From contig NZ_FQLR01000004.1 in the NCBI RefSeq assembly GCF_900119895.1, forward strand, positions 682,001 through 746,000: 64,000 nt of DNA. The letters run 5' to 3'. This stretch comes from Collinsella phocaeensis (GTDB lineage Bacteria; Actinomycetota; Coriobacteriia; Coriobacteriales; Coriobacteriaceae). The notes beneath the pieces are model-generated. The model worked only from the letters and a program-made list of their open reading frames with translations. It had not been told where the DNA came from and did no database searches. A program made the translations under genes and the position numbers. Numbering within the stretch: position 1 is the stretch's first letter; the number at the start of each line of letters is the position of its first letter. Shown piece after piece: positions 1 through 64,000 of the stretch.

Positions 1-1
1 G

Positions 2-298
2 TCGAGGCCCGGCGTCACCAAGGGGAACCACTGGCATCACTCGAAGTGGGAGCGCTTCCTGGTGGTCTCGGGCGAGGCATCCATCAAGCTGAGGAGGGTG
101 GGGGAGGACGCCGGGGGCGGCCGGTACCCCGTCGACGAGTACGTGGTGAGCGGCTCCGACATGCGCGTCGTGGAGATGATCCCAGGCTACACGCACTCAA
201 TCACCAACCTTTCGGACACTGATGACCTCGTCACGGTCATGTGGGCTAACGAGCCATTCGATCCGGAGGACCCCGACACGTACTACGAGGAGGTCTAA
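2..298 (+). CDS. capF: CapF/WbjC/FnlB C-terminal cupin domain (5' end outside window)
   Basis: The window opens inside this gene, so only the last 98 residues are visible, read in frame from position 2. They match the C-terminal cupin domain of the CapF family. These are bifunctional enzymes of UDP-N-acetyl-L-fucosamine synthesis, in which the cupin part epimerises the sugar and the missing N-terminal SDR part reduces it. Seen directly: the metal-binding stretch HWHHSKWE, then GYTHSITNLSDTDDLVTVMW and the family-typical ending FDPEDPDTYYEEV. The capG gene starts 4 bp downstream, which is the usual CapE-CapF-CapG order. The start codon lies upstream of the window. Confidence 0.9.
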   Translation, partial: SRPGVTKGNHWHHSKWERFLVVSGEASIKLRRVGEDAGGGRYPVDEYVVSGSDMRVVEMIPGYTHSITNLSDTDDLVTVMWANEPFDPEDPDTYYEEV

Positions 299-302
299 CC
301 GT

Positions 303-1484
303 ATGACGAAGAAATATTCTCAGATTGCCTTTAGAGGTAATGGCCGGCTCAAGCTGCTGATCATCGTGGGCACCCGCCCGGAGGTCATCCGCCTGTCCGA
401 GGTCATCAAGAAGTGCCGCAGGCACTTCGACTGCCTGCTTGCGCACACCGGGCAGAACTACGACTACACGCTCAACGGCATCTTCTTCCGCGACCTCGAG
501 CTTGCGGACCCGGACGTCTACCTGGACGCCGTGGGCGACGGGCTGGGGGAGACTATGGGCAACATCATCGCCCGCTCCTACGATCTGATGCGGGAGGTTG
601 AGCCCGAGGCCCTGCTCGTGCTCGGTGACACCAACTCCTGCCTGTCCGCCATCGCGGCCAAGCGCCTGCACGTCCCGATCTTCCACATGGAGGCCGGCAA
701 CCGCTGCAAGGACGAGTGCCTGCCCGAGGAGACCAACCGCCGCATCGTGGACGTGATCTCCGACGTGAACCTCGCCTACTCCGAGCACGCCCGCCGCTAT
801 CTCAGGGACACGGGCCTTCCCCCAGAGCGCACCTACGTCACGGGCTCGCCCATGGCCGAGGTGCTGCGCGCCAACCTGGCCAAGATCGAGGCGTCCGATA
901 TCCACGCGCGCCTCGGGCTCGAGCCGAGGGGGTACATGCTGCTCTCCGCGCACCGCGAGGAGAACATCGACACGCCCGAGAACTTCGAGAGCCTCTTCGG
1001 AGCCGTCAACAGGCTCGCCGACATCTACCGGATGCCCATCCTCTACAGCTGCCACCCGCGCAGCCGCAAGCGCTTGGAGGAGACCGGCTTCGAGCTGCAC
1101 CCGCTGGTGCGCATGCACGAGCCCATGGGCTTCCATGACTACAACCGCCTGCAGATGGACGCCTTCTGCGTGGTGTCGGACTCGGGCACCCTGCCCGAGG
1201 AGAGCTCGTTTTTCGCCTCCGTCGGCAGGCCGTTCCCGGCGGTGTGCGTCCGCACCTCCACCGAGCGCCCCGAGGCGCTCGACAAGGCGTGCTTCACGCT
1301 CGCCGGCATCGACGAGCGCGGCCTGGTGAACGCCGTGCGCACAGCCGTGGCGCTGGACGCGGAGGGCTCGCTTCCCCAGGCACCCGTGCCCGACTACTCC
1401 GACGAGAACGTGTCCACCAAGGTCGTGAAGATCATCCAGTCCTACACGGGCATCGTGGACAAGATGGTGTGGAGGAAGCGCTAG
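303..1484 (+). CDS. capG: UDP-N-acetyl-L-fucosamine synthase / UDP-GlcNAc 2-epimerase family (CapG/FnlC)
   Basis: A 393-residue enzyme of the WecB-like UDP-HexNAc 2-epimerase family. It should catalyse the last step to UDP-L-FucNAc, the C2 epimerisation following CapE and CapF. Seen: GTRPEVIRLSEVIKK near residue 22, HTGQNYDYTLN, LLVLGDTNS, HMEAGNRCKDECLPEETNRR, GSPMAEVL, SAHREENID and the C-terminal SDSGTLPEESSFF loop, all typical of the nonhydrolysing epimerases. The ATG at 303 fits the domain start; reading further upstream in this frame gives only shadow sequence of capF. It directly follows capF and is followed 2 bp later by a glycosyltransferase. Its last 149 bp recur as a decayed copy at 10056-10204. 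Confidence 0.92.
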   Translation: MTKKYSQIAFRGNGRLKLLIIVGTRPEVIRLSEVIKKCRRHFDCLLAHTGQNYDYTLNGIFFRDLELADPDVYLDAVGDGLGETMGNIIARSYDLMREVEPEALLVLGDTNSCLSAIAAKRLHVPIFHMEAGNRCKDECLPEETNRRIVDVISDVNLAYSEHARRYLRDTGLPPERTYVTGSPMAEVLRANLAKIEASDIHARLGLEPRGYMLLSAHREENIDTPENFESLFGAVNRLADIYRMPILYSCHPRSRKRLEETGFELHPLVRMHEPMGFHDYNRLQMDAFCVVSDSGTLPEESSFFASVGRPFPAVCVRTSTERPEALDKACFTLAGIDERGLVNAVRTAVALDAEGSLPQAPVPDYSDENVSTKVVKIIQSYTGIVDKMVWRKR

Positions 1485-1486
1485 CC

Positions 1487-2593
1487 ATGGCGGTTTACGC
1501 ACACATCAACTCCGTGCCGAACGGCTCGACCGGCGGCATAATGATGAGGCGTCATCGCGAGCTTCTGGAGGCGGGGCATGAGTCCCATGCGTTCTGGGGG
1601 CGCGGTAGGCGCGGGGGCGATGATCGGGAGCATAGGTTCGCGACCGATGCGGAAGTGAATTTCGATGTGTTGCAGACACGCCTCGACGGGAGGGCGGGCT
1701 TCCATTCAAAGGTTGCGACGGGGCGCCTTCTCTCGAAGCTGGATGAGGTACGCCCCGACGTCGTCTGCCTGCACAATCTTCATGGCTACTACCTGAATAT
1801 CGAAATGTTATTCGAGTGGCTTGTTGGGCACGATTGTCATGTTGAATGGACTTTGCACGACTGCTGGGCGTTCACCGGTCATTGCGCGCACTTTACATAT
1901 GCGGAGTGCGAGCAATGGCGGTCTCATTGCGCATATTCGGGGGGCTGCCCTCAACTCGATACCTACCCCAAGACGATATGCGGGCGGAGCTGTTTCAGGA
2001 ACTTCACGGACAAGAGGCGGATCTTCACGAGCGTCCCGCTGGAGAGGATGACGCTGATCACTCCGTCCCACTGGCTGGAGGGCCTCGTGAGGCAGAGCTT
2101 CCTCGGAGGATACCCGGTGGAGGTGCGCCACAACACCGTGGATAAGTCGGTATTCAAGCCGACTCCTTCTGATTTCCGTGAGCGCTACGGCATCGGCGAC
2201 CGCTTCATGATCCTGGGCGTCGCGAGCCCGTGGACGGATCGCAAGGGGCTCGGGGATTTCGTTCGGCTGGCCGGGGAGCTCGATTCGGATAAGTTTGCGA
2301 TTGTGCTCGTCGGACTCTCCGAAAGGCAGGTAAGGGCGCTTCCCGAAGGCGTCATCGGTCTTACGCGGACGGATTCACCTCAAGAGCTTGCTGAGATCTA
2401 TTCGACCGCGGATATTTTCTTTAACCCCACACGTGAGGATAACTATCCGACTGTGAACCTCGAGGCAGAAGCGTGTGGTACGCCAGTGCTTACTTATTTG
2501 ACCGGAGGATGTTCTGAGACCATCGGCTTGGATGGAAGTTCGACAGCATGCGACTACGATAGCGCGCTGACGATAATTAGGGATATACGATGA
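1487..2593 (+). CDS. Family 4 glycosyltransferase
   Basis: A 368-residue cytoplasmic glycosyltransferase of the GT4/GT-B type, probably adding one sugar of the surface glycan repeat unit. The N-terminal half has NGSTGGIMMRRHRELLEAGH and the central HDCWAFTGHCAHF motif typical of colanic-acid-type GT4 enzymes. The C-terminal half has GVASPWTDRKGLGDF, VGLSERQV and the nucleotide-sugar-binding end region NPTREDNYPTVNLEAEACGTP. The ATG at 1487 lies 2 bp after the capG stop. The C-terminus is rather short for the family, ending soon after TGGCSETIGLDG. The stop overlaps the next start by 4 bp (ATGA), indicating translational coupling. Base composition turns AT-richer through this gene. The acceptor and donor cannot be read from the sequence. 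Confidence 0.88.
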   Translation: MAVYAHINSVPNGSTGGIMMRRHRELLEAGHESHAFWGRGRRGGDDREHRFATDAEVNFDVLQTRLDGRAGFHSKVATGRLLSKLDEVRPDVVCLHNLHGYYLNIEMLFEWLVGHDCHVEWTLHDCWAFTGHCAHFTYAECEQWRSHCAYSGGCPQLDTYPKTICGRSCFRNFTDKRRIFTSVPLERMTLITPSHWLEGLVRQSFLGGYPVEVRHNTVDKSVFKPTPSDFRERYGIGDRFMILGVASPWTDRKGLGDFVRLAGELDSDKFAIVLVGLSERQVRALPEGVIGLTRTDSPQELAEIYSTADIFFNPTREDNYPTVNLEAEACGTPVLTYLTGGCSETIGLDGSSTACDYDSALTIIRDIR

Positions 2594-3720
2594 GTCCATA
2601 CCTTGTATTGCTGGTATTTCTGATAATGATGGGAATCGCTGGCTTTAATCCTAAAATAGAGAACCTATCGTACAAGTTGTCCTTTTTGATCTTGACCGTG
2701 ATGCTAGTATTTCGATTTGGTCAGGGAACGGATTGGCTCTCGTACAATTACATCTATTCTATTGCTCCTGCTGAAATCGATTTTCATCACTTTTTTTATT
2801 CGGATTTGGTTCACAGCGAAGTCGGATGGAAGTTAATCTGCAATATCTTTAAGGTTTTCGACTTAGATTTTGTGCACCTATCAATCGCTTGCGCATTGGT
2901 AGAGATGTTTGCGCTCAATCGCTTCCTGACGGAGAACTCCACTAACCGTTCGCTCAGTTTGGTGATCGCGTATCCGACCGTATATCTCACGTATTTTTTT
3001 TCAAGTATGCGTCAGGGATTGGTCATTGCTATTTTTCTAGGAATGCTAATCGGTTGCTTGAGAAGGGGCAAGTTTCTCCGTTATTCGCTTCTCGTCTTGT
3101 TGCTCTCGACGATTCATTCGATGGCCCTGTTACTCCTGATCCTCCCGTTCGTTATCAGATACCCCGTAAAGCAGATGTTCTCGGTCCTGTCGGTTTCCGC
3201 GCTGATTGGAATATGCCTGGTTCCGGTTATGCCGTCATTGATGCGAATGGTTGGGTTGTCATATGTGGACAGCTCCATTTCAATTCCTGCCGTGTGTTAC
3301 AGGCTGTTAAGCGCCGCGATAGTTTATTTTTCATATACAGCGAATGAGGGTGATGATTCGGAGTCCGACCCCGAGCTCGCACTATTGCTTAAACTGTATC
3401 TCGCCGGTCTTTCGGTATACGCTCTCGCCGTCGCAAGCGATATTATGGCAAGTAGACTGGCCTCCCCCTTGTTGTCAATCGAGATTGCCATTGTGCCGAC
3501 ATTGCTTCAGCGTGGTTCCAAGCACCTGCTGCCTCCGTTGGTTTGCCTGGTTATCGCGAGTTCGGCCTTTATGACTGTCAAGAATATAGACAGCTACATC
3601 AAGCAAGGGCATTACGCTTACGGCGTGACCGTTGCCAGCTATCCATATATCAACTATTTCAACAAAGAGGATATTTTTCAGTATACAGCCAATCCGTATC
3701 TGGCGTACCTAGATATCTAG
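2590..3720 (+). CDS. EpsG-family oligosaccharide repeat-unit polymerase (Wzy-like)
   Basis: A 376-residue, strongly hydrophobic protein with about ten predicted membrane segments. It resembles the EpsG family, inner-membrane polymerases that join lipid-linked repeat units. Supporting features are FRFGQGTDWLSYNYIY near residue 40, an SSMRQGLVIAIFLGML segment near residue 138 (the conserved Arg-Gln of the family) and STIHSMALLLLILPF. It sits between a glycosyltransferase and the flippase, where the polymerase is normally found. The gene is clearly AT-richer than the rest of the chromosome, as is common for exchangeable polymerase genes. It overlaps the preceding gene by 4 bp and is followed by a 168-bp gap that seems to hold only short degenerate sequence. 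Confidence 0.82.
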   Translation: MSPYLVLLVFLIMMGIAGFNPKIENLSYKLSFLILTVMLVFRFGQGTDWLSYNYIYSIAPAEIDFHHFFYSDLVHSEVGWKLICNIFKVFDLDFVHLSIACALVEMFALNRFLTENSTNRSLSLVIAYPTVYLTYFFSSMRQGLVIAIFLGMLIGCLRRGKFLRYSLLVLLLSTIHSMALLLLILPFVIRYPVKQMFSVLSVSALIGICLVPVMPSLMRMVGLSYVDSSISIPAVCYRLLSAAIVYFSYTANEGDDSESDPELALLLKLYLAGLSVYALAVASDIMASRLASPLLSIEIAIVPTLLQRGSKHLLPPLVCLVIASSAFMTVKNIDSYIKQGHYAYGVTVASYPYINYFNKEDIFQYTANPYLAYLDI

Positions 3721-3888
3721 GTACAGCAATGGTCGGGGATGGCGGTGGCGGAGAGTGGGCTTTATGGGCAGATGCGATATATCGAAAAATAGCACTGGAC
3801 GCCGTTTTGCGATTGAAATGATTGGGGCGAATTTGACGCTCGGGTTCTGTCGGGCAAGGCAAGTTGAGCAATTCGGAGCTGTTCATTG

Positions 3889-5133
3889 ATGAAGACGAAG
3901 CATAAGACCTTCTACAGCAATGTAGTCTGGCAATATGGCTTGCAGCTAATCAAGTATGTAATGCCGCTGCTCACCCTGCCGTACCTCACGCGCGTGCTCG
4001 AGCCGGAGGGTTATGCGGTGTACGCCTACGTCGTGTCGTTCATGACGTTTGCACAGACCTTCGTGGAGTTCGGGTTCAACCTATCGGGCACCAAACAGGT
4101 GGTCGAGGTGCGCGACGCGCGCGAGCTCGGGCGCGTCACGGGTTCCATCACGCAGGCGAGGCTTGCCCTCTGCGTGGTTGCCGGTGTCGCCTGCGCGATC
4201 GTAGGCGCGTTCATCCCGATCATGCGCGACAACGCGCTCTACGCGTGCCTGGCCTACATTGCGGTGTGCGGACGTGCGCTTGCGCCGGACTTCCTCTTCC
4301 AGGGCAAGGAGAGGATGGCGCCGATCACGGTGCGATATTTTGTTTCTAAGGGCACTTCCACGGCTCTCACGTTTGTGTTTGTTCATTCCGTTGCCGACAT
4401 CCTATGGGTGCCGGTGCTCGATATAGCGGCGAGCGCTATTGCGCTCGCATGGTCGTTCTCCGCAGCTCGCAAGATGTTCGGGCTCAAGATCGAGTGGGTG
4501 GCGCCGCACGTGTACCTCAAGGAGCTCGCGCGCTCGGGTTACTACTGCCTGTCCAACATGAGCAGCACCGCGTTCAGCGGTTTCACCACGCTGCTTATAG
4601 GCGTCGCCATCAAAGATCCTGCCCAGATCTCCTACTGGTCGCTATCCATGACGGCGATAGGGGCGGTGCAGTCGCTCTACAGCCCCATCATCAACAGCTT
4701 GTACCCGCACATGGTGGCGCAGAGCGATTTCGGCTTCGCCAAGCGGCTGGCGTTCATATCGGTGCCGTTCGTGTTCGGCGGTACGGCGCTGTTCTTCGCG
4801 CTGTCCGAATTCATCATGCTCGTGCTGGGCGGCACGGAATACCTGCCGGGTGCTTACGTGTTGCGCCTCGTGACCCCGGTCCTGGTTTTCTCGTTCTACG
4901 GGATGTTCTTCGGATGGCCAGTGCTGGGCGCGGTGGGCAGGGTGAAGGAGCTCACGGCAACCACCCTCGTCTCATCGGTTGCGAGCATCGTGGTCCTGGT
5001 CGCGGTGACGGCCGCGGGCATGGCAAGCGTTGCGGTCTTCGCGGTAGTGCGCAGCCTCACCGAGGCGTTCATGTGCGCGCTCAGGCTCAACGAGTGTCGC
5101 AAGGCGTTTCGAATTAAAAAAGGAAGGCTGTAG
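3889..5133 (+). CDS. Wzx-type oligosaccharide flippase (MOP superfamily)
   Basis: A 414-residue polytopic protein with about 12 predicted membrane segments. It should flip the undecaprenyl-linked repeat unit across the membrane. The N-terminal pattern (YSNVVWQYGLQLIKYVMPLL then LTLPYLTRVLEPEGYAVYAY) is characteristic of polysaccharide biosynthesis flippases, as is LPYLTRVL followed by GxYAVYAYVVSF. The ATG at 3889 has GGAG about 10 bp upstream; an in-frame TTG at 3886 is the alternative start. Together with the upstream EpsG-like polymerase it implies a Wzx/Wzy-dependent assembly route. It is followed after 4 bp by licD. The substrate glycan is unknown. Confidence 0.87.
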   Translation: MKTKHKTFYSNVVWQYGLQLIKYVMPLLTLPYLTRVLEPEGYAVYAYVVSFMTFAQTFVEFGFNLSGTKQVVEVRDARELGRVTGSITQARLALCVVAGVACAIVGAFIPIMRDNALYACLAYIAVCGRALAPDFLFQGKERMAPITVRYFVSKGTSTALTFVFVHSVADILWVPVLDIAASAIALAWSFSAARKMFGLKIEWVAPHVYLKELARSGYYCLSNMSSTAFSGFTTLLIGVAIKDPAQISYWSLSMTAIGAVQSLYSPIINSLYPHMVAQSDFGFAKRLAFISVPFVFGGTALFFALSEFIMLVLGGTEYLPGAYVLRLVTPVLVFSFYGMFFGWPVLGAVGRVKELTATTLVSSVASIVVLVAVTAAGMASVAVFAVVRSLTEAFMCALRLNECRKAFRIKKGRL

Positions 5134-5137
5134 CTAA

Positions 5138-5989
5138 ATGGAAAAGAGAGAGTACCGGAGTCAAGATGAGACAGCAAACGAGCCAGTTCTCTCGCATGAA
5201 GAAATGCAACAGGAGGAGCTTCGCTTATTGCGCGCATTTGACGCCTTCTGCAAGAAACACGAATTGAAGTATTCACTTGCCGGAGGAACGCTCCTGGGCG
5301 CAGTACGCCACAAGGGGTTAATTCCCTGGGATGATGACATAGACCTCAATATGCCAAGGCCGGATTGGGATGCCCTCATCGGCTTGCGTGACGACCTGTT
5401 CGAATGCACTGGTCTTCGGGTTATTCCGTATTTCGGGTCTGATATCGACGCCACGCCATTGGTCAAGCTCGTCAACCCACAGATTAAGGTCCAGTCGGAC
5501 TCCGAGCGGGAGTCTTCATATTTGTGGATGGACATTCTTCCCGTCGACGGCCTCCCAACTTCCCTGGCTGAGACAAAGCGAGTGTACCGACATGCAAAGT
5601 GTCTTAGGAGAATGCTCGCGGTCGCCGTCTCCACCGCCGAATCGGGACACAGTCCTCTCCGTCGTTTATTTAAGAGGCTCGTCGGCCCCATCTTGAGGGC
5701 GTTCGACGCCCAGCGTCTTCTCGGGGCGAGGTTGGATAGGTATTCGAGATCGATACCGTATGGCTCGACGCCCTACGTTGGAGGCGTTGCCTGGGGGATG
5801 TACGGTGCTGGGGAGCGTGTGCCGCTTAAGGGGTTCGAAAACTTGGTCTCTTTGGAATTTGAAGGTCAGCAATTTAGCTGTATGTCTTGTTGGGATGAAT
5901 ATCTCCACGGCCTATATGGCGATTATATGCAGCTTCCCCCTGCCGATAAAAGGGTCGCGCACGAGCTACGCGCATGGTATGTGAATTAG
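5138..5989 (+). CDS. LicD family phosphotransferase
   Basis: A 283-residue protein of the LicD family, members of the nucleotidyltransferase superfamily that transfer phosphocholine or another phospho-alcohol from a CDP-activated donor onto a cell-surface glycan. Seen: LLRAFDAFCKKHELKYSLAG then GTLLGAVRHKGLIPWDDDID near residues 28-70, which is the LicD signature with the metal-binding Asp cluster, and LWMDILPVDGLP downstream. It lies between the flippase (4 bp before) and a cytidylyltransferase (14 bp after). That arrangement suggests the cytidylyltransferase makes the CDP donor used by LicD. Choline and ribitol or a related polyol are both possible groups; the sequence does not decide. Confidence 0.9.
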   Translation: MEKREYRSQDETANEPVLSHEEMQQEELRLLRAFDAFCKKHELKYSLAGGTLLGAVRHKGLIPWDDDIDLNMPRPDWDALIGLRDDLFECTGLRVIPYFGSDIDATPLVKLVNPQIKVQSDSERESSYLWMDILPVDGLPTSLAETKRVYRHAKCLRRMLAVAVSTAESGHSPLRRLFKRLVGPILRAFDAQRLLGARLDRYSRSIPYGSTPYVGGVAWGMYGAGERVPLKGFENLVSLEFEGQQFSCMSCWDEYLHGLYGDYMQLPPADKRVAHELRAWYVN

Positions 5990-6003
5990 GATGTGAGGGC
6001 CAC

Positions 6004-6726
6004 ATGAACATTGCGGTTATTTTTGCCGGCGGCGTTGGTTCGCGAATGCGCTCAAGGGAGCTCCCCAAGCAGTTTCTTCGCATCCATGGTAAACCGGTGA
6101 TTGTCAGGACCGTCGAGCATTTCCAATATCACCCCGAGGTCGATTCGATCGTCGTCGTTTGCATTGCGCAGTGGCTCGATTACTGCCGCTCGCTTCTCGA
6201 ACGGCATGGCTTGAGCAAGGTTGCAGCTGTGGTTCCCGGTGGCAGCAACGGGCAGGAATCAATCTACCACGGCCTGCAAGCTGCAGAAGAGCTCGCTGGC
6301 GGCGATCGATCGATCGTGCTGATACACGACGGGGTCAGGCCTCTCATTAATGAAAAGGTGATTAGCGACAATATCCGCTCCGTGAGGGAGAGCGGTTCGG
6401 CGATCACATGCGTGAGGGCCAAGGAGACGCTTCTCGTCGAAGGCTCGGCAGATGAGGTGTCTGATATCCCCGACCGCTCCTTGCTGAGGATTGCCAGGGC
6501 TCCCCAGAGTTTCTGGCTGAACGATATCATCGCGGCGCACAGGGATGCGATTTCGGCCGGCAGGCACGACTACATCGACTCGGCCAGCATGATGTTCGAG
6601 CGAGGGTACAGCCTGACGCCCGTCGACGGTCCCGACGAGAACATCAAGGTCACGACGCCGGATGACTTTTTCTCCGTGCAGGCGATTCTGAACGCGCGTG
6701 AAAACGAGCAGATATATGGATTGTAG
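6004..6726 (+). CDS. IspD/TarI-family cytidylyltransferase
   Basis: A 240-residue nucleotidyltransferase that should activate a phosphorylated alcohol with CTP to a CDP-polyol. Seen: IFAGGVGSRMRSRELPKQFL at the N-terminus (CTP-binding loop), HGKPVIVRTVEHF, LIHDGVRPLI near residue 107 and VDGPDENIKVTTPDDF near the C-terminus, all shared by IspD and TarI. The neighbourhood (LicD before, a dehydratase or reductase after, inside a glycan cluster) favours the TarI-like role over isoprenoid synthesis. The ATG at 6004 is preferred because it begins the conserved domain; an in-frame start at 5974 would overlap licD. A classic TarJ reductase is not present, so the polyol may not be ribitol. Confidence 0.85.
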   Translation: MNIAVIFAGGVGSRMRSRELPKQFLRIHGKPVIVRTVEHFQYHPEVDSIVVVCIAQWLDYCRSLLERHGLSKVAAVVPGGSNGQESIYHGLQAAEELAGGDRSIVLIHDGVRPLINEKVISDNIRSVRESGSAITCVRAKETLLVEGSADEVSDIPDRSLLRIARAPQSFWLNDIIAAHRDAISAGRHDYIDSASMMFERGYSLTPVDGPDENIKVTTPDDFFSVQAILNARENEQIYGL

Positions 6727-6734
6727 GTGGTAGT

Positions 6735-7787
6735 ATGCATTCCTCTATTTTGGCCGAAGAGTTTTCGAAGCTGAGCCTCAAGCTTTTTAGTCCGTTCGCA
6801 GGCGGCACGGTTGCCGTTAGCGGCGCCACCGGCCTCATCGGGTCTCTCGTCTGCAAGGCGTTGCTGCATGCGAACATGAGCTACGATCTCGATCTTCATG
6901 TCCTGCCAATCGTGAGAACGGCAAAGAGGGCCGTCGACTGCTTCGAGGGTTGGGAGGGGCCGGGTCTGATGGATCCGTTTGTGTGCGATCTCTCCAGTGT
7001 CGATGCAGGTGAGAGGATCGACGCGGATTTTTATTTGCATGCTGGCTGTATAACCCAGTCCAAGAAAATGGTCGAGCGTCCCGTCGACGTGATGGAAACC
7101 TCTGTAAACGGGACGGGCTGGATACTGAGAAATTGCGCACGGAACGGGGCGAGGATGGTCTTCGTCTCATCGATGGAGTACTACGGAACGCTTCCCTCGG
7201 GCGTTGTCGCCGATGAATCCGCGCTTGGCTATATCGATATGCGCAGTGTTCGTAGCTGTTACCCTGAGTCAAAGCGCTTTTGCGAATGCCTTTGCAATTC
7301 GGCTGCATGCCAATATGGCGTGGACGTCTGCTGCGCCAGGTTGGCCCAAACGTTTGGGGCGGGCGTGCCATCAAGCGAGAATCGCGCATTCGCGCAGTTC
7401 GCCCGAAGTGCGATGCGCGGGGAGGACGTTGTCCTTAGAACGCTCGGGCTCTCGGAGGGGAATTACGTCAACTCGATCGATTGCGTTGCAGCCCTGTTAC
7501 TTTTGCTGGCTAAGGGCGAGCGGGGGGAGGCGTACAACGTCTCCAACGAGGACTCCCATTGCACAATAAGGGAGATGGCCCGCGTCGCAATTGAGGTGCT
7601 TGGGGATTCAGCTGCCCAGCAGGTTCAATTTGATGTCGATGAGACCAATAGCTGCGGTTTCGCCCCCGATGTCCGGCTTTTTCTCGATAGCTCGAAGCTG
7701 TCTGCATTGGGTTGGTCCCCGCGCTATGACCTTAGAGGGTCTTTTTCCCAGCTTGGATCATATCTTGTCGAGCAGGATATGCTGTAG
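6735..7787 (+). CDS. NAD(P)-dependent epimerase/dehydratase (extended SDR)
   Basis: A 350-residue extended short-chain dehydrogenase/reductase, the last intact gene of the glycan cluster. Seen: the Rossmann motif SGATGLIGSLVCKALL near residue 30, HAGCITQSKKMVERPVD near 104, VSSMEYYG with the catalytic Ser near 143, YPESKRFCE with the Tyr-x-x-x-Lys pair, and NYVNSIDCVAALLLLL in the C-terminal substrate domain. The family includes nucleotide-sugar epimerases, dehydratases and reductases. Position directly after LicD and a cytidylyltransferase suggests a role in making the CDP-linked donor, but this is inference. The ATG at 6735 follows the previous stop by 8 bp. Confidence 0.83.
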   Translation: MHSSILAEEFSKLSLKLFSPFAGGTVAVSGATGLIGSLVCKALLHANMSYDLDLHVLPIVRTAKRAVDCFEGWEGPGLMDPFVCDLSSVDAGERIDADFYLHAGCITQSKKMVERPVDVMETSVNGTGWILRNCARNGARMVFVSSMEYYGTLPSGVVADESALGYIDMRSVRSCYPESKRFCECLCNSAACQYGVDVCCARLAQTFGAGVPSSENRAFAQFARSAMRGEDVVLRTLGLSEGNYVNSIDCVAALLLLLAKGERGEAYNVSNEDSHCTIREMARVAIEVLGDSAAQQVQFDVDETNSCGFAPDVRLFLDSSKLSALGWSPRYDLRGSFSQLGSYLVEQDML

Positions 7788-8090
7788 GAGTTGCATGACC
7801 GAGCTCGAGTCGTTGAGGGGAGTACATATCCCTTCGATGGTGACGTAGTTGACCTGTTCATCTACTTGTCAGAAAGTCTGAATTCGTATGTTCTGAATTA
7901 TCTGGACGCTCAAAGCAGGCGGGCGAGAAGCAGGTATTGACAGTCGGGAGTCACTTCGAGTGCTTTTAAGACGCTACCTTCATTTTTAAGGCATTTGCTT
8001 TATGCCGACCTATATGTGAGATGGCCTTGCTATACGACTCGGCATATGTGACGATGCGGTTACCGAATGGGTGCGAGTCCTGCAGGTGTC
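7788..8090. other. Gene-poor stretch after the glycan cluster
   Basis: About 300 bp with no supported gene. A 17-codon frame starts at the ATG at 7795 behind GGAG and stops at 7848, so it may be the start of a gene that was cut off. The rest is AT-richer and shows no recognisable coding signal on either strand. Confidence 0.5.
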
Positions 8091-8120
8091 AGAATGGCGA
8101 GGTTCGTACCTCGCCATTCT
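8091..8120 (+). promoter_or_regulatory. Perfect hairpin upstream of DUF3800 pseudogene
   Basis: A perfect 13-bp inverted repeat (AGAATGGCGAGGT and its complement) with a 4-base TCGT loop. It ends 20 bp before the former DUF3800 start codon. A different but equally placed hairpin precedes the intact DUF3800 gene at 9014, and a weaker one precedes the fragment at 13593. There is no T-run, so a simple terminator is unlikely. It could be a leader RNA structure or an operator. Confidence 0.6.
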
Positions 8121-8140
8121 CGTATATAGGGGGTCCATAT

Positions 8141-8586
8141 ATGAGCGTTTGAACCTGCACATCGACGAGACCGGCAACCAGGATCTATCGGAGGACCGCC
8201 ATTTCGTCGCTGTTATTCTCTATGAGCATGGCGGGGACATCGAGGGTGCCATCGCTCGCTACGAGGCGTGTTCGTTTTCAAAGGCTGACGTGCTTCCAGG
8301 CTTTCGATTCCATTGCTGCGTATTATGACAACGGCCGGGACGCCGTGAGCACTGCGCTGCATGTTGCGTTGGATTTCGTGCTCGCGAAGAACGTTGCCGA
8401 CTATCGTCATGCTAACCCGAATGCCCGCAGGCTTCTTCAAGTCTCCGACTACGTATGCACGGTTCTGTGCGTCTCCGAGGGCTGCGACGCCGGCAGGAAG
8501 CCGAAAACCCACGAGCGGTTTTCGGCAATCGCCGGAGCTTCGTTCAATCATTCAAAGAGCAGCGGGCTCGAAAGGTGTTTATGTAG
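8141..8586 (+). pseudogene. Decayed DUF3800 gene (internal deletion and frameshifts)
   Basis: Remnant of a DUF3800 protein. The start region is out of frame: ATG at 8141 runs into TGA, while LNLHIDETGNQDLSEDRHFV begins in another frame at 8149. The N-terminal part runs to about 8290. It then jumps to C-terminal sequence (YYDNGRDAVSTALHVALDF, RRLLQVSDYVCTV) in a different frame, so the middle of the protein is deleted. A further loss of one T in the run near 8519 shifts the end, whose natural ending FGNRRSFVQSFKEQRARKVF stops at TAG 8584-8586. The gene cannot make a full-length product. Family assignment rests on recognised DUF3800 sequence patterns. Confidence 0.78.
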
Positions 8587-8955
8587 GTCGTTTTCCGATG
8601 CGCCGGCTGCCACCCGCTCCTCTTGTCTGATGTTTGAGCGTGACAGCGCGCCAGCCGGGGCGTGCTCCGGCCCTTTTAGTAGCGCAGTTAATACTTTGAG
8701 TAGTGATCAGAATTGGTGACGTCCACAGGAAAGGCGCCGCCATATTTGTAGAACGGTGCTAAAAAATTCCCCATGGCTCGCGTTGTCAGTTGAGGCTCCT
8801 ATTCAAAAGTTCGTTGTTGAAGGAGTGAGATTGTCGCTTGAATACGTCTGCTTGCTATGGGTAGAATTGCGGTGCAGGCAGCCGGTTAGCTGGGCTGCGT
8901 ACCCGAGGTGTGCGAGCGTGAGCTTAAGCGAACTATGAGTTTGCCGCCCCTTGGG
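8587..8955. other. Non-coding stretch between DUF3800 copies
   Basis: About 370 bp without a supported gene on either strand. It carries only short open frames lacking ribosome binding sites. It separates a dead DUF3800 copy from the intact one and probably consists of decayed sequence. Confidence 0.5.
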
Positions 8956-8988
8956 CAGGAAGGGGTCGCCGATGGCGGCCCCTTCCTG
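8956..8988 (+). promoter_or_regulatory. 15-bp stem hairpin upstream of the intact DUF3800 gene
   Basis: An inverted repeat CAGGAAGGGGTCGCC / GGCGGCCCCTTCCTG with a 3-base GAT loop; the single non-Watson-Crick position is a G-U pair in RNA. It ends 25 bp before the ATG at 9014. The position relative to the gene matches the hairpin at 8091-8120, although the stem sequence differs, as expected if the fold rather than the sequence is conserved. Confidence 0.6.
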
Positions 8989-9013
8989 TTATATCGCGGG
9001 AAGCGGGGTGATC

Positions 9014-9730
9014 ATGAGGCTGTACGTCTACGCAGACGAGTCCGGGGCGTTCGACAAGTTTCATAACGATGTATTCGTTTATGGCGGAGTGGTGCTGCTG
9101 GGAACGGCTGCAAAAGATAATGCCGTGCGCAGGTTCTTGGCGATCGAGCGCGAGATCATTTTCGCGAGCGCCGACCACGATCCCAAAGCCGAGCTCAAGG
9201 CATCCCAGATGACTTTAAAGGAGCGAAAGAGGTCCTTCACCTCTATCGAAAGGCCGGGATGCCACCAGTACGCCGCAATCGTTGACCAGCAGGCTCTATA
9301 CGACGCTATTTTCGATAGCAAGCGTCGCAAGCAGCAGTTTCTTGATTATGCTCTAAAACGTGCAGTTAAATCCGGGATAGTCGAGGCGCTTCGACTTGCC
9401 GGTGTCGCAAAAGAAGAGGTTGACTCCGTAACCGTTGTTGTCGACGAGCACTCAACCTCGACCGACGGTAGATACAATTTGCAGGAGACAACCGATGAGG
9501 AGCTGCGCCGTGGGATGTTCAACTTCAATTATCGGAAGTTCTTTCCTCCGGTTTTTGCTCACGAAATCCCGAAGGTGAAAGTCGCTTACGTCGATTCATC
9601 GAAGGTGCCGTTGATTCGCGCCGCGGATGTAACGGCGAACTGGGCCTACATGGCAGAGCGCGATCGGGCCTCGTATCCGCATGCTTACGAGATGCTGAAA
9701 AGCAGAGCGACGATCATCAGGTTGCCGTAA
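9014..9730 (+). CDS. DUF3800 domain-containing protein
   Basis: A 238-residue protein of the DUF3800 family, whose members are common in mobile and defence-rich regions and are suspected to have an RNase H-like nuclease fold; no enzymatic role is established here. Seen: the N-terminal strand LYVYADESGAFDKF with acidic residues that could bind metal, VTVVVDEHSTSTDGRYN in the middle, and VAYVDSSKVPLIRAADVTAN near the end, a third acidic motif. The spacing of these acidic motifs is what suggests a nuclease. The ATG at 9014 has AGCGGGG upstream. The flanking hairpin leader and two dead relatives nearby indicate repeated acquisition and loss of this gene type. Confidence 0.8.
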   Translation: MRLYVYADESGAFDKFHNDVFVYGGVVLLGTAAKDNAVRRFLAIEREIIFASADHDPKAELKASQMTLKERKRSFTSIERPGCHQYAAIVDQQALYDAIFDSKRRKQQFLDYALKRAVKSGIVEALRLAGVAKEEVDSVTVVVDEHSTSTDGRYNLQETTDEELRRGMFNFNYRKFFPPVFAHEIPKVKVAYVDSSKVPLIRAADVTANWAYMAERDRASYPHAYEMLKSRATIIRLP

Positions 9731-10055
9731 ATAGCGGCGCGTGACGTGGTGTGGTGCCGCGTATTGTCCGGATTTGCAGGGTTCGGGGTTTTCTGGACCA
9801 GCGGACTGTTCGCCGTTGCAGTGTTTCGGAATATCATCCATGGCGCTGCCTGGGTGGATATGTGTGAGATGGGTGTGGGGAGGAGGCTGGGGACGGTACC
9901 AACTATGGGCACTCAGTTTGATTTGGATCTATTCGCATCCATTCACCTGATGACTAGAATGAACAGATGTGAATAGTAAGGTGCGAGGTATGGATTGCCT
10001 TTCGATTTTCATCAACATGTTTGCCGCTTTGGGCACTGTGATTGCTTCTTGGGCG
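9731..10055. other. Non-coding stretch
   Basis: About 325 bp between the DUF3800 gene and the capG fragment. No gene, repeat or terminator could be supported; open frames here are short and lack ribosome binding sites. Confidence 0.45.
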
Positions 10056-10204
10056 GCGCGCACCGCCGTGGCGCTGGATGCGGAGGGCTCGCTCCCCAGG
10101 AGCCCGTGCCCGACTACGCCGACGAGAGCGTGTCCACCAAGGTCGTGAAGATCATCCAGTCCTATACGGGCATCGTGGACAAGATGGTGTGGAGGAAGCG
10201 CTAG
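10056..10204 (+). pseudogene. 3' fragment of a second capG copy
   Basis: This 149-bp stretch is a near copy of the last part of capG (about 1335-1484). Both end in the same coding sequence KVVKIIQSYTGIVDKMVWRK followed by TAG. Differences are a handful of substitutions and one missing base in the CCCCAGG region near 10098, so the fragment is out of frame upstream. Similarity stops abruptly at both sides: upstream sequence is unrelated, and after the stop the two copies diverge. It is a scar of a capsule-cluster exchange or duplication rather than a gene. Confidence 0.88.
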
Positions 10205-10388
10205 CAATTTCGGTAACTGCATGCTGCATGCGACCGCCTTCGGACGGCTTGCCTTCGGTTGGGGGTGACCGGAGGCGGGCCATCCGGAGGCGGCTTGTGT
10301 CATGGTGAGACCATGCGAGCGATACCTGCTTTGATCAGGCTTTATTGGATGGGTGCGCTGTGTTGCCAATACTAGCTAGGTGCAGCGC

Positions 10389-11735
10389 TCACTCTCTTTC
10401 TATCATGGGTATCAAGCAGCCGTTCTCCACCTCATCGATCGTTTTGTATGCTGCAATCTTCTTGTCAAATTGATTAGTCCATCGTAGGGCGGCAACCGCG
10501 TCAATGAACTCATCGATGCGGTTCTCGTCATCGACCATGCTACGATAGTCGTCAGGCTTGATGCAGCGGCCAAAGGTTTCCACAAAGCAGTTCTTAATTT
10601 CTTTCGACCCTTTCACTTCCGTAGTGAAAACAGAGTAGTCTCCTTTGTTTATGAGTCGATCGTAGGCAGCTGGATTGGACACCCGTATCCCAGCCACAAC
10701 GGTGTCCATAAAGCTGACGCGAAAGACAGCCTCGTTCGTGTTGTGTGCATCGTCGAGGCGAGCCAAATTCGGCTTACATATGTCGATGAGACGATTCGTT
10801 TCCCGTAGCGACATTTCGTGTGCCTCAACAATTGATTTGATGACCAAACTTGATTGGTAGCTTGGATTCATCTCCCTATGTGCCAGATAATCGTCCATAT
10901 CTACCGTGCGGATTGGGACCGTAATGTCGTAGAACTTGGATAGATAACGGCTGCCGTTAAAGCCCGCACCATATTGTCCTTCGATTACGTGTGCAAGCTG
11001 TTCAGTGTTGAGGGAATACAGTACAACGACGTTATCCAGATCAAACAACGTCTTGAGCTCCTCCAAGAGCTTGCAGGCGAATCTTGGCTCACATCTGTCG
11101 AGCTCATCGACAATGAGGAGCAATTTGTCTGCGCGTTCTTTTAGGACGAGATTCACCGCTTCGGCAACTGCGCAGCGTAAGCTCGACCGCTTTTTGAATG
11201 CGTCGAGCAGGTCCTCCACTTTCATCGCCTGCGCTGTCTTATCGATTGCAGAGCCGAGCCCGGGGATGCAGCAATTGAATGTTAGTTCCATAAGGGCCTT
11301 GAGCGCCGTCTTTATCACCTTGTTGTCCGACGGCTCGCTCTCGAGGCGAACCTCGTCGGTTTCCGCAGCGAGCGTGCATGCAATTGACGCCAAGGGATCG
11401 CCCCAGTAGTCACAGCTCCAGGCGTTGTAGTAAACAGGTAGATAGTCACAATGCCACGAGGTATTGCCTTTGAATGCATTGCTGGCAATCATGTTAATTC
11501 CTGCTGGCAGCACGTCTGGGCAGGTATTGAGGTTATCAATGACGATTTTAAGGGATCTGACGAAATACGTTTTACCAGATCCCCAATCCCCATCGAGAAA
11601 GATGGACAGTCCTTTATCTATATTCATCAGCAGGCGCAGCATGTCTGCTATATCCTTATTACGATTAAGCGAGTTACTCGATATGAGCTCAAGAAGCTCA
11701 TCGTCGCCAGGATTGTAGTTGGTTCGTTGCAACAT
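10389..11735 (-). CDS. KAP family P-loop NTPase
   Basis: A 448-residue NTPase of the KAP family (STAND-like P-loop proteins often found with membrane or defence genes). Seen: Walker A GDWGSGKT at residues 49-56, the YYNAWSCDYWGDPL segment typical of KAP proteins, a hydrophobic region with FNCCIPGLGSAI near 155, Walker B LLLIVDELDRCEP near 212 and the sensor-like VVLYSLNTEQLAHVIEGQYG. The KAP signature is the Walker B followed by DRC and the KFYDITVPIRTV region. Base composition is lower in GC than the chromosome, consistent with transfer. Its 3' end abuts the capG scar. It is transcribed away from the unknown gene at 12060, so the two may share a control region. Confidence 0.85.
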   Translation of the reverse strand: MLQRTNYNPGDDELLELISSNSLNRNKDIADMLRLLMNIDKGLSIFLDGDWGSGKTYFVRSLKIVIDNLNTCPDVLPAGINMIASNAFKGNTSWHCDYLPVYYNAWSCDYWGDPLASIACTLAAETDEVRLESEPSDNKVIKTALKALMELTFNCCIPGLGSAIDKTAQAMKVEDLLDAFKKRSSLRCAVAEAVNLVLKERADKLLLIVDELDRCEPRFACKLLEELKTLFDLDNVVVLYSLNTEQLAHVIEGQYGAGFNGSRYLSKFYDITVPIRTVDMDDYLAHREMNPSYQSSLVIKSIVEAHEMSLRETNRLIDICKPNLARLDDAHNTNEAVFRVSFMDTVVAGIRVSNPAAYDRLINKGDYSVFTTEVKGSKEIKNCFVETFGRCIKPDDYRSMVDDENRIDEFIDAVAALRWTNQFDKKIAAYKTIDEVENGCLIPMIERE

Positions 11736-12059
11736 TTTGTCTCCTATTCATTTGGACACGAGTGATTCATTTCTTCCCGGGAACAGCGGGCGTTAATCAA
11801 AAAGTAGGTATTTACCCCATTGAGACAACTCCGTTCGTGTTTTGGTGGTGGGGTTGGGAGTATTCGTCCGAAACTCAGCCGGCTTAGATGGAGCTCCACT
11901 CAGGTGTCATTCGTCGTCAATTATCGAGTGTCCTGAATTAATGTGAGACTAGGTGGATAATAGGCCACAGGGCTAAAAAGAGTTCCTTACGTAGGTGCTT
12001 GCTTAGAGCATTTCCATTGAATGAGTGGGCACTTCGGTGATCGTATGGCTGGAGACGGG
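11736..12059. other. Divergent intergenic region, KAP NTPase / unknown gene
   Basis: About 320 bp between two divergently read accessory genes. It should hold both promoters. It is AT-rich compared with the chromosome, but no convincing paired promoter elements or operator could be assigned by eye. Confidence 0.4.
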
Positions 12060-12884
12060 ATGAGCTGCAATAGAGGAGATTCAGAAAAACGAGCGCTCAG
12101 TCTTGTGAAGGAGGGGTTGTTTGGAACCATTAGTGCTAATGATCCCGTCTGTGATTCACGGTGTATGTTCGGCTTCAACTCAGATGAGGCTGATTGCTTT
12201 GCTGGGTTTTTGTCCTCGCTGGCGCCAAACGCAAACCTAAGCCTGTTTCCGGATTTCGTATCTCCCGATGGCTTTATCGAACATTTTCGCGTGAGTGCCT
12301 CTTCTGGCAAGGGAGGCGGCTCAAAGTATTTTGAGAGGCAGTCTGAAATCAAGAAGCAAGTTGAAGGTATGGTGGAAGAACTATATTCTTCCACGAATGA
12401 AGAAGACGGATTATTTTCGACGTTGTCGGCTGCGTATGTTCAGCCTGACGCGAAGTATTGGGACTTCGCTAACTCGTTCAAACGGTCCTGGCGTAAGCAT
12501 ATGGAGAGCAGGAGTAAGTATCTAGAGCAGGATGCGTCGCCGCGCCATCAGGCATTTTTGGTGGAAATGTCCCAGTTTGGCTTAGAGATGTTCGAGATCA
12601 TCAATATAGATGGGCTGGATGACCGTTGCTTCGGCGATCTTTATGAACCGGAGCATTTAAACAACTATCGTTTGAGTCGCGATAGATATTTGCTGTCATG
12701 GATACTCGAAAATGCCGACGGCATCAACTATGTGATCTTTCTGAGCGCAGATAGGCTTGTCGAAGTTATCCACGTGCCGATGATACCTACCCTCATCAAG
12801 TTCCTTCGATGGGATTATTGCATCATGGGGAGCCGTGTGGTTGAAATGCACTCTGTGGGCAATGTGCTGACTACCGTGGATTGA
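12060..12884 (+). CDS. Hypothetical protein, possible nuclease-like accessory gene
   Basis: A 274-residue protein that I do not recognise with confidence. The start at ATG 12060 is chosen because GGAG lies 5 bp upstream; in-frame ATGs at 12021 and 12045 would add 13 or 5 residues. Residues around 62-90 read LSLFPDFVSPDGFIEHFRVS followed by ASSGKGGGSKYFER and a helix QSEIKKQVEGMVEEL. A pattern of Pro-Asp, Glu-His-Phe and a basic Lys/Arg run occurs in some restriction-like nucleases, but this is only a suggestion. The C-terminal half is rich in aromatic and charged residues (DRYLLSWILENADGINYVIF). It lies in a defence-like island, divergent from the KAP NTPase. Composition is AT-rich like its neighbour. 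Confidence 0.6.
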   Translation: MSCNRGDSEKRALSLVKEGLFGTISANDPVCDSRCMFGFNSDEADCFAGFLSSLAPNANLSLFPDFVSPDGFIEHFRVSASSGKGGGSKYFERQSEIKKQVEGMVEELYSSTNEEDGLFSTLSAAYVQPDAKYWDFANSFKRSWRKHMESRSKYLEQDASPRHQAFLVEMSQFGLEMFEIINIDGLDDRCFGDLYEPEHLNNYRLSRDRYLLSWILENADGINYVIFLSADRLVEVIHVPMIPTLIKFLRWDYCIMGSRVVEMHSVGNVLTTVD

Positions 12885-13592
12885 TTATCGGTTCGCATTT
12901 TGCGTGTTGAAACTAACCAACACGTCGCCGAGCTATGGGTTGGTTGCTGAGTGCCGAATCCTTGCTGATCGAGTCGAGCCGAAAAGTATTGGCGTGTCCA
13001 TTTACCAGCATGTGGCACGCGCGGACATCGAAAATGACCCCTAGGTGCCGTTTGCCGGGTTCCAGCCGCGATACGATGAGGGTCGAGGTACGTTCCTCGT
13101 GGCCCCAGGGTTTCGAATAGATTGGCAGTGTGCCTACCGTCCTTGCCGGGCATGGTGCAGAAGGGTGACCGAGGACGAATCGGCTGCGGCTTCTTCGCCG
13201 TGTTCCCGGTCTTCTGTCCCTCTCGGCTGTATGGCGAGTCCGATTGCTTATTCGGAGAGGAGCGGGTGGGGCACGGGTGGCGAGGGGTGATATGGAAAGC
13301 ACGAAACGGGTTCTACCTATAGCGCGCAATGCTCAGATGATTACACAGAAAGCGCGATAGCGGAAAACGGCCGTCCAGCTCGACGGCTTGCGTTTCGCAA
13401 AGGCTGCGCGAGAGTCGTTACGGGCCGCCTGCGAGGCTTAGAGTTTGCGGTGGCCTTTCGGATGCCGGTCTTGTTGTGCGGATTGCGCTGTGCAACCATG
13501 CAATAACCGAAGGAACGTTAGCTCTGTAGGCGTCAGATTAGCGAGGTCCGCATCTCGTCTTTTCGCGTACATGGGGGTTCTGGACCGAGCGC
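12885..13592. other. Degenerate stretch in accessory island
   Basis: About 700 bp with no supportable gene. A short stem (GCGAGGT / ATCTCGT, two G-U pairs, CCGC loop) at 13541-13557 precedes the DUF3800 fragment at the place where the other copies carry a stronger hairpin. The remainder looks like decayed coding sequence of unknown origin. Confidence 0.45.
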
Positions 13593-13739
13593 TTTAATCT
13601 CCGCGTCGACGAGGCCGGCAACCAGGATCTTTCGGAGGGCCGCTATCTCGTCGCCGTTGCCCTTTATGAGCATAGTACGTGCATCGAGGACGCCATCGCT
13701 CGATGCGAGGCGCGCTTGTTCGAGGCGGAGGGCATCCCC
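13593..13739 (+). pseudogene. N-terminal fragment of a DUF3800 gene
   Basis: About 49 codons that align with the N-terminus of the pseudogene at 8149. The common core is VDEAGNQDLSEGRYLVAV here against IDETGNQDLSEDRHFVAV there, followed by LYEH and an AIAR helix. Coding similarity ends near 13739 and the rest of the gene is missing. No start codon survives in frame. It marks an older DUF3800 insertion on the other side of the KAP region. Confidence 0.72.
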
Positions 13740-14226
13740 TATTTTTATATCTTCTTGCCTGGATAGTATCCGTAACATCGGTTACAGCCGGATCTGTTTC
13801 GAAGATTGACCTTGCGTGCGTTTCCCCGAGCTCAGTTTTGCCGACTTTTCGCAGCCGTATCGGAAGGGGCGAATGTATACGGGGGCGATGCCGCTTGCTG
13901 ACCTGCGATTCTTCCGGGATAAGCGGCGGCGGACCCGGCGAAATCGGGAATCGATGGGAGGGGGTGGAAACCGCACTGACGGGCTTCGGCATGTGGGCGC
14001 CTGGGATGTTTGGCGCGAAAGCGGCCGCCGCGCCTCAAAGCCAAAAGGCCCGCCGTCCCATGCGGGAACAGCGACCTTTCTTCGTTCCCGCTTCGCGTGG
14101 AGACGCGGAAGCTATCGCTTCTACGGCAGGCGCCATCGTCATAACGGCACGCTCGCTAGGCCGATTTGACGAAATCCACAGGGCTTCTCGAGGGTGCGAG
14201 GGTTCGAGGGCGACAAAAGATGTCGA
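13740..14226. other. Non-coding stretch before the AbiL-like operon
   Basis: About 490 bp without a supportable gene on either strand. The open frames are GC-rich shadows with no ribosome binding site and no recognisable product. Confidence 0.45.
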
Positions 14227-14259
14227 AGAGCTATAACCAGAAAAACTGGTTATAGCTCT
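14227..14259. promoter_or_regulatory. Perfect 14-bp inverted repeat, candidate operator
   Basis: AGAGCTATAACCAG and its exact complement are separated by AAAAA. The element lies 67 bp before the ATPase start at 14327. It is followed at once by TACAAT (14262-14267), a plausible -10 box, and by a smaller CTACAA / TTGTAG repeat. A dyad touching a promoter suggests a repressor site. There is no T-run to support a terminator. Confidence 0.6.
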
Positions 14260-14326
14260 GCTACAATGAATGTGTTGTAGCTGATTCTGGCGACCTGGAA
14301 TATCGGCCTATTGAAAAGGAAGCGCC

Positions 14327-15541
14327 ATGCGTATCGTTAAAGTTGTTGCCAAGGGACTCCCTCTTTATCGTGATGAGCAGCTGACGCTTGACTTATATGC
14401 AACCGATCGCGTTGCGAGGGGTGAAGACGGAGCTATTCACGATGTGATGCGGTTGGGAACTTCCGGTGCAATATACTCGCAAAACGTTTTGGGTTTTGTG
14501 GGCGTCAACGCGTCGGGCAAGACGTCGACCCTTAATTTGCTGGAGTTCATCGTTTCTTATTTGACAGACCGCAGAGTGTCGAGGCATCTTGCATTCGAGC
14601 AAGGGCGGCTTGGCAGGATTGGCAAAGAACTTGATCTTTCGGTGGTGTTCTGGAAAGACGGGACATTCTATCTTTTGGATTCGAGCTTGCGCTGCGAAAA
14701 GCCGGAAGGCGGAAGATCCGGTTGCGTGTACGGGGACGACTTGGTTTTTGAGGACGAAGCGCTCTGGAAGCTTGATTCGGCGTACCCGAAGCGCGCGTTC
14801 TTGGATGATCTTGAGCTATTTAAGAGCAGCGCCTCGATTCTCATTCGTAGGAACGGCGACCATAACGAGGACCCTTCTGTGCTCACAGCTGATGAGCGCG
14901 CGTACTTGGACGGTCATACGAGCATCGTGTCCCGTGTCACGGGACAGGTCGGTGAGCGCGTCTCGCGTCCGATGGGCATGCTTCCGCGGGAGGACCTCCC
15001 GGCCCCCGTCCTGCGAGCATTCGACCCGAGCATCGAGTCGCTTTCGTATGACCCCGAACTCCAGGTTTACCATTTAAAGTTTTACGGCGAAGCCGAGAGG
15101 GCGATGGGGCCTGACGCCGTAGGTGCTTTTCTTTCTCGGGGGACTATTATCGGCGCGGAGATGGTCCAGTATGCTTTAGGCAGGCTGCGAGATGGCGGCT
15201 ATATGATCGTCGACGAGATTGAGACGAGCCTCAATAGGTCGCTTGTCGGCGTTGTGATAGGGCTGTTCGCGTCTCCTGCGACAAACCCTCATGGCGCGCA
15301 GCTGGTATTCACCACGCATGTGCCCGAGTTGCTTGACGAGGTGCGCCGCAAGGACGCCGTGTACGTTCTGCGGCGAGACGCGGCCTATAAGACGGAGGCC
15401 GTTAAATACTCCGACGAGGTCAAGCGCATTGAGAACAAGAAATCTGGTGCCATCCTGCGCAACAAAGTCAGGGGGTCGCTTCCCAATTATCCTGATGTTC
15501 AGGCGATGCGCCTCTATGTAAAGAGGTGTCTGGATGACTAG
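14327..15541 (+). CDS. AAA family ATPase of an AbiL/RloAB-like two-gene system
   Basis: A 404-residue ABC/SMC-type AAA ATPase resembling the larger subunit of two-gene abortive-infection systems (AbiLi, RloA). Seen: Walker A GVNASGKT at 59-66, the Walker B segment YMIVDEIETSLN near residue 292 and the switch region LVFTTHVPELLDE near 325. The long spacing between Walker A and B fits the family, which carries a lid or coiled region there. Its stop overlaps the start of the next gene by 8 bp, showing translational coupling with the small partner. A perfect dyad lies just upstream. Family knowledge suggests a sensor ATPase controlling a toxic effector; the trigger is unknown. Confidence 0.8.
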   Translation: MRIVKVVAKGLPLYRDEQLTLDLYATDRVARGEDGAIHDVMRLGTSGAIYSQNVLGFVGVNASGKTSTLNLLEFIVSYLTDRRVSRHLAFEQGRLGRIGKELDLSVVFWKDGTFYLLDSSLRCEKPEGGRSGCVYGDDLVFEDEALWKLDSAYPKRAFLDDLELFKSSASILIRRNGDHNEDPSVLTADERAYLDGHTSIVSRVTGQVGERVSRPMGMLPREDLPAPVLRAFDPSIESLSYDPELQVYHLKFYGEAERAMGPDAVGAFLSRGTIIGAEMVQYALGRLRDGGYMIVDEIETSLNRSLVGVVIGLFASPATNPHGAQLVFTTHVPELLDEVRRKDAVYVLRRDAAYKTEAVKYSDEVKRIENKKSGAILRNKVRGSLPNYPDVQAMRLYVKRCLDD

Positions 15542-16121
15542 GGACGAGGCGCGCAGTCTTCTGCGAGGCAAGTTCGTTCTGTTTTCCGTGGAGGGCGCTG
15601 CCGAGGCGGTGGTCATGGAATCCCTCATTGCTCATGATGCCTTGGTGGTTCCTTTCGAGCGCCTGGTGTCAGACAGCGATGACCCAACTCGGTATTACAC
15701 GCGTACTCGCAAGGCTCGCGACATAGCGGACAGGTATTTTAAGTCGAACTACTATTCCGATGGTGCCGATGGCCTGTTGATAGCAAGAATCGTAGACACC
15801 TCTTCGGCAAAATTCGAACTTCCGAAAAAGGTGCGCGACGACGCGACGGTTTTGAGTTTCTACACAAAACCCGAGATTGAAATGTTAGCCATTCACCGAG
15901 AGGGAGCTTTTAAGGAGTGGGGACGAGAGAGTCGTAGAAATCGCTCTCTGCGTCCGAACGAGTTTTGTAAAGCGAACCTTGGGATGAAAGATATCAAGGA
16001 GACCAACTTCCTAAGGGGATATTGGAGCGACTGCGACGAGCTTGTAAAGGCGATAAGGGAATATGCGCGCACGTCGAGTCGAGGTCGTGATGAGTTGTTT
16101 TTAGCTGACCTATTGAAGTAG
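15534..16121 (+). CDS. RloB/AbiLii-like partner protein, possible Toprim-type effector
   Basis: A 195-residue protein translationally coupled to the AAA ATPase. The N-terminus has FVLFSVEGAAEAVVMESLI (residues 14-32) with an EG-x-x-E pattern, and near residue 85 there is an IARIVDTSSAKFELP strand carrying Asp. This arrangement resembles Toprim or RloB-like effectors, which use a Glu and Asp residues for metal-dependent nuclease activity. The C-terminal half has a basic WGRESRRNRSLRPNEFCKAN segment and a helix ending ARTSSRGRDELFLADLL. The function is inferred from the pairing with the ATPase. An alternative is an unrelated small partner without catalytic activity. Confidence 0.65.
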   Translation: MTRDEARSLLRGKFVLFSVEGAAEAVVMESLIAHDALVVPFERLVSDSDDPTRYYTRTRKARDIADRYFKSNYYSDGADGLLIARIVDTSSAKFELPKKVRDDATVLSFYTKPEIEMLAIHREGAFKEWGRESRRNRSLRPNEFCKANLGMKDIKETNFLRGYWSDCDELVKAIREYARTSSRGRDELFLADLLK

Positions 16122-16137
16122 GCGGCCCGGGGAGCCA

Positions 16138-17112
16138 ATGATGTGGCGTATGGATTCAGGCAGGGAAACGGCAGGCATAGCAATGGTCAGCACGCAGCAG
16201 GGGAGCTCGGCTCCCGCATACGGTATCCGCTCCAACAGTGGGTTCTCCATCCTAGGCGATTCCATCAGCACGCTCGCGGGCGCAACGCCGCCGGGATGGC
16301 GTACGCACTACGAGGGCGAGGTTCATGTGGACGGCGTCACCGAGCCCGCCCACACCTGGTGGGGCCAGGTGATCGACCACTTCGGCGGCCATCTGGTCGC
16401 CAACGCGGCGTTCTCGGGATCGGTGGTGGAGGGCTTCGGCTTTCCCGCCGGCGACAGCCCCGAGCGCGCCGCCGCGCTCGCGGGCGCGGACGGCGAGCTG
16501 CCGGACGTCGTGCTCGTCTTCATGGGCATCAACGATTACGGCTGGGGCGGCGGGCGCAACCAGGTGATGGGGGAGAGCCTTTCGGCTTCCGCCCGCCCCG
16601 AGGGCCTGCCCGGCCCGCGCGAGGTCGCCATGGCGGTGGGGCCCGAGGCGCTCGACCGCTTCGGGCGCGCCTACGCCTCCATGCTCTCCCGCGTGCGCGC
16701 GCTCGCGCCGCAGGCGGACATCTGGTGCCTCACGCTCTCGCCTGCCACCTCGCCCAGCCCGGGGGAATCCTGCTACAAGTACAGCATCCGCGGCATCGAG
16801 CTCGCCGCGTACAACCGCGCGATCAAGCATGCCGCCGCGTCAGCCGGCGCCCATATCGCCGACATCGCGGCGTTCGGCGTCGCCTACGACGCGGTGGACG
16901 CCTGCCACCCCTCGGCGCTCGGTATGCGCCAGATCGCCGACATGGTGATCGCGCAGATGGAGGGCCTGCCTGCCGACCGTGCGCTCATCTCCTCGCTTGC
17001 CGACGCCCCGGCCGCCCGCCGCATCTGCTTCGAGCGCGATTGCGCGGGCTGTCCGCTCGGCGACGCCGACCCGCGGCGCTGGACGATCGCCTGCGCGGGC
17101 CCCCGGGGATAG
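16138..17112 (+). CDS. SGNH/GDSL hydrolase family protein
   Basis: A 324-residue hydrolase of the SGNH superfamily, enzymes that usually deacylate esters or glycans. Seen: block I FSILGDSISTLAG with the nucleophile Ser near residue 42, the block III MGINDYGWGGG with the conserved Asn, and block V VDACHPSALGMRQIAD containing the Asp-x-x-His pair. No signal peptide is apparent, so the enzyme is probably cytoplasmic. The C-terminus carries a cysteine cluster CFERDCAGCPLGDADP that is not part of the usual fold and might bind metal. The ATG at 16138 has GGAG 5 bp upstream and follows the effector gene by 16 bp, although GC-rich codon use shows it belongs to the core chromosome, not the island. Confidence 0.85.
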   Translation: MMWRMDSGRETAGIAMVSTQQGSSAPAYGIRSNSGFSILGDSISTLAGATPPGWRTHYEGEVHVDGVTEPAHTWWGQVIDHFGGHLVANAAFSGSVVEGFGFPAGDSPERAAALAGADGELPDVVLVFMGINDYGWGGGRNQVMGESLSASARPEGLPGPREVAMAVGPEALDRFGRAYASMLSRVRALAPQADIWCLTLSPATSPSPGESCYKYSIRGIELAAYNRAIKHAAASAGAHIADIAAFGVAYDAVDACHPSALGMRQIADMVIAQMEGLPADRALISSLADAPAARRICFERDCAGCPLGDADPRRWTIACAGPRG

Positions 17113-17440
17113 GAATCGCCGGCATCCTTGCGCGGCTGCGGGGATAGGGCCTGTTGCGACGTCCGTGTTTGCGCGCGCCGCCGTGCTCGGGAGCCCGCTG
17201 CTCCGCTGCGGCTCGCTTCCGGCCCGTCTCGTCCCGTACAGGCGCATCGCGAACGGCATCGCCTTCACGGACGTCCGCCTCACGTCATGTTTGCCCGGCT
17301 TCGCCATCCGCTCAAAGGGCTACCGAACGCACCTGAAAACAGGTACACTTATGCGGTTGTATCACTGTCAAGCACCGCCTGCGGCGCGCGAGCGCGGCTC
17401 AGCACGGCGAGGGCGCTACCGAATCGTTAAGGAGACCGAT
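17113..17440. other. Leader region upstream of tyrS
   Basis: About 330 bp. A short stem ACCTG-AAAA-CAGGT occurs at 17331-17344, and the region should contain the tyrS promoter. I looked for a T-box leader (specifier loop, T-box bulge, terminator) and could not find one. Nothing else is supported. Confidence 0.45.
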
Positions 17441-18655
17441 ATGCTGCCAGTCGATGAGCAGATGCGCATCATCACGTCGGGCGCCGCCAAGATCGTCCCC
17501 GAGGCCGACCTGCGCAAGAAGCTCGAGAAGGGCACGCCGCTCAACATCAAGCTCGGCGTCGACCCCACGAGCCCCGACCTCCATCTCGGCCACGCCGTGC
17601 CGCTGCGCAAGATGCGCCAGTTCCAGGACCTGGGCCATCGCGTGACCCTCATCATCGGCAACGGCACCGCCACCATCGGCGACCCGTCCGGCAAGAACAC
17701 CACGCGCCCGCAGCTCTCCCAGGAGCAGGTGGAGGCCAACGCCGAGACCTACGTCTCCCAGGCCATGAAGATCCTCGACCCCGAGAAGACCACCATCGTC
17801 CACAACGGCGACTGGATGTTCCCCATGGGCCTGAAGGAGCTCCTCTCCATCGCCTCCAAGTTCACCGTTGCCCGCATCCTCGAGCGCGACGACTTCACCA
17901 AGCGCTACCAGTCCCAGACCCCCATCGCGCTGCACGAGTTCCTGTACCCCGTGATGCAGGCCTACGACTCCGTGAAGATCGAGGCCGACGTGGAGATGGG
18001 CGGCACCGACCAGCTCTTCAACCTGCTCGCCGGCCGCGAGCTCATGGAGAAGATGGGCATGGAGCCGCAGATCGCGCTCACCATGCCGCTGCTCGAGGGC
18101 ACCGACGGCACCCGCAAGATGTCCAAGTCCTACGGCAACTACATCGGCCTCACCGATGAGCCGGCGGACATGTTCGGCAAGACCATGTCGATCCCCGACG
18201 AGATGATCGCCAAGTACTACCGCCTGGCGAGCTCCAAGACCCCCGACGAGGTCGACGCGATCGAGGCGTCGCTCGCCGACGGCACGGGCGACCCCTATCA
18301 GCTCAAGCGCGCCCTGGCCCGCGACCTCATCACCACGTACCACACCGCCGAGGACGCCGCGGCCGCCGAGACCGAGTTCGACCGCGTCTTCAAGGAGAAC
18401 CAGCTGCCCGAGGACATCGCCGAGGTTTCGCTCGACCTCACCCCGGGCGAGGACGGTACCGTGTACCTGGCCGGCCTGCTGAAGGACGCCGGCCTGGCTC
18501 CGTCTGCCGGCGAGGCCCGTCGTCTCATCGACGGCGGCGGCGTCAAGATCGACGGCGAGGCCGTGGCGCCCAAGAGCTACAACATCGACGCCGCGCTGCT
18601 CAAGAGCGGCACCGTGCTGCAGGTCGGCAAGCGCAAGTTCGCCCGCCTGGCGTAA
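17441..18655 (+). CDS. tyrS: Tyrosyl-tRNA synthetase
   Basis: A 404-residue class I aminoacyl-tRNA synthetase charging tRNA-Tyr. Seen: the HIGH-type motif as HLGH at residues 48-51 in DPTSPDLHLGHAVPL, GNGTATIGDPSGKN, the KMSKS loop near residue 226 (TRKMSKSYGNYIGL) and a C-terminal S4-like RNA-binding domain (SAGEARRLIDGGGVKIDG). The length and HLGH variant fit the TyrZ-like branch. AAGGAGA lies 8 bp before the ATG at 17441, which settles the start; the much longer in-frame reading upstream is shadow. It is followed by a hairpin terminator. Confidence 0.97.
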   Translation: MLPVDEQMRIITSGAAKIVPEADLRKKLEKGTPLNIKLGVDPTSPDLHLGHAVPLRKMRQFQDLGHRVTLIIGNGTATIGDPSGKNTTRPQLSQEQVEANAETYVSQAMKILDPEKTTIVHNGDWMFPMGLKELLSIASKFTVARILERDDFTKRYQSQTPIALHEFLYPVMQAYDSVKIEADVEMGGTDQLFNLLAGRELMEKMGMEPQIALTMPLLEGTDGTRKMSKSYGNYIGLTDEPADMFGKTMSIPDEMIAKYYRLASSKTPDEVDAIEASLADGTGDPYQLKRALARDLITTYHTAEDAAAAETEFDRVFKENQLPEDIAEVSLDLTPGEDGTVYLAGLLKDAGLAPSAGEARRLIDGGGVKIDGEAVAPKSYNIDAALLKSGTVLQVGKRKFARLA

Positions 18656-18664
18656 CGCGCCCCG

Positions 18665-18695
18665 CCTCGATTTGGGGACAGGCTCTAAATTGAGG
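18665..18695 (+). repeat. REP-like repeat copy (GGGGACAGG family)
   Basis: A degenerate copy of the dispersed repeat: CCTCGATTTGGGGACAGG then CTCTAAATTGAGG, 10 bp after tyrS. Another weak copy (TTCCTAAATTGAGG) is at 19299-19312. Confidence 0.65.
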
Positions 18696-18717
18696 CTCTA
18701 ACAGAGTTCGAATTGGT

Positions 18718-18745
18718 GAAGGCCGGCCCGCGGGGGTCGGCCTTC
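18718..18745 (+). terminator. tyrS: Hairpin terminator after tyrS
   Basis: A 10-bp stem GAAGGCCGGC / GTCGGCCTTC with one G-U pair lies 62 bp after the tyrS stop. There is only a weak T-rich tail (GTCGTCGTG), so the efficiency is uncertain. Confidence 0.55.
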
Positions 18746-19591
18746 GTCGTCGTGCATTCCGGCGGGCCTATCTCCGGGTTGCGGTTAGCCTTGTTTTCGC
18801 TGCAGGCTGCCGCGCAGCCGGAGTGCGCCGCCTCGGTGCCGCTCGGACGGTCACCGCTTCCCGAGCGATCGGCGATATGCATCAAGTACGCGCTTCGGAG
18901 CATGAATTATGCATCGGTTATTCGCTGCGTTCGCCGCCGGTCGATGAAGGTGGCACAAAATGCCGTCGAGTCGGTATCGCCGCGGCGTGCTGCCGGGGTG
19001 TTCGGGGGCGGATGGTTTCCGGGAGGGTGATTCCGGGCGTTGCGAGGCGGTGCTGGAGCGGAGATACCGATACGGATGTCCCCGAACTGGTGCTGGCCGG
19101 GGCGGTCTTCAACCGGATGTCCCCCTGTATGCCGGCACCGAGTACCGACTCGAGCGCATTTCGTGCCAGACTCGACCGTCCCCGTGCCTGCCCGGCGCCG
19201 TTTCATGTCCGAGGGGTGCCCGGTCCGAGGCCCGGCCCAGGTGAGGTGCACGGATTATTCGGAGTTGATCGAATGTGACCGCAGTCCCAACGGGACTGTT
19301 CCTAAATTGAGGCGTGGACCGCGGGAGCGTGCTCTTCGCGGCGGCGAGCGCGAGCTCGCGGCTCGCGCCTCAGGCCGGCGTTTGTTCCCAACGTGGGGCG
19401 CGGGTTGATCACGCGCTTCGTGGCCCTGAAAATGTGCTCACTATGAAAAGAGTTAACGCACATCTGTCAAATAAGTATCTAACGGGGTATATTTCTTCCT
19501 CGCACGGGCGGGGGTGTGCGCAAAAGCTGCCTCGCGCTTGTCTACAATGGGATTACGAGCTCCTCCGCGTGGAACGAATGGGTGGATCGGC
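18746..19591. other. Long non-coding stretch before the YhgE/Pip genes
   Basis: About 850 bp with no supportable gene. It includes a degenerate repeat copy at 19281-19312. An AT-rich zone around 19440-19500 is the likely promoter area for the next gene. Open frames here are short, GC-rich and lack ribosome binding sites. Confidence 0.5.
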
Positions 19592-22366
19592 GTGAACAAG
19601 GCATTCCAGATTTTCAAACGCGACCTCAAACGGCTGCTGCACAACCCGGTGGCGATCATCATCACGATCGGCGTGTGCATCATCCCGTCGCTGTACGCCT
19701 GGTACAACATCGTCGCCAACTGGGATCCCTACGCCAATACGGGCAACATCAAGATCGCCGTGGCAAGCAACGATCGCGGCACGGAAAACGACCTCACCGG
19801 CGAGCTCAATGCCGGCGACGAGGTCATCGAGAAGCTGCGCGAGAACGATGACCTCGGTTGGACCTTCGTCGACGCCGACGAGGCGCGCGAGGGCGTCGAG
19901 CGGGGCGACTATTACGCCGCGATCATCATCCCCAAGGATTTCTCGCGCGACCTCACGAGCATGCTCACGGGCACCTTCACCGAGCCCAAGATCACCTACT
20001 ACGTCAACGAGAAGAAGAACGCCATCGCCCCGAAGGTGACCGATACCGGCGCGGAGACCATCGAGGAGCAGGTGAACGACACGTTCGTGGCCACGGTGGC
20101 CGAGACCTTCGTTCAGCTCGCCCACGACGCCGACGCGAGCCTCACCGCCTCGGGCGACGAGGCGTCGGCGAGCCTGGTGGGCACCGTCGGCGCGGCATCG
20201 CGCGCGGTCGCGGACGTCCGCGCGACGATGGGGGACCTCACCGAGACGATCTCGGGGGCCAAGGGCGCCATCGCGTCCGCCGACAAGGCCCTCGCGGGTC
20301 TTTCCGAGCAGACGCCCTCGCTCACCCAGGCCCTTCAGCAGGGCGACGAGCTGCTCCCATCCACGCGCCAGACGGCCCGCGACTTCACCGCGTCCCTCAA
20401 CACCGCGCTGTCCGACGGCACGGCCGCTCTCGGCAGCGCATCTTCCAAGGCCAACGCCGCAGTCGGTAAGATCTCGGGCACGCTCTCCTCGGTGAGCACG
20501 AGCATCTATATTTCCGGTAAGAACATCGACAACCTGATCGATCACAACAACGCCGCGATCGAGCGGCTGCAAAACGTTCCGGGCTCCGGCGACCTCGCCG
20601 GGGTCCAGGCGATCATCGACGAGCTCACGGCGCTCAACACCGAGCTCACGGGCCTGCGCGACGGCCTGTTCGCGCAGAGCGAGGCGCTCGAGAACGACGG
20701 CAGCGCGGCCAGCGCGGCCGCCGAGGCGATCGACGCCGCGGTCCAGGACGGGGTGGGCGCGGTGAACCGCATGCAGTCCACGCTCAACTCGACCACGCTG
20801 CCCCAGCTCTCGAGCGGGCTCGACGCCTTCTCCGACGTCTCGGGCGACCTGCAGGCCGTGGTGGCGGGCCTCGAGCCCACCATCGCCCAGGCGCGCGGGA
20901 TGCTCGACCAGCTTTCCGCCACGCTCGATCAGGCGACCACCTCGCTCGAGCACATGGACGCGGCGCTCGAGAAGCTGGAGGAGAAGCTCTCGGCGGCATC
21001 CACCGACATTGCTGCCCTCGGCGCCTCCGAATCCATGGACCAGCTCGCCGAAGCGCTCGGCATCACGCCCGCGGAGGCGGCGGACTTCATGTCCTCGCCG
21101 GTGAAGCTCACCACCAAGGCGGTCTACCCCGTATCTAACTACGGGTCGGGTGTCGCCCCGTTCTACACCAACCTCGCCCTGTGGGTCGGCGGGTTCGTGC
21201 TGATCGCGATCTTGAAGCTCGAGGTGGACACCGAGGGCGTGGGCGCCTTCACCGCGACGCAAGGGTATTTCGGTCGCTGGATGCTGATGGTCGCGCTCGG
21301 ATGCGTCCAGGCCGTCATCGTGTGCGTCGGCGACCTGGTCCTGGGCATGCAGTGCCTGCAGCCGGCGCTGTTCGTCCTCGCCGGCGTGCTGACCTCGTTC
21401 GTGTACGTGAACATCATCTACGCGCTGGCCATCGCCTTCAAGCATATCGGCAAGGCGCTTGCGGTCGTGCTCGTCATCGTGCAGATCCCCGGTTCCTCCG
21501 GCATGTACCCCATCGAGATGATGCCCGGCTTCTACCAAGCGATCCATCCGTTCCTGCCGTTCACGTACGGCATCAACGCCATGCGCGAGACGATCGGCGG
21601 CATGTACGGGATGGCGTATCTGGGCAACCTGGCCGTTCTGCTCGCCTTCCTCGCGGTGGCGTTGCTCATCGGTGTGTGGCTCCGTCCGGCGCTGCTCAAC
21701 CTCAACCTCCTGTTCGACCGCCAGCTCGCTTCGACCGGCGTGATGATCTGCGAGGAGAACGACCTGCCGCGCGAGCGTTTCTCGCTGCGCTACGCCCTGC
21801 GCGCCATGCTCGACGTCGCTGGTTTCCGCGAGCAGCTGCTCGCGCGGGCCGCGCGCTTCGAGCACCGGTACCCCTATCTCATCAAGCTCGGCTTCTGCCT
21901 TGTCTTCGGCCTGCCCGTCGTGCTGTTCATCCTCACGGCGATGCTCGACCTTACGATCGACGGAAAGATCGTTATGCTCGCGCTGTGGATCGCCTCGGTC
22001 GTGCTCGCCGACGCCTACATGATCGTCGTCGAGTACATCCGGGAGAGCCTGAACGTCCAGATGCGCCTCGCCATGCTGTCCGACGAGGGGCTGCGCAAGG
22101 AGATTCGCGAACACACGGCCGTTGGTCACCGGCTGTTCGGCGGGCAGATGGGTTCCGATGCGGAGGCGGGGCCTGCCGGCCCGTCGTCCGAGCGCCACGA
22201 CGCCGCGGCGACGGCGCCCCTGGGCCTCTCCGTACGCGGTGCCCATGCAGCCGGCGGCACCGATCCCTCCCTTGATGGCGAGCGGGAAGGCGGCTCTGCC
22301 GCACGGCCCGCGCGAGGGACGCATGCTAAGCGAGATGCGGAATCCGAGAAGGGCGGTGAGGCATAG
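19592..22366 (+). CDS. YhgE/Pip domain membrane protein (large)
   Basis: A 924-residue membrane protein of the YhgE/Pip family, related to phage-infection protein Pip and to EsaA-like components. Domain order: one N-terminal membrane segment (NPVAIIITIGVCIIPSLYAW, about residues 19-38) followed by NIVANWDPYANTGNIKIAV; a long extracellular region rich in Ala, Ser and Thr with coiled-coil character up to about residue 515; then about five or six membrane segments (LALWVGGFVLIAILKLEV, LVVIVQIPGSSGMYPIEM); and a charged cytoplasmic tail. The GTG at 19592 is chosen because it begins the conserved N-terminus and has GGTGGA upstream. The second YhgE gene starts immediately after its stop, so the pair is an operon. 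The substrate is unknown; no WXG100 protein is in the window. Confidence 0.85.
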   Translation: MNKAFQIFKRDLKRLLHNPVAIIITIGVCIIPSLYAWYNIVANWDPYANTGNIKIAVASNDRGTENDLTGELNAGDEVIEKLRENDDLGWTFVDADEAREGVERGDYYAAIIIPKDFSRDLTSMLTGTFTEPKITYYVNEKKNAIAPKVTDTGAETIEEQVNDTFVATVAETFVQLAHDADASLTASGDEASASLVGTVGAASRAVADVRATMGDLTETISGAKGAIASADKALAGLSEQTPSLTQALQQGDELLPSTRQTARDFTASLNTALSDGTAALGSASSKANAAVGKISGTLSSVSTSIYISGKNIDNLIDHNNAAIERLQNVPGSGDLAGVQAIIDELTALNTELTGLRDGLFAQSEALENDGSAASAAAEAIDAAVQDGVGAVNRMQSTLNSTTLPQLSSGLDAFSDVSGDLQAVVAGLEPTIAQARGMLDQLSATLDQATTSLEHMDAALEKLEEKLSAASTDIAALGASESMDQLAEALGITPAEAADFMSSPVKLTTKAVYPVSNYGSGVAPFYTNLALWVGGFVLIAILKLEVDTEGVGAFTATQGYFGRWMLMVALGCVQAVIVCVGDLVLGMQCLQPALFVLAGVLTSFVYVNIIYALAIAFKHIGKALAVVLVIVQIPGSSGMYPIEMMPGFYQAIHPFLPFTYGINAMRETIGGMYGMAYLGNLAVLLAFLAVALLIGVWLRPALLNLNLLFDRQLASTGVMICEENDLPRERFSLRYALRAMLDVAGFREQLLARAARFEHRYPYLIKLGFCLVFGLPVVLFILTAMLDLTIDGKIVMLALWIASVVLADAYMIVVEYIRESLNVQMRLAMLSDEGLRKEIREHTAVGHRLFGGQMGSDAEAGPAGPSSERHDAAATAPLGLSVRGAHAAGGTDPSLDGEREGGSAARPARGTHAKRDAESEKGGEA

Positions 22367-24562
22367 ATGAGAAACATCATCGAGATCTTCAAGCGCGACC
22401 TGTCGCGCATCGGGCACAGCGTAATCGGCCTCATCGTGGTCGTGGGACTCGTCATCGTGCCCGTGCTGTACGCGTGGTTCAACATTGCGGGCAGCTGGGA
22501 CCCGTACGGGAACACCGGCAACCTGAAGGTCGCCGTCGCCAACGAGGACGCGGGCTACGAGAGCGACCTCATTCCCATCAAGGTGAACATCGGCGAGTCC
22601 GTCACGGCGGCCTTGCGCGAGAACGACCAGCTCGGTTGGGAGTTTATGAGCGAGGACGACGCGATCGAGGGCGTCAAGTCGGGCGCGTACTACGCTGCCG
22701 TGGTGATTCCGGAGGACTTCTCCGCAGACATGATGACGCTCTTCTCGTCGAAGGTCGAGCATTCCGAGATCGTCTACTACGAGAACCAGAAGGCGAGCGC
22801 CATCGCCCCGCGCGTCACCGACAAGGGCGCGAGCACCGTGCGCAAGCAGATCGACGAGACCTTTACCTCCACGGTGGACGACATCGGTCTCGCGGTGACC
22901 GCCGGCCTGCTCGACTATATGAACAGCGACGAGGTGCTTAACTACGTTTCGAACCTGAGCACCTCGCTCGACGAGAACATCACGGACCTGCGCGAGGCCG
23001 CCGATGAGGTCGGCTCGCTCGGGGGGCTCACCTCGTCGACTTCGAAGACGCTCACCTCTGCTTCCGACCTGCTGGGGCAGACCGGGACGACTTCCGATAG
23101 CACGGCGGCCATGCTTGCCGACGCCAAGAACGGCGTCGCCGACATCTCGGGCGCGCTTTCGGGTGCCAAGGCGGATATCGAGTCGGCGCTCTCCGAGAGC
23201 GCGGCGGGGTTCGATGCGGTGTCCTCTTCGGTGGACGCCGCCTTCGATGCGGCCGATGCGCACGTGGACGTGTGCACGGCGCAGCTCGGTGACGCCAAGG
23301 CCAAGGTCGAGGCGCAGGTCGCCAAGCTGCAGGAGGCCGCGACCGCGCTGCACGGACTGTCCGACAAGGCGGCGGCGGCTGGTCTCTCCAAGCTCGCTTT
23401 CCAGCTCGACTTCGTGGCCAACAGCCTGGGCAACGTGGCCGAGGAGGGTACGCGCGTCGCCACGCGGCTCCAGGAGGTCGCCGACGCCCTCACGAGCGGC
23501 ACGTCGAGCGTCGAATCCTCGCGCGCGGAGATCCAGAAGGTCCTGGACGAGGCCAAGGAGGCCATCTCGGGCGTGAAGGGCGACTACGACACCACGCTGA
23601 AGGGCCAGGCGGATCAGCTCGCGAGCACGATCGATGGCATCGTGAGCGCCAGCTCCGGCATCTCGGCCGACCTCGACGCGAGCGTGAACGGGCTTGCGGG
23701 CACGTCGAGGTCGCTCGCCGCCGACCTTTCCGGTATCGATGCGGCGCTCGGCGACACCTCGGCCACGCTGGCCTCCGCCGCCGACACCCTGCAGCTCATC
23801 AAGGACGATCTCGACGGCGCGATCCAGAGCGGCGACCTCGCCGCCATCCGCTCGCTGATCGGCGGAGACCCGGAGGCGCTCGCCTCCGCGCTGGCCGCCC
23901 CCGTCTCGCTCGACCGCAAGGCCGTGTACCCCATCGAGAACTACGGCAGCGCCATGGCGCCCTTCTACACGGTGCTCTCGCTTTGGGTGGGCGGTGTCGT
24001 GCTCGCCGCCATGATGAAGGTCACGGTGGACGAGCAGACGTGCCGCGATCTGGTGCCCTTCCGCCTGCATGAGCTGTACTTGGGCCGCTACTGCCTGTTC
24101 TTGCTGTTGGCGCTCGCCCAGGCTACGCTCGTCTCCGCGGGCGACATCTGCTTCTTCCGGATTCAGTGCGAAAGCCCGATGCTGTTCATGCTCACCGCAT
24201 GGCTTGCGTCGATCGTCTTCTCGCTGATGACCTACACGCTCACGGTCAGTTTCGGCGATATCGGCAAGGCGCTCGCCGTCGTGCTGCTGGTCATGCAGGT
24301 CGCGGGCTCCGGCGGAACGTTCCCGATCGAGATGACGGCCGACTTCTTCCAGGGCGTCTATCCGTTCCTGCCCTTCACGCATGCCATCAACGCCATGCAT
24401 GCGGCGATGGCGGGCGCCTATGGGATGGAGTACTGGATCGAGATGGGCATCCTCGCGCTGTACCTGCTGCCCTCCCTGGCACTCGGCCTGCTGCTCCGCC
24501 GCCCGGTGATCCGCGCCAACAACTGGATTATCGAGAAGCTGGAGTCCACGAAGCTGATGTAG
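22367..24562 (+). CDS. YhgE/Pip domain membrane protein (smaller paralogue)
   Basis: A 731-residue paralogue of the preceding protein. It repeats the same layout: an N-terminal membrane segment with VIGLIVVVGLVIVPVLYAWF, then NIAGSWDPYGNTGNLKVAVA, a long Ala/Ser-rich extracellular stalk, and C-terminal membrane segments with GSGGTFPIEMTADFFQGVYP and FTHAINAMHA. It lacks the additional cytoplasmic C-terminal region of its larger neighbour. The ATG at 22367 directly abuts the TAG of the first gene, showing translational coupling. The two proteins are likely to form one complex in the envelope. A terminator hairpin lies about 60 bp downstream. Confidence 0.85.
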   Translation: MRNIIEIFKRDLSRIGHSVIGLIVVVGLVIVPVLYAWFNIAGSWDPYGNTGNLKVAVANEDAGYESDLIPIKVNIGESVTAALRENDQLGWEFMSEDDAIEGVKSGAYYAAVVIPEDFSADMMTLFSSKVEHSEIVYYENQKASAIAPRVTDKGASTVRKQIDETFTSTVDDIGLAVTAGLLDYMNSDEVLNYVSNLSTSLDENITDLREAADEVGSLGGLTSSTSKTLTSASDLLGQTGTTSDSTAAMLADAKNGVADISGALSGAKADIESALSESAAGFDAVSSSVDAAFDAADAHVDVCTAQLGDAKAKVEAQVAKLQEAATALHGLSDKAAAAGLSKLAFQLDFVANSLGNVAEEGTRVATRLQEVADALTSGTSSVESSRAEIQKVLDEAKEAISGVKGDYDTTLKGQADQLASTIDGIVSASSGISADLDASVNGLAGTSRSLAADLSGIDAALGDTSATLASAADTLQLIKDDLDGAIQSGDLAAIRSLIGGDPEALASALAAPVSLDRKAVYPIENYGSAMAPFYTVLSLWVGGVVLAAMMKVTVDEQTCRDLVPFRLHELYLGRYCLFLLLALAQATLVSAGDICFFRIQCESPMLFMLTAWLASIVFSLMTYTLTVSFGDIGKALAVVLLVMQVAGSGGTFPIEMTADFFQGVYPFLPFTHAINAMHAAMAGAYGMEYWIEMGILALYLLPSLALGLLLRRPVIRANNWIIEKLESTKLM

Positions 24563-24579
24563 CGCCCCGTCCGCCGGGT

Positions 24580-24724
24580 CTCAGAAAGGGGACAGGCACC
24601 AAATTGAGGTCCTCGGTACAAGAGAGGCCCGGCTCCCGTGCAGACGGGGGTCGGGCCTCCCTACATTGCCTTGTTTCGGCTTGAATCCCGGCCCCTCAAA
24701 AAAGTGCCTGTCCCTAAATTGAGG
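24580..24724. repeat. Repeat cassette with outward REP copies and an internal terminator
   Basis: Two copies of the GGGGACAGGCACC repeat (24580-24609 and, inverted, 24694-24724) flank a terminator hairpin. The whole block closely resembles 29035-29200, which lies at the end of the PTS operon. The conserved interior includes GGTCCTCGG, ACAAGAGA and CCCGTGCAGACGGG, so the unit is copied as a block and not only as its ends. Confidence 0.75.
24624..24659 (+). terminator. Terminator after the YhgE/Pip pair
   Basis: An 8-bp stem GAGGCCCG / CGGGCCTC, extended inward by an inner CCCGTGCAGACGGG hairpin. It sits about 60 bp after the second YhgE gene, inside the repeat cassette. Confidence 0.65.
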
Positions 24725-24891
24725 GGCAGGGGCGCCCGTCGGGAGACCTTTGTGCAAGATGACCGCGTGCAGTATCGTCGGGGTGCGCGCCGGCTGGAAA
24801 ACCCGTCGATACGCCAAGGGGGCTCTTCGTTGGCGGGGAGCCCTGCGATGCGGGCTTGCGGTGCGGCCCACGTGGCGCGGCCCGTAGCGAG

Positions 24892-25605
24892 TCAGTCTCG
24901 CGTGACGTAGGTGTAGATGTTTCCGTTGTAGTAGGTTTCGGTGTACTCGAACGGGACCATGAGCCCGTCTATGCGCGTGTACGTGCAGTGGGCCGAGCAG
25001 AGTAGGGCGATGTCATCCGCTTCGAGCAGGCGCTTCTGCTCGTCGGTGGGGAGCACGGCCCGGAACTCGGAGCCGCAGTATTCGCGCTCGATGCCGAGTG
25101 AGTCCAAAAACGCATAGAAGGAGCGGCTGAGGCACGCGACGTCGATGGCGGGGATCACGCTTGCCGACACGTAGTTATAGCTTATGGCGACGGGCTTGCC
25201 GTCTCCGGTCCTGAGGCGCGAGAACTCATGCACGAGGTCGTCGTCGCCCAGCGAGAGCTTGGCCTGCACCTCGGGTACGGTCTCGGCCCTGACGACGGCG
25301 TAGCTGAGCAGTTTGGACCCGGCGACCATGCCGATATCGCGCATGTCCTCGGTAAAGCTCTTGAGACTGTCGGAAGGCTTGGAGACGTGCACCGAGGCGA
25401 CGAAGCTGCCCTTGCCGGGCACGCGCTTGATGTAGCCCTCCGAAGCAAGACTGTTCAGCGCCTTGTTGATGGTCATGCGCGAGTACCCGAAGTGCTCGCA
25501 GAGCTGCTCTTCGGTCATGATGCGGCTTCCTACCTCGAGCGAGCCGTCGCGAATGCCGTCCTTGATGAACGATTCGACTTGACGGTATTTTGCCTCGCGT
25601 GCCAC
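24892..25605 (-). CDS. GntR/HutC-type transcriptional regulator with UTRA domain
   Basis: A 237-residue repressor-type regulator. The N-terminal winged helix has YRQVESFIKDGIRDGSLEVG then EEQLCEHFGYSRMTINKALN and GYIKRVPGKGSFVA (residues about 7-70). The C-terminal UTRA ligand-binding domain has LVHEFSRLRTGDGKPVAISY and VPFEYTETYYNGNIYTYVTR. UTRA proteins usually bind a phosphorylated sugar or amino sugar. It is divergent from the PTS operon starting at 25766. The 160-bp gap carries TGTATATACA-type dyads, typical HutC-subfamily sites, so it should repress its own gene and the PTS genes until the phosphorylated substrate appears. Confidence 0.9.
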   Translation of the reverse strand: MAREAKYRQVESFIKDGIRDGSLEVGSRIMTEEQLCEHFGYSRMTINKALNSLASEGYIKRVPGKGSFVASVHVSKPSDSLKSFTEDMRDIGMVAGSKLLSYAVVRAETVPEVQAKLSLGDDDLVHEFSRLRTGDGKPVAISYNYVSASVIPAIDVACLSRSFYAFLDSLGIEREYCGSEFRAVLPTDEQKRLLEADDIALLCSAHCTYTRIDGLMVPFEYTETYYNGNIYTYVTRD

Positions 25606-25617
25606 GGTCTGCCTCCT

Positions 25618-25715
25618 GATGTATAGACATCAGCGGCAATAGTATACCGTTCAGAAGAAATCTTGGTAACAATGTATATACAAACAATGGTAAAGCATCC
25701 ATTTGTATGTATATA
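25618..25715. promoter_or_regulatory. Candidate GntR operators in divergent PTS control region
   Basis: Three related sites: GATGTATAGACATC (25618-25631, dyad overlapping the regulator start side), TGTATATACA (25673-25682, perfect dyad) and TGTATGTATATA (25704-25715). HutC-subfamily regulators bind GT-N-TA-N-AC-type dyads, which fits. The region is AT-rich and should hold both divergent promoters. Confidence 0.65.
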
Positions 25716-25765
25716 ATCCAGCCAAGGCAGCCATGCTGCACCATATGCTCGGGAAAGGAGTTTCC

Positions 25766-26239
25766 ATGGTTGAATTGCTGCGCGTAGATGATCGCCTCCT
25801 GCACGGTCAGGTGGCTTACGCCTGGTCAAAGAGCATTCCGCTCAACCTCATCGTCATCGCTAACGACGCCGTCGCGGCGGATAAGGCGCGCAAGGCGACG
25901 TTCGCGCTCTCCAAGCCTGCGGGCGTGAAGCTGGTCATCTCGACGGTTGAGAAAACCGTTGCGTTCCTCAACTCCGATAAAGCGAAGGCGTACTCGATTC
26001 TCGTGCTTGTCGATTCCATGCACGACGCTCGCACCCTTGCGGAGGGTTGCGCAGACGTCGCCGCGGTCAACCTGGGCGGTCTGCGCGAGCACGGCGATTC
26101 CAAGCGCTACACCAACGCCGTGTGCCTGACGGACGCCGACCTCGACGACATCCGGGCGGTCATGGACGCTGGCAAGGAGGTGTACGCGCAGCAGGTGCCC
26201 GCGGACACCAAGGTGAGCGCCGCGACCTTTGCGAGGTAG
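25766..26239 (+). CDS. PTS mannose/fructose/sorbose-family EIIB subunit
   Basis: A 157-residue EIIB of the mannose-type PTS, the cytoplasmic subunit passing phosphate from EIIA to the incoming sugar. Seen: VELLRVDDRLLHGQVAYAWS with the phosphorylated His at residue 13, LIVIANDAVAADKARK and a C-terminal DLDDIRAVMDAGKEVYAQQV segment. AAAGGAG precedes the ATG at 25766 by 7 bp; longer in-frame readings upstream run into the operator region. It is the first gene after the divergent GntR regulator. No EIIA gene is found in this operon. Confidence 0.92.
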   Translation: MVELLRVDDRLLHGQVAYAWSKSIPLNLIVIANDAVAADKARKATFALSKPAGVKLVISTVEKTVAFLNSDKAKAYSILVLVDSMHDARTLAEGCADVAAVNLGGLREHGDSKRYTNAVCLTDADLDDIRAVMDAGKEVYAQQVPADTKVSAATFAR

Positions 26240-26254
26240 CTGTACGCAGAAGAA

Positions 26255-26284
26255 CCTCAATTCGGTGCCTGTCCCTAATTTGAG
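26255..26284 (-). repeat. REP-like repeat copy inside the PTS operon
   Basis: An inverted copy of the family (CCTCAATTCGGTGCCTG then TCCCTAATTTGAG) between the EIIB and EIIC-IID genes. Its position 20 bp before the next start means it lies in the operon mRNA and may form a hairpin that influences expression of the downstream gene. Confidence 0.75.
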
Positions 26285-26304
26285 TTAGTAGGAAAGGAAG
26301 GATC

Positions 26305-27924
26305 ATGACCATTTTTCAGGAAGTGCTGCTCGGTCTGATCGCCGTGTTCGGCTGGTGCGAGTACGTCGACGGCATCAACAAGTCGACCCGCCCCATCGTG
26401 ATGTGCACCCTGGTCGGCCTGGTGCTGGGCGACCTGTCCCAGGGCGTCATCATCGGCGGCACGCTCGAGCTCGCCACCATGGGTATGATGGGCATCGGCA
26501 TCTCGATCCCCATCAACATCACGATCGCGGGCGTCCTGGGCGCCGGCTTCGCCATCGCCGGCGGCCTGTCCGCCGAGGCCGCCGTCGCGCTCGCCATCCC
26601 CGTCGGCATCGTGTTCCGCCTGCTGGAGCATCTCGCCACCACCGGCTACGACCTGGTCGCCGCCAAGATGCTGTTCGATCATCCCGAGCGCAACACCCCG
26701 CAGCGCGTGACCAAGGCCTTCTGGCTGATCTTCGGCCTGTCATGCCTCTTCATGTTCCTGACGGTCTTCTTGAGCCTGCTCGTGGGCGCCGAGACGGTCG
26801 CTGCGGTCGCCAACGCCATCCCCGAGAACATCATGAACGCGATCGGCACCGGCACCAACCTGCTCGCCGCGCTCGGCTTCGCGATGCTGTTCAACCTCAC
26901 CCGCACGCCCAAGACCATGGCGTTCTTCTTCATCGGTTTCGCGCTCGCCTCGTATCTCGGCATGCCCACCATGGCGATCGCCATCCTGGGTGCTGCCGCG
27001 GCCGCGATCGCGTTCTTCTTCGGCGACGATCGCGCCGCCGCCGGCGCCGCCGAGGACGACATCCTCGATGATTTCGACGATCTGGATGACGAGCCCGCTG
27101 CGCTCCCCGCCGCGCGCGAGCACCTGCTCGGGAAGAAGGAGCTGTCCGCCATCTTCTTCAAGTCGTTCGGTCTCGAGGGGCCGTTCATCTACTCGCGCCT
27201 GCAGGCCATCGGCTGGTGCCGTTCGATGCTTCCCGCCATCGAGAAGCTCTATGACACCGACGAGGAGCGCTGCGCCGCCGTCAACCGCCATCTGGAGTTC
27301 TTCAACTCCAACCCCGAGTTCTCGACGTTCATCATGGGCATCTCCGCTTCCATGGAGGAGCAGAACGCCGTCGAGCAGGGCTTCGACACCGCGAGCATCA
27401 ACAACGTCAAGGCCGGTCTGATGGGCCCGCTCGCCGGCATCGGCGACAGCTTCTGGTGGGGCATCGTCAAGACGGTCGCCTCCGGCATCGGGTGCCAGTT
27501 CGCGATGCAGGGCAACGTGCTCGGCCCCATCCTGTTCCTGCTTGTCTTCAACATCCCGCACTGGGCCATCCGCTACATCCTGACGTTCAGGGGCTACGAA
27601 CTCGGCCATCGCGTGCTCGACATGATGGCGGAAAGCGACATCATCGAGAAGATCTCGCTGTGCGCGGGCATCCTCGGCATGATGGTGATCGGTGCCATGA
27701 CCTGCGACATGATCAGCGTGTCCACGCCGCTCGTCTTCAACATGGCCAACGGGGTGACGCTTGAGGTCCAGGCGGTCCTCGATGAGATCCTGCCCAATCT
27801 GCTGCCGCTGCTCACGATGCTCGGCGTCGCGGAGCTGCTCAAGCGCAAGGTGAAGGTCATCCCGCTCATCTTCGGCCTGCTCGCCTTCGGCATCGTGTTC
27901 AACCTGCTCGGAATCATCGCATAG
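26305..27924 (+). CDS. Fused PTS EIIC-EIID permease (mannose family)
   Basis: A 539-residue protein in which two normally separate membrane subunits are joined. Residues 1 to about 245 are EIIC (WCEYVDGINKSTRPIVMCTL then VGLVLGDLSQGVIIGGTLEL and LGAGFAIAGGLSAEAAVALA). Then comes an acidic linker with AEDDILDDFDDLDDEPA near 250-266. Residues from about 275 are EIID (KKELSAIFFKSFGLEGPFIY, GPLAGIGDSFWWGIVKTVAS, FNIPHWAIRYILTF). Together with EIIB it should import and phosphorylate a sugar or sugar-amine. GGAAAGGA lies 6 bp before the ATG at 26305. The fusion is the odd feature: the usual arrangement is separate manY and manZ genes. Confidence 0.9.
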   Translation: MTIFQEVLLGLIAVFGWCEYVDGINKSTRPIVMCTLVGLVLGDLSQGVIIGGTLELATMGMMGIGISIPINITIAGVLGAGFAIAGGLSAEAAVALAIPVGIVFRLLEHLATTGYDLVAAKMLFDHPERNTPQRVTKAFWLIFGLSCLFMFLTVFLSLLVGAETVAAVANAIPENIMNAIGTGTNLLAALGFAMLFNLTRTPKTMAFFFIGFALASYLGMPTMAIAILGAAAAAIAFFFGDDRAAAGAAEDDILDDFDDLDDEPAALPAAREHLLGKKELSAIFFKSFGLEGPFIYSRLQAIGWCRSMLPAIEKLYDTDEERCAAVNRHLEFFNSNPEFSTFIMGISASMEEQNAVEQGFDTASINNVKAGLMGPLAGIGDSFWWGIVKTVASGIGCQFAMQGNVLGPILFLLVFNIPHWAIRYILTFRGYELGHRVLDMMAESDIIEKISLCAGILGMMVIGAMTCDMISVSTPLVFNMANGVTLEVQAVLDEILPNLLPLLTMLGVAELLKRKVKVIPLIFGLLAFGIVFNLLGIIA

Positions 27925-27939
27925 GCGAGGGGAGACATC

Positions 27940-29001
27940 GTGAGAAGCATGTATACCTACATCGAGCGCACGCCCGACCTGTGCCGGAGGATCGCGGAGG
28001 GCGCCGACCGCGTGGCCGGCTTGGTGGAGCAGTTCACCGCCCGTCCCCGCACGCGTCTTCTGATCGTCGCATCGGGCTCCTCGTACAACATCGCGACGGC
28101 CGCCAAGCCGTACCTGCAGCGCGTGCTGGGCATCGAGGTCACCGTCACCTGGCCCATGAGCTACATCCTGTTCGATCACGCGCAGGCGGCGGGCATCTTC
28201 GTGCTCTGCATGTCGCAATCGGGCAAGAGCACGAACACCATCGAGGCCGTGCGCCGCGCCCGGGAGTGCGGCCAGGACGTCGCCGTGCTCACCTGCAACG
28301 GCAACGCCCCGATTCGCGAGGTGTGCGAGCACGTGTACGAGTACGGCAGCGGCGTGGAGGACTACTACGTCGCCAAGGGATTCCCCACGAGCTGCACGTT
28401 CCTGTTCGAGTTCGCCATCGCCGCCGCGCGTGCGCTTGGCACGGTCGACGGGGAGGAGGCCGAAGCCCTGCACGGCGAGCTGCTCGCCGCCATCGACGCC
28501 TCGCGCCCGCTGCTTGACGCCTCGCGCGCGTTCTTCGACCGCCATATGGGTCTGTTCGTGCGGGCGCGCCGCATCATGTGCGTCGGCATCGGCGCGGGCT
28601 ACGGCGTCGCCCTCGAGGGCGCGCTCAAGCTCAACGAGATGACCGGGATCGCCGCGAACGCCTACGAGATGGAGGAGTTCGTTCACGGCCCCACCTACGA
28701 GATCCGTAAGGACCACGTGATCATGCTGGTCGATCTGGGCGATGTGGGGCATGAGCGCATGGTGCAGCTCCACGACGCCTTGGCCGAGCTCACCGACCAC
28801 GTGTACGTGATCGACGCCACGGGGGCCTATACGGGCGAGCAGGTGTTCGAGCTCGGGAGCCCGGCTTCAGGCGATGTCGACGCGCTGCGCGCGGTCGTGC
28901 CGTTCCAGGTGCTCGCCGAGGGCATCTGCAGCGATCTGGACATGCTGAGCTACAACCTGAACAACTTCGACTTCGAGCAGAAGATGAAGACGAAGGCGTA
29001 G
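27940..29001 (+). CDS. SIS-domain sugar isomerase / deglycase
   Basis: A 353-residue protein with two SIS domains, resembling the glutamine-fructose-6-phosphate aminotransferase isomerase half and FrlB/GfrF-type deglycases. Seen: LLIVASGSSYNIATAAKPYL near residue 43, CMSQSGKSTNTIEAVRRARE near 88, the second SIS segment IMCVGIGAGYGVALEGALKL near 212, and EMEEFVHGPTYEIRKD with the catalytic-type Glu-His. It lacks the glutaminase domain. Position after a mannose-type PTS suggests that it cleaves or isomerises the phosphorylated import product, such as an amino-sugar or glycated amine. GGGGAGA lies just before the GTG at 27940; an in-frame ATG at 27949 is the alternative start. Confidence 0.85.
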   Translation: MRSMYTYIERTPDLCRRIAEGADRVAGLVEQFTARPRTRLLIVASGSSYNIATAAKPYLQRVLGIEVTVTWPMSYILFDHAQAAGIFVLCMSQSGKSTNTIEAVRRARECGQDVAVLTCNGNAPIREVCEHVYEYGSGVEDYYVAKGFPTSCTFLFEFAIAAARALGTVDGEEAEALHGELLAAIDASRPLLDASRAFFDRHMGLFVRARRIMCVGIGAGYGVALEGALKLNEMTGIAANAYEMEEFVHGPTYEIRKDHVIMLVDLGDVGHERMVQLHDALAELTDHVYVIDATGAYTGEQVFELGSPASGDVDALRAVVPFQVLAEGICSDLDMLSYNLNNFDFEQKMKTKA

Positions 29002-29034
29002 CCCGGTGATTTCCGGCGCGGAACCCCTCAGGGT

Positions 29035-29200
29035 CTCAGAAAGGGGACAGGCACCAAATTGAGGTCTAATTGAGGTCTCAAATTGAGGTCCTCGGCACAA
29101 GAGAAGCCCGGCTCCCGTGCAGACGGGGCCGGGCTTCTCTGCGTTGCTTTACTTCGGCTTCGGGCCGGGCGCTCAAATTGGTGCCTGTCCCTCAGCTGAG
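29035..29200. repeat. Second copy of the repeat cassette with terminator
   Basis: A block closely resembling 24580-24724. REP copies lie at 29035-29064 and, inverted, at 29172-29200. Two additional AATTGAGG partial copies lie between 29065 and 29088, and the interior holds the same CCCGTGCAGACGGG hairpin. It ends the PTS operon just as the other copy ends the YhgE operon. Confidence 0.75.
29101..29139 (+). terminator. Terminator after the PTS operon
   Basis: A 12-bp stem GAGAAGCCCGGC / GCCGGGCTTCTC around an inner CCCGTGCAGACGGG. It lies 100 bp after the SIS gene, inside the repeat cassette. Confidence 0.7.
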
Positions 29201-29741
29201 GGTGAAAAAAAGACGTTGAGTTCGAAGGGGCTCTTCGTCCTAGCGGCTGCGGGGCGCGAGCGCCTCGGACAGCCGCTCGAACGAATGCTGTAGGTTCTCC
29301 GACTGATCGGAGGAGCGGTGCGCGGGTGAGACGGGGAGGCCCATTCTCTGTGTCGGGGGGAAGGAGAAAAGGTCCGTACGCTTAGATGGCTGCGAAGTGG
29401 TGCGCGCGGCTGCTGCATGTTGGGATGTATGCATGCCGGCCTCCTCGCTCGTCCGCTCTGGCGCGCGACCTGAATGGCTGCTGTGGTGGTCGCGCTGACT
29501 GCATTATGCGCCCCCTCGCGCCGCGATACGTCTTAAGAGCTGCTTAACAGGCTTTGATGAATGCATGTCGTCGCAGGTCAGAGGCCATTTCTTGTCGTTT
29601 GAGGCGCGAAGGGGGCAAGCAGAGCTTAAGGTATGCCTAAGTATGGCGTGTGCAGCCTGTGGGCGAAGGCGCCCGCCGCGCGCCGTCCGGAAGGGCGGTG
29701 ACGCGATGGGGGCCGACGCCCCGCAGGGGGCCGCGCCCGCC
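29201..29741. other. Non-coding stretch
   Basis: About 540 bp between the PTS operon and the convergent NUDIX-Vsr gene. No gene, terminator with a T-run or repeat was recognised. The long forward open frame that begins here is antisense shadow of the NUDIX-Vsr gene. Confidence 0.5.
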
Positions 29742-30761
29742 TCAGTGCTTCCCGGCGTCCCGCACGATCTGGACGACCTCCGCCATGCGAGCGTCGATGC
29801 GGTCGCGCTTGAGCTCGCATTCCCAGATGACGATCGGCGTCCAGCCCATCGCCTTCAGGTCGTCGAGGGCGCGCCGGTCCCGCTCCACGTTGCGGCGGAA
29901 CTTCGCCTCCCAGAACTCCACGTTGCGCTTCGGGACGCTGGGGTTGCAGTGCGGGCAGCGGTGCCAGAAGCAGCCGTTGACGAAGATGGCCACGCGGCGC
30001 CCGGGAAACGCGATGTCGGGCCTGCCGGGCGCCTTGCTCCACTGGAGCCGGTAGCCGGTGAGGCCCGCATCGCGCAGCGCGCGCCGCACGAGCATCTCGG
30101 GCTTGGTGTCGGCGCGCCTGTTGCCCTTCATCGAGCGCTTGATGGCCGCCCGCCGCCGGACGAGTTCGACTTCGCTATCCGTGAGCGCCGTTGTGTCCAC
30201 GCCGGCGAGCAGGTCGGCCGGGCGCTTGCGGGATCGCTTGGCGCTCCTGCGCCTTTTTCCCGAAGCCTTCGATCGGGAGGCCTGATGCCTCGCGACGTCG
30301 CGCTCGCCTGCTGCCGTCTCGTCCCCGTCAGCCGCGTCGGCCTCTGCGCTTCCCGCGCTTGCCGCAAGGGTGTGCACGAGGTCGACATCCGCCGGCATCC
30401 AGGCGAGCTCATCGAGCTCGCCTCGCCGCACCCAGCGGATGTCCTGCTGCCGATCGCGCGCCTCGGGCGTTGCGAGGGCGTCCTCATCGCTCAGACGGCA
30501 GAAGAAGCACTCCATCGAGAGATGGAAGTCGGGATAGTCGTATTCCACGGTGTAGAAGGCCTGCATGCTCGTTACAGTGAGACCGAGCTCCTCGAGAAGC
30601 TCGCGCCGGCAGGCGTCCTCGGCGGTCTCGCCGCGCTCGACCTTGCCGCCCGGGAACTCCCAGAGCCCTGCCATCTCGCCGTATCCGCGCTGCACGGCGA
30701 GCAGCTCCTCGCCCGAATTGCCGCGTCGGATGATGCCGGCGGCCACATGAATGGTTTTCAC
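29742..30761 (-). CDS. NUDIX hydrolase (MutT-like) fused to a Vsr-type endonuclease
   Basis: A 339-residue two-domain protein. Residues 1 to about 145 are a MutT-like NUDIX domain: HVAAGIIRRG, then the Nudix box G-x5-E-x7-RELLEELGL at about 39-61, typical of enzymes that hydrolyse oxidised dNTPs. A very basic linker with SGKRRRSAKRSRKRP follows. Residues from about 205 are a Vsr very-short-patch repair endonuclease: GNRRADTKPEMLVRRALRDA, GRPDIAFPGRRVAIFVNG with the catalytic Asp, CFWHRCPHC with the metal-binding His and Cys, and a final GWTPIVIWECEL. Both domains look intact. The GTG at 30761 is chosen because it begins the NUDIX domain; upstream in-frame sequence is not conserved-looking. 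Known Vsr proteins cut at T:G mismatches from deaminated methylcytosine; no cytosine methylase gene lies nearby. Confidence 0.9.
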   Translation of the reverse strand: MKTIHVAAGIIRRGNSGEELLAVQRGYGEMAGLWEFPGGKVERGETAEDACRRELLEELGLTVTSMQAFYTVEYDYPDFHLSMECFFCRLSDEDALATPEARDRQQDIRWVRRGELDELAWMPADVDLVHTLAASAGSAEADAADGDETAAGERDVARHQASRSKASGKRRRSAKRSRKRPADLLAGVDTTALTDSEVELVRRRAAIKRSMKGNRRADTKPEMLVRRALRDAGLTGYRLQWSKAPGRPDIAFPGRRVAIFVNGCFWHRCPHCNPSVPKRNVEFWEAKFRRNVERDRRALDDLKAMGWTPIVIWECELKRDRIDARMAEVVQIVRDAGKH

Positions 30762-31074
30762 GCCCGTTTTCGACCTTTCCCGTAGGTGAACCGTCCACCA
30801 GTGTACGCACGACGCCCGCCCGCGACAAACCATGTTCCCTGGGTCCGAGTTGTCGGCCCCAATGGCTGGCCAGGCCGTACCCCTCTGGACGGGCCGCCGA
30901 CTTCCGCCCCAATGGCTGCGCGCCCTTGTCGCGAGCAGCTCGTCCCCGGTACCCCGGCCCTTGGCCCTCTTAAGACCTTGCTAACCAACCTTACAAAAGC
31001 GCAAGGACGGTGTAAGGCAAATCGATGGCAGCCAAAAGCGGCTCCTGAGACTATACGGTCAGGAGGTGATTGCC
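30762..31074. other. Divergent intergenic region, NUDIX-Vsr / small membrane peptide
   Basis: About 310 bp that must carry the promoter of the NUDIX-Vsr gene on one strand and of the small membrane protein and ABC genes on the other. The stretch at 30965-31030 (CTTGCTAACC, ACAAAAGCGC, AAGGACGGTGTAAGG) is AT-richer and the best place for the forward promoter. No dyad operator was recognised. Confidence 0.4.
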
Positions 31075-31248
31075 ATGAAGGCAACGAATGAGTACATGGA
31101 TGGACGTCGACTGGGATACAGCCCGTACGACGTCGCACCGGAGCAGTCCGGGGCGGGCATGAGCGCGGTCGAGATGTTGCTCTCCCTGTTCATCATGGCC
31201 GCGCTGTCGATCGGCATGATCTGGCTCCTGTCGACGTGCAAGCACTGA
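31075..31248 (+). CDS. Small single-pass membrane protein (57 residues)
   Basis: A short gene with an unusually good ribosome binding site, AGGAGGT at 31061-31067, 7 bp before the ATG. The product has a charged, hydrophilic N-terminal half (MKATNEYMDGRRLGYSPYD) and one C-terminal membrane helix, SAVEMLLSLFIMAALSIGMI. It ends Leu-Leu-Ser-Thr-Cys-Lys-His. The BceAB-like ABC transporter starts 62 bp downstream on the same strand. It may be a regulator or accessory subunit of that transporter, or an unrelated small membrane protein. No family is recognised. Confidence 0.7.
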   Translation: MKATNEYMDGRRLGYSPYDVAPEQSGAGMSAVEMLLSLFIMAALSIGMIWLLSTCKH

Positions 31249-31310
31249 TCGCGCGTCGTCGGATTTCGGCATACTGCAATAGGGACACCCTGAAGAGAAA
31301 CGAGACGAAC

Positions 31311-32216
31311 ATGAACGAAGCATCCCCGATCAACCCCATGGTCGCAGCGAGCGGCCGCCAGGTGGCGGCCGCCCATGCGCGCCCCGCGTCCGATGTGCCC
31401 GCGACCGGTCCGGTCCGCACGGGCGGCGCGGCGGTCGGCAGCGCCATCGGCACGCCCGTCCTGGAGGTCGTGCACCTCGAGAAGGTCTACGGCGCCCGGG
31501 GCAACGTGACGCGCGCCCTGGAGGACGTCTCCTTTACCGTGAGCAGAGGCGAGTTCGTCGGCATCATGGGCGCGTCGGGCTCCGGCAAGTCGACGCTCCT
31601 CAACTGCGTCTCCACGATCGACTCCGCCACGAGCGGAAGCGTGGTCGTGAACGGTGCGGACGTCACGCGCATGAAGGCCGCCAAGCTCGCGAAGTTCCGC
31701 CGCGAGCAGCTGGGCTTCATCTTCCAGGATTCCAACCTGCTGGACACGCTCACGGCTCGCGAGAACATCGCCCTGCCGCTCACGATCGCCCGCGTCCCTG
31801 CGCGCGAGGTGTCGGTGCGCGTCGAGGACGTCGCGATGCGCCTCAACATCTCGGCGGTGCTCGACAAGTACCCGTACCAGATGTCCGGCGGCCAGCAGCA
31901 GCGCGTCGCCGCTGCGCGCGCGCTGGTGACCGACCCGGCGCTCATCATGGCCGACGAGCCCACCGGCGCGCTCGACTCCAAGAACGCCCGCCTGCTGCTC
32001 GAGAGCTTCGAGACCATGAACCGTCAGTACCAGGCGACGGTGCTCATGGTCACGCACGACAGCTTCGCCGCCAGCTACACCAATCGCGTGCTCTTCATCC
32101 GCGACGGCAAGATCTTCACCGAGCTGCGCCGCGGCGACAGCCCGCGCCGCGCGTTTTTCGACCGCATCATGGAGGTCGTCGCGATGATGGGTGGGGAGGG
32201 CTCCGATGCTCTGTAA
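31311..32216 (+). CDS. ABC transporter ATP-binding protein (BceA/MacB-like)
   Basis: A 301-residue ATPase of the MacB/BceA group, partner of the FtsX-type permease that follows. Seen: Walker A GASGSGKST (about residue 89), Q-loop FIFQDSNLLDTLTAREN, signature MSGGQQQRVAAARAL, Walker B ALIMADEPTGALDSKN and the His switch VTHDSFAASY. The first 50 or so residues are an Ala/Pro-rich extension absent from typical BceA proteins. The stop overlaps the permease start (ATGCTCTGTAA), showing translational coupling. BceAB systems export or remove cell-wall-active peptides and are often run by a neighbouring BceRS two-component system, which is not seen here. Confidence 0.92.
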   Translation: MNEASPINPMVAASGRQVAAAHARPASDVPATGPVRTGGAAVGSAIGTPVLEVVHLEKVYGARGNVTRALEDVSFTVSRGEFVGIMGASGSGKSTLLNCVSTIDSATSGSVVVNGADVTRMKAAKLAKFRREQLGFIFQDSNLLDTLTARENIALPLTIARVPAREVSVRVEDVAMRLNISAVLDKYPYQMSGGQQQRVAAARALVTDPALIMADEPTGALDSKNARLLLESFETMNRQYQATVLMVTHDSFAASYTNRVLFIRDGKIFTELRRGDSPRRAFFDRIMEVVAMMGGEGSDAL

Positions 32217-34410
32217 GCTCGCATGGGGCAACGTGCGCCGGGCGGGCAAGGACTACCTCGTCTACCTGCTCACGCTCACGTTGGCCGTCACGGTCTTCTA
32301 TGCCTTCAACACCATCTCGGTCCAGGCGGGCATCGTCCTGGAGGAGGAGGGCCTGCCTGAGCTGCTCGGCGGCATCATGAGCGGCCTCACGATGTTCCTC
32401 GCCGTGGTCATGGGATTTCTCATGGTGTACGCCAACGGCTTCATCATGAAGCGCCGTAAGAAGGAGTTCGGTCTCTACCAGGTGCTCGGAATGAGCCGCG
32501 GGCAGGTCTCGCGCATCATGGCGCTCGAGACGGCAATCGTTTCCGGTGCGGCGCTCGTCTTGGGCATCGCGGCGGGCGTGGGCATCTCCCAGCTCATGAC
32601 GTTCTTCACGGCGTCGCTCTTCAAAACGCAGATCCGCGACTTCCATTTCTTCTTCTCGACCCAGGCGCTGATGCTCACAGTGGGCTGCTTGGTCGCCATC
32701 TTCCTGGTGACGCTCGTCTTCAACTTGGGCGTGGTGCGCCGCGCGAAGGTGATCGACCTTATGAGCGCGAGCCGCAAGAACGAATCGATCAAGACGCGCA
32801 ACCCCATCGTCTCCGCCGCGCTCTTCGTCCTCGGGGTCGCGATGATCGGCATCGCGTACTACCGCCTGCTGCGCGACGGGCTGCCCGTCGACGCCGCGCC
32901 GAGCGAGTATGATGCCGCCTTCGCCCAGTTCGCGATAACCACGGGCATCGTGGTCGCCGGCACCATCCTGTTCTTCTTCGGCCTGTCGGGCTCGCTGCTC
33001 AGGGCTCTTCAGAGCATGCGCAGCCTGTACTGGCGCGGCCTCAATATGTTCACCATGCGCCAGCTCGCGGCCAAGGTGAACACCGTGAGCTTCTCCATGG
33101 CCGTCATCTCGATGATTCTGTTCCTGGCGATAACGAGCGTGACGGGCGGCATGTCCATCGCCAACGTGATGAACACGAGCGTGGAGCGCAGCGTCATCGC
33201 CGACTACTCGCGCGCCGTCATCTACTACGGGCAGGATATGTTGAACGAGCCCGGCTTGGCGCAGGAGCGCGAGCAGGAGGGCTATCCCGTGGCGAAGCTT
33301 CCGGAGCAGCCCGTCGATATCCTGGTCGAGAGCGCCAAGAACACGGTCGACCCGCACGGGGATGCCGCGCGTCCCTTCGACCTTGCGAGCATCTTGGGCA
33401 AGCACGTGCAGATCGACGTGTACGACTCACGTCCCGTGGGCGAGGAACTGCCGTCGGTGAGCCTCAACGTTCTGGCCGATGCGGTGGACATGCCCCTTCC
33501 CAAGGGCACGAACTCGAGTGATGCGAACATGATGGGCCTTATGGTGACAAGCGAGAGCGCCTATAACCGCTATCTCGACTTCCGTGGCATGGACCGTATC
33601 GACCTGGGGGAGGACGGCTACCTCATCTTGAGCGACCTGGGAGAGTCGGTGAACAAGATCTACGACGCCGACCTGAGCCGAGGCGTGACGATCGAGCTCG
33701 GCGGCCGCACGCTGCGGCCCGCCGCCGAGAGCGTGAACGCCGATGCGAGCTCGCTGTTCAACTCCTCGATGGGGTCCAACTCGGGCACCGTCGTCGTGCC
33801 GGACGAGGTGCTCGACGCGCAGCCGCTGCCGCTCTACGCGAGCTATTTCCTGGGCGATTACAAACCCGGCCTTTCTTATGAGGAGACGGAAGGGTATGTG
33901 CGCCAGGACCGCAGCTGGGGCGACATCCTCAACGCGGACGGCACCGAGAGCGCCATCTGGGGCATGGAGGCCACGCGCGACCAGAGCTACGAGTCGACGA
34001 ACTCCATGAACGGCCTCATCAGCTACCTGGCGATCTACATTGGCTTCGTGCTGGTGGTTGCCTGCGCGGCGATCCTCACGATCCAGCAGCTGTCGGCCGT
34101 GGCCGATTCCGGCAAGAACTACCGCATCCTGTCGGAGCTGGGCACCTCGAGGCGCGAGATCATGCGCTCCGTGCTGGCCCAGCAGGCGGTGTTCTTCATC
34201 TTCCCGCTGGTGATGGGCGTGGCTCATGCGCTTGTGGCGCTGAAGGTGGTCATCGACATCGTCGCGCTGTTCGGCGGCTTGTCGATCGGCGGCACAGTGG
34301 GCGTGACCTGCGCGATCTTCCTGCTGTGCTACGGAGGGTACTTCCTGGTCACCTTCCTCATGAGCAAAGGCATGGTGGACGACGCCATCCGCGCCCGTCA
34401 CGGCCATTAG
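32206..34410 (+). CDS. FtsX-like ABC transporter permease (BceB-like)
   Basis: A 734-residue permease of the BceB type. About ten predicted membrane segments are interrupted by a large extracellular domain of roughly 250 residues between the seventh and eighth segments (about residues 345-595), the region that in BceB contacts peptide antibiotics and the sensor kinase. Seen: KDYLVYLLTLTLAVTVFYAF at the N-terminus, FLMVYANGFIMKRRKKEFGL then YQVLGMSRGQ (the FtsX coupling-helix region) and YRILSELGTSRREIMRSVLA near the C-terminal FtsX unit. GGGGAGGG lies 6 bp before the ATG at 32206. A terminator follows 25 bp after the stop. Confidence 0.9.
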   Translation: MLCKLAWGNVRRAGKDYLVYLLTLTLAVTVFYAFNTISVQAGIVLEEEGLPELLGGIMSGLTMFLAVVMGFLMVYANGFIMKRRKKEFGLYQVLGMSRGQVSRIMALETAIVSGAALVLGIAAGVGISQLMTFFTASLFKTQIRDFHFFFSTQALMLTVGCLVAIFLVTLVFNLGVVRRAKVIDLMSASRKNESIKTRNPIVSAALFVLGVAMIGIAYYRLLRDGLPVDAAPSEYDAAFAQFAITTGIVVAGTILFFFGLSGSLLRALQSMRSLYWRGLNMFTMRQLAAKVNTVSFSMAVISMILFLAITSVTGGMSIANVMNTSVERSVIADYSRAVIYYGQDMLNEPGLAQEREQEGYPVAKLPEQPVDILVESAKNTVDPHGDAARPFDLASILGKHVQIDVYDSRPVGEELPSVSLNVLADAVDMPLPKGTNSSDANMMGLMVTSESAYNRYLDFRGMDRIDLGEDGYLILSDLGESVNKIYDADLSRGVTIELGGRTLRPAAESVNADASSLFNSSMGSNSGTVVVPDEVLDAQPLPLYASYFLGDYKPGLSYEETEGYVRQDRSWGDILNADGTESAIWGMEATRDQSYESTNSMNGLISYLAIYIGFVLVVACAAILTIQQLSAVADSGKNYRILSELGTSRREIMRSVLAQQAVFFIFPLVMGVAHALVALKVVIDIVALFGGLSIGGTVGVTCAIFLLCYGGYFLVTFLMSKGMVDDAIRARHGH

Positions 34411-34434
34411 GGCCGGCGCGCAGAGGAAGCTTTT

Positions 34435-34461
34435 CGGGGCGGACCGCACGGGTCCGCCCCG
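34435..34461 (+). terminator. Terminator after the BceAB-like operon
   Basis: A perfect 11-bp stem CGGGGCGGACC / GGTCCGCCCCG with a 5-base loop, followed by TTTCGTCTC. It starts 25 bp after the permease stop. Confidence 0.8.
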
Positions 34462-34469
34462 TTTCGTCT

Positions 34470-34529
34470 CTCAAAAAGGGGGCAGGCACCAAATTGAGAC
34501 TCAAAAAGGGGGCAGGCACCAAATTGAGG
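34470..34529 (+). repeat. Two tandem REP-like repeats
   Basis: Two direct copies of CTCAAAAAGGGGGCAGGCACC plus AAATTGAG, spaced exactly 30 bp, right after the terminator. Both carry a G in place of A in the usual GGGGACAGG core, so one was copied from the other. Confidence 0.85.
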
Positions 34530-34699
34530 ACCGCTCGCCTGCGCGTCCGCTTGCCGGCGCTGTCGCATCACGGGTCGCCGCGCCCGATCCGCCGCGGCGT
34601 CCGGCTGCTTGGGGTACGATGGTTCGACCGGCGGCTGCGTCCTACGACCAGGAACCTCGCGAGCGCTCCTGTCGGCACAAGAGGGAGGGGAGAGCACCG

Positions 34700-35410
34700 A
34701 TGATCTGGTTCACGAGCGATACGCACTTTGGACACGCGAACGTGCTCAATTTCACCGACCGTCGCTGGGAGACGGTCGAGCAGATGGCGTCTGCGCTCAT
34801 CGGCGTGATCAACGCGCGCGTCGCGCCCGCGGACGAGCTCTATATCCTGGGCGACTTCTCGTTTAAGATGACGGCACGGGAGGCGGCTGCGCTGCGCGAC
34901 AGGATTGTCTGCCGTAAGGTTCACCTCGTGCCCGGCAATCACGACAAGGACTGGACGCACAAGGACGTGGCGGGCACCTTCATCGTGGAGCCGCCCATCG
35001 TCCGCCTGAACATCCACGGCCAGAAGATCGTGCTGTCGCATTACCCGCTCATGGACTGGCAGTCGCTTTCGCACGGCAGCTGGCACCTGCACGGGCATAT
35101 CCACAGCCCGGGGGCCCTCTACAACGAGCTCAACCGTGCGCAGGGGCTCGCGCGCTACGACGTGGGGGTGGACGCCAACGGATATGCCCCGGTGTCCCTG
35201 GACGGGCTCCGCACGTGGTTCGAGGGCGTGGAGCCGCCCTCGCGCGTGCGCTGGTGGGATTGGGTCAACGGGACGGACGATCCGGGCGTCGCCGAGGTGT
35301 GCGAGCGCGTGCGCGCGGTCGTGCGCGAACCGGAGCGCGGATACGCTTCGGCGCAGGAGTCCGCCGAGGCCGCACGGGCCAACGCCGCGGCGCTGCGCGA
35401 CCTCGCCTGA
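34700..35410 (+). CDS. Metallophosphoesterase family protein
   Basis: A 236-residue calcineurin-like phosphoesterase. Seen: the metal-binding blocks TSDTHFGHANVL at residues 4-15, LGDFSF near 52, VPGNHD near 80, LSHYPLMDWQSL near 113 and HLHGHIHSPG near 131, the complete D-x-H / GD / GNHD / H / GH-x-H set. The C-terminal part beyond residue 170 is charged and Ala-rich and is not part of the catalytic fold. GGAGGGGAG lies just before the ATG at 34700. Similar small phosphoesterases act on nucleotides or phosphoproteins; the substrate cannot be inferred. It faces the luxR gene at 35610, with tandem repeats between. Confidence 0.9.
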   Translation: MIWFTSDTHFGHANVLNFTDRRWETVEQMASALIGVINARVAPADELYILGDFSFKMTAREAAALRDRIVCRKVHLVPGNHDKDWTHKDVAGTFIVEPPIVRLNIHGQKIVLSHYPLMDWQSLSHGSWHLHGHIHSPGALYNELNRAQGLARYDVGVDANGYAPVSLDGLRTWFEGVEPPSRVRWWDWVNGTDDPGVAEVCERVRAVVREPERGYASAQESAEAARANAAALRDLA

Positions 35411-35518
35411 TCCCTGCGGAGGCGGGCGTCGGCTGCTGCGGCTTCGCTTGTGGGGGGGGCATGAGGGGGCGCTTGTGCGCTTTGGGGCACCTGCGCGCCC
35501 TGCGCCGCAATCTCCCGT

Positions 35519-35577
35519 CTCAAAAAGGGGACAGGCACCAAATTGAGACTCAGAAAGGGGACAGGCACCGAATTGAG
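35519..35577 (+). repeat. Two tandem REP-like repeats between convergent genes
   Basis: Copies at 35519-35547 (CTCAAAAAGGGGACAGGCAC form) and 35549-35577 (CTCAGAAAGGGGACAGGCAC form) spaced 30 bp apart, as at 34470-34529. They fill the gap between the convergent phosphoesterase and luxR genes. Confidence 0.85.
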
Positions 35578-35609
35578 ACGGGGGATTGCCGTTCGCGGAA
35601 GCTGGCTGC

Positions 35610-36575
35610 CTAGCTCTTCCAGAAGAAGAGCGTGAGCTCTTCGCGGCTCGACTTGCCGCACTTCTTCATGATGTTGTGGACATGCGCCTTCACGGTTCCC
35701 ACGGCGAGGTAGAGGTCGTTGGCGATCTCCTGGTTGTTCTTGCCCAGCAGGACGAGCTTCAGGACCTCGGCTTCGCGCTTGGAGAGCTTGTGCGTCTCGC
35801 GGAAGAAGGGCATCTGCTCGTCGATATGGCGGTCCAGGTCGCCGACCTCCTCCTGCACCGGCGCCTCCTTGATGCGGATGGAAAGCACGTTGTAGGCGAC
35901 GTGGACGAGGACGAACGCCATGAAGCACAGCAGCACGTTCTCGGAGAAGTTGCGTTCCGAGAGGTAGAGCGGAAGCCAGCTCACGTGAGTGTTCATGGGG
36001 GCGATGAGGATGATGTAGATATCTTCGAGCAGCACGCACGTGGTGAGGACGACCATGATCAGGAACGGGGCCTTGAGCTTGCCCAGGCGCGCCCGGTAGC
36101 GTTCGTCATTGGAGCGCAGGTAGCACCACGCGGCGTATGCGTACACGAAGAACGAGAACACCTGGCGCGTGGTGTAGTAGGCCCACTGGCGCCACGGACC
36201 CTCAGGCATGGCGACGATGATGACGATATTCGAGATGAGAAACGCCAGGACGGGCCAGAAGAAGCGCCGCTTGGATGTGCGGTCGAGGATGTCCAGGGCG
36301 ATGAGCCAGATGTTCGCCTGCAGGACGGTCACAACGAAGGTGCGTTCGAACGGCATCGCGATGTCATAGTAATCGGATGCCGGGAACGCGATGTTTTGAG
36401 ATATGTACTCGTTGAAGAAGATCTCGGTCATCTCGATGGCGTAGCAGGCGAAGGCGATCGCGCCATATACAAATATGCGTCGTCGGGAGCTTGCCCATGC
36501 GGCGGCGGACAGCACCGAGCAGACGATGCAGACCACTAATATGGCAAGCGTGTAGAAGAAAAAGACTGTGTTCAT
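35610..36575 (-). CDS. aguR: Membrane-anchored LuxR-family regulator, AguR-like
   Basis: A 321-residue one-component regulator. The N-terminal two-thirds has about seven membrane segments (NTVFFFYTLAILVVCIVCSV, FVVTVLQANIWLIALDIL, APFLIMVVLTTCVLLEDIYI), and the C-terminal 65 residues form a LuxR helix-turn-helix (HKLSKREAEVLKLVLLG then NQEIANDLYLAVGTVKAHVH). AguR, the agmatine-sensing activator of Lactococcus lactis, has the same architecture. This gene is divergent from the putrescine carbamoyltransferase of an agmatine deiminase cluster, so an AguR role is likely. The ATG at 36575 is preferred because its paralogue at 43702 starts at the same place (MNLLFFFYT); a GTG at 36584 is possible. 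GTAAACC-type boxes fill the divergent gap. Confidence 0.82.
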   Translation of the reverse strand: MNTVFFFYTLAILVVCIVCSVLSAAAWASSRRRIFVYGAIAFACYAIEMTEIFFNEYISQNIAFPASDYYDIAMPFERTFVVTVLQANIWLIALDILDRTSKRRFFWPVLAFLISNIVIIVAMPEGPWRQWAYYTTRQVFSFFVYAYAAWCYLRSNDERYRARLGKLKAPFLIMVVLTTCVLLEDIYIILIAPMNTHVSWLPLYLSERNFSENVLLCFMAFVLVHVAYNVLSIRIKEAPVQEEVGDLDRHIDEQMPFFRETHKLSKREAEVLKLVLLGKNNQEIANDLYLAVGTVKAHVHNIMKKCGKSSREELTLFFWKS

Positions 36576-36741
36576 TGCCTTCACCGTTTCCCCGCGTCTC
36601 TCTCCCGCAACGAGCGGCGAGACCCCATGCTAGCACACGCCTGTTACAACTTGACTACCTGCGCGTGTGCAAATCCATGGAGAGCCGTTGACCGATACAA
36701 TGGGACCACCGACTCATTTCTCGCGTACTCATTCCAGGAGC

Positions 36742-37030
36742 CGGGTTTATCGCGCGGTTGATGTGACGCTGTTGCCGGGTCCTCCTCCAACGTGCGGACG
36801 GGTGTAGACCTGGTTTATTCCAGTTGCACCGCGTGAATTTTCTTCCCTTTGGTTACAACCCCGTAAACCGCGTCTCACGTTCGCTCGGGAAACGCTACCG
36901 CTCGCCCTCGCCCCGGTCTCACCCCCGTTTGCTGCAGATGGGCGCTCGGCTCCGGTAAACGGTTGGAAAAACATACCGCTCACCGACAAGCAAGCTTCTG
37001 ACCTGCGGGATTATGCCCGGTTTATTCGGG
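36742..37030. promoter_or_regulatory. Array of five GTAAACC-type boxes in the aguR-aguB gap
   Basis: Five related sites: CGGGTTTATC (36742), CTGGTTTATTCCAG (36810-36823, dyad), CGTAAACCGCG (36862), CCGGTAAACGG (36952) and CCCGGTTTATTCGGG (37016-37030, dyad). They read as an RTAAACC core in both orientations. Two more direct GTAAACC copies precede the MATE gene that is linked to a paralogous LuxR regulator (44779 and 44788). They may be binding sites for this regulator family. Confidence 0.55.
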
Positions 37031-37277
37031 TTATGTTCCCGTGGGCGGAACTTAATCTAGCCTAAACTTCTTAAAACCGACGGTTCCCTCAATCATAGTC
37101 ATAGCGGACGAGCGGACCTGCTCCGACCGAGCCGAGCCGACGCGCAGACGACGCATATACAGCTTTGAATATGCGAACGCGCGAGTCGGTGGCAACGGGG
37201 TCGCGAACCTCGGCCGCCACGACATAGGTAATTTGCTCCGGCTGAAGGATGGCCGGGGCGCCTGGTAAGGAGGCACC

Positions 37278-38354
37278 ATGGTTAAGGACTTCATCGACAC
37301 CAATGACTTCACCAAAGAGGAGATCATGGCGATCGAGGACCTCGGCATCGCTATGAAGAAGGCCATCAAGGTCGACGGTTACTATCCGCACCTGCTCCGC
37401 AACAAGAGCCTCGGCATGATCTTCCAGCAGGTCTCCACCCGCACCCGCCTGTCCTTCGAGACCGCCATGTGCGACCTCGGCGGCCACGCCCAGTTCTACG
37501 GCCCTGGCACCATCCAGCTCGGTGGCCATGAGTCCCTCGGCGACACCGCTCGCGTCATGGGCGACCTCCTCGACATCATGATGGCCCGCGTCGACCGCCA
37601 CAAGGACGTCGTCGGCCTCGCCGCCGGCTCCGCCGTGCCCGTCATCAACGGCATGTCCGAGTTCAACCATCCCACCCAGGAGATGGGCGACCTTCTGACC
37701 ATGCTCGAGAACCTTCCCGAGGGCAAGAAGATCGAGGACTGCACCCTGGCCTTCATCGGCGACGCCACCCAGGTCTGCCTCTCCCTCATGTTCATCTGCT
37801 CCAAAGTCGGCATGAAGTTCGTGCAGTTCGGACCCAAGGGCCACCAGATCTGCGACGGCGCCCTGCACGTCGGCACCCCTGAGGAGCGCGCCGAGTTCGG
37901 CAAGAAGCTCATGGAGATCGGCGAGGAGAACTGCAAGGTCTCCGGCGGCTCCATCGTGATCTCCGATGACATCGAGTGCATCAAGGGCGCCGACTTCATC
38001 TACACCGACGTGTGGTACGGCCTGTACGACGAGGAGGTCGAGGGCGAGAACTACATGGACGTCTTCTACCCCAAGTACCAGGTCACCATGGACATGATGA
38101 ACTTCGCCGGCCCGGACTCCAAGTTCATGCACTGCCTGCCGGCCACCCGCGGCGAGGAGGTCGTCGACGAGGTCATGGACGATCCCGAGCGCTCCCTCTG
38201 CTGGGTCGAGGCCGAGAACCGCAAGCACTCCATCCGTGCCATCTTGGCTGCCCTCGGCGACCGCACTCCGCTCAACGACGAGAACGTCGAGTACTCCGCC
38301 AAGGCTGAGCTGCACGCCGCCCTCGACAAGCTCAACGAGCTCCAGGGTCGCTAA
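37278..38354 (+). CDS. aguB: Putrescine carbamoyltransferase
   Basis: A 358-residue transcarbamylase that should phosphorolyse N-carbamoylputrescine to putrescine and carbamoyl phosphate. Seen: [15 protein letters not shown] with the carbamoyl-phosphate-binding S-T-R-T-R near residue 53, [20 protein letters not shown] (the Q-L-G-G-H loop typical of putrescine rather than ornithine enzymes), [16 protein letters not shown] and [18 protein letters not shown]. The nearby antiporter and agmatine deiminase also favour the putrescine enzyme over ornithine carbamoyltransferase. TAAGGAGG precedes the ATG at 37278. A C-terminal extension near the end is also a family trait. No carbamate kinase gene is present in the window. 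Confidence 0.88.
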
Positions 38355-38367
38355 ACCGCTTCCCCTC

Positions 38368-38400
38368 GGGGCCGCGCGCTCTCCTTTCGCGCGCGGCCCC
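38368..38400 (+). terminator. Strong hairpin between aguB and aguD
   Basis: A perfect 12-bp stem GGGGCCGCGCGC / GCGCGCGGCCCC with a 9-base loop, 14 bp after the aguB stop. It lacks a T-run, so it may act as partial attenuator or mRNA stabiliser, reducing the downstream genes relative to aguB. Confidence 0.6.
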
Positions 38401-38545
38401 GCGCGCGGGCGGTGGATGCTCGTCTCCTGCCGCCGGCGCATCGCGCCAGCGCTTCCGCGCACGGCGCGACCCGTGCGCCCCTCGCTTGATGCCTGGGCGG
38501 GGGAGTGCTCGGTACTGTCCGATATGACCGAGCAAAGGATTACTC

Positions 38546-39976
38546 ATGAGCGATAGCAAGAAGAAGCTCTCCTTCTTGACCGTTATCTCCACGGTCATCT
38601 GCGTCGTCTTCGTCTGCGAAGCCGCCGCTCCTGCTGCTGCCATCGGCAACCAGCAGTTCTTCTGGTGGATCTTCCTGATCCTCACGTTCCTGCTTCCCTA
38701 CGGCCTGATCGTCGCCGAGCTGGGAACCACCTACGACGGTGAGGGCGGCATCTACGACTGGGTCCGCGACGGACTCGGCGACAAGTGGGGCGCCCGCATC
38801 TCCTTCTACTACTGGGTGAACTATCCGTTCTGGATCGCGTCGCTCGCCACCATGTTCCCCGACATCCTGGGCATGGTCTTCGGCGTGTCCTTCGAGCTCC
38901 CCGTGGCGCTCGCCATCGAGCTCGCCTTCGTGTGGATCGTCTACCTGATGGGCCGCTCCAAGGCCGCTGACTCCGAGTGGGTCCTGAACGGCGGCGCGCT
39001 CATCAAGGTCGCCGTGGCCGTCATCGTCGGCGCTCTGGGCATCTGGTATGCCATGGAGAACGGCTTCGCCTCCGACATGAGCCCGCACACCTTCCTGCCC
39101 GAGCTCACCAACGTGAACGCTCTCGGCTACCTGTCCATCATCATCTTCAACTTCATGGGCTTCGAGGTCATCTGCACCATGACCGATGACATGGCCGATC
39201 CCAAGAAGGACATCCCGAAGGCCATCATCACCGGTGGTCTGGCCATCGCCGCGATCTACCTGTTCGCCGGCTTCGGCATCGGCGCCGCTGTCCCGGCCGA
39301 CCAGATCGATCCGGACTACGGCATGATCTACGCCCTGCAGACCATGGTCGGTGACTCCGCCATCTTCAAGATCGTCTGCATCGCCTTCCTGATCACCCTG
39401 TTCGCCAACATGGCCGCTTGGTCCTTCGGCGTCAACTCCGTCGCCCGCTACGCCGCCGAGCACGGCAACATGCCCAAGGTCTTCGCTTCCATGATCTCCA
39501 AGGACGACATGCCAAACGGCGCCAACCTGGTGAACGCCGTCGTCGCCTCCCTCGTCCTGGCCCTGCAGCTCGTGCCTATCGAGGCCATCTCCGAGGGTAT
39601 CTTCTGGATGCTCTTCGGCACCTCGGTCGTCTTCCTGCTGCTCACCTACATCCCGATGTTCCCGGCGTTCCTCAACCTGCGCAAGAACGACCCCAACCGT
39701 GAGCGCGTGTTCACCTTCCCGTTCAAGGGCGCCTTCATGAAGGTCGCCATCGCGGTGCCTTGCATCGAGCTGGTCCTGGCCATCATCGCCACGATCGTCC
39801 CGCTCTCCGCCGAGGAGGTCCCCGAGAAGGTCCCGATGCTTATCATCTTCTTCGTCCTTCTGGTCATCGGCGAGGTCGTGCGCATCTGGAGTGCCCGCGG
39901 CCGCAAGGAAGAGTACAAGGGTCTCACCCCTGAGCTCGCCGCCGAGCGCCTCGCTGCCGAGGCCGAGGAGGACTAG
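38546..39976 (+). CDS. aguD: Agmatine/putrescine antiporter (APC family)
   Basis: A 476-residue APC-superfamily transporter with about 12 membrane segments. It should exchange external agmatine for internal putrescine. Seen: LTVISTVICVVFVCEAAAPA at the N-terminus, GLIVAELGTTYDGEGGIYDW near residue 52 (the conserved Gly-rich APC helix), FNFMGFEVICTMTDDMADPK near 199 and NMAAWSFGVNSVARYAAEHG near 287. The C-terminus ends in a charged Glu/Ala tail. It lies between aguB and aguA, the order known from the Lactococcus aguBDAC operon. The specificity is inferred from context; an amino-acid permease role is the alternative. Confidence 0.85.
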   Translation: MSDSKKKLSFLTVISTVICVVFVCEAAAPAAAIGNQQFFWWIFLILTFLLPYGLIVAELGTTYDGEGGIYDWVRDGLGDKWGARISFYYWVNYPFWIASLATMFPDILGMVFGVSFELPVALAIELAFVWIVYLMGRSKAADSEWVLNGGALIKVAVAVIVGALGIWYAMENGFASDMSPHTFLPELTNVNALGYLSIIIFNFMGFEVICTMTDDMADPKKDIPKAIITGGLAIAAIYLFAGFGIGAAVPADQIDPDYGMIYALQTMVGDSAIFKIVCIAFLITLFANMAAWSFGVNSVARYAAEHGNMPKVFASMISKDDMPNGANLVNAVVASLVLALQLVPIEAISEGIFWMLFGTSVVFLLLTYIPMFPAFLNLRKNDPNRERVFTFPFKGAFMKVAIAVPCIELVLAIIATIVPLSAEEVPEKVPMLIIFFVLLVIGEVVRIWSARGRKEEYKGLTPELAAERLAAEAEED

Positions 39977-40407
39977 GGCACCCCGCTTTGGGGCTCCAAC
40001 CCTCCTCACGTGTCTAAGCACGCTTCGTCGGGCTTGTCGCTCCCAAATCGGGGCGCCCTAGCCCCCTCGGGGAAGCGAACCCTCACCTCGTTCGACCCGA
40101 TCTGAGGCACCCTGGCCTCCTCGGGGCGGACACGGGGCCCGAACTTCCCGCCGCATCCTGCGGCGCCCCGCGGTGCGCGACCGTAAGCGCGCATCCGGTC
40201 TCCCATTGCTACCTTCGCTTCGCACGATGGGTTACGGACATCTCGCATCGTGCGAAGTAGAGGACTCCTGGCCGTCCGGCGGGTACGGCACCACACAACC
40301 CGCCTCTCTCTTCGGTAATCCCGGGGACGGCGCGAAGCCTCGCGCCTCCCGGATCGGGCGGGTATCCGCACGCCCGAACGGATCGTTGCGATATGGAGGT
40401 ATTTGCT
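39977..40407. other. Long structured gap between aguD and aguA
   Basis: About 430 bp, unusual inside an operon. It holds a perfect 12-bp stem CTTCGCACGATG / CATCGTGCGAAG with a 16-base loop (40218-40257) and several weaker GC-rich inverted repeats (for example around 40300-40345). No gene is supported. It could carry a separate promoter for aguA or an RNA structure controlling it. Confidence 0.5.
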
Positions 40408-41613
40408 ATGCGTACGATCTATGAATCCGATTCCACCCCCAAGGCCGACGGCTTCTTCATGCCGGCGGAGTTCGCTCCGCAGGACCGCGTGTGGATGGGC
40501 TGGCCCCACCGCACCGACACCTGGGCCCACGGCGCCAAGCCGGCCCAGAAGCAGTACGCCGCCATCGCCCGCGCCATCGCCGAGTTCACCCCGGTCTACA
40601 TGTGCGCCAACCAGGCCGACTACGCCAACTGCAAGACCGTCTTCGAGGATGACGAGAACGTCACCGTGCTCGAGATGACCACCGACGACGCCTGGTTCCG
40701 CGACACCGCCGCCACCTACGTCATCAACGGCAAGGGCGAGAAGCGCGCCAACCACTGGCACTTCAACGCCTACGGCGGCCTCATCGACGGCCTCTACTTC
40801 CCGTGGGACAAGGACGAGCAGATCGCCCTCAAGATGGCTGAGCTCTCCGGCTGCCGCCGCTATCGTCCCGACGACATGATCCTCGAGGGCGGCTCCATCA
40901 CCGTCGACGGCGAGGGCACCCTCGTCGTGACCGACCAGTGCCTGCTGTCCCCCGGCCGCACCTGCTCCGCGGTGCTCGAGGAGGAAGAGGACCCCGAGTC
41001 CATCTGGCCCAAGTTCAAGAAGAAGTTCGAGCCCTGGAGCGAGGAGCTTCGCGCGTACATGGACGAGCACCTCAAGGATTACCTGGGTGTCGAGGAGGTC
41101 ATCTGGGTCAAGGAGGGCATCGACCCCGAGGAGACCAACGGCCACATCGACGACGTCGCCACGTTCATCGCCCCGGGCGTCATGGCCTGCATCTGGACCG
41201 ACGACCCCGAGTACCCGTTCTACGAGCAGTGCCATGCCGCCTACGAGACCCTCTCCAACGCGGTTGACGCCAAGGGCCGCAAGATGAAGGTCTACAAGCT
41301 CTGCATGCCCGTGAACCCGCTGTTCATGGACCAGGCCTCCTGCGACACCATCGACGCCGACGAGAACGCCGAGCCGCGCGTCCCCGACGAGCCGCTGATC
41401 GCCTCCTACATGAACTACCTCGTGACCAACCACGGCGTCATCGTCCCGCAGTACGGCGACGAGAACGACCAGCTCGCGGTTGACACCCTCCAGAAGATCT
41501 ACGACGAGGTCTGGGGCGAGGGCGTGTACAAGTGCGTCGGCGTCAAGTCCGAGCAGGTCGTCTACGGCGGCGGCAACATCCACTGCATCACGCAGCAGGA
41601 GCCCTCTGCCTAA
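40408..41613 (+). CDS. aguA: Agmatine deiminase
   Basis: A 401-residue agmatine deiminase of the guanidino-modifying (PPADPH/ADI) superfamily, converting agmatine to N-carbamoylputrescine and ammonia. Seen: FFMPAEFAPQDRVWMGWPHR at the N-terminus, DDAWFRDTAATYVINGKGEK near residue 96 (substrate Asp), NAYGGL, ILEGGSITVDGEGTLVVTDQ near 160, NGHIDDVATFIAPG with the catalytic His near 247, and the C-terminal GGGNIHCITQQEP with the nucleophilic Cys. It is about 30 residues longer than typical enzymes because of an acidic insertion (LEEEEDPESIWPKFKKKFEP) after CSAVL. GGAGGT lies 7 bp before the ATG at 40408. A T-rich terminator follows. Confidence 0.95.
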   Translation: MRTIYESDSTPKADGFFMPAEFAPQDRVWMGWPHRTDTWAHGAKPAQKQYAAIARAIAEFTPVYMCANQADYANCKTVFEDDENVTVLEMTTDDAWFRDTAATYVINGKGEKRANHWHFNAYGGLIDGLYFPWDKDEQIALKMAELSGCRRYRPDDMILEGGSITVDGEGTLVVTDQCLLSPGRTCSAVLEEEEDPESIWPKFKKKFEPWSEELRAYMDEHLKDYLGVEEVIWVKEGIDPEETNGHIDDVATFIAPGVMACIWTDDPEYPFYEQCHAAYETLSNAVDAKGRKMKVYKLCMPVNPLFMDQASCDTIDADENAEPRVPDEPLIASYMNYLVTNHGVIVPQYGDENDQLAVDTLQKIYDEVWGEGVYKCVGVKSEQVVYGGGNIHCITQQEPSA

Positions 41614-41663
41614 GACTTGCGCCTAAAGGATACCGACACGTTCGCGCGTGCCTGATCATCCGG

Positions 41664-41698
41664 TCCGGCGGGAGGCCCTGGGCGTCCCGCCGGATTTT
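41664..41698 (+). terminator. aguA: Rho-independent terminator after aguA
   Basis: A perfect 10-bp stem TCCGGCGGGA / TCCCGCCGGA followed by TTTTCCTTT. It lies 50 bp after the aguA stop and closes the agmatine operon. Confidence 0.85.
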
Positions 41699-41807
41699 CC
41701 TTTCGATGCCCTGCGTTCGCGGGTGCATCCCGACTTCGGCCTCCTCGCGCGCGGTCGTCGCGCCGCGGCGCCCGCGCGCGGAGGTTTAGCACGGAAAGGT
41801 TCTCGCC

Positions 41808-43322
41808 ATGTTTCAGCGTCTAGCCGAGTATATCCGCACGTTTCGCGAGCGTGGCGAGAAGTCTTTCGAGGCTGGTCTTCGTACCGCGGACGCCGATGGC
41901 TGCCCGCAGCTCGCTGAGAGCACCGCATCGTCGCGCGCCCTCGGTACGAAGCCCATCTTCCCGCTCTTCATGCGCTACGCCGCCATCTCGCTCGTCGGCG
42001 TGATCGCCCAGATCGCCATGGTCGTTTCCGAGGGCATCGTGGTAGGCAACGGCATCGGGTCGGTCGGTTTGGCCTGCATGAGCGTGGTCATGACCTTCGA
42101 GATCGTCAACATGGCCCTTGGCAGCTCGCTCGGCCAGGGCGTCTCCGCTGTGTGCGGCAACCTGCTGGGGGCGGGCGACGAGGCCGGTGCGCGCCGCGCG
42201 TTCGGCCAGGGATTCTGGTTCACGTTCCTGCTCGCCTGCGCCGTGTCGGCGATCTTTTTCATCAACACGCCCGCCATCGTGCCGCTCATCGGCGCCACGC
42301 CCGAGATCGAGGCGGATTGCATCGCCGCCGTGCGTATCTTCATGGTGGGGTATCCGTTCTGCATTACCGGCCAGATGATCTGCCAGATGCTGCGCCAGGA
42401 CGAGCGCCCCGGCTTCGCGAGCGCGATCCAGACCCTCGGATCCGTCGTTGCGGCAACCTGGCTCGTCGTCTCCGTCTTCGTGCTGAAGCTTGGCGTGGCC
42501 GGTGCTGCCGCGTACTACGCCATATCCACGGCGCTTTGGTTTCTGGGCATCCTGGGGTTCGTCTTGCCTCGACGCGACGGGACGCGCTCCGTGTTCTCGG
42601 TCCGCCTGTCCGACATCCGCGTGAGCCCGCGGCTTGTTTACGAGGTCTGCCGGTACGGCTGTCCCGTCTTCTTGGTCCAGATATCGAGCGCCATCTACGT
42701 CGCGGTCATGAACCATACGCTCGGCGCGACAGGCGATACCGAGAACGTCGCCTCGTTCGCGATCATCAACAGCTATTTCATGTACACGCTCAACATCGTC
42801 TGCATGGCGCTTGCGTACGCGCTGCAGCCGATCGCCGCCTACAACGAGGGGGCGGGCAACGACCGCAGGCTCGCGGACCTGCTCGTTGTCGCGGCTGGGG
42901 TGGAGATCGTCTGCGTCGGTATCATTTCATGCGTTACGAATGCGTTCGCGCCCCAGATGTGCCTGCTGTTCACCGGCGGGGACGCCGAGCTCGCCGCATC
43001 GAGCGCGGGGCACGTCAAGATCGTCCTGATGTTCTGTGCGTTCGGGTTCTTGGGTCAGATCATGAGCGCGTATTTCGAGAGCATCGGCGGCACGAAGCGA
43101 GCCGTGATGTTCGGCGTGCTGCGTTATGCCGTGTTCGCGGTGCCGGCGATTCTCGTTATTTCCGCATGCGGCGGCATCGAGAACGTTTGGTGGGCGCTGC
43201 CCGCCGCCGACCTTGCGACCTTTGCTCTGTCGGCGGTGATGGCGGGGGCGGAGCGCCGCCGGCTGCTCGCGTGCGCCGCTTCGGGCGTGCGCCGCGCGTC
43301 GTCGTTCCGGCTCGTGCTGTAG
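41808..43322 (+). CDS. MATE family efflux transporter
   Basis: A 504-residue multidrug and toxic-compound extrusion transporter with about 12 membrane segments. Seen: FMRYAAISLVGVIAQIAMVV near residue 50, GNGIGSVGLACMSVVM, GSSLGQGVSAVCGNLLGAGD (the family's cation-site region), GYPFCITGQMICQMLRQDE and ALQPIAAYNEGAG in the second half. It is a paralogue of the MATE protein at 44911. An N-terminal extension of about 45 hydrophilic residues precedes the first membrane helix. GGAAAGG lies upstream of the ATG at 41808. The next gene is the LuxR regulator at 43702, so both MATE genes bracket that regulator. The substrate is unknown. Confidence 0.9.
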   Translation: MFQRLAEYIRTFRERGEKSFEAGLRTADADGCPQLAESTASSRALGTKPIFPLFMRYAAISLVGVIAQIAMVVSEGIVVGNGIGSVGLACMSVVMTFEIVNMALGSSLGQGVSAVCGNLLGAGDEAGARRAFGQGFWFTFLLACAVSAIFFINTPAIVPLIGATPEIEADCIAAVRIFMVGYPFCITGQMICQMLRQDERPGFASAIQTLGSVVAATWLVVSVFVLKLGVAGAAAYYAISTALWFLGILGFVLPRRDGTRSVFSVRLSDIRVSPRLVYEVCRYGCPVFLVQISSAIYVAVMNHTLGATGDTENVASFAIINSYFMYTLNIVCMALAYALQPIAAYNEGAGNDRRLADLLVVAAGVEIVCVGIISCVTNAFAPQMCLLFTGGDAELAASSAGHVKIVLMFCAFGFLGQIMSAYFESIGGTKRAVMFGVLRYAVFAVPAILVISACGGIENVWWALPAADLATFALSAVMAGAERRRLLACAASGVRRASSFRLVL

Positions 43323-43448
43323 TGCCCGCATGGGGTCGCTGCTCGCGGGTTCCGCGGCGCGTCGCCTTGAGTCCGTGCGACGAGGAATTGCAAGGCGGAG
43401 GGCAGCCGATAGGCGTCCTCGGTTGTCTGGCGGCGACGCGAAGGGGGC

Positions 43449-43656
43449 CGGAAGAATCCTCTCACCCCCGAAGTGAGTGGATTTTGGCGGACTGTTTCAC
43501 TAGCCGGCCGCCAGGGGTTCAATTTGACCCGAGGACCCCCAGTTGAGTACTTTATCATGGGAAAGTGTACCGGAGGCGTCCGTCATTTTCCACTCACTTC
43601 GGGGGTGAGAGCCGGGACGGACCCCCTATACGGGTCGCATGCGGTCGCTGTGGAGG
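43449..43656 (+). repeat. 208-bp repeat with 22-bp terminal inverted repeats, copy A
   Basis: The core runs 43460-43610 (151 bp) and is bounded by perfect 22-bp inverted repeats, TCTCACCCCCGAAGTGAGTG plus GA at the left and the complement at the right. Inside are CTAGCCGGCCGCCAGGGGT and ACTTTATCATGGGAAAGTGT, the latter possibly promoter-like. The same 208 bp recur at 48235-48442. Copy A ends 45 bp before the LuxR start at 43702. It resembles a small non-autonomous mobile element or a duplicated control cassette. Confidence 0.85.
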
Positions 43657-43701
43657 ATGTGGTGCCGTGCGGAAGCACGCGTGGCGGGAGGACGGGAACC
43701 G

Positions 43702-44694
43702 ATGAATCTGCTGTTCTTCTTCTATACGGTCATGTTGATTGGCGTCGCTTTGGTCGCATGCTCGGTCTCCCTGGTCGTCTGGCTCATGACCCGGCGCAGA
43801 GACTGCGTGGTCGCTGCGCTTGGGTATGCAGTTTACGGCCTCGACCTTTCGCTCATCTTCTTTGACGAGTACGCGCGCAACAAGCACGACTATCTGGTTA
43901 CGTTTGAGCAGCCGCTCACCCATCCGGTTCCCAGTCTGGTGCTGGGTCTTACCATTCTGCTGTGCCTTTGGGTTTGGGTGCTGTTGCGTACGCACGTTGA
44001 GGTGAAGCTGGATCGGATTATGACGTTCGTCGTCCCGGTCGGCGTGCTCATGCTAGTGTTCGTGCCGCGTTCCGGTGCGTCCGGGACGGTTCAGCAGTAT
44101 CTGTATTGGCTTACGCGCGACATGGCGCTTCTTGCGTGTTTGGTGTTCGCCGGCGTTCGGTATCGGCTCACGGATTCTCGTGCCGTGAAGCTCGATCTCG
44201 AGCGCTCGCGCACCTTCTTCAACGTCGCCGCGGCGCTGATCCTTTGCGTCATCGTTGAGGATACGCTCATGATCTTGATCATCCATCCTCCGGCGGACAG
44301 CGTGGCGGCCGGCTCGTTCTTCTGGCATTTGCAAGAGCGCAACATCTCGGAAAACGTGCTTATGGTCGCCACGGCGGTGCAGCTTTTCCGCAGGTATCGG
44401 GAGATCTTCTCGGTCTATGCCCGGCACCCGAACGAAGGGGATTTGGGCGGGGGAGCCGTCTCGATGGATGGGGGAGACGTCGCCTCGAAGCTCGCGCTCT
44501 TCGCTGAGGCGCACAAGCTCTCCAAGCGCGAGGTCGAGGTGCTCGACCTGCTCGTGCGCGGGGCGGACGTCCAGGGAATCGCAAGCGAGCTGGTCATTTC
44601 CCCCGGCACGGTCAAAGCCCATCTGCATCGAATATATGGCAAGGTCGGCGTGAACGCGCGCGCAGACTTGCTGGATGCGTTCTGGCGGAGGTAG
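43702..44694 (+). CDS. Membrane-anchored LuxR-family regulator
   Basis: A 330-residue paralogue of the AguR-like protein at 35610. About seven membrane segments (NLLFFFYTVMLIGVALVACS, VLGLTILLCLWVWVLLRT, AAALILCVIVEDTLMILII) are followed by a C-terminal LuxR domain (HKLSKREVEVLDLLVRGADV, GIASELVISPGTVKAHLHRI). The ERNISENVLM segment in the last membrane-proximal region is shared with the AguR-like protein (ERNFSENVLL). It should sense a small molecule directly in the membrane and control the neighbouring transporters or the amidohydrolase. The start ATG 43702 aligns with the paralogue. Between it and the MATE gene at 44911 lie two direct GTAAACC boxes. Confidence 0.88.
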   Translation: MNLLFFFYTVMLIGVALVACSVSLVVWLMTRRRDCVVAALGYAVYGLDLSLIFFDEYARNKHDYLVTFEQPLTHPVPSLVLGLTILLCLWVWVLLRTHVEVKLDRIMTFVVPVGVLMLVFVPRSGASGTVQQYLYWLTRDMALLACLVFAGVRYRLTDSRAVKLDLERSRTFFNVAAALILCVIVEDTLMILIIHPPADSVAAGSFFWHLQERNISENVLMVATAVQLFRRYREIFSVYARHPNEGDLGGGAVSMDGGDVASKLALFAEAHKLSKREVEVLDLLVRGADVQGIASELVISPGTVKAHLHRIYGKVGVNARADLLDAFWRR

Positions 44695-44778
44695 CTGCGT
44701 GCCCGCAGGACCGCCCATGGTCTCACCGCAGGGATCTCAGGTTCCGCGAACGGTATGTCATCGTATTACTTTCCGCAG

Positions 44779-44805
44779 GTAAACCATGTAAACCGGGTTA
44801 ACCCG
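44779..44805 (+). promoter_or_regulatory. Two GTAAACC direct repeats and a CGGGTTAACCCG dyad
   Basis: GTAAACC occurs at 44779-44785 and again at 44788-44794, followed at once by the perfect dyad CGGGTTAACCCG (44794-44805). They lie 106 bp before the MATE gene at 44911. The same core occurs in the aguR-aguB gap, so these are candidate LuxR-type activator sites. Confidence 0.5.
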
Positions 44806-44910
44806 ACCGCCTGCAGTCTGGTATTTCGGCGCTGAGCGCCTTCTTCATACAGTGATGTCAACGGGCACGGCCCCTGCGGTCCGTGCGAGGCAACATGAAG
44901 GAGGCATCAG

Positions 44911-46299
44911 ATGGCGGAGGAAGTCGAGACCAGGGCAGTCGAGGAGGCGGAAGACCGCGAACTCGGCACATCGCCGGTTCCCAAGCTGTTCATCAAGTAC
45001 AGCTCCATCGCGTTCATGGGCATGCTCGCCCAGATCATCATGGTCATCATCGAGGGCATCATCATGGGCAACGGGCTGGGCTCCCATGGGCTGGCCTGCG
45101 TGTCCATCATCATGTCGATCGAGCTGCTGAACGTCGCGCTCGGCAGCGCGCTCGCCGTGGGCGTGTCGACGGTCGCTGGGGCGCGCCTGGGCGCCGGCGA
45201 CAAGGAGGGCGCGAGCCATGCGTTCTCCCAGGGTTTCTGGCTCACGACGGTGCTCATCGTCGTGCTCGTCGCGCTCGCCGAGCTCTTCACCCCGCAGCTC
45301 GTGGGCTTCCTGGGCGCCACGCCCGACATCTTCGACGACTCGGTGGGCGCCATCCGCGTGTTCCTGCTGTGCCTGCCGTTCTGCGTGATCGGTCAGATGC
45401 TCTGCGGCATGCTCCGCATCGATGAGAAGCCGAAAGCCGCGGCGACCATCCAGATGGTCTCCGCCGTCGTCGCGATCCTGTGGCTCGCCGCGTCGACGTT
45501 CGTGTTCAAGTTCGGCGTTACCGGCGCCGGCATCTACTACGGTCTCTCGATCGGCATCTGGTTCGCGGTCATCTACTACTTCGTGGGCGGCAAGCGCTCC
45601 GTCTTCCAGATCAAGGCATCCGATATCAAGCTCGAGCCCAAGCTCTGCCTTCAGATCATCAAGGTCGGTACGCCCCTGTTCCTGCTCCAGGCTGCAAGCT
45701 CCGTGTACACCACCGTGGTCAACAACCAGCTGGGCGTCCTTGGATCCAGCCTCGATATCGCTGCGTTCGCGGTCATCAACGGCTACGTGGTCTACATCAT
45801 CATGATGGTCGTTCAGGCCATCACCTTCGGTGTCCAGCCCATCGCCGCGTACAACGCCGGCGCCAAGGCCTACGGCCGCCTCAAGGAGCTCGTCAAGACC
45901 TCGCTCGTGGTCCAGGTCGGCGTCGTGGCCGTCCTCACGGTCGCCTTGTGGTTCGGCGCCTACCCCGTGTGCCTGCTGTTCGCCGGCGATCCCGAGCTCG
46001 CGACGGTTTCCGCCGACGCCACGCGCATCGTCATCCTGCTCGGCGCCCTCGGCTGGTCGAGCCAGGTCATCTCCAGCTACTTCGAGTGCGTCGAGAAGGT
46101 CGGCATCGCAACCGTTCTCGGCATCGCCCGCTACATCGTGTTCACGATTCCCGCGGTGTACGTGCTCGGCGGCATGATGGGCGTCGAGGGCGTGTGGTGG
46201 GCGCAGCCCGTCGCCGACGTCCTGACGTTCGTATTGACCCTTGCGTTCATGGCGTACGAGATGAAGCGCCTGAACGCGCTCGAGCACGGACAGGCGTAG
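44911..46299 (+). CDS. MATE family efflux transporter (second copy)
   Basis: A 462-residue MATE transporter, paralogue of the one at 41808. Seen: FIKYSSIAFMGMLAQIIMVI near residue 28, GNGLGSHGLACVSIIM, GSALAVGVSTVAGARLGAGD, CLPFCVIGQMLCGMLRIDEK, GVQPIAAYNAGAKAYGRLKE in the second half. About 12 membrane segments are predicted. GAAGGAGG lies 9 bp upstream of the ATG at 44911. It is followed after 85 bp by an amidohydrolase, suggesting a pair in which the transporter moves the hydrolase's substrate or product, but this is inference. Confidence 0.9.
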   Translation: MAEEVETRAVEEAEDRELGTSPVPKLFIKYSSIAFMGMLAQIIMVIIEGIIMGNGLGSHGLACVSIIMSIELLNVALGSALAVGVSTVAGARLGAGDKEGASHAFSQGFWLTTVLIVVLVALAELFTPQLVGFLGATPDIFDDSVGAIRVFLLCLPFCVIGQMLCGMLRIDEKPKAAATIQMVSAVVAILWLAASTFVFKFGVTGAGIYYGLSIGIWFAVIYYFVGGKRSVFQIKASDIKLEPKLCLQIIKVGTPLFLLQAASSVYTTVVNNQLGVLGSSLDIAAFAVINGYVVYIIMMVVQAITFGVQPIAAYNAGAKAYGRLKELVKTSLVVQVGVVAVLTVALWFGAYPVCLLFAGDPELATVSADATRIVILLGALGWSSQVISSYFECVEKVGIATVLGIARYIVFTIPAVYVLGGMMGVEGVWWAQPVADVLTFVLTLAFMAYEMKRLNALEHGQA

Positions 46300-46384
46300 G
46301 TCCCGGTTCGGCGGATGGCACGCGGACAACATCTGCCGCGTGCTCCGCGGCCGGCGTTTCCATCGATTCTTAGGAGGTAATTCT

Positions 46385-48022
46385 ATGTCTCAGGTAGTTC
46401 AGGCCGAATTGGTCCTCAAGAGCGACGCGGTGTTCACCGGGGACGGTCTTTCCCCGTTCAGGGGCGGTGTCGCGATCGCCGACGGCAAGATCGTTGCGTG
46501 CGGGGATGACCTGCACCTCGCTCCGTTCATCGGGCCCGATACCGACGTGCGCGAGTTCGGCGACAGGCTCATCATGCCGGGCATCATCGATTCCCATACG
46601 CATTTCGCGCAAGGCGCGATGACCACCGACCCCGACTTCTGCGTCAACCTCATCGACTGCACGAGTTTCGAGCAGGTGATGGAGCGCATGCGGGCCTTCG
46701 CCGAGAGCCATCCCGACAACGAATGGCTCGTGGGCGTCCAAGCCATCCAGTTCCAATGGGAGGTTCCCGAGATGCCGTCGGCGAAGATGATCGACGTCTA
46801 CATCTCCGATCGCCCGGTGTTCCTCTCGCAAGTCGACATGCACACGTTCAGTGCCAACACCTGCGCCATCGAGAAGGTCGGCGTCACGCGCGACACGCCC
46901 GATCCGGTAGGCGGCAAGATCCTGAAGGATGAGAACGGCGACCTCACCGGCATCTTCTCCAACAACGCCGGCGCCCTGTTCATGGACCAGGTCTACAACC
47001 CGCCGCTGGAGCGCGCCAAGGAATCCTTTGCCAAGACGGCCCGGCGCGCGGTGTCGTACGGCATCACGTCCGTGGGCGCGGTCAACCCCACGTTCGTGAG
47101 CCTCGAGGACCCATATCGCGTGTTCGCGGACATGAACCGCGCGGGCGAGTTCCCGCTGCGCGTGTTCATGTACACCGACCTCTTCGAGGTCGAGACCATG
47201 ACGCTCGACGAGATCCGCGCCAAGTACGACTTCCCCGGCTCGACCATCGAGTGGAACGGTTTCAAGCAGTTCATCGACGGCGTGTGCTCAGATCACACGG
47301 CGTGGATGCTCGACGACTACAGCAACGCGCCGGGCAACGCCGGTGAGCCCGCCGAGGATCCCGAGCATGTTCGCACGGCGATGCTCAAGGCGTGCGAGTG
47401 GGGCGTTCCGACGCGCATTCACGCCATCGGCGACCGCTCCGTGCGCTACGTACTCGACTGCTTCGAGGAGGCCGAGCGTCTCTACGGCAAGCGGGGCATT
47501 CGCCACTGCATGGAGCACGACGAGACGGTCCAGCCCGAGGACCTGCCGCGCTTCGCCCAGCTTGGGATCTCTCCGTGTATGCAGCCCTGGCACATGCTGC
47601 TCGACATGGGGGATCTCGCCAAGGACGATGCGGTCGGTCCCGACCGCGCGGCGCTCTCCTGGCCCATCCGCAGTCTGTTGGCCTCGGGTGCGAACGTGAG
47701 CCTGGGGTCCGACTTTCCGGTTGTCGGGATCGAGCCCATGGAGGAGGTTTACGGCGCGGTCTACCGTATGCTCGAGGATGGATCCAACCCCGAGGGCTGG
47801 TTCCCCGAGGAGCGCATCACCATGGCAGAGGCCCTGCGCGCCTACACGTATGGATCCGCATACGCCATGGGCGTCGAGGATCGTTTGGGTACGCTCGCCG
47901 TGGGCAAGGAGGCCGACGTATGCGTGCTGTCGCGTAACCTCTTTGAGTGCGAGCCCGCCGAGGTGCTCGACACGGTCTCCGAGCTGACCGTTTCTGGCGG
48001 AAAGATCGTCTACGAGGCCTAA
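46385..48022 (+). CDS. Amidohydrolase (YtcJ-like, metal dependent)
   Basis: A 545-residue amidohydrolase of the YtcJ/AMDase-like branch. Seen: N-terminal VAIADGKIVACG, LIMPGIIDSHTHFAQGAMTT with the metal-binding His-x-His near residue 76, DRPVFLSQVDMHTFSANTCA, RIHAIGDRSVRYVLDCFEEA near 346 (metal His) and GANVSLGSDFPVVGIEP near 437 with the metal Asp. It should hydrolyse an amide or C-N bond of an unknown small molecule. TAGGAGGT lies just before the ATG at 46385. A truncated paralogue lies at 48906. An intrinsic terminator with a long stem follows 77 bp after the stop. Confidence 0.9.
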   Translation: MSQVVQAELVLKSDAVFTGDGLSPFRGGVAIADGKIVACGDDLHLAPFIGPDTDVREFGDRLIMPGIIDSHTHFAQGAMTTDPDFCVNLIDCTSFEQVMERMRAFAESHPDNEWLVGVQAIQFQWEVPEMPSAKMIDVYISDRPVFLSQVDMHTFSANTCAIEKVGVTRDTPDPVGGKILKDENGDLTGIFSNNAGALFMDQVYNPPLERAKESFAKTARRAVSYGITSVGAVNPTFVSLEDPYRVFADMNRAGEFPLRVFMYTDLFEVETMTLDEIRAKYDFPGSTIEWNGFKQFIDGVCSDHTAWMLDDYSNAPGNAGEPAEDPEHVRTAMLKACEWGVPTRIHAIGDRSVRYVLDCFEEAERLYGKRGIRHCMEHDETVQPEDLPRFAQLGISPCMQPWHMLLDMGDLAKDDAVGPDRAALSWPIRSLLASGANVSLGSDFPVVGIEPMEEVYGAVYRMLEDGSNPEGWFPEERITMAEALRAYTYGSAYAMGVEDRLGTLAVGKEADVCVLSRNLFECEPAEVLDTVSELTVSGGKIVYEA

Positions 48023-48098
48023 CGTGCATATCGGATTGGCGCCGTCGTGCGAGGGCGGTGCGTGGCGGCGCGCGTTTTTCTTGTGGGCGTAAGCTTAT

Positions 48099-48146
48099 GA
48101 AGCGCCCGTCACCGCATCGACAGGTGCGGTGACGGGCGCTTCTTTT
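48099..48146 (+). terminator. Strong rho-independent terminator after the amidohydrolase
   Basis: An 18-bp perfect stem GAAGCGCCCGTCACCGCA / TGCGGTGACGGGCGCTTC with an 8-base loop, followed by TTTTC. Confidence 0.9.
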
Positions 48147-48234
48147 CATGGCGGGGGCTTTGGCCGGCGATCGCATCCTTCGATTTTGAGGCGCCGACCC
48201 GATCGTTGCCTGTCCGTTCATGGCGGGGAGGGGT

Positions 48235-48442
48235 CGGAAGAATCCTCTCACCCTCGAAGTGAGTGGATTTTTGCAAGCTGTCTCGCTAGCCGGCCGCCAG
48301 GGGTCCGATTTGGCCTGAGAATCCCCAGTTGATCACTTTATCATGAGAAAGTGTACCGGAGGCGCCCGTCATTTTCCACTCACTTCGGGGGTGAGAGCCG
48401 GGACGGACCCCCTATACGGGTCGCATGCGGTCGCTGTGGAGG
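48235..48442 (+). repeat. 208-bp repeat with terminal inverted repeats, copy B
   Basis: The second copy of the element at 43449-43656. Inverted repeats are 48246-48267 (one mismatch, CCCTCG for CCCCCG) and 48375-48396. The right flank of 46 bp beyond the inverted repeat (GCCGGGACGGACCCCCTATA and onward) is identical in both copies, so the copied unit is larger than the inverted-repeat core. Copy B ends 3 bp before the stop of a truncated luxR gene read on the opposite strand. Confidence 0.85.
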
Positions 48443-48444
48443 GC

Positions 48445-48905
48445 CTATTCGGTGGATTTCGCCCCGATCGTTTCCGTTTGCATGCGGTCGCGCAGCTCTT
48501 CGCGCGAGGACACGCCGACCTTCTCGTAGATGTGGTGTACGTGCGTCTTGACCGTGCCGATCGAGATGGTCAGCTCCTCACCGATTTCGCGGTTCGTTCT
48601 GCCGGCGACAAGCAAGCAGAGCAGCTCCTCCTCGCGCCGCGTGAGCCCGTAGCGGTTGGCGAAGGCGATGGGCTGCAGGTCGCGCGTCGCTTGCTGCACG
48701 CCGCATGCACGTAGCGCCAGGTAAGCGATGCCGATCAGGGTAAACATCAGGCCCATAACCTCGAAGGGGATGCTTCGTGCATAGGGGGAGGGGAGCGCGA
48801 GATCGGCGATTTCCGCAAGGCAATATACCGTGCATAGGCCAAGTGCAAACCGGCTGCGTTTTTGTTCCACAAGGCCGCAGGTTCGAATGTTCTTCCAAAG
48901 CGTTC
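48445..48905 (-). pseudogene. 5'-truncated membrane LuxR regulator
   Basis: Only the C-terminal part of a LuxR-type membrane regulator survives: two or three membrane segments (LGLCTVYCLAEIADLALPSP, PFEVMGLMFTLIGIAYLALR) and an intact helix-turn-helix (NRYGLTRREEELLCLLVAGR, NREIGEELTISIGTVKTHVH). Coding similarity ends near 48905, where amidohydrolase sequence read on the other strand begins. The usual N-terminal five membrane segments and start codon are missing, so it is not expected to be functional as a membrane sensor. The breakpoint shared with the neighbouring fragment indicates a single deletion. Confidence 0.78.
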
Positions 48906-49644
48906 CTGCGATGGGCCATATGCGCGAGTCCGTCGGTCTCGGTCCCGATTGGTATGGTGAGCCCATCTGGCCGGAAGAGCAGTTTAAGCAGATGGTCAAG
49001 GACTTCGACGCGCCGGCCTGCAGATCCACGTGCATGCGATCGGCGACGGCGCCGTCAAGCGCACGATCGATTCCTATCTCGAGGCCATCGAGGCCAACGG
49101 CGATCGCGATCATCGCCACACCATCACGCACGTGTGCGCCATCACCGACGAGGACATCCAGCGCATGGCGGACAACGACATCATCGCCTCGCTGCAGTTC
49201 CTGTGGATGTACGGCGACCCGCTCTACGAGCTCGAGGTCTCCTACATCGGCAAGGAGCGCGCCGCCGCCATGTACCCGGTCAAGAAGATGCACGAGGCCG
49301 GCGTCCACATCACGGGCGCGTCGGATACCCCGGTGACCCCGTACGTGGTGACCGACGAGTTGGAGATCGGCATCACGCGCAACAGCCCGTTCGAGGGCGA
49401 GGAGGAGACCGACATGACCCGTTGGCCCGCCCAGGCGCTCGCGCCGTACCAGAAGATGGAGATCTACACCAAGAACTCCGCGTACCAGAACTTCATGGAG
49501 GACATGGTCGGCACCATCGAGGTCGGCAAGAAGGCTGACATCGTGGTCCTGGACAAGAACCTCCTCGATATCGACCACATGGAGATCAACGAGTCCAAGG
49601 TGCTCTACACGGTCTCCGACGGCCGCATCGTGTACAAGGGCTAA
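48906..49644 (+). pseudogene. 5'-truncated, frameshifted amidohydrolase (YtcJ-like)
   Basis: The C-terminal half of an amidohydrolase related to the intact one at 46385. It begins abruptly at the luxR breakpoint (ESVGLGPDWYGEPIWPEEQF) and runs to KDFDA, where one G is missing near 49011: GCGCCGGCC stands for an expected GCGGCCGGCC. It continues in the next frame with HAIGDGAVKRTIDSYLEAIE, ITGASDTPVTPYVVTDELEI and the usual end GTIEVGKKADIVVLDKNLLD. The metal ligand Asp of GASDTPV and the second-domain His survive, but the N-terminal His-x-His is lost with the deletion. A reinitiated C-terminal product from an ATG at 49030 would not be catalytic. Confidence 0.82.
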
Positions 49645-49826
49645 CGGGCCGATTCAAGGCTCGGTGGGCCGCCAGGCTCTTCGGGTCAGGGCATAGGGCT
49701 TCCAAGAGGGCCATCCTCCCAGGCGCGCGCTTCGGCGTGCCCGCCCTCTTGTCGGGCGCGGGGAGCTCCCGGTCCGATCCGGCGCGACGGGCGGAGCGGT
49801 CGACGGCTGTGTCCACCCGATGTATG

Positions 49827-49859
49827 AAAAACCGCCCCGCGGCGTGTGGCGCGGGGCGG
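49827..49859 (-). terminator. Terminator of the small minus-strand gene
   Basis: On the minus strand a 9-bp stem CCGCCCCGC / GCGGGGCGG is followed by TTTTT (A-run at 49827-49831 on the plus strand). It lies 40 bp past the stop of the gene at 49899, which supports that gene being transcribed. Confidence 0.75.
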
Positions 49860-49898
49860 CGAGGGGGGAAGCGTGAAATCGGCGCAGGCCGGTGTTCC

Positions 49899-50093
49899 CT
49901 AGATCGATGCGGCGTAGGGGCGAGGCCTCCAGACGGTGTCTTCCGTCGGCTCCTTCTGGGCGGCAGCCGCCTTCTTGAGGTTCGTTCGCCAGGCGCTCGC
50001 GTAGGCGCGCTTGAGTGTACGCACGCTTTGGGTCACCTTCTGGGCGAGGTGAGGGGAGTCGTCGGTCTTGGATGCCATCTTCTTGTGGCGCAT
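49899..50093 (-). CDS. Small basic protein (64 residues), hypothetical
   Basis: A 64-residue, lysine- and arginine-rich protein with no membrane segment. The middle, SVRTLKRAYASAWRTNLKKA, looks like an amphipathic basic helix, and the end is RPRPYAASI. A GGAG sequence lies about 10 bp before the ATG at 50093; ATG at 50078 (MASKTDDSP) is an alternative start. The dedicated intrinsic terminator downstream on the same strand argues for a real gene. No family is recognised; nucleic-acid binding is possible from its charge. Confidence 0.55.
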   Translation of the reverse strand: MRHKKMASKTDDSPHLAQKVTQSVRTLKRAYASAWRTNLKKAAAAQKEPTEDTVWRPRPYAASI

Positions 50094-50266
50094 GGTGTAT
50101 CAGCTCCGTTTCCTGCCGCCGGGTATCCGGCGTCTATTGAGCACCACCCTGCTTGTACCGCGCGCGTCCTCCGCTTATGCCGAACCGCCCCCATGTTCCG
50201 GGGAATCCACAATCCATACGCAAACGACGGAGACGCGGCAGGTCGGGGGACGCAGCGCGCCGGGGG
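50094..50266. other. Non-coding stretch before the repeat cluster
   Basis: About 170 bp that should hold the promoter of the minus-strand small gene. No other feature is recognised. Confidence 0.4.
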
Positions 50267-50527
50267 CGTGCCAATGGGGACGTGCCCCTTTGGCACGCGG
50301 GTGCCGATTTTGGGTACAACCGTCCCCAAACGGATTATGGGGAAGCCTGTGTCCATTCCGAGGCGCGATTCTGGGCGCAACCTTCCCCACGGCGGCATTG
50401 GGGAAGCCCGCGCCCATTTCGGCGGTGGATTCCGGGTGCGACTGTCCCCACGGTGGCATCGGGGAAGCCGGTTCCCAGCCCGTCGCAGATTCAGGCGCGC
50501 CAAAAGGGACATACCCCTTTGGCGCGC
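50267..50527. repeat. 61-bp tandem repeat between two CCAAAGGGG hairpins
   Basis: Hairpin 1 (50267-50297) has a CGTGCCAATGGGG stem, one mismatch and an ACGTG loop; hairpin 2 (50495-50527) has a GCGCGCCAAAAGGG stem, one mismatch and an ACATA loop. Between them lie tandem units of about 61 bp, each beginning GGGGAAGCC: 50339-50399, 50400-50460 and a partial one from 50461, preceded by a degenerate one. A third member of the hairpin family with a perfect 14-bp stem is at 59288-59320. The array is not a CRISPR: there are no spacers between the units. Confidence 0.75.
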
Positions 50528-50653
50528 GGGTGCCGCTTCAGGGAAGTCCGCGCCCGCCGGCGCCGTCGCCCGTGTGCGCCGACGCGTTGCCGTTTCGGCT
50601 GCATGAGAGGGCTCCGTGCGGGTACCATGGATGCTGCACGGAAAGGAAGGCCC

Positions 50654-51094
50654 ATGATCGGCATCGTACTCGTCTCGCATACGCCCTCGCTCGCCCAGGC
50701 GACGGCGGAATTCATCGCCGCCTGCGCGCCGGACGTCCCGGTCGCGCTCGCGGGGGGCAACCGGTCGGGCGGGTTCGGTGCAAGCTACGGCAAGGTCGTC
50801 GAGGCCCTGCGCAGCTTCGATCTTGTTGGAGGGGATTCCGCGGAGCGGGCGCCCCTTCCGGATGCTTCCGTCCCGTCCCGCACGGTCGACGGCGTCATCT
50901 TGATTCCCGACCTGGGGTCCTCGGCGCTCACGTCGCGCATGGTGCTCGCCGATCGGCCCGATCCGCGCTGCGTCGTGGTGGATTGCCCCTTCGTCGAAGG
51001 CGCCTTCGAGGCGGCGGTGCAGGCCCAGGCGGGAACGTGCTTGCCTGAAATCGTCGAGTCTCTGAGGTCGGTCCGCTCATTGCGCAAGCTGTAG
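50654..51094 (+). CDS. dhaM: DhaM-like PTS EIIA domain protein, orphan
   Basis: A 146-residue single-domain protein of the EIIA-mannose fold that resembles the N-terminal domain of DhaM, the phosphoryl donor of PTS-dependent dihydroxyacetone kinase. Seen: IGIVLVSHTPSLAQA with the phosphorylatable His at residue 9, GGFGASYGKVVEAL, the GVILIPDLGSSALTSRMVL strand-helix and DCPFVEGAFEAAVQAQAGT. DhaK and DhaL are not in the window, so it stands alone here. It could alternatively supply phosphate to the EIIA-less mannose-type PTS at 25766. AAAGGAAGG precedes the ATG at 50654. Confidence 0.75.
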   Translation: MIGIVLVSHTPSLAQATAEFIAACAPDVPVALAGGNRSGGFGASYGKVVEALRSFDLVGGDSAERAPLPDASVPSRTVDGVILIPDLGSSALTSRMVLADRPDPRCVVVDCPFVEGAFEAAVQAQAGTCLPEIVESLRSVRSLRKL

Positions 51095-51408
51095 GCGACC
51101 CGACGGTCTTTGACGGTCCCGCCCGTCCCGCGGCGCTGTCCGGGAGAAACAGCGAAAGAGCAAGATTCGGTAAGTTTGCTCAAGTTGACTTGTAATCAGA
51201 ACGTAAAAACTGTGCTATGCTCGCTACGTATTCTCGGTGAGCGGTTGAAAACGCTGTGTGGAAGGCACATTGCGACGGTCCGTATGAGAGAGACGGCTAC
51301 CGTTTGCAGGCTTTGCGCACCTCAGCGCTCCTCGGGAGACACTCCCAATTGGCAGTGCGGCTCGTCTGCTCGTGTCCGCACACGACCCGCGAGGAGCGTG
51401 GTTATTCA
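51095..51408. promoter_or_regulatory. Promoter region of the pyruvate formate-lyase gene
   Basis: About 310 bp without a gene. AT-rich sequence at 51175-51230 contains TTGACT (51186) and TGTGCTATGCT (about 51211-51221, an extended -10 type), but their spacing of about 25 bp is too long for a standard promoter. A real start site cannot be fixed. The remaining leader of about 180 bp is long for a simple 5' UTR. Confidence 0.4.
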
Positions 51409-53529
51409 ATGCAGGAAGCATGGGAAGGCTTCAACGGAGGCAACTGGCAGATCGAGGTCGACGTCCGCGACTTCATCCAGAAGAACTACACCCCCTACGA
51501 GGGTGACGAGTCCTTCCTGGCCGGTCCGACCGAGCGCACCGTCAAGCTTTGGGACGAGGTCATGGGCCTCATGCTCAAGGAGCGCGAGCAGGGCGGCGTC
51601 CTGGATATGGACACCAAGGTCATCACCGGCATCACCAGCCACCAGGCCGGCTACATCGATGCCGAGCACCCCGAGCTCGAGACCATCGTCGGCCTCCAGA
51701 CCGACAAGCCCCTGAAGCGCGCGCTGCACGTCAACGGCGGCATCCGCATCTCCATGCAGGCTGCGGCCCAGCACGGCTACGAGATCGACCCCGACGTCGT
51801 GCACGAGTACACCTACGAGCGCAAGACCCACAACGCCGGCGTCTTCGACGTCTACACCCCCGAGATGCGCGCCTGCCGCTCCGCCCACATCATCACGGGC
51901 CTGCCCGACGGCTACGGCCGCGGCCGCATCATCGGCGACTACCGCCGCGTGGCCCTCTACGGCGTCGACGCGCTGATCCGCGACAAGGAGCAGCAGAAGG
52001 CCTCCACCCCGGTCGTCATGACCGAGGAGAACATCCGCGACCGCGAGGAGCTGCAGGAGCAGATCCGCGCCCTCGGCGAGCTCAAGGAGCTCGGCCGCAT
52101 CTACGGCTTCGACATCTCCCGCCCCGCCGCTAACACGCAGGAGGCCATCCAGTGGATGTACCTCGGCTACCTCGCTTCCGTCAAGGAGCAGAACGGTGCC
52201 GCCATGTCCATCGGCCGCACCTCGACCTTCATCGATATCTACGCCGAGCGCGACCTCGCTAACGGCACCTTCACCGAGGAGCAGATCCAGGAGTTCGTGG
52301 ATCACTTCATCATGAAGCTGCGCATGGTCAAGTTCGCCCGCACCCCCGAGTACCAGAACCTCTTCTCCGGCGACCCGCAGTGGGTCACCGAGTCCATCGG
52401 CGGCATGGGCGTCGACGGCCGCACCCTCGTCACCAAGATGAGCTTCCGCTATCTCCACACCTTGGAGAACATGGGCACCAGCCCCGAGCCGAACCTCACC
52501 GTCCTGTGGAGCACCCGCCTGCCCAAGGGCTTCAAGGAGTTCTGCGCCAAGACCTCCATCGCGTCCTCGTCCATCCAGTACGAGAACGATGACCTCATGC
52601 GCGTCTACCACGGCGACGACTACGCGATCGCCTGCTGCGTGTCCTCCATGCGCGTCGGCAAGGAGATGCAGTTCTTCGGCGCTCGCGCCAACCTGGCCAA
52701 GTGCCTCCTCTACGCGCTCAACGGCGGCGTCGACGAGGTCTCCAAGAAGCAGGTCGGCCCGAAGTACCGCGCCGTCGAGGGCGACACGCTCGATTACGAC
52801 GACGTCATGAGCAAGTACAAGGACATGATGCAGTGGCTGGCCGGCGTGTACGTCAACTCGCTGAACATCATCCACTACATGCATGACAAGTACTGCTACG
52901 AGCGCATCCAGATGGCCCTGCACGACAAGCACGTCCATCGTTGGTTCGCCACGGGCATCGCCGGCCTCTCCGTCGTTGCCGACTCCCTCTCCGCGATCAA
53001 GTACGCCAAGGTGCACCCGGTTCGCGACGAGCAGGGCGTCATCGTGGACTTCGAGATCGAGGGCGACTTCCCCAAGTACGGCAACGACGACGATCGCGTC
53101 GACGTCATCGCCCACGACATCGTGCATCAGTTCATGGAGTACATCCGCATGAACGACACGTATCGCAACTCCGTGCCCACGACCTCGGTGCTCACCATCA
53201 CCTCCAACGTCGTGTACGGCAAGAAGACCGGTGCCACGCCTGACGGCCGCAAGGCCGGCGTGCCGTTCGCCCCGGGAGCCAACCCCATGCACCAGCGCGA
53301 CACCCACGGCGCCATCGCCTCGCTGTCCTCCGTGTCCAAGCTCCCGTTCCGCGACGCCCAGGACGGCATCTCCAACACCTTCTCCATCGTGCCGGGCGCG
53401 CTCGGCAAGGAGGACCAGGTGTTCTTCGGCGACCTGGACCTCACCGGCGACATCCAGATCGAGAACCCCGTGGCATGCTGCGACTGCACCGACTCCTCGG
53501 CGCCCGAGGGCGCTGTCGACGGCGAGTAG
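51409..53529 (+). CDS. pflB: Pyruvate formate-lyase core lacking its glycyl radical domain
   Basis: A 706-residue pyruvate formate-lyase (formate C-acetyltransferase) that splits pyruvate with CoA into acetyl-CoA and formate. Seen: [20 protein letters not shown] at the N-terminus, [21 protein letters not shown], the active-site pair Cys409-Cys410 in [16 protein letters not shown], and [20 protein letters not shown] followed by [20 protein letters not shown]. The sequence then leaves the family: after ALGKEDQVF it ends with a short Cys-containing tail ([16 protein letters not shown]), so the final approximately 85-residue domain that carries the radical glycine in the Escherichia coli enzyme is absent. 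That domain is encoded separately at 53712. GAGGAG precedes the ATG at 51409 by about 12 bp. No activating enzyme gene is nearby. Confidence 0.95.
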
Positions 53530-53581
53530 CCGCAAACGGCGGACGGGCCCTCGGTGCGCTGATGGCGCGCGGGTCCGTCCC

Positions 53582-53619
53582 GGTGCCTCGCGGGTGCAGA
53601 AAGACACCCGCGAGGCACC
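53582..53619 (+). terminator. Hairpin between pyruvate formate-lyase core and glycyl radical protein
   Basis: A perfect 15-bp stem GGTGCCTCGCGGGTG / CACCCGCGAGGCACC with an 8-base loop. Only a weak T content follows (ATCTATAGG), then TATAAT at 53630-53635. The hairpin can limit read-through, while the -10-like box may give the small gene its own promoter. Confidence 0.65.
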
Positions 53620-53711
53620 ATCTATAGGATATAATCCTAGTAACACTTTGCGCGGAGCGAATCGACGAGAGAGGCGAGGCTGCCCGCGCGCATCCGATCA
53701 AGGAGGCACAC

Positions 53712-53963
53712 ATGAAGGTTGCAGACGTCCCCCAGGTACAGGCCGATAACCTCGTGGGCATGCTCGATGCCTACACCGAGAAGGGTGGTCACCACCTGAA
53801 CGTCAACGTGTTCAACCGCGACACGCTGCTCGACGCCCAGGCCCACCCCGAGAAGTACCCGCAGCTCACCATCCGCGTGTCCGGCTATGCGGTCAACTTC
53901 CACAACCTCACCAAGGAGCAGCAGGACGAGGTCATCTCCCGTACCTTCCACGAGGGTATGTAA
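53712..53963 (+). CDS. grcA: Stand-alone glycyl radical domain (GrcA/YfiD-like)
   Basis: An 83-residue protein equivalent to the C-terminal domain of pyruvate formate-lyase. Seen: [40 protein letters not shown] and [19 protein letters not shown], where Gly58 of RVSGY is the radical site. It starts at almost exactly the residue where the upstream core protein leaves the family, so the two proteins together make up one complete enzyme. In Escherichia coli GrcA is a repair part for oxygen-damaged enzyme; here the core has no such domain of its own, so this protein is probably essential for activity. AAGGAGG lies 7 bp before the ATG. A terminator follows. Confidence 0.92.
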
Positions 53964-53990
53964 GAGTCGCTTGTCCAGTTGATTCGCTGC

Positions 53991-54028
53991 AAGGGCGCCC
54001 GAGTGATCGGGCGTCCTTCTTCTTTTTC
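53991..54028 (+). terminator. grcA: Rho-independent terminator after grcA
   Basis: A 12-bp stem AAGGGCGCCCGA / TCGGGCGTCCTT with one G-U pair and a GTGA loop, followed by CTTCTTTTTC. Confidence 0.85.
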
Positions 54029-54042
54029 ACGCCGGCTCCGCG

Positions 54043-54089
54043 CTCAGAAAGGGGACAGGCTCAAAAAGGGGACAGGCACCGAATTGAGG
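54043..54089 (+). repeat. One and a half REP-like repeats
   Basis: A truncated copy (CTCAGAAAGGGGACAGG, 54043-54060) runs directly into a full copy (54060-54089). The junction within GGC-TCAAAA suggests insertion or recombination of one copy into another. Confidence 0.8.
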
Positions 54090-54203
54090 TCTCAATCCGA
54101 GACCCGGTTCCGCGGCGGGCGACAGGGCCCTCGCGTCAGAGGGGACGCGCCCTCTCGGCGCGACGGCGTGTCTCAGGTCTGTCAAGAAGGGGACGCCCGT
54201 CGG

Positions 54204-55339
54204 CTAGCCCATCAAGAACGGCGCGAGAGCAAGCAGCGGCACGAGCAGCACGATGTTCGCGGCGGTGAACCAGGCAAGGTAGCGACCTGTCCGAGCATGG
54301 GGCATCTTGGCGTAGATACGCAGCGAGATGAGGCTCGCCAGGCTGGCGACCGGCATCCCGAGGCCCCCGATGTTGGTGCCGACGAGCAGCGCACGCGCGT
54401 TGTCGGTGAATCCCGAAAGCATGATCACGGCGGGCACGTTGCTGATGACCTGGCTCGCGAGTGCGGACACCATGACCTCCCGTCTCCGGATCATGTCGCC
54501 CACGAGCGTGACCACGGGCTCGACGTGCTTAAGGTTTCCCACGAATACGAAGAAGCACACGAACGTCGCGAGCAGGCTGTAGTCGACGGCGGCGAAGACG
54601 CGCCGGTCGAGTGCGAGGCAGCCGGCGACCACGGCGACGCAGCACCCCCCCATCCGACGAGATGACCCACGCAGGCAAGGCAGATCAGGAAGAGCAGCAG
54701 GTACAGGGCGAGCAGCTTACGGTCGATGGGGGAGGGTCCGAGCTCGCGCTCCGTCGCGATGTACTCGGCGGGGACGAACAGGACGAGCGCCGCGCACGCC
54801 AGGTAGCCGACGGCGTCGAAGGGGAGCATCGTCGCGAAGAAGGTGCCCAGGTCCATCCCGAAGGCGGAGACGAGATAGATGTTCTGCGGGTTGCCGATGG
54901 GCGTGCACATGGAGCCCAGGTTGGCGGCGACGGTGAGCGCGACGACGGTCGCTATGGTGGCGCGGGGGCTCGCGCCGAGGAAGAGCGCCAGGGCGAGCGG
55001 GACGAACGTGATGAGCGCGACGTCGTTGGTCACGAGCATCGAGCTCGCGAACACGACGTTCATGAGCACGAACGCCAGGCTGCGGGCGGAGCTCACGCGG
55101 CCCATGAGCCAGTCGCGAACGCGTTCGAGGAGTCCGGCTCGTCCGAATCCCGCCACAACGGTCATGAGGCAGAACAGCAGGCCTATGGTGCGCATGTCGA
55201 TGTAGCCGGCGTAGACGCCGGCGGTCTTCGGGGTGAGCGGCAGCGCGGCCATGGAGACGAGTGCCGCCAGGGCGGCGATGACCAGCACGGTCTCGGATGC
55301 GAGGAAGGACCGTATGCGCGCGAAGCGGTGTCTCGTCAT
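54204..55339 (-). pseudogene. SLC13/ArsB-type permease interrupted at a G7 tract
   Basis: A polytopic anion permease of the ArsB/NhaD/SLC13 type (about 378 codons), split by one frameshift. The first part (from ATG 55339) reads LASETVLVIAALAALVSMAA, DMRTIGLLFCLMTVVAGFGR, NDVALITFVPLALALFLGAS and ANLGSMCTPIGNPQNIYLVS (the conserved NPQN loop), up to GHLVGW. At 54645-54651 the minus strand has seven Gs; eight would keep the frame and join to CCVAVVAGCLALDRRVFAAV and SQVISNVPAVIMLSGF, which contains the second N-P loop. It may be a dead gene, a phase-variable one, or carry a sequencing error in the G tract. Confidence 0.8.
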
Positions 55340-55686
55340 GGGGATGCCTTTGCAAGAGCGTTGAACGGCATCGATGATACCGTCTTGCGCCCTGAAGCGG
55401 ACAGCCCGGCGCGGCGCGCACGGAGACGGCGGGCTGTCGGCGCGCAGCCGGCATGAACGAGAGCGCTGCGGGACGGGGCCATGCGATGCGGCTCCACGGG
55501 CGTCTCGATGGACGTGAGATGCCGTGCGCCCCGGTGGGCGAGACGCGATAGCCGACGCCCTCGCCGCCATCGGGAAACAAGCTTGCAACGAAGCGGGCCG
55601 CGCGATTGACGCGTCCCCGTCCGTCACGTACCATGCTCGCCAGCAACACACCAAACAGGTAGGAAATAAAAGGGAGGTGCACACCG
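55340..55686. other. Non-coding stretch between permease and metY leader
   Basis: About 350 bp divergent region. It should contain the promoters of the permease and of metY. I looked for a SAM riboswitch or T-box and saw neither fold. Confidence 0.45.
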
Positions 55687-55776
55687 ATGCGAATGCTGCG
55701 AATGCCGTCCTCTCGGCTGCCCATACCGCCTGCCGCATCGGCACCGCACCGCACCTCGTCGCGATCTACGCGGTGA
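55687..55776 (+). CDS. Candidate methionine-rich leader peptide upstream of metY
   Basis: A 29-codon open frame beginning M-R-M-L-R-M, three methionines in the first six codons, with a strong ribosome binding site AGGGAGGTG ending 8 bp before the ATG. It stops at TGA 55774, 94 bp before metY. It could be an attenuation leader in which ribosome stalling at Met codons changes expression of metY. No clear pair of alternative hairpins was found, so the role is uncertain. Confidence 0.4.
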   Translation: MRMLRMPSSRLPIPPAASAPHRTSSRSTR

Positions 55777-55870
55777 CGTCCCCAAGATGCTGCGGGCTGC
55801 GGCCGGGAGACCCGAATTCCCGATTCACCGCGCGCTCTCGTGCGCAATCACAGCCCGATAGGAGCATCTC

Positions 55871-57175
55871 ATGAGCACGTTTACCGACACCTCAGAGCAC
55901 GTCTTCGCTTTCGACACCCTGCAGCTGCATGTGGGCCAGGAGCAGCCCGATCCCGCGACCGACGCCCGCGCGGTGCCCATCTACCAGACGACCAGCTACG
56001 TGTTCCGCGATTCCCAGCATGCTGCCGACCGCTTCGGTCTGGCCGACGCCGGCAACATCTACGGACGCCTGACCAACTCCACCCAGGCGGTGCTGGAGGA
56101 GCGCGTCGCGGCGCTCGAGGGCGGTGTTGCCGCGCTCGCCGTGGCCTCGGGCGCTGCGGCCATCACGCTGACCATCCAGGCCCTTGCCCGCGCCGGTGCC
56201 CACGTGGTTGCGCAGAAGACCATCTACGGCGGTACGTACAACCTGCTCGCGCACACGCTTGCGGATTTCGGCGTCGAGACGACCTTCGTCGATATCCACG
56301 ATCTTGCCGAGGTCGAAGCCGCCATCCGCCCAGAGACGACGCTCGTCTACCTCGAGACCCTGGGCAATCCCAACTCGGATATCCCCGATATCGACGCCGT
56401 CGCCGAGCTCGCGCACGCGCACGCCCTGCCTGTGGTGGTGGACAACACCTTCGGCACGCCGTATCTCATCCGGCCTCTCGAGCACGGGGCGGACGTCGTG
56501 GTGCACTCAGCCACGAAGTTCCTCGGCGGGCACGGCACGAGCCTGGGCGGCGTCATCGTGGACGGCGGAACCTTCGACTGGGCGGCGAGCGGCAAGTTCC
56601 CCCAGATAGCAGATGCCAACCCGAGCTACCACGGCGTATCGTTCGCGGATGCGGCGGGTCCTGCCGCGCTCGTCACGTATGTGCGGGCAGTCCTGCTGCG
56701 CGACGAGGGGCCGTGCATCTCGCCGTTCAACGCGTGGATTCTGCTGCAGGGCGTGGAGACGCTCTCCCTGCGCATCGAGCGCCATGTCCAAAACGCGCTG
56801 CGCGTGGTCGAGTACCTGCAGGCGAGCCCGCATGTCGCGAAGGTCAACCATCCGAGCCTGCCCGACCATCCCGATCACGAGCTGTACCTCCGCTACTTCC
56901 CGAAGGGCGCCGGATCGATCTTCACGTTCGAGATCGTGGGCGGGCAGGAGGATGCGTGGCGCTTCATCGACCGCCTCAGGGTGTTCAGCCTTCTGGCGAA
57001 CGTGGCGGACGTGAAGAGCCTGGTGATCCATCCTGCGACGACGACCCATTCCCAACTGAGCGCCGAGGAGCTCGCGGAGCAGGGGATCACGCCTTCGACC
57101 ATCCGCCTCTCCATCGGCACCGAGGCGGCCGACGACATCATCTGGGACCTGGATCAGGCCTTCGCCGCGCTGTAG
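55871..57175 (+). CDS. metY: O-acetylhomoserine aminocarboxypropyltransferase (sulfhydrylase)
   Basis: A 434-residue PLP enzyme of the Cys/Met metabolism family. It should make homocysteine from O-acetylhomoserine and sulfide, the direct sulfhydrylation route. Seen: FDTLQLHVGQEQPDPATDAR, AVPIYQTTSYVFRDSQHAAD and GNIYGRLTNSTQAVLEERVA at the N-terminus (substrate loop), VYLETLGNPNSDIPDIDAVA, VVVDNTFGTPYLIRPLEHGA and HSATKFLGGHGTSLGGVIVD with the PLP-binding Lys near residue 217. The length (about 430) and the NTFGTPYL motif favour MetY over MetB or MetC. GGAGCATCTC precedes the ATG at 55871. Confidence 0.93.
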   Translation: MSTFTDTSEHVFAFDTLQLHVGQEQPDPATDARAVPIYQTTSYVFRDSQHAADRFGLADAGNIYGRLTNSTQAVLEERVAALEGGVAALAVASGAAAITLTIQALARAGAHVVAQKTIYGGTYNLLAHTLADFGVETTFVDIHDLAEVEAAIRPETTLVYLETLGNPNSDIPDIDAVAELAHAHALPVVVDNTFGTPYLIRPLEHGADVVVHSATKFLGGHGTSLGGVIVDGGTFDWAASGKFPQIADANPSYHGVSFADAAGPAALVTYVRAVLLRDEGPCISPFNAWILLQGVETLSLRIERHVQNALRVVEYLQASPHVAKVNHPSLPDHPDHELYLRYFPKGAGSIFTFEIVGGQEDAWRFIDRLRVFSLLANVADVKSLVIHPATTTHSQLSAEELAEQGITPSTIRLSIGTEAADDIIWDLDQAFAAL

Positions 57176-57194
57176 CGGCCCGCACTCCCGCTCA

Positions 57195-57225
57195 CCTCAA
57201 TTTGGGGGCGGTTCCTAAATTGAGG
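57195..57225 (+). repeat. Degenerate REP-like repeat copy after metY
   Basis: CCTCAATTTGGGGGCGG then TTCCTAAATTGAGG: the ends are kept but the core is changed. It runs into the terminator stem that follows. Confidence 0.6.
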
Positions 57226-57227
57226 CC

Positions 57228-57265
57228 GGGGGAGCGGCGCCCCGACCGCGGTTCGCCGCTCCCCC
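57228..57265 (+). terminator. metY: Hairpin terminator after metY
   Basis: A perfect 12-bp stem GGGGGAGCGGCG / CGCCGCTCCCCC, 52 bp after the metY stop. It has no T-run, so efficiency is uncertain. Confidence 0.6.
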
Positions 57266-57358
57266 TACGGCAGAATTCATCGAGAATTCCTGCAGCTCAT
57301 GGTTTCATGCGACAATGACCCCGTATGACTGCATATCCCCGCAAGAAACGGAGCTGCA

Positions 57359-59038
57359 ATGGCCGAGTTCATCTACTCGATGTATCAGGCGCGCAAGGCG
57401 CACGGCGAGAAGGTCATCCTGGATGACGTCTCCCTCTCGTTCTACCCGGGCGCGAAGATCGGCGTCGTGGGCCCCAACGGCATGGGCAAGTCCACGCTGC
57501 TCAAGATCATGGCCGGCATCGAGGAGGTGTCCAACGGCGAGGCCCGACTCACCCCCGGCTACACCGTGGGCATCCTCCAGCAGGAGCCCCCGCTGGACGA
57601 CGACAAGACCGTCATCGAGAACGTCCGCATGGCGTTCGGCGACATTCTCGCCAAGGTCGATCGCTTCAACAAGATCGGCGAGGAGATGTGCGACCCCGAT
57701 TGCGACATGGACGCCCTCATGGCCGAGATGGGCCGCCTGCAGGACGAGATCGACGCCGCCGACGGCTGGGACATCGATTCCAAGCTCGGCGTCGCCATGG
57801 ACGCGCTGCAGCTGCCCGATTCCGACATGCCGGTGAACGTGCTCTCCGGCGGCGAGCGCCGCCGCGTCGCCCTCTGCAAGCTCCTGCTCGAGGCGCCCGA
57901 CCTGCTCCTGCTCGACGAGCCCACCAACCATCTGGACGCCGAGAGCGTCCTGTGGCTCGAGCACTTCCTCAAGAACTATCCCGGCGCCGTCCTCGCCGTC
58001 ACCCACGACCGCTACTTCCTGGACAACGTGGCGGAGTGGATCTGCGAGGTCGACCGCGGCCACCTCTATCCGTACAAGGGCAACTACTCCACCTACCTGG
58101 AGACCAAGGCGGCGCGCATCGCCGCCCAGGGCCAGCGCGACGCCAAGCTCGCCAAGCGCATGGCCTCCGAGCTCGAGTGGGTGCGCTCCAGCCCGAAGGC
58201 CCGCCAGGCCAAGAACAAGGCCCGTCTGGCCCGTTACGAGGAGATGGAGGCCGAGGCCCGCGCGAGCCAGAAGCTCGACTACACGGACATCCGCATTCCC
58301 GTGGGCCCGCGCCTGGGCTCCAAGGTCCTCGTCGCCGAGCACCTGCACAAGGAGTTCGACGGCCGCGTGCTCATCGACGACCTGTCCTTCACCCTGCCGC
58401 GCAACGGCATCGTGGGCGTCATCGGCCCCAACGGCGTGGGCAAGACGACGCTCTTCAAGACCATCGTGGGCCTCGAGCCGCTCACGAGCGGCAGCCTGGA
58501 GATCGGCGAGACCGTCAAGATCTCCTACGTCGATCAGATGCGCGGCGGCATCGACCCCGATAAGAACCTGTGGGAGGTCGTGTCCGACGGCAACGACTAC
58601 ATGATCGTGGGCGAGACCGAGGTCCCGAGCCGCGCCTACGTGGCGAGCTTCGGCTTCAAGGGCCCCGACCAGCAGAAGCGCGCCGGCGTGCTCTCCGGTG
58701 GCGAGCGCAACCGCCTGAACCTCGCGCTCACGCTCAAGCAGGGCGGCAACCTGCTGCTGCTCGACGAGCCCACGAACGACCTCGACGTCGAGACCCTCTC
58801 CGCGCTCGAGAGCGCGCTGCTCGAGTTCCCGGGCTGCTCCGTGGTCATCTCCCACGACCGCATGTTCCTCGACCGCGTGGCCACGCACATCCTCGCGTGG
58901 GAGGGCACGGACGAGAACCCCGGCAACTGGTATTGGTTCGAGGGCAACTTCGAGAGCTATCAGGCCAACCGCATCGAGCGCCTGGGCGAGGACGCTGCGC
59001 GCCCGCACCGCATCCATCGCAAGCTCACCCGCGACTAA
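57359..59038 (+). CDS. ettA: Energy-dependent translational throttle protein EttA (ABC-F)
   Basis: A 559-residue ABC-F ATPase that binds the ribosomal E site and gates entry into elongation according to the ATP/ADP ratio. Two ABC domains: Walker A GPNGMGKST near residue 40 and GPNGVGKTT near 360; signature LSGGERRRVALCKLLL near 162 and LSGGERNRLNLALTLK near 442; Walker B LLLLDEPTNHLD and LLLLDEPTNDLD. The linker (P-site tRNA-interaction region) has a basic RMASELEWVRSSPKARQAKN segment. EttA assignment rests on the full length, the short arm insertion and the YSMYQARKAHGEKVILDDVS start typical of the group. It is not an antibiotic-resistance ABC-F. The ATG at 57359 has CGGAG upstream. Confidence 0.95.
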   Translation: MAEFIYSMYQARKAHGEKVILDDVSLSFYPGAKIGVVGPNGMGKSTLLKIMAGIEEVSNGEARLTPGYTVGILQQEPPLDDDKTVIENVRMAFGDILAKVDRFNKIGEEMCDPDCDMDALMAEMGRLQDEIDAADGWDIDSKLGVAMDALQLPDSDMPVNVLSGGERRRVALCKLLLEAPDLLLLDEPTNHLDAESVLWLEHFLKNYPGAVLAVTHDRYFLDNVAEWICEVDRGHLYPYKGNYSTYLETKAARIAAQGQRDAKLAKRMASELEWVRSSPKARQAKNKARLARYEEMEAEARASQKLDYTDIRIPVGPRLGSKVLVAEHLHKEFDGRVLIDDLSFTLPRNGIVGVIGPNGVGKTTLFKTIVGLEPLTSGSLEIGETVKISYVDQMRGGIDPDKNLWEVVSDGNDYMIVGETEVPSRAYVASFGFKGPDQQKRAGVLSGGERNRLNLALTLKQGGNLLLLDEPTNDLDVETLSALESALLEFPGCSVVISHDRMFLDRVATHILAWEGTDENPGNWYWFEGNFESYQANRIERLGEDAARPHRIHRKLTRD

Positions 59039-59133
59039 GCGGCTTGCGGCATAGATTCGCACAACGGCGGTCCCGTGCATCTTCGCGCGGGATCGCCGTC
59101 TGTTGGCGGGCTCTCGGACAAGGTGCGGGCCCA

Positions 59134-59164
59134 CCTCAATTCGGTGCCTGTCCCCTTTTTGAGG
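59134..59164 (-). repeat. REP-like repeat copy
   Basis: An inverted copy (CCTCAATTCGGTGCCTG then TCCCCTTTTTGAG). The T-run at its end, when read from ettA, can serve as a weak terminator tail. Confidence 0.8.
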
Positions 59165-59287
59165 CGGGGTCGTTTCGGCTTGGGTCGTGTGTCGCAAGGA
59201 GCTGTACCCTTGCCCGTGCTATGCTCGAAATCGACAGTCGCCACATTGAGGTGGGCGGTTTCGCTCGAAGTCGCGTCGGTTCGGGAC

Positions 59288-59320
59288 GCATACCAAAGAG
59301 GGCGTACCTCTTTGGTATGC
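59288..59320. repeat. CCAAAGAGG hairpin, third member of the family
   Basis: A perfect 14-bp inverted repeat GCATACCAAAGAGG / CCTCTTTGGTATGC with a GCGTA loop. It matches the two hairpins at 50267 and 50495 in the CCAAAGGGG core and the five-base purine-C-purine-T-purine-like loop. It lies between two REP-like repeat copies. Confidence 0.75.
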
Positions 59321-59334
59321 CATGGGCTTCCGAG

Positions 59335-59365
59335 CCTCAATTCGGTGCCTGTCCCCTTTTTGAGG
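59335..59365 (-). repeat. REP-like repeat copy
   Basis: Same orientation as the copy at 59134, spaced about 200 bp. It ends 30 bp before the stop of the minus-strand gene at 59395 and may serve as its terminator structure. Confidence 0.8.
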
Positions 59366-59394
59366 AGGGGAAGACGGGGTCGCACGCTACGGGG

Positions 59395-60927
59395 CTATCC
59401 CCTCACGGAGTAGGTGAGGGACTGCACCGCCCAGTCGCTGCCGTGGCCGCCCTTGCGGCGCACCTCGACGAGCACGCTGCAGCCGTTGTCCATGGGGAGC
59501 TCGAAGGAGAACCGGGTGCGGGTGCCGCGGATCGTCCCGTCCTCACGGGCCTGTCCGTACGCGGCGCAGAGCGCATCCATGACGGAGGCGCCGAGGGGCA
59601 ACGTGCCCATCGCTACGCCGAGCAGCGCCGACGGGCAGTAGACCTCGCAGGAGAAGTCTTCGGGGTACGCGGCGAGCATACGCGCGGTCGGGATGCCCGG
59701 TTGCTCGGGCGCGGGCGCCGGTGCCACGGCGGGAGCGGGTATCGGCACCGGTACCGGCGCCGGTGCCGCGGCGTGGGCGGGTACGGGCGCGGGTGCCGCT
59801 TCGGAGGGAGCGTCGCTCGCCACCGGGGAATCGGCTTCCGGGGCGGATGCCGGGGACGCGCTCGTCGATGCGGGCGCGTCCGCAGGCACCGCCGCCTCAT
59901 CCGCGGCCACCGGGGACGAGGCGGCGGCGAGCCCGGGAATGGAGGAGGGGTCGCATGCAGCAGCCGTTTCCGATACGGACTGGGCGTTGCCTCGCGCGGG
60001 GGCGTCCGGCCCGTTCTCATCCCGGCCGCATGCGTCAGCGGCAGGCGACCCCGCCGCTTCCGCAGCTCCTTGCGTGTCCGCCACGGCGGCCTTGCATGCA
60101 CCGGCATCGCCGGCTGCGACATTCGCTTCTGCAGGGATGCTGCCCGTCTCGTCCGCAGCGCGGGAGGCCCCGGGCGTGGATTCGAGCGTCGTGACGCCTC
60201 CGTTGGCGTTCTCGGGATCGTAGATGACGGTGAGGGAGATGGCGGGCTGGGGGGCCTCCGGCTCATGGTCGGCAGCCTGGTTCGTCATCTCTTCCGGTTG
60301 GTCGGTAGCTTCTGCCGCCGGCTGTCCTGCGGGCGCGGGGTCGTGTCCGTCGCCAACCGCCTTGGCGTCGGCAGGCTCCTCGGCGGCTTCGGCGGAGCCG
60401 GCGGGCTCGGCGTCGTCTGCGTGCTCGGTGGGCGTCGACGGCGAGGGGTCCGCGCCCTCGGGTACAGATGCCGCGTCGGGCGCCTCGGCCGCATCGGGCT
60501 CGACGGGCGCCGCCGGCGCCTCATCGACCGTTGCCGGCTCCGCGGCGGGCTGCTCGCGCTTCACGCGCTTGGGCTTCACGGGCTTGAGGGACTTGTCGGC
60601 CTTCTTGCGCTTCCACGATTTCGCGCTTCCGCCCGTGGGCTGCTTGGCCGGCGCGGCGAGCGCTTCGTCCCATGCGGGCTGGGCGATCACCGTGGCGTAG
60701 ATGCGCCCGCCCTTGAACACGGTGAGCTTGATGAAGTCGTCGAGCGCCTCCAGCAGGTCGCGCGTGCTCTCGAAGCCCAGGTTCCGGGCTCCGAGCTGCT
60801 CGGCCTCGAGGGCCTCCTCGAAGTTCGGCATGAGGGTCTGCTTGCCGGCGCCGATGGCGTCGCGGAGCAGGCGGTACAGGTAGATGTGGTTGCCGGGGGA
60901 GAGCTTCGGTTGGCTGATCTTGTTCAT
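59395..60927 (-). CDS. Ala/Pro-rich protein with a LOTUS/OST-HTH-like N-terminal domain
   Basis: A 510-residue protein I do not recognise as a named family. Residues 1 to about 90 form a compact domain (GNHIYLYRLLRDAIGAGKQT, NLGFESTRDLLEALDDFIKL, TVFKGGRIYATVI) whose helix-turn-strand pattern resembles OST-HTH/LOTUS winged helices that bind RNA. A basic stretch follows (KRKKADKSLKPVKPKRVKR). Residues about 130-410 are a very long Ala/Pro/Glu-rich disordered linker with AAPAPVPVPIPAPAVAPAPA. The last 90 residues form a second compact region (GIPTARMLAAYPEDFSCEVY, FSFELPMDNGCSVLVEVRRK). The ATG at 60927 begins the domain and has GAGGCAGC upstream. The long GC-rich linker could also hide repeats that vary between strains. 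Confidence 0.7.
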   Translation of the reverse strand: MNKISQPKLSPGNHIYLYRLLRDAIGAGKQTLMPNFEEALEAEQLGARNLGFESTRDLLEALDDFIKLTVFKGGRIYATVIAQPAWDEALAAPAKQPTGGSAKSWKRKKADKSLKPVKPKRVKREQPAAEPATVDEAPAAPVEPDAAEAPDAASVPEGADPSPSTPTEHADDAEPAGSAEAAEEPADAKAVGDGHDPAPAGQPAAEATDQPEEMTNQAADHEPEAPQPAISLTVIYDPENANGGVTTLESTPGASRAADETGSIPAEANVAAGDAGACKAAVADTQGAAEAAGSPAADACGRDENGPDAPARGNAQSVSETAAACDPSSIPGLAAASSPVAADEAAVPADAPASTSASPASAPEADSPVASDAPSEAAPAPVPAHAAAPAPVPVPIPAPAVAPAPAPEQPGIPTARMLAAYPEDFSCEVYCPSALLGVAMGTLPLGASVMDALCAAYGQAREDGTIRGTRTRFSFELPMDNGCSVLVEVRRKGGHGSDWAVQSLTYSVRG

Positions 60928-61450
60928 GCTGCCTCGATTCTCGGTGTGTTTCTCGTATGCAATAGTACCATCGCCCGCGGAGGGCTCGGTTGTCTCCGGG
61001 CGCCTGGCGGGGCGGACGCGATCGGGGCGCTCCTTCGGCGCGCGGGCCAATGCGTGCCAACCTGCTCCGGTTGCAGTGCCCGCTGCGAGCCTCGTCGCCG
61101 CCCATACTGCATCCGTCCTCAGAGGCATCGCACGCGAACGGCATCTTTCTTCGGCTTGTCCGCTGCCGCTCCCTGCCGCCGGGACCTTAAAAGAGCGTAG
61201 GACCTTTTGAGGGTTGAGGCTGTGGACATTTTCCTGTGCCTGTCGCCGCCTCGTCGCAGCCCGGTGCTGTCATGCCAGTGCGGTCGGTCGACTCTCGGAA
61301 ACGTGACTGTCCTTATAATTGAGATATCGCAGGTCAAGGCGGCATGACAACCAGCCTTGACATCGTTTGCGGTATGCGTGGTCCCGCGAGCGGGCATACG
61401 GGGATTGCGTAGCCTATGATGAGGCAAACCTTCGAGGGATGGAGGCCGAC
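60928..61450. other. Divergent non-coding stretch
   Basis: About 520 bp between two divergently read genes. AT-rich segments at 60955-60970 and 61310-61330 are the probable promoter zones. No repeat, operator dyad or short gene could be supported. Confidence 0.45.
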
Positions 61451-62056
61451 ATGAGCATCGCGCAGACCGTGGGCGCACGCATTCGTGCATGCCGCGAGCA
61501 GGCGGGATTGACGCAAGCCGAGCTCGCCTCCGCCGCGTTCGTCACGCGGCAGTCGGTCGGCAACTGGGAGGGTGGAAAGACGCTCCCCGACGTTCAGAGC
61601 TTGCAGCTGGTCGCCCAGGCGCTGGGCACCACCGTCGACGGGCTTTTGGGCGACGAGGTCCCCGCGATCGCGCGGGAGACGATTGGGGCCCGCCGCCAGC
61701 TCACGCGGTGCCTCGCTGCGCTCGCCGTCCTGTTCGTTCTCTATCTCGTCGTGAGCGTTATCGATGTGTCGTTCCTGCGCGGCGAGCCGAACTATACGGC
61801 GCGACTTGCGTGCAACGGCATCCGGATCACCCTGGCTGCGTTCTCCATTCCCGTCGCGAGGCGCATGCGCGAGATCACGCGCGGGCGCGAGTTGGGCGAC
61901 GCGGTGGAGATCATGATGTTCGTCGAGGGCTATCCTGCGGGCCAGGAGCCGCCGAATAACGTCTTCTATCGCACGATCCTTACCAACATTCCCGCGCTGT
62001 ACACGCTGTTCCTCGTGGCGCTCGCGGCGGTCTACATCGCCATCGTCTACGCCTAA
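61451..62056 (+). CDS. XRE-type regulator with membrane-anchored C-terminus (1)
   Basis: A 201-residue protein with an N-terminal Cro/C1-type helix-turn-helix (residues about 8-65: RIRACREQAGLTQAELASAA, FVTRQSVGNWEGGKTLPDVQ) and a C-terminal part with about three membrane segments (LAALAVLFVLYLVVSVIDV, IPALYTLFLVALAAVYIAIV). A DNA-binding domain tethered to the membrane suggests a one-component sensor. GGAGG lies 5 bp before the ATG at 61451. A close paralogue follows at 62314. The target is unknown; there is no operon partner apart from the paralogue. Confidence 0.85.
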   Translation: MSIAQTVGARIRACREQAGLTQAELASAAFVTRQSVGNWEGGKTLPDVQSLQLVAQALGTTVDGLLGDEVPAIARETIGARRQLTRCLAALAVLFVLYLVVSVIDVSFLRGEPNYTARLACNGIRITLAAFSIPVARRMREITRGRELGDAVEIMMFVEGYPAGQEPPNNVFYRTILTNIPALYTLFLVALAAVYIAIVYA

Positions 62057-62073
62057 ACCCCAGATAGGGGCCG

Positions 62074-62104
62074 CCTCAAAAAGGGGACAGGCACTTTTCT
62101 GAGA
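62074..62104 (+). repeat. REP-like repeat copy between the XRE genes
   Basis: CCTCAAAAAGGGGACAGGCAC then a diverged end TTTTCTGAGA, 17 bp after the first XRE gene. Confidence 0.7.
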
Positions 62105-62194
62105 ACGGGCGCGCGCCGCAGATTGGCGGCAGGCGCTCGTTGGAGGCTCCAATATAGGCCTCCATGTGAAATCTCGGAGCGTTCCCCCAGCTCA

Positions 62195-62224
62195 GGGGCA
62201 TGGCAAAGACGTTCGCCATGCCCC
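62195..62224. promoter_or_regulatory. 10-bp hairpin upstream of the second XRE gene
   Basis: A perfect stem GGGGCATGGC / GCCATGCCCC with a 10-base loop, 90 bp before the ATG at 62314. It could be a terminator of the first gene (no T-run) or an operator site for either XRE protein. Confidence 0.5.
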
Positions 62225-62313
62225 TATTGCGACGTTCGAGCGCGGCGATGGTCTCTATGGGGTATAACTTCGCGAAAGGCTATGCCCGCCGCGCGCTTTA
62301 GGGGGTGCCGATT

Positions 62314-62946
62314 ATGCAGAACATGAGCGTGGGTCCGCGAATACGAGAGCATCGCGAGAAGGCGGGTTTGACTCAGGCGCAGCTTGCCGAGGCGGTTTTT
62401 GCCACGCGGCAAACGGTGGGTAATTGGGAGCGCGGCGTGACGCTGCCGGACATTCATAGCCTGCGGCTGCTGGCGGACGTCTTCGGTACGACGGCGGATG
62501 GGCTGCTCGGTGGCGATGCCGCAGAGCTGGCGCGTGCTGCAGCAGACGATAGGCGGTCTCTGCTGCGTTCCTTCGTCATCGACGTTGCCTGCGTGGCGGT
62601 GCTCATCGCGCTCGCCTTGGTCCGCGTGGGGCTGCGCGATCGTGCTGGAACCGAGGCGTCCTATCAGGGATGCAACCTGGTGCTCCTCGTTATCCAGTTT
62701 GTCACCATGGCGTACACGTGGAAGGCGACGTTCAGCAGGGATCGGGTCTTGAGGGCGCGCAACCTCATGGCGGCGACGGACGTGGTGGCGTTTCTGGAGG
62801 GGCGCGCGTCGCCGGATGAGCTGCCGCGCGACTGGTTCTATCGCTGGGTTCTCGCTAAGTGGGACTGGTGGCGCTACGGGGTCACCGCCGCGTTAGCCAT
62901 CGCGGCGGTGGTGCTGGTGGCGAGCGCAACGATCGCGAGCGCCTGA
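62314..62946 (+). CDS. XRE-type regulator with membrane-anchored C-terminus (2)
   Basis: A 210-residue paralogue of the protein at 61451. The helix-turn-helix (GPRIREHREKAGLTQAQLAE, ATRQTVGNWERGVTLPDIHS) is nearly the same, while the C-terminal membrane part (SFVIDVACVAVLIALALVRV, YGVTAALAIAAVVLVASATI) has diverged. Both share a cytoplasmic motif between membrane segments (LGDAVEIMMFVEG in the first, MAATDVVAFLEG here), pointing to the same fold. AGGGGG lies 8 bp before the ATG at 62314; a GTG at 62305 is an alternative. Tandem duplication is the likely origin. Confidence 0.85.
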   Translation: MQNMSVGPRIREHREKAGLTQAQLAEAVFATRQTVGNWERGVTLPDIHSLRLLADVFGTTADGLLGGDAAELARAAADDRRSLLRSFVIDVACVAVLIALALVRVGLRDRAGTEASYQGCNLVLLVIQFVTMAYTWKATFSRDRVLRARNLMAATDVVAFLEGRASPDELPRDWFYRWVLAKWDWWRYGVTAALAIAAVVLVASATIASA

Positions 62947-63006
62947 TTCCGCTGGGCGCGCCCGCTTTGCACTGCGGCGGCGCTGCCGTAGCAGGCCGCT
63001 GCATGA

Positions 63007-63037
63007 CGACGGGCCCCTCGAGGCGAGGGGCCCGTCG
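63007..63037. terminator. Bidirectional terminator between convergent genes
   Basis: A perfect 14-bp stem CGACGGGCCCCTCG / CGAGGGGCCCGTCG with a 3-base loop, in the 120-bp gap between the second XRE gene and the convergent SDR gene. Confidence 0.7.
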
Positions 63038-63069
63038 CATGGGGGTGCTTCGATTGCCGTGCGTGAGCG

Positions 63070-63831
63070 TTACGGCATGATGCTGTTGGCGCCGTCCGCG
63101 ATGACGCTCTGGCCGGAGAAGTAGCAGGAGCCCGGACCGGCGAGGAAGGCGATGACCGGGGCGATGTCGCCCTCGGGGTCGCCGAAGCGCTTCATCGGGT
63201 TGAGGTTGACCTGCTTGGCGTACTCCTCCGGGAACTTCTCGGCCCACGCCTTGGCGGCGGGGGACTCGGCGCCGGGCAGGACGATGTTCACGCAGATGCC
63301 GTACTGGCCCCACTCCTTGGCGGCGATCTTGGTCAGGCCGCGCAGGGCCTCCTTGTTGGAGCCGTAGGCGAGCTGGCCGGCGATGCCGAACATGCCGGTG
63401 GCGGAGGCGAAGTTGATGATGCGACCCTCGTGCTGCTCCTTCATGTAGGGGAAGGCGGCCTGCATGTAGTTGAGGGAGCCGATTACGCCGGACTGCCACG
63501 CCTTGAGCATGTTGTCGTACTCGGTGTCCTCGACGGGCTGGGAGGGGACGATGGCCTGGCCGTTGTTGACGATGACGTCGATGGAGCCGTAGGTCTCGAC
63601 GGCCTTCTCGACGACCTCGAAGACGCGCTCGCGGTCGGTGGAGTCGCAGGTCATGGCGAAGCCCTCGCCGCCGAGCTCGCGGATCTCGGCGATAGTGGCC
63701 TCGATGGGCTCGAGGCGACGGCCGGTGGCGATGATCTTGACGCCGCGCTTGGAGAGACACAGCGCGATGCCCTTGCCGATACCCTGGCCGGCGCCGGTGA
63801 CGACGGCGACCTTCTCGTTCAGTTGCTTCAT
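63070..63831 (-). CDS. SDR family NAD(P)-dependent oxidoreductase
   Basis: A 253-residue classical short-chain dehydrogenase/reductase. Seen: cofactor-binding VTGAGQGIGKGIALCL at residues 11-26, a variant NNGQ (usually NNAG) near 88, the catalytic Ser in INFASATGMFG near 140, YGSNKEALRGLTK with the Tyr-x-x-x-Lys near 156, and a C-terminal GPGSCYFSGQSVIADGANSI. Substrates range from alcohols and sugars to steroids in this family and cannot be inferred; gut Coriobacteriia often use such enzymes on hydroxysteroids. GAGGGA lies 8 bp before the ATG at 63831. No operon partner is visible before the window ends. Confidence 0.9.
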   Translation of the reverse strand: MKQLNEKVAVVTGAGQGIGKGIALCLSKRGVKIIATGRRLEPIEATIAEIRELGGEGFAMTCDSTDRERVFEVVEKAVETYGSIDVIVNNGQAIVPSQPVEDTEYDNMLKAWQSGVIGSLNYMQAAFPYMKEQHEGRIINFASATGMFGIAGQLAYGSNKEALRGLTKIAAKEWGQYGICVNIVLPGAESPAAKAWAEKFPEEYAKQVNLNPMKRFGDPEGDIAPVIAFLAGPGSCYFSGQSVIADGANSIMP

Positions 63832-64000
63832 GATGAATTCCCTCTCTTGAGATCCGTTGCCGCCGAGGCCCCTCAGGCCTTCACGCGCGGTCACCGAATC
63901 ACAAGTCTGCGCGGGCTCGGCTGCGCGCCTACGCCGGCTCGGGCTTTGCCGGGCGGGCGGTGAGACGTCTGTCTGCTATCGGTTTGTCAAGTTTCATTTT
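63832..64000. other. Upstream region of the SDR gene
   Basis: The final 169 bp of the window lie upstream of the SDR start and should hold its promoter. No feature beyond the ribosome binding site is recognised. Confidence 0.4.

What the first reader, a model, noticed from the sequence alone, without database searches (positions are those of the whole stretch)
29742..30761. MutT-like NUDIX domain fused to a Vsr mismatch endonuclease
Seen: one continuous 339-codon gene with a complete Nudix box and, after a very basic linker, a complete Vsr domain with GRPDIAF and CFWHRCPHC. Known: MutT removes 8-oxo-dGTP from the nucleotide pool, and Vsr nicks beside T:G mismatches at deaminated methylcytosine. 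Inference: the fusion joins pool cleaning with mismatch incision, two ways of preventing mutation, or redirects Vsr towards lesions produced by oxidised nucleotides. No cytosine methyltransferase lies nearby, so a classic Dcm-Vsr pairing is not evident.
Basis: partly seen in the sequence, partly recalled or inferred. Interest (0 to 1): 0.68.

Follow-up and report, generated by a model that had tools for sequence, protein, structure and literature searches.

The report
Nudix–Vsr fused repair enzyme in Collinsella
A gut bacterium and nearly all of its close relatives carry one gene that joins an enzyme that cleans damaged DNA building blocks to an enzyme that nicks DNA at wrongly paired bases; because this bacterial group lacks both known mismatch-repair systems, the fused protein is a testable candidate for part of how it keeps its mutation rate down.

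Summary
Window 29742-30761 (minus strand, GTG start) encodes one 339-aa protein: a MutT-type Nudix domain (aa 2-134), a basic linker, and a Vsr domain (aa 204-320). It is neither chance nor an assembly artefact: the same single reading frame occurs in 54 of 98 searched genomes, namely 42 of 43 of the genus (Collinsella) and 12 of 16 others of its family, but in none of the 39 order-level relatives. The fused halves group as one lineage, the gene usually sits near the same ABC transporter, and both domains are under strong purifying selection while the linker is not. Catalytic residues are invariant, except that E. coli Vsr His64 is Asn in all 54. The own genome has no C5-cytosine methyltransferase, and 15 of 54 fusion genomes have none. 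The class lacks MutS, MutL and NucS. The 8-oxo-dGTP assignment is not shown: the base pocket has MutT2-like WMPAD where MutT has FPPAN. Lesion retargeting of Vsr has no support. Most likely this is a bifunctional mutation-avoidance enzyme: nucleotide-pool hydrolase plus orphan T:G nickase, loosely tethered. It is a new variant of known kinds; activity and substrates are untested.

The parts
29742..30761 (-). Nudix-Vsr fusion gene, 339 codons + stop, GTG start
30360..30758 (-). MutT-type Nudix domain, aa 2-134
   Evidence: PF00293 77 bits; structural matches 3r03 Z 18.9 (rmsd 1.9, 128 aligned), MutT 3a6t Z 18.1 (2.1, 126), MutT2 5zro Z 17.4 (2.2, 126); the last two are tied
30579..30647 (-). 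Nudix box, aa 39-61 (GKVERGETAEDACRRELLEELGL)
   Evidence: G39, E45, R53, E54, E57, E58 54 of 54; G60 variable
30387..30401 (-). WMPAD, aa 121-125: aligned with FPPAN (N119) of MutT and WVPAD of MutT2
   Evidence: WMPAD in 50 of 54, W121 54 of 54, D125 52 of 54; alignments
30165..30359 (-). linker aa 135-199, basic second half, pLDDT under 50 at aa 146-170
   Evidence: length 3-111 aa in relatives, dN/dS 0.22; model
29802..30152 (-). Vsr endonuclease domain, aa 204-320
   Evidence: TIGR00632 111.6 of 97.85 bits; E. coli Vsr 1cw0 phmmer E 5e-22; structural match 1cw0 Z 16.6, rmsd 3.4, 138 aligned
30015..30017 (-). D249 = E. coli Vsr D51 (catalytic)
   Evidence: alignments; 54 of 54
29976..29978 (-). 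N262 at the place of E. coli Vsr H64
   Evidence: 54 of 54 N in fused; in the 15 fetched of 21 unfused Vsr places: 11 N, 3 H, 1 R
29961..29963 (-). H267 = E. coli Vsr H69
29877..29879 (-). D295 = E. coli Vsr D97
31236..32216 (+). divergent neighbour, ABC transporter ATP-binding protein; a neighbour, not part of the enzyme
   Evidence: a homologue lies in the held flank of 52 of 54 fused loci, opposite and upstream in 47 of them; product name from the C. aerofaciens record

Best explanation
A bifunctional mutation-avoidance enzyme, close to a core gene of the family Coriobacteriaceae. Step 1 (inferred from family): the N-terminal Nudix domain hydrolyses mutagenic nucleoside triphosphates to monophosphates before DNA polymerase can use them; in most of these genomes it is the only MutT-like match found. 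Step 2 (inferred from family): the C-terminal Vsr domain finds a T opposite G in duplex DNA and nicks next to the T with an E222/D249/H267/D295 metal site, so that nick translation turns T:G back into C:G. It does this as an orphan, not as the partner of one resident cytosine methylase. The two domains are joined by a flexible, unconserved linker, so the gain is probably co-production or co-location rather than one combined active site. Shown: architecture, single lineage, neighbourhood, conserved active sites, purifying selection, absence of MutS, MutL, NucS and (here) of C5 methylases. Inferred: both activities, the T:G substrate, the in vivo role.
For: Single frame in 54 of 98 genomes; the best 56 of the 80 named hits kept are fusions, from Collinsella, Enorma, Candidatus genera and uncultured relatives, one of them labelled Atopobiaceae. 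Fused Vsr is one clade, support 100/98; fused Nudix plus the G026 orthologue is one clade, 100/95. dN/dS 0.036 Nudix, 0.023 Vsr, 0.22 linker. Active sites invariant. Vsr cut-off and fold met. No PF00145 match in 15 of 54 fused genomes, own genome included. MutS, NucS and MutL lacking, agreeing with PMC5290159 (passage). In at least 40 of 54 fused genomes the fusion itself is the only match at E 0.001.
Against: No activity was measured. 39 of 54 fused genomes do have a C5-methylase match (one, G023, only a fragment), so ordinary methylase-coupled repair is possible there. H64 is replaced by N. The fusion is not universal: G026 keeps the Nudix half without Vsr, and four family members (genus g6) have the halves apart, so it is not essential. 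A Vsr without methylation marks might cut both strands: in Caulobacter, loss of the methylase makes VsrA harmful (PMC12907096).
Confidence: 0.68

Rival explanations
1. Methylase-coupled very-short-patch repair: the Vsr half serves whatever cytosine-5 methylases (mostly of restriction-modification systems) pass through these genomes, by relaxed sequence specificity; the Nudix half is an unrelated passenger.
For: 39 of 54 fused genomes carry a PF00145 match; multispecific Vsr exist: V.NgoAXIII acts on T:G in all contexts (PMC6116569, passage); Vsr genes need not be linked to their methylase (PMC12907096, passage).
Against: 15 of 54 fused genomes, including this one, have no methylase match; only in G039 does a methylase lie on the same contig within 35 kb of the fusion (466 bases), although contig breaks in drafts could hide others; the fusion is near-universal in the family while the methylases come and go.
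Confidence: 0.25
2. Two-sided 5-methylcytosine safeguard: the Nudix half, MutT2/NudG-like, destroys 5-methyl-dCTP (or oxidised dCTP) and the Vsr half repairs T:G left by deaminated 5-methylcytosine, so both halves act on the same mutagenic path.
For: [quoted passage not shown] E. coli NudG is listed with 5-methyl-dCTP as likely substrate (PMC5158307, passage) and also has PAD there.
Against: The same PMC10742078 passage says that MutT2 also digests other dNTPs, dCTP included. The standalone paralogues of the order share W-x-P-A-D, so it is not specific to the fusion; profile scores favour MutT over NudG (90.6 against 60.7 bits); human MTH1, an 8-oxo-dGTP/2-OH-dATP enzyme, has a similar pocket (recalled).
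Confidence: 0.18
3. Nudix half as a lesion reader (as the MutY C-terminal domain reads 8-oxoG) that steers the Vsr nickase to oxidised mispairs: the first reader's alternative.
For: NUDIX_4 (PF14815) matches with 70.1 bits; this Pfam family includes MutY C-terminal domains (recalled).
Against: The catalytic Nudix-box acids are invariant, unlike a pure reader; linker 3-111 aa gives no fixed geometry; MutY-like matches exist in 96 of 98 genomes, though none over the strict MutY cut-off.
Confidence: 0.05
4. Anti-phage defence: a nicking endonuclease plus a nucleotide hydrolase.
For: PADLOC models PDC-S07 (129 bits) and Vsr (74.8 bits) match; Vsr-type genes occur on phages and plasmids.
Against: PDC-S07 scores E. 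coli MutT (130.7) and NudG (147.3) just as high, so it is not evidence of defence; the gene is near-universal in the family, in one lineage and mostly in one neighbourhood, not in a variable island.
Confidence: 0.03

Closest known systems
E. coli Vsr (V.EcoKDcm; 1cw0, 1vsr; TIGR00632, PF03852)
   Same: Whole Vsr core and fold (Z 16.6, rmsd 3.4, 138 aligned); M14, E25, D51, W68, H69, D97 positions kept in 54 of 54, F67 kept in 49 (Y in 5), and the Cys-rich site kept.
   Different: Fused to a Nudix domain; N for H64; no C5 methylase in this genome, whereas E. coli vsr overlaps dcm.
Unfused Coriobacteriia Vsr (Eggerthellaceae, Atopobiaceae and others)
   Same: Same lineage, 51-60% identity in the 28 unfused rows of A2, mostly the same NGCFWHRC core.
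   Different: Unfused, in other gene neighbourhoods; no Nudix match in the 39 loci held, with flanks of a few kb.
V.NgoAXIII / V.Nme18VIP and Caulobacter VsrA
   Same: Vsr-type proteins with a non-His residue at position 64 and relaxed or unlinked use of methylases (PMC6116569, PMC12907096, passages).
   Different: D rather than N at that place; VsrA has a DUF559 domain; the passages seen mention no Nudix part. Their sequences were not compared here.
M. smegmatis MutT2 (5zrc-5zrp) and E. coli NudG
   Same: MutT fold, W-x-P-A-D (MutT2) or P-A-D (NudG) at the base-pocket stretch; 37-39% identity to MutT2 in the structural alignments.
   Different: Standalone proteins; NudG equivalog model far below its cut-off (60.7 of 156 bits).
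E. coli MutT (3a6t)
   Same: Fold (Z 18.1, rmsd 2.1, 126 aligned) and Nudix box; MutT and PRK08999 are the best-scoring NCBIfam Nudix models.
   Different: D125 for N119; below the MutT cut-off for the window protein.

Membership tests
Vsr endonuclease | curated profile cut-off (TIGR00632, PF03852) | tested here: met
   111.6 of 97.85 and 67 of 27 bits; all 43 members of A2 match TIGR00632 at E 0.001 or better
Vsr endonuclease | Vsr fold | tested here: met
   model of the domain alone pLDDT 89.8, Foldseek 1cw0 E 2.7e-9, VIA Z 16.6, rmsd 3.4, 138 aligned
Vsr endonuclease | active-site E25, D51, H69, D97 | tested here: met
   E222, D249, H267, D295, each 54 of 54; roles of the E. coli residues from PMC12907096 (passage)
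Vsr endonuclease | position 64 (H in E. coli, D in active V.NgoAXIII) | tested here: inconclusive
   N262 in 54 of 54; I know of no assayed Vsr with N there
Vsr endonuclease | T:G-specific nicking | not testable with these tools
   no assay
Dcm-Vsr very-short-patch system | cognate C5 methylase in the genome | tested here: not met
   0 PF00145 matches in G000; none in 15 of 54 fused genomes
Nudix superfamily | profile cut-off and catalytic Nudix-box residues | tested here: met
   PF00293 77 of 21.1 bits; G39, E45, R53, E54, E57, E58 54 of 54, G60 variable
MutT (8-oxo-dGTP diphosphatase equivalog, TIGR00586) | curated cut-off 97.9 bits | tested here: not met
   90.6 or 91.9 with M as first residue for the window protein; all 31 members of A1 match the model at E 1e-8 or better, and whether some pass the cut-off was not listed
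MutT (8-oxo-dGTP diphosphatase equivalog, TIGR00586) | N119-type base recognition | tested here: not met
   D125 in the window protein; D in 52 of 54, N in 2
MutT2 / CTP pyrophosphohydrolase type | W-x-P-A-D motif | tested here: met
   WMPAD 50 of 54, WVPAD in 5zrc; no curated MutT2 model appears among the matches, so membership itself is open
NudG (PRK10546 equivalog) | curated cut-off 156 bits | tested here: not met
   60.7 bits
Post-replicative mismatch repair (MutS-MutL or NucS) | MutS, MutL or NucS present in the lineage | tested here: not met
   MutS_I 1 of 98 (G036), in a giant frame with helicase-type domains; MutL over cut-off 0 of 29; NucS_C 21 of 98 partial matches, 5 of 98 just over cut-off, at most 55 of 124 positions
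PADLOC candidate PDC-S07 | specific match of the defence model | tested here: inconclusive
   129 bits here but 130.7 for E. coli MutT and 147.3 for NudG: the model is not specific

The most novel reading that the evidence does not exclude
In Coriobacteriia, which have neither MutS-MutL nor NucS, an orphan Vsr lineage with relaxed sequence context has become a methylation-independent T:G corrector. It always restores C:G, so it would act as a GC-biased, strand-blind substitute for part of mismatch repair. In Coriobacteriaceae this corrector was welded to the nucleotide-pool hydrolase, giving one protein that handles mutagenic precursors before, and T:G mispairs after, their entry into DNA: a third route of mutation avoidance beside MutS-MutL and NucS.
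Probability: 0.2. Interest if true: 0.86.

Novelty: new variant of a known kind. Interest (0 to 1): 0.6.

Why it matters
Castaneda-Garcia et al. [quoted passage not shown] A near-universal gene that joins pool sanitation to mismatch nicking in just such a lineage, with human gut species and cultured strains, gives that open question a concrete candidate. It also bears on how a Vsr can work safely without methylation marks, and it corrects two readings: annotation as plain 'vsr' misses the Nudix half, and PADLOC's PDC-S07 call on such genes is not evidence of defence.

Tried and rejected
Tried: (1) an internal start giving two proteins: no conserved start in the linker. Codon 122 is ATG in 53 of 54, but it is the M of WMPAD inside the Nudix domain; GTG at 201 in 34 of 54; ATG at 211 is the Vsr Met aligned with M14; I see no ribosome-binding site upstream of these in the window gene. 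(2) Mobile origin: tblastn of phages gave 0 of 44 matching records covering 80% of the query; plasmids 1 of 243, a 900-kb Collinsella replicon deposited as a plasmid; viral contigs: 82 relatives, 80 kept, each match covering one half only. (3) Fusions elsewhere in the phylum: 396 genomes at E 1e-25 or better, at most five candidates scored in a genome; fusion only in the 14 of this family drawn. A weaker, independent fusion could be missed. Other phyla were reached only through; one search looked only for stretches with PDIAFPGR or NGC[FY]WHRC and kept 80 of 316, so fusions to other Vsr types are not excluded. (4) Adjacent Nudix and Vsr genes as a stepping stone: no Nudix match in the 39 unfused loci held. 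(5) Defence: the model match is unspecific. (6) Chance or assembly error: rejected.

Results against the reading: 39 of 54 fused genomes have a C5-methylase match; G026 keeps only the Nudix half. G050 (L038) matches only from residue 18 and G033 (L050) from residue 3, neither has a start codon at the aligned place, and both were still counted as fused. The fused Nudix rows without G026 have support of only 78/49. In the trees I used 30 of 54 fused Nudix rows (31 non-redundant less L038) and 20 of 54 fused Vsr rows; E. coli rows have long branches and their place is unsure; the Coriobacteriia Vsr group also takes in one archaeal MAG (L152) and one viral row (L170). dN/dS uses 22 genomes of the C. 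aerofaciens-like group and 229 of 231 pairs (2 with dS under 0.03 or undefined dropped). The N count at the H64 place among L131-L170 is biased, since those loci were fetched with an NGC-containing pattern; of the 21 unfused Vsr places, the 15 fetched ones are not biased in that way. Whole-model fold search covers mainly the Nudix half, so the Vsr half was folded alone. A search for Vsr with GC-biased repair listed one paper, not opened.

Full report
What is there. Window 29742-30761 on the minus strand is one 339-codon gene with a GTG start. The protein holds a Nudix domain at 2-134 (PF00293 77 bits, cut-off 21.1), a low-confidence linker whose second half is rich in Lys and Arg, and a Vsr domain at 204-320 (TIGR00632 111.6 bits, cut-off 97.85). 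The start fits: 52 of 54 fused relatives have TTG, ATG or GTG at the aligned codon, and a Collinsella aerofaciens orthologue is annotated from its TTG there as 'DNA mismatch endonuclease Vsr', with no mention of the Nudix half.

Not chance, not an artefact. In 98 genomes (own plus relatives) the protein was matched as one open frame in 54: 42 of 43 in the genus and 12 of 16 other family members. Not fused: G026 in the genus, and G047, G051, G055, G058 in the family. Of 39 order-level genomes none has the fusion; 15 have an unfused Vsr at 47-64% identity and one (G060) a distant one at 30%. A named scan kept 80 of 316 relatives: the first 56 are fusions (Collinsella, Enorma, Candidatus Limicola, Candidatus Coprousia, uncultured Coriobacteriaceae, one MAG labelled Atopobiaceae), the other 24 match only in the Vsr part, mainly from Eggerthellaceae and other Coriobacteriia, with best E-values dropping from 3e-105 to 2e-56 between the two sets. 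In 396 genomes of the phylum, at E 1e-25, the fusion occurs only in the 14 members of this family that were drawn.

One lineage, near-core gene. In a Vsr-domain tree (20 of 54 fused, 39 unfused, 9 viral, E. coli) the fused rows form one group with support 100/98 inside a mostly Coriobacteriia lineage. In a Nudix tree (30 of 54 fused, 21 unfused rows, MutT, NudG) the fused rows plus G026 form one group, 100/95; without G026 the support is only 78/49. G026 still has the ABC transporter gene nearby, and fusions occur in other genera of the family, so it most likely lost the Vsr half. An ABC transporter ATPase homologue lies in the held flank of 52 of 54 fused loci, opposite and upstream in 47; the two without are L007, held to a contig end, and G044 (L051). 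Among 22 close genomes median dN/dS is 0.036 for Nudix, 0.023 for Vsr and 0.22 for the linker, whose length ranges from 3 to 111 aa over the 54. Both domains are therefore kept by selection and the linker is a tether.

Active sites. Vsr: the alignment with E. coli Vsr maps M14 to M211, E25 to E222, D51 to D249, H69 to H267, D97 to D295; all are 54 of 54. C264, C269, C272 and C315 are also 54 of 54, in the zinc-site region of E. coli Vsr (role recalled); F67 is F in 49 and Y in 5. H64 is replaced by N262 in 54 of 54; in the 15 fetched of 21 unfused Vsr places it is N in 11, H in 3 and R in 1. Active Neisseria Vsr enzymes have D there (PMC12907096, passages). The domain folded alone gives pLDDT 89.8 and matches the E. 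coli Vsr-DNA complex 1cw0 (Foldseek E 2.7e-9; VIA Z 16.6, rmsd 3.4, 138 aligned), above a homing-endonuclease domain (3r3p, Z 12.2, rmsd 2.3, 96 aligned). Nudix: G39, E45, R53, E54, E57, E58 are 54 of 54 and G60 is not conserved. The structural matches are 3r03 (Z 18.9, rmsd 1.9, 128 aligned), MutT 3a6t (18.1, 2.1, 126) and MutT2 with 5-methyl-dCTP 5zro (17.4, 2.2, 126); MutT and MutT2 are tied. At the base pocket MutT has FPPAN with N119; the fusion has WMPAD (50 of 54), as MutT2 has WVPAD. Nearly all the standalone paralogues examined share W-x-P-A-D, so this trait probably predates the fusion. The substrate cannot be read from sequence; 8-oxo-dGTP and 5-methyl- or oxidised dCTP both remain possible.

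Repair background. The own genome has no PF00145 methylase, and neither do 15 of 54 fused genomes in all; 39 have at least one match, in G023 only a fragment. On the same contig, only G039 has one within 35 kb of the fusion: it is 466 bases away, paired with an Eco29kI-type restriction enzyme gene (PF09517, 164 bits). MutS_I: 1 of 98, G036, in a 3249-aa frame; the 2333 aa that I fetched hold two MutS_I stretches plus ResIII and SNF2 helicase-type domains and no other MutS domain, so I read it as a mobile-element-like protein, not MutS. MutL: 28 of 29 genomes give weak partial matches, 0 of 29 over the cut-off. NucS_C: 21 of 98 partial matches, 5 of 98 just over the cut-off, covering at most 55 of 124 positions in frames of 161-369 aa; the own genome is at 20.5 of 24 bits. 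I read these as other nucleases. PMC5290159 reports that all Coriobacteriia analysed lack NucS and MutS-MutL (passage). MutY-like matches: 96 of 98, none over the strict cut-off. In at least 40 of 54 fused genomes the only matches at E 0.001 are the fusion itself; 10 carry a standalone paralogue (G000, G002, G003, G005, G012, G013, G015, G020, G030, G049; fetched); of the other four, G044 has both matches in the fused locus, G023 and G037 have one further weak match, and for G022 the second match is not in the printed list.

How it most likely works. The Nudix half empties the pool of mutagenic triphosphates, and the Vsr half nicks next to T in T:G pairs so that resynthesis restores C:G. Known Vsr enzymes range from one motif (E. 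coli) to T:G in all contexts (V.NgoAXIII, PMC6116569, passage). A Vsr that persists where no methylase is found suggests relaxed context. With no MutS-MutL or NucS to compete, such an enzyme could act on replication T:G errors too, always towards C:G. The last two sentences are inference. The Caulobacter study warns that a Vsr-like protein without its methylase can be harmful (PMC12907096), so strand choice is the open point.

Literature. Searches for Vsr with Nudix (8 papers), very short patch repair with MutT (5 papers, 4 listed) and two of Collinsella, mismatch repair and Vsr (194 papers, 15 listed) showed no listing about such a fusion (listings only). These cover open-licence PMC papers only. 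Papers used: PMC5290159, PMC6116569, PMC12907096, PMC10742078, PMC5158307, PMC11514479, each seen as passages only.

Verdict. It is a domain architecture that I found described in none of the listings seen, built from two known enzyme kinds, near-universal in one gut family, and worth an experiment because of the missing mismatch repair.

Noticed in passing
L055 (G026), 3980-5731 minus: The Nudix orthologue without Vsr is read in one open frame with an upstream ORF whose end (GDWGVVYPEER) matches the gene just upstream of the fusion in L047; the ABC transporter gene is still nearby, so Vsr was probably lost here.
   Followed up: partly
L047 (G039), 1837-3604 minus: An Eco29kI-type restriction enzyme gene (PF09517, 164 bits) and a C5 methylase gene (PF00145, 187 bits) sit beside the fusion gene, the only such case on one contig.
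   Followed up: yes
L255 (G036:C11:108000-115000): A giant frame (3249 aa) with two MutS_I stretches plus ResIII and SNF2 helicase-type domains: a MutS domain I outside MutS, probably in a mobile element.
   Followed up: partly
PADLOC model PDLC04899 (PDC-S07): This candidate defence model scores E. coli MutT and NudG as high as the window protein, so calls of 'PDC-S07' in genomes may be ordinary MutT or NudG genes; in S. thermophilus the two called genes listed are 390 bp long (PMC11514479, passage).
   Followed up: yes
L067 (G069:C164): An unfused Vsr (3551-3934) lies about 360 bases from a C5 methylase (2116-3189), a classic-looking methylase-Vsr pair in the same order.
   Followed up: no
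L152: A contig of a Methanomethylophilaceae (archaeal) MAG carries a Vsr 60% identical to this lineage: transfer or mis-binning.
   Followed up: no
L061, L065, L069 (G070, G095, G078): Unfused Vsr in a shared neighbourhood of its own; G070 and G095 have no C5-methylase match, so this looks like a second orphan Vsr in the order.
   Followed up: partly
NZ_OY725717 (H16, L072): A 900-kb Collinsella aerofaciens replicon is deposited as 'plasmid 6' although it carries the near-core fusion gene; probably chromosomal.
   Followed up: no
L169 (viral contig): A viral contig with a Vsr gene at 4001-4327 also has a short Nudix-like fragment (102-aa frame) on the other strand, about 1.4 kb away.
   Followed up: no
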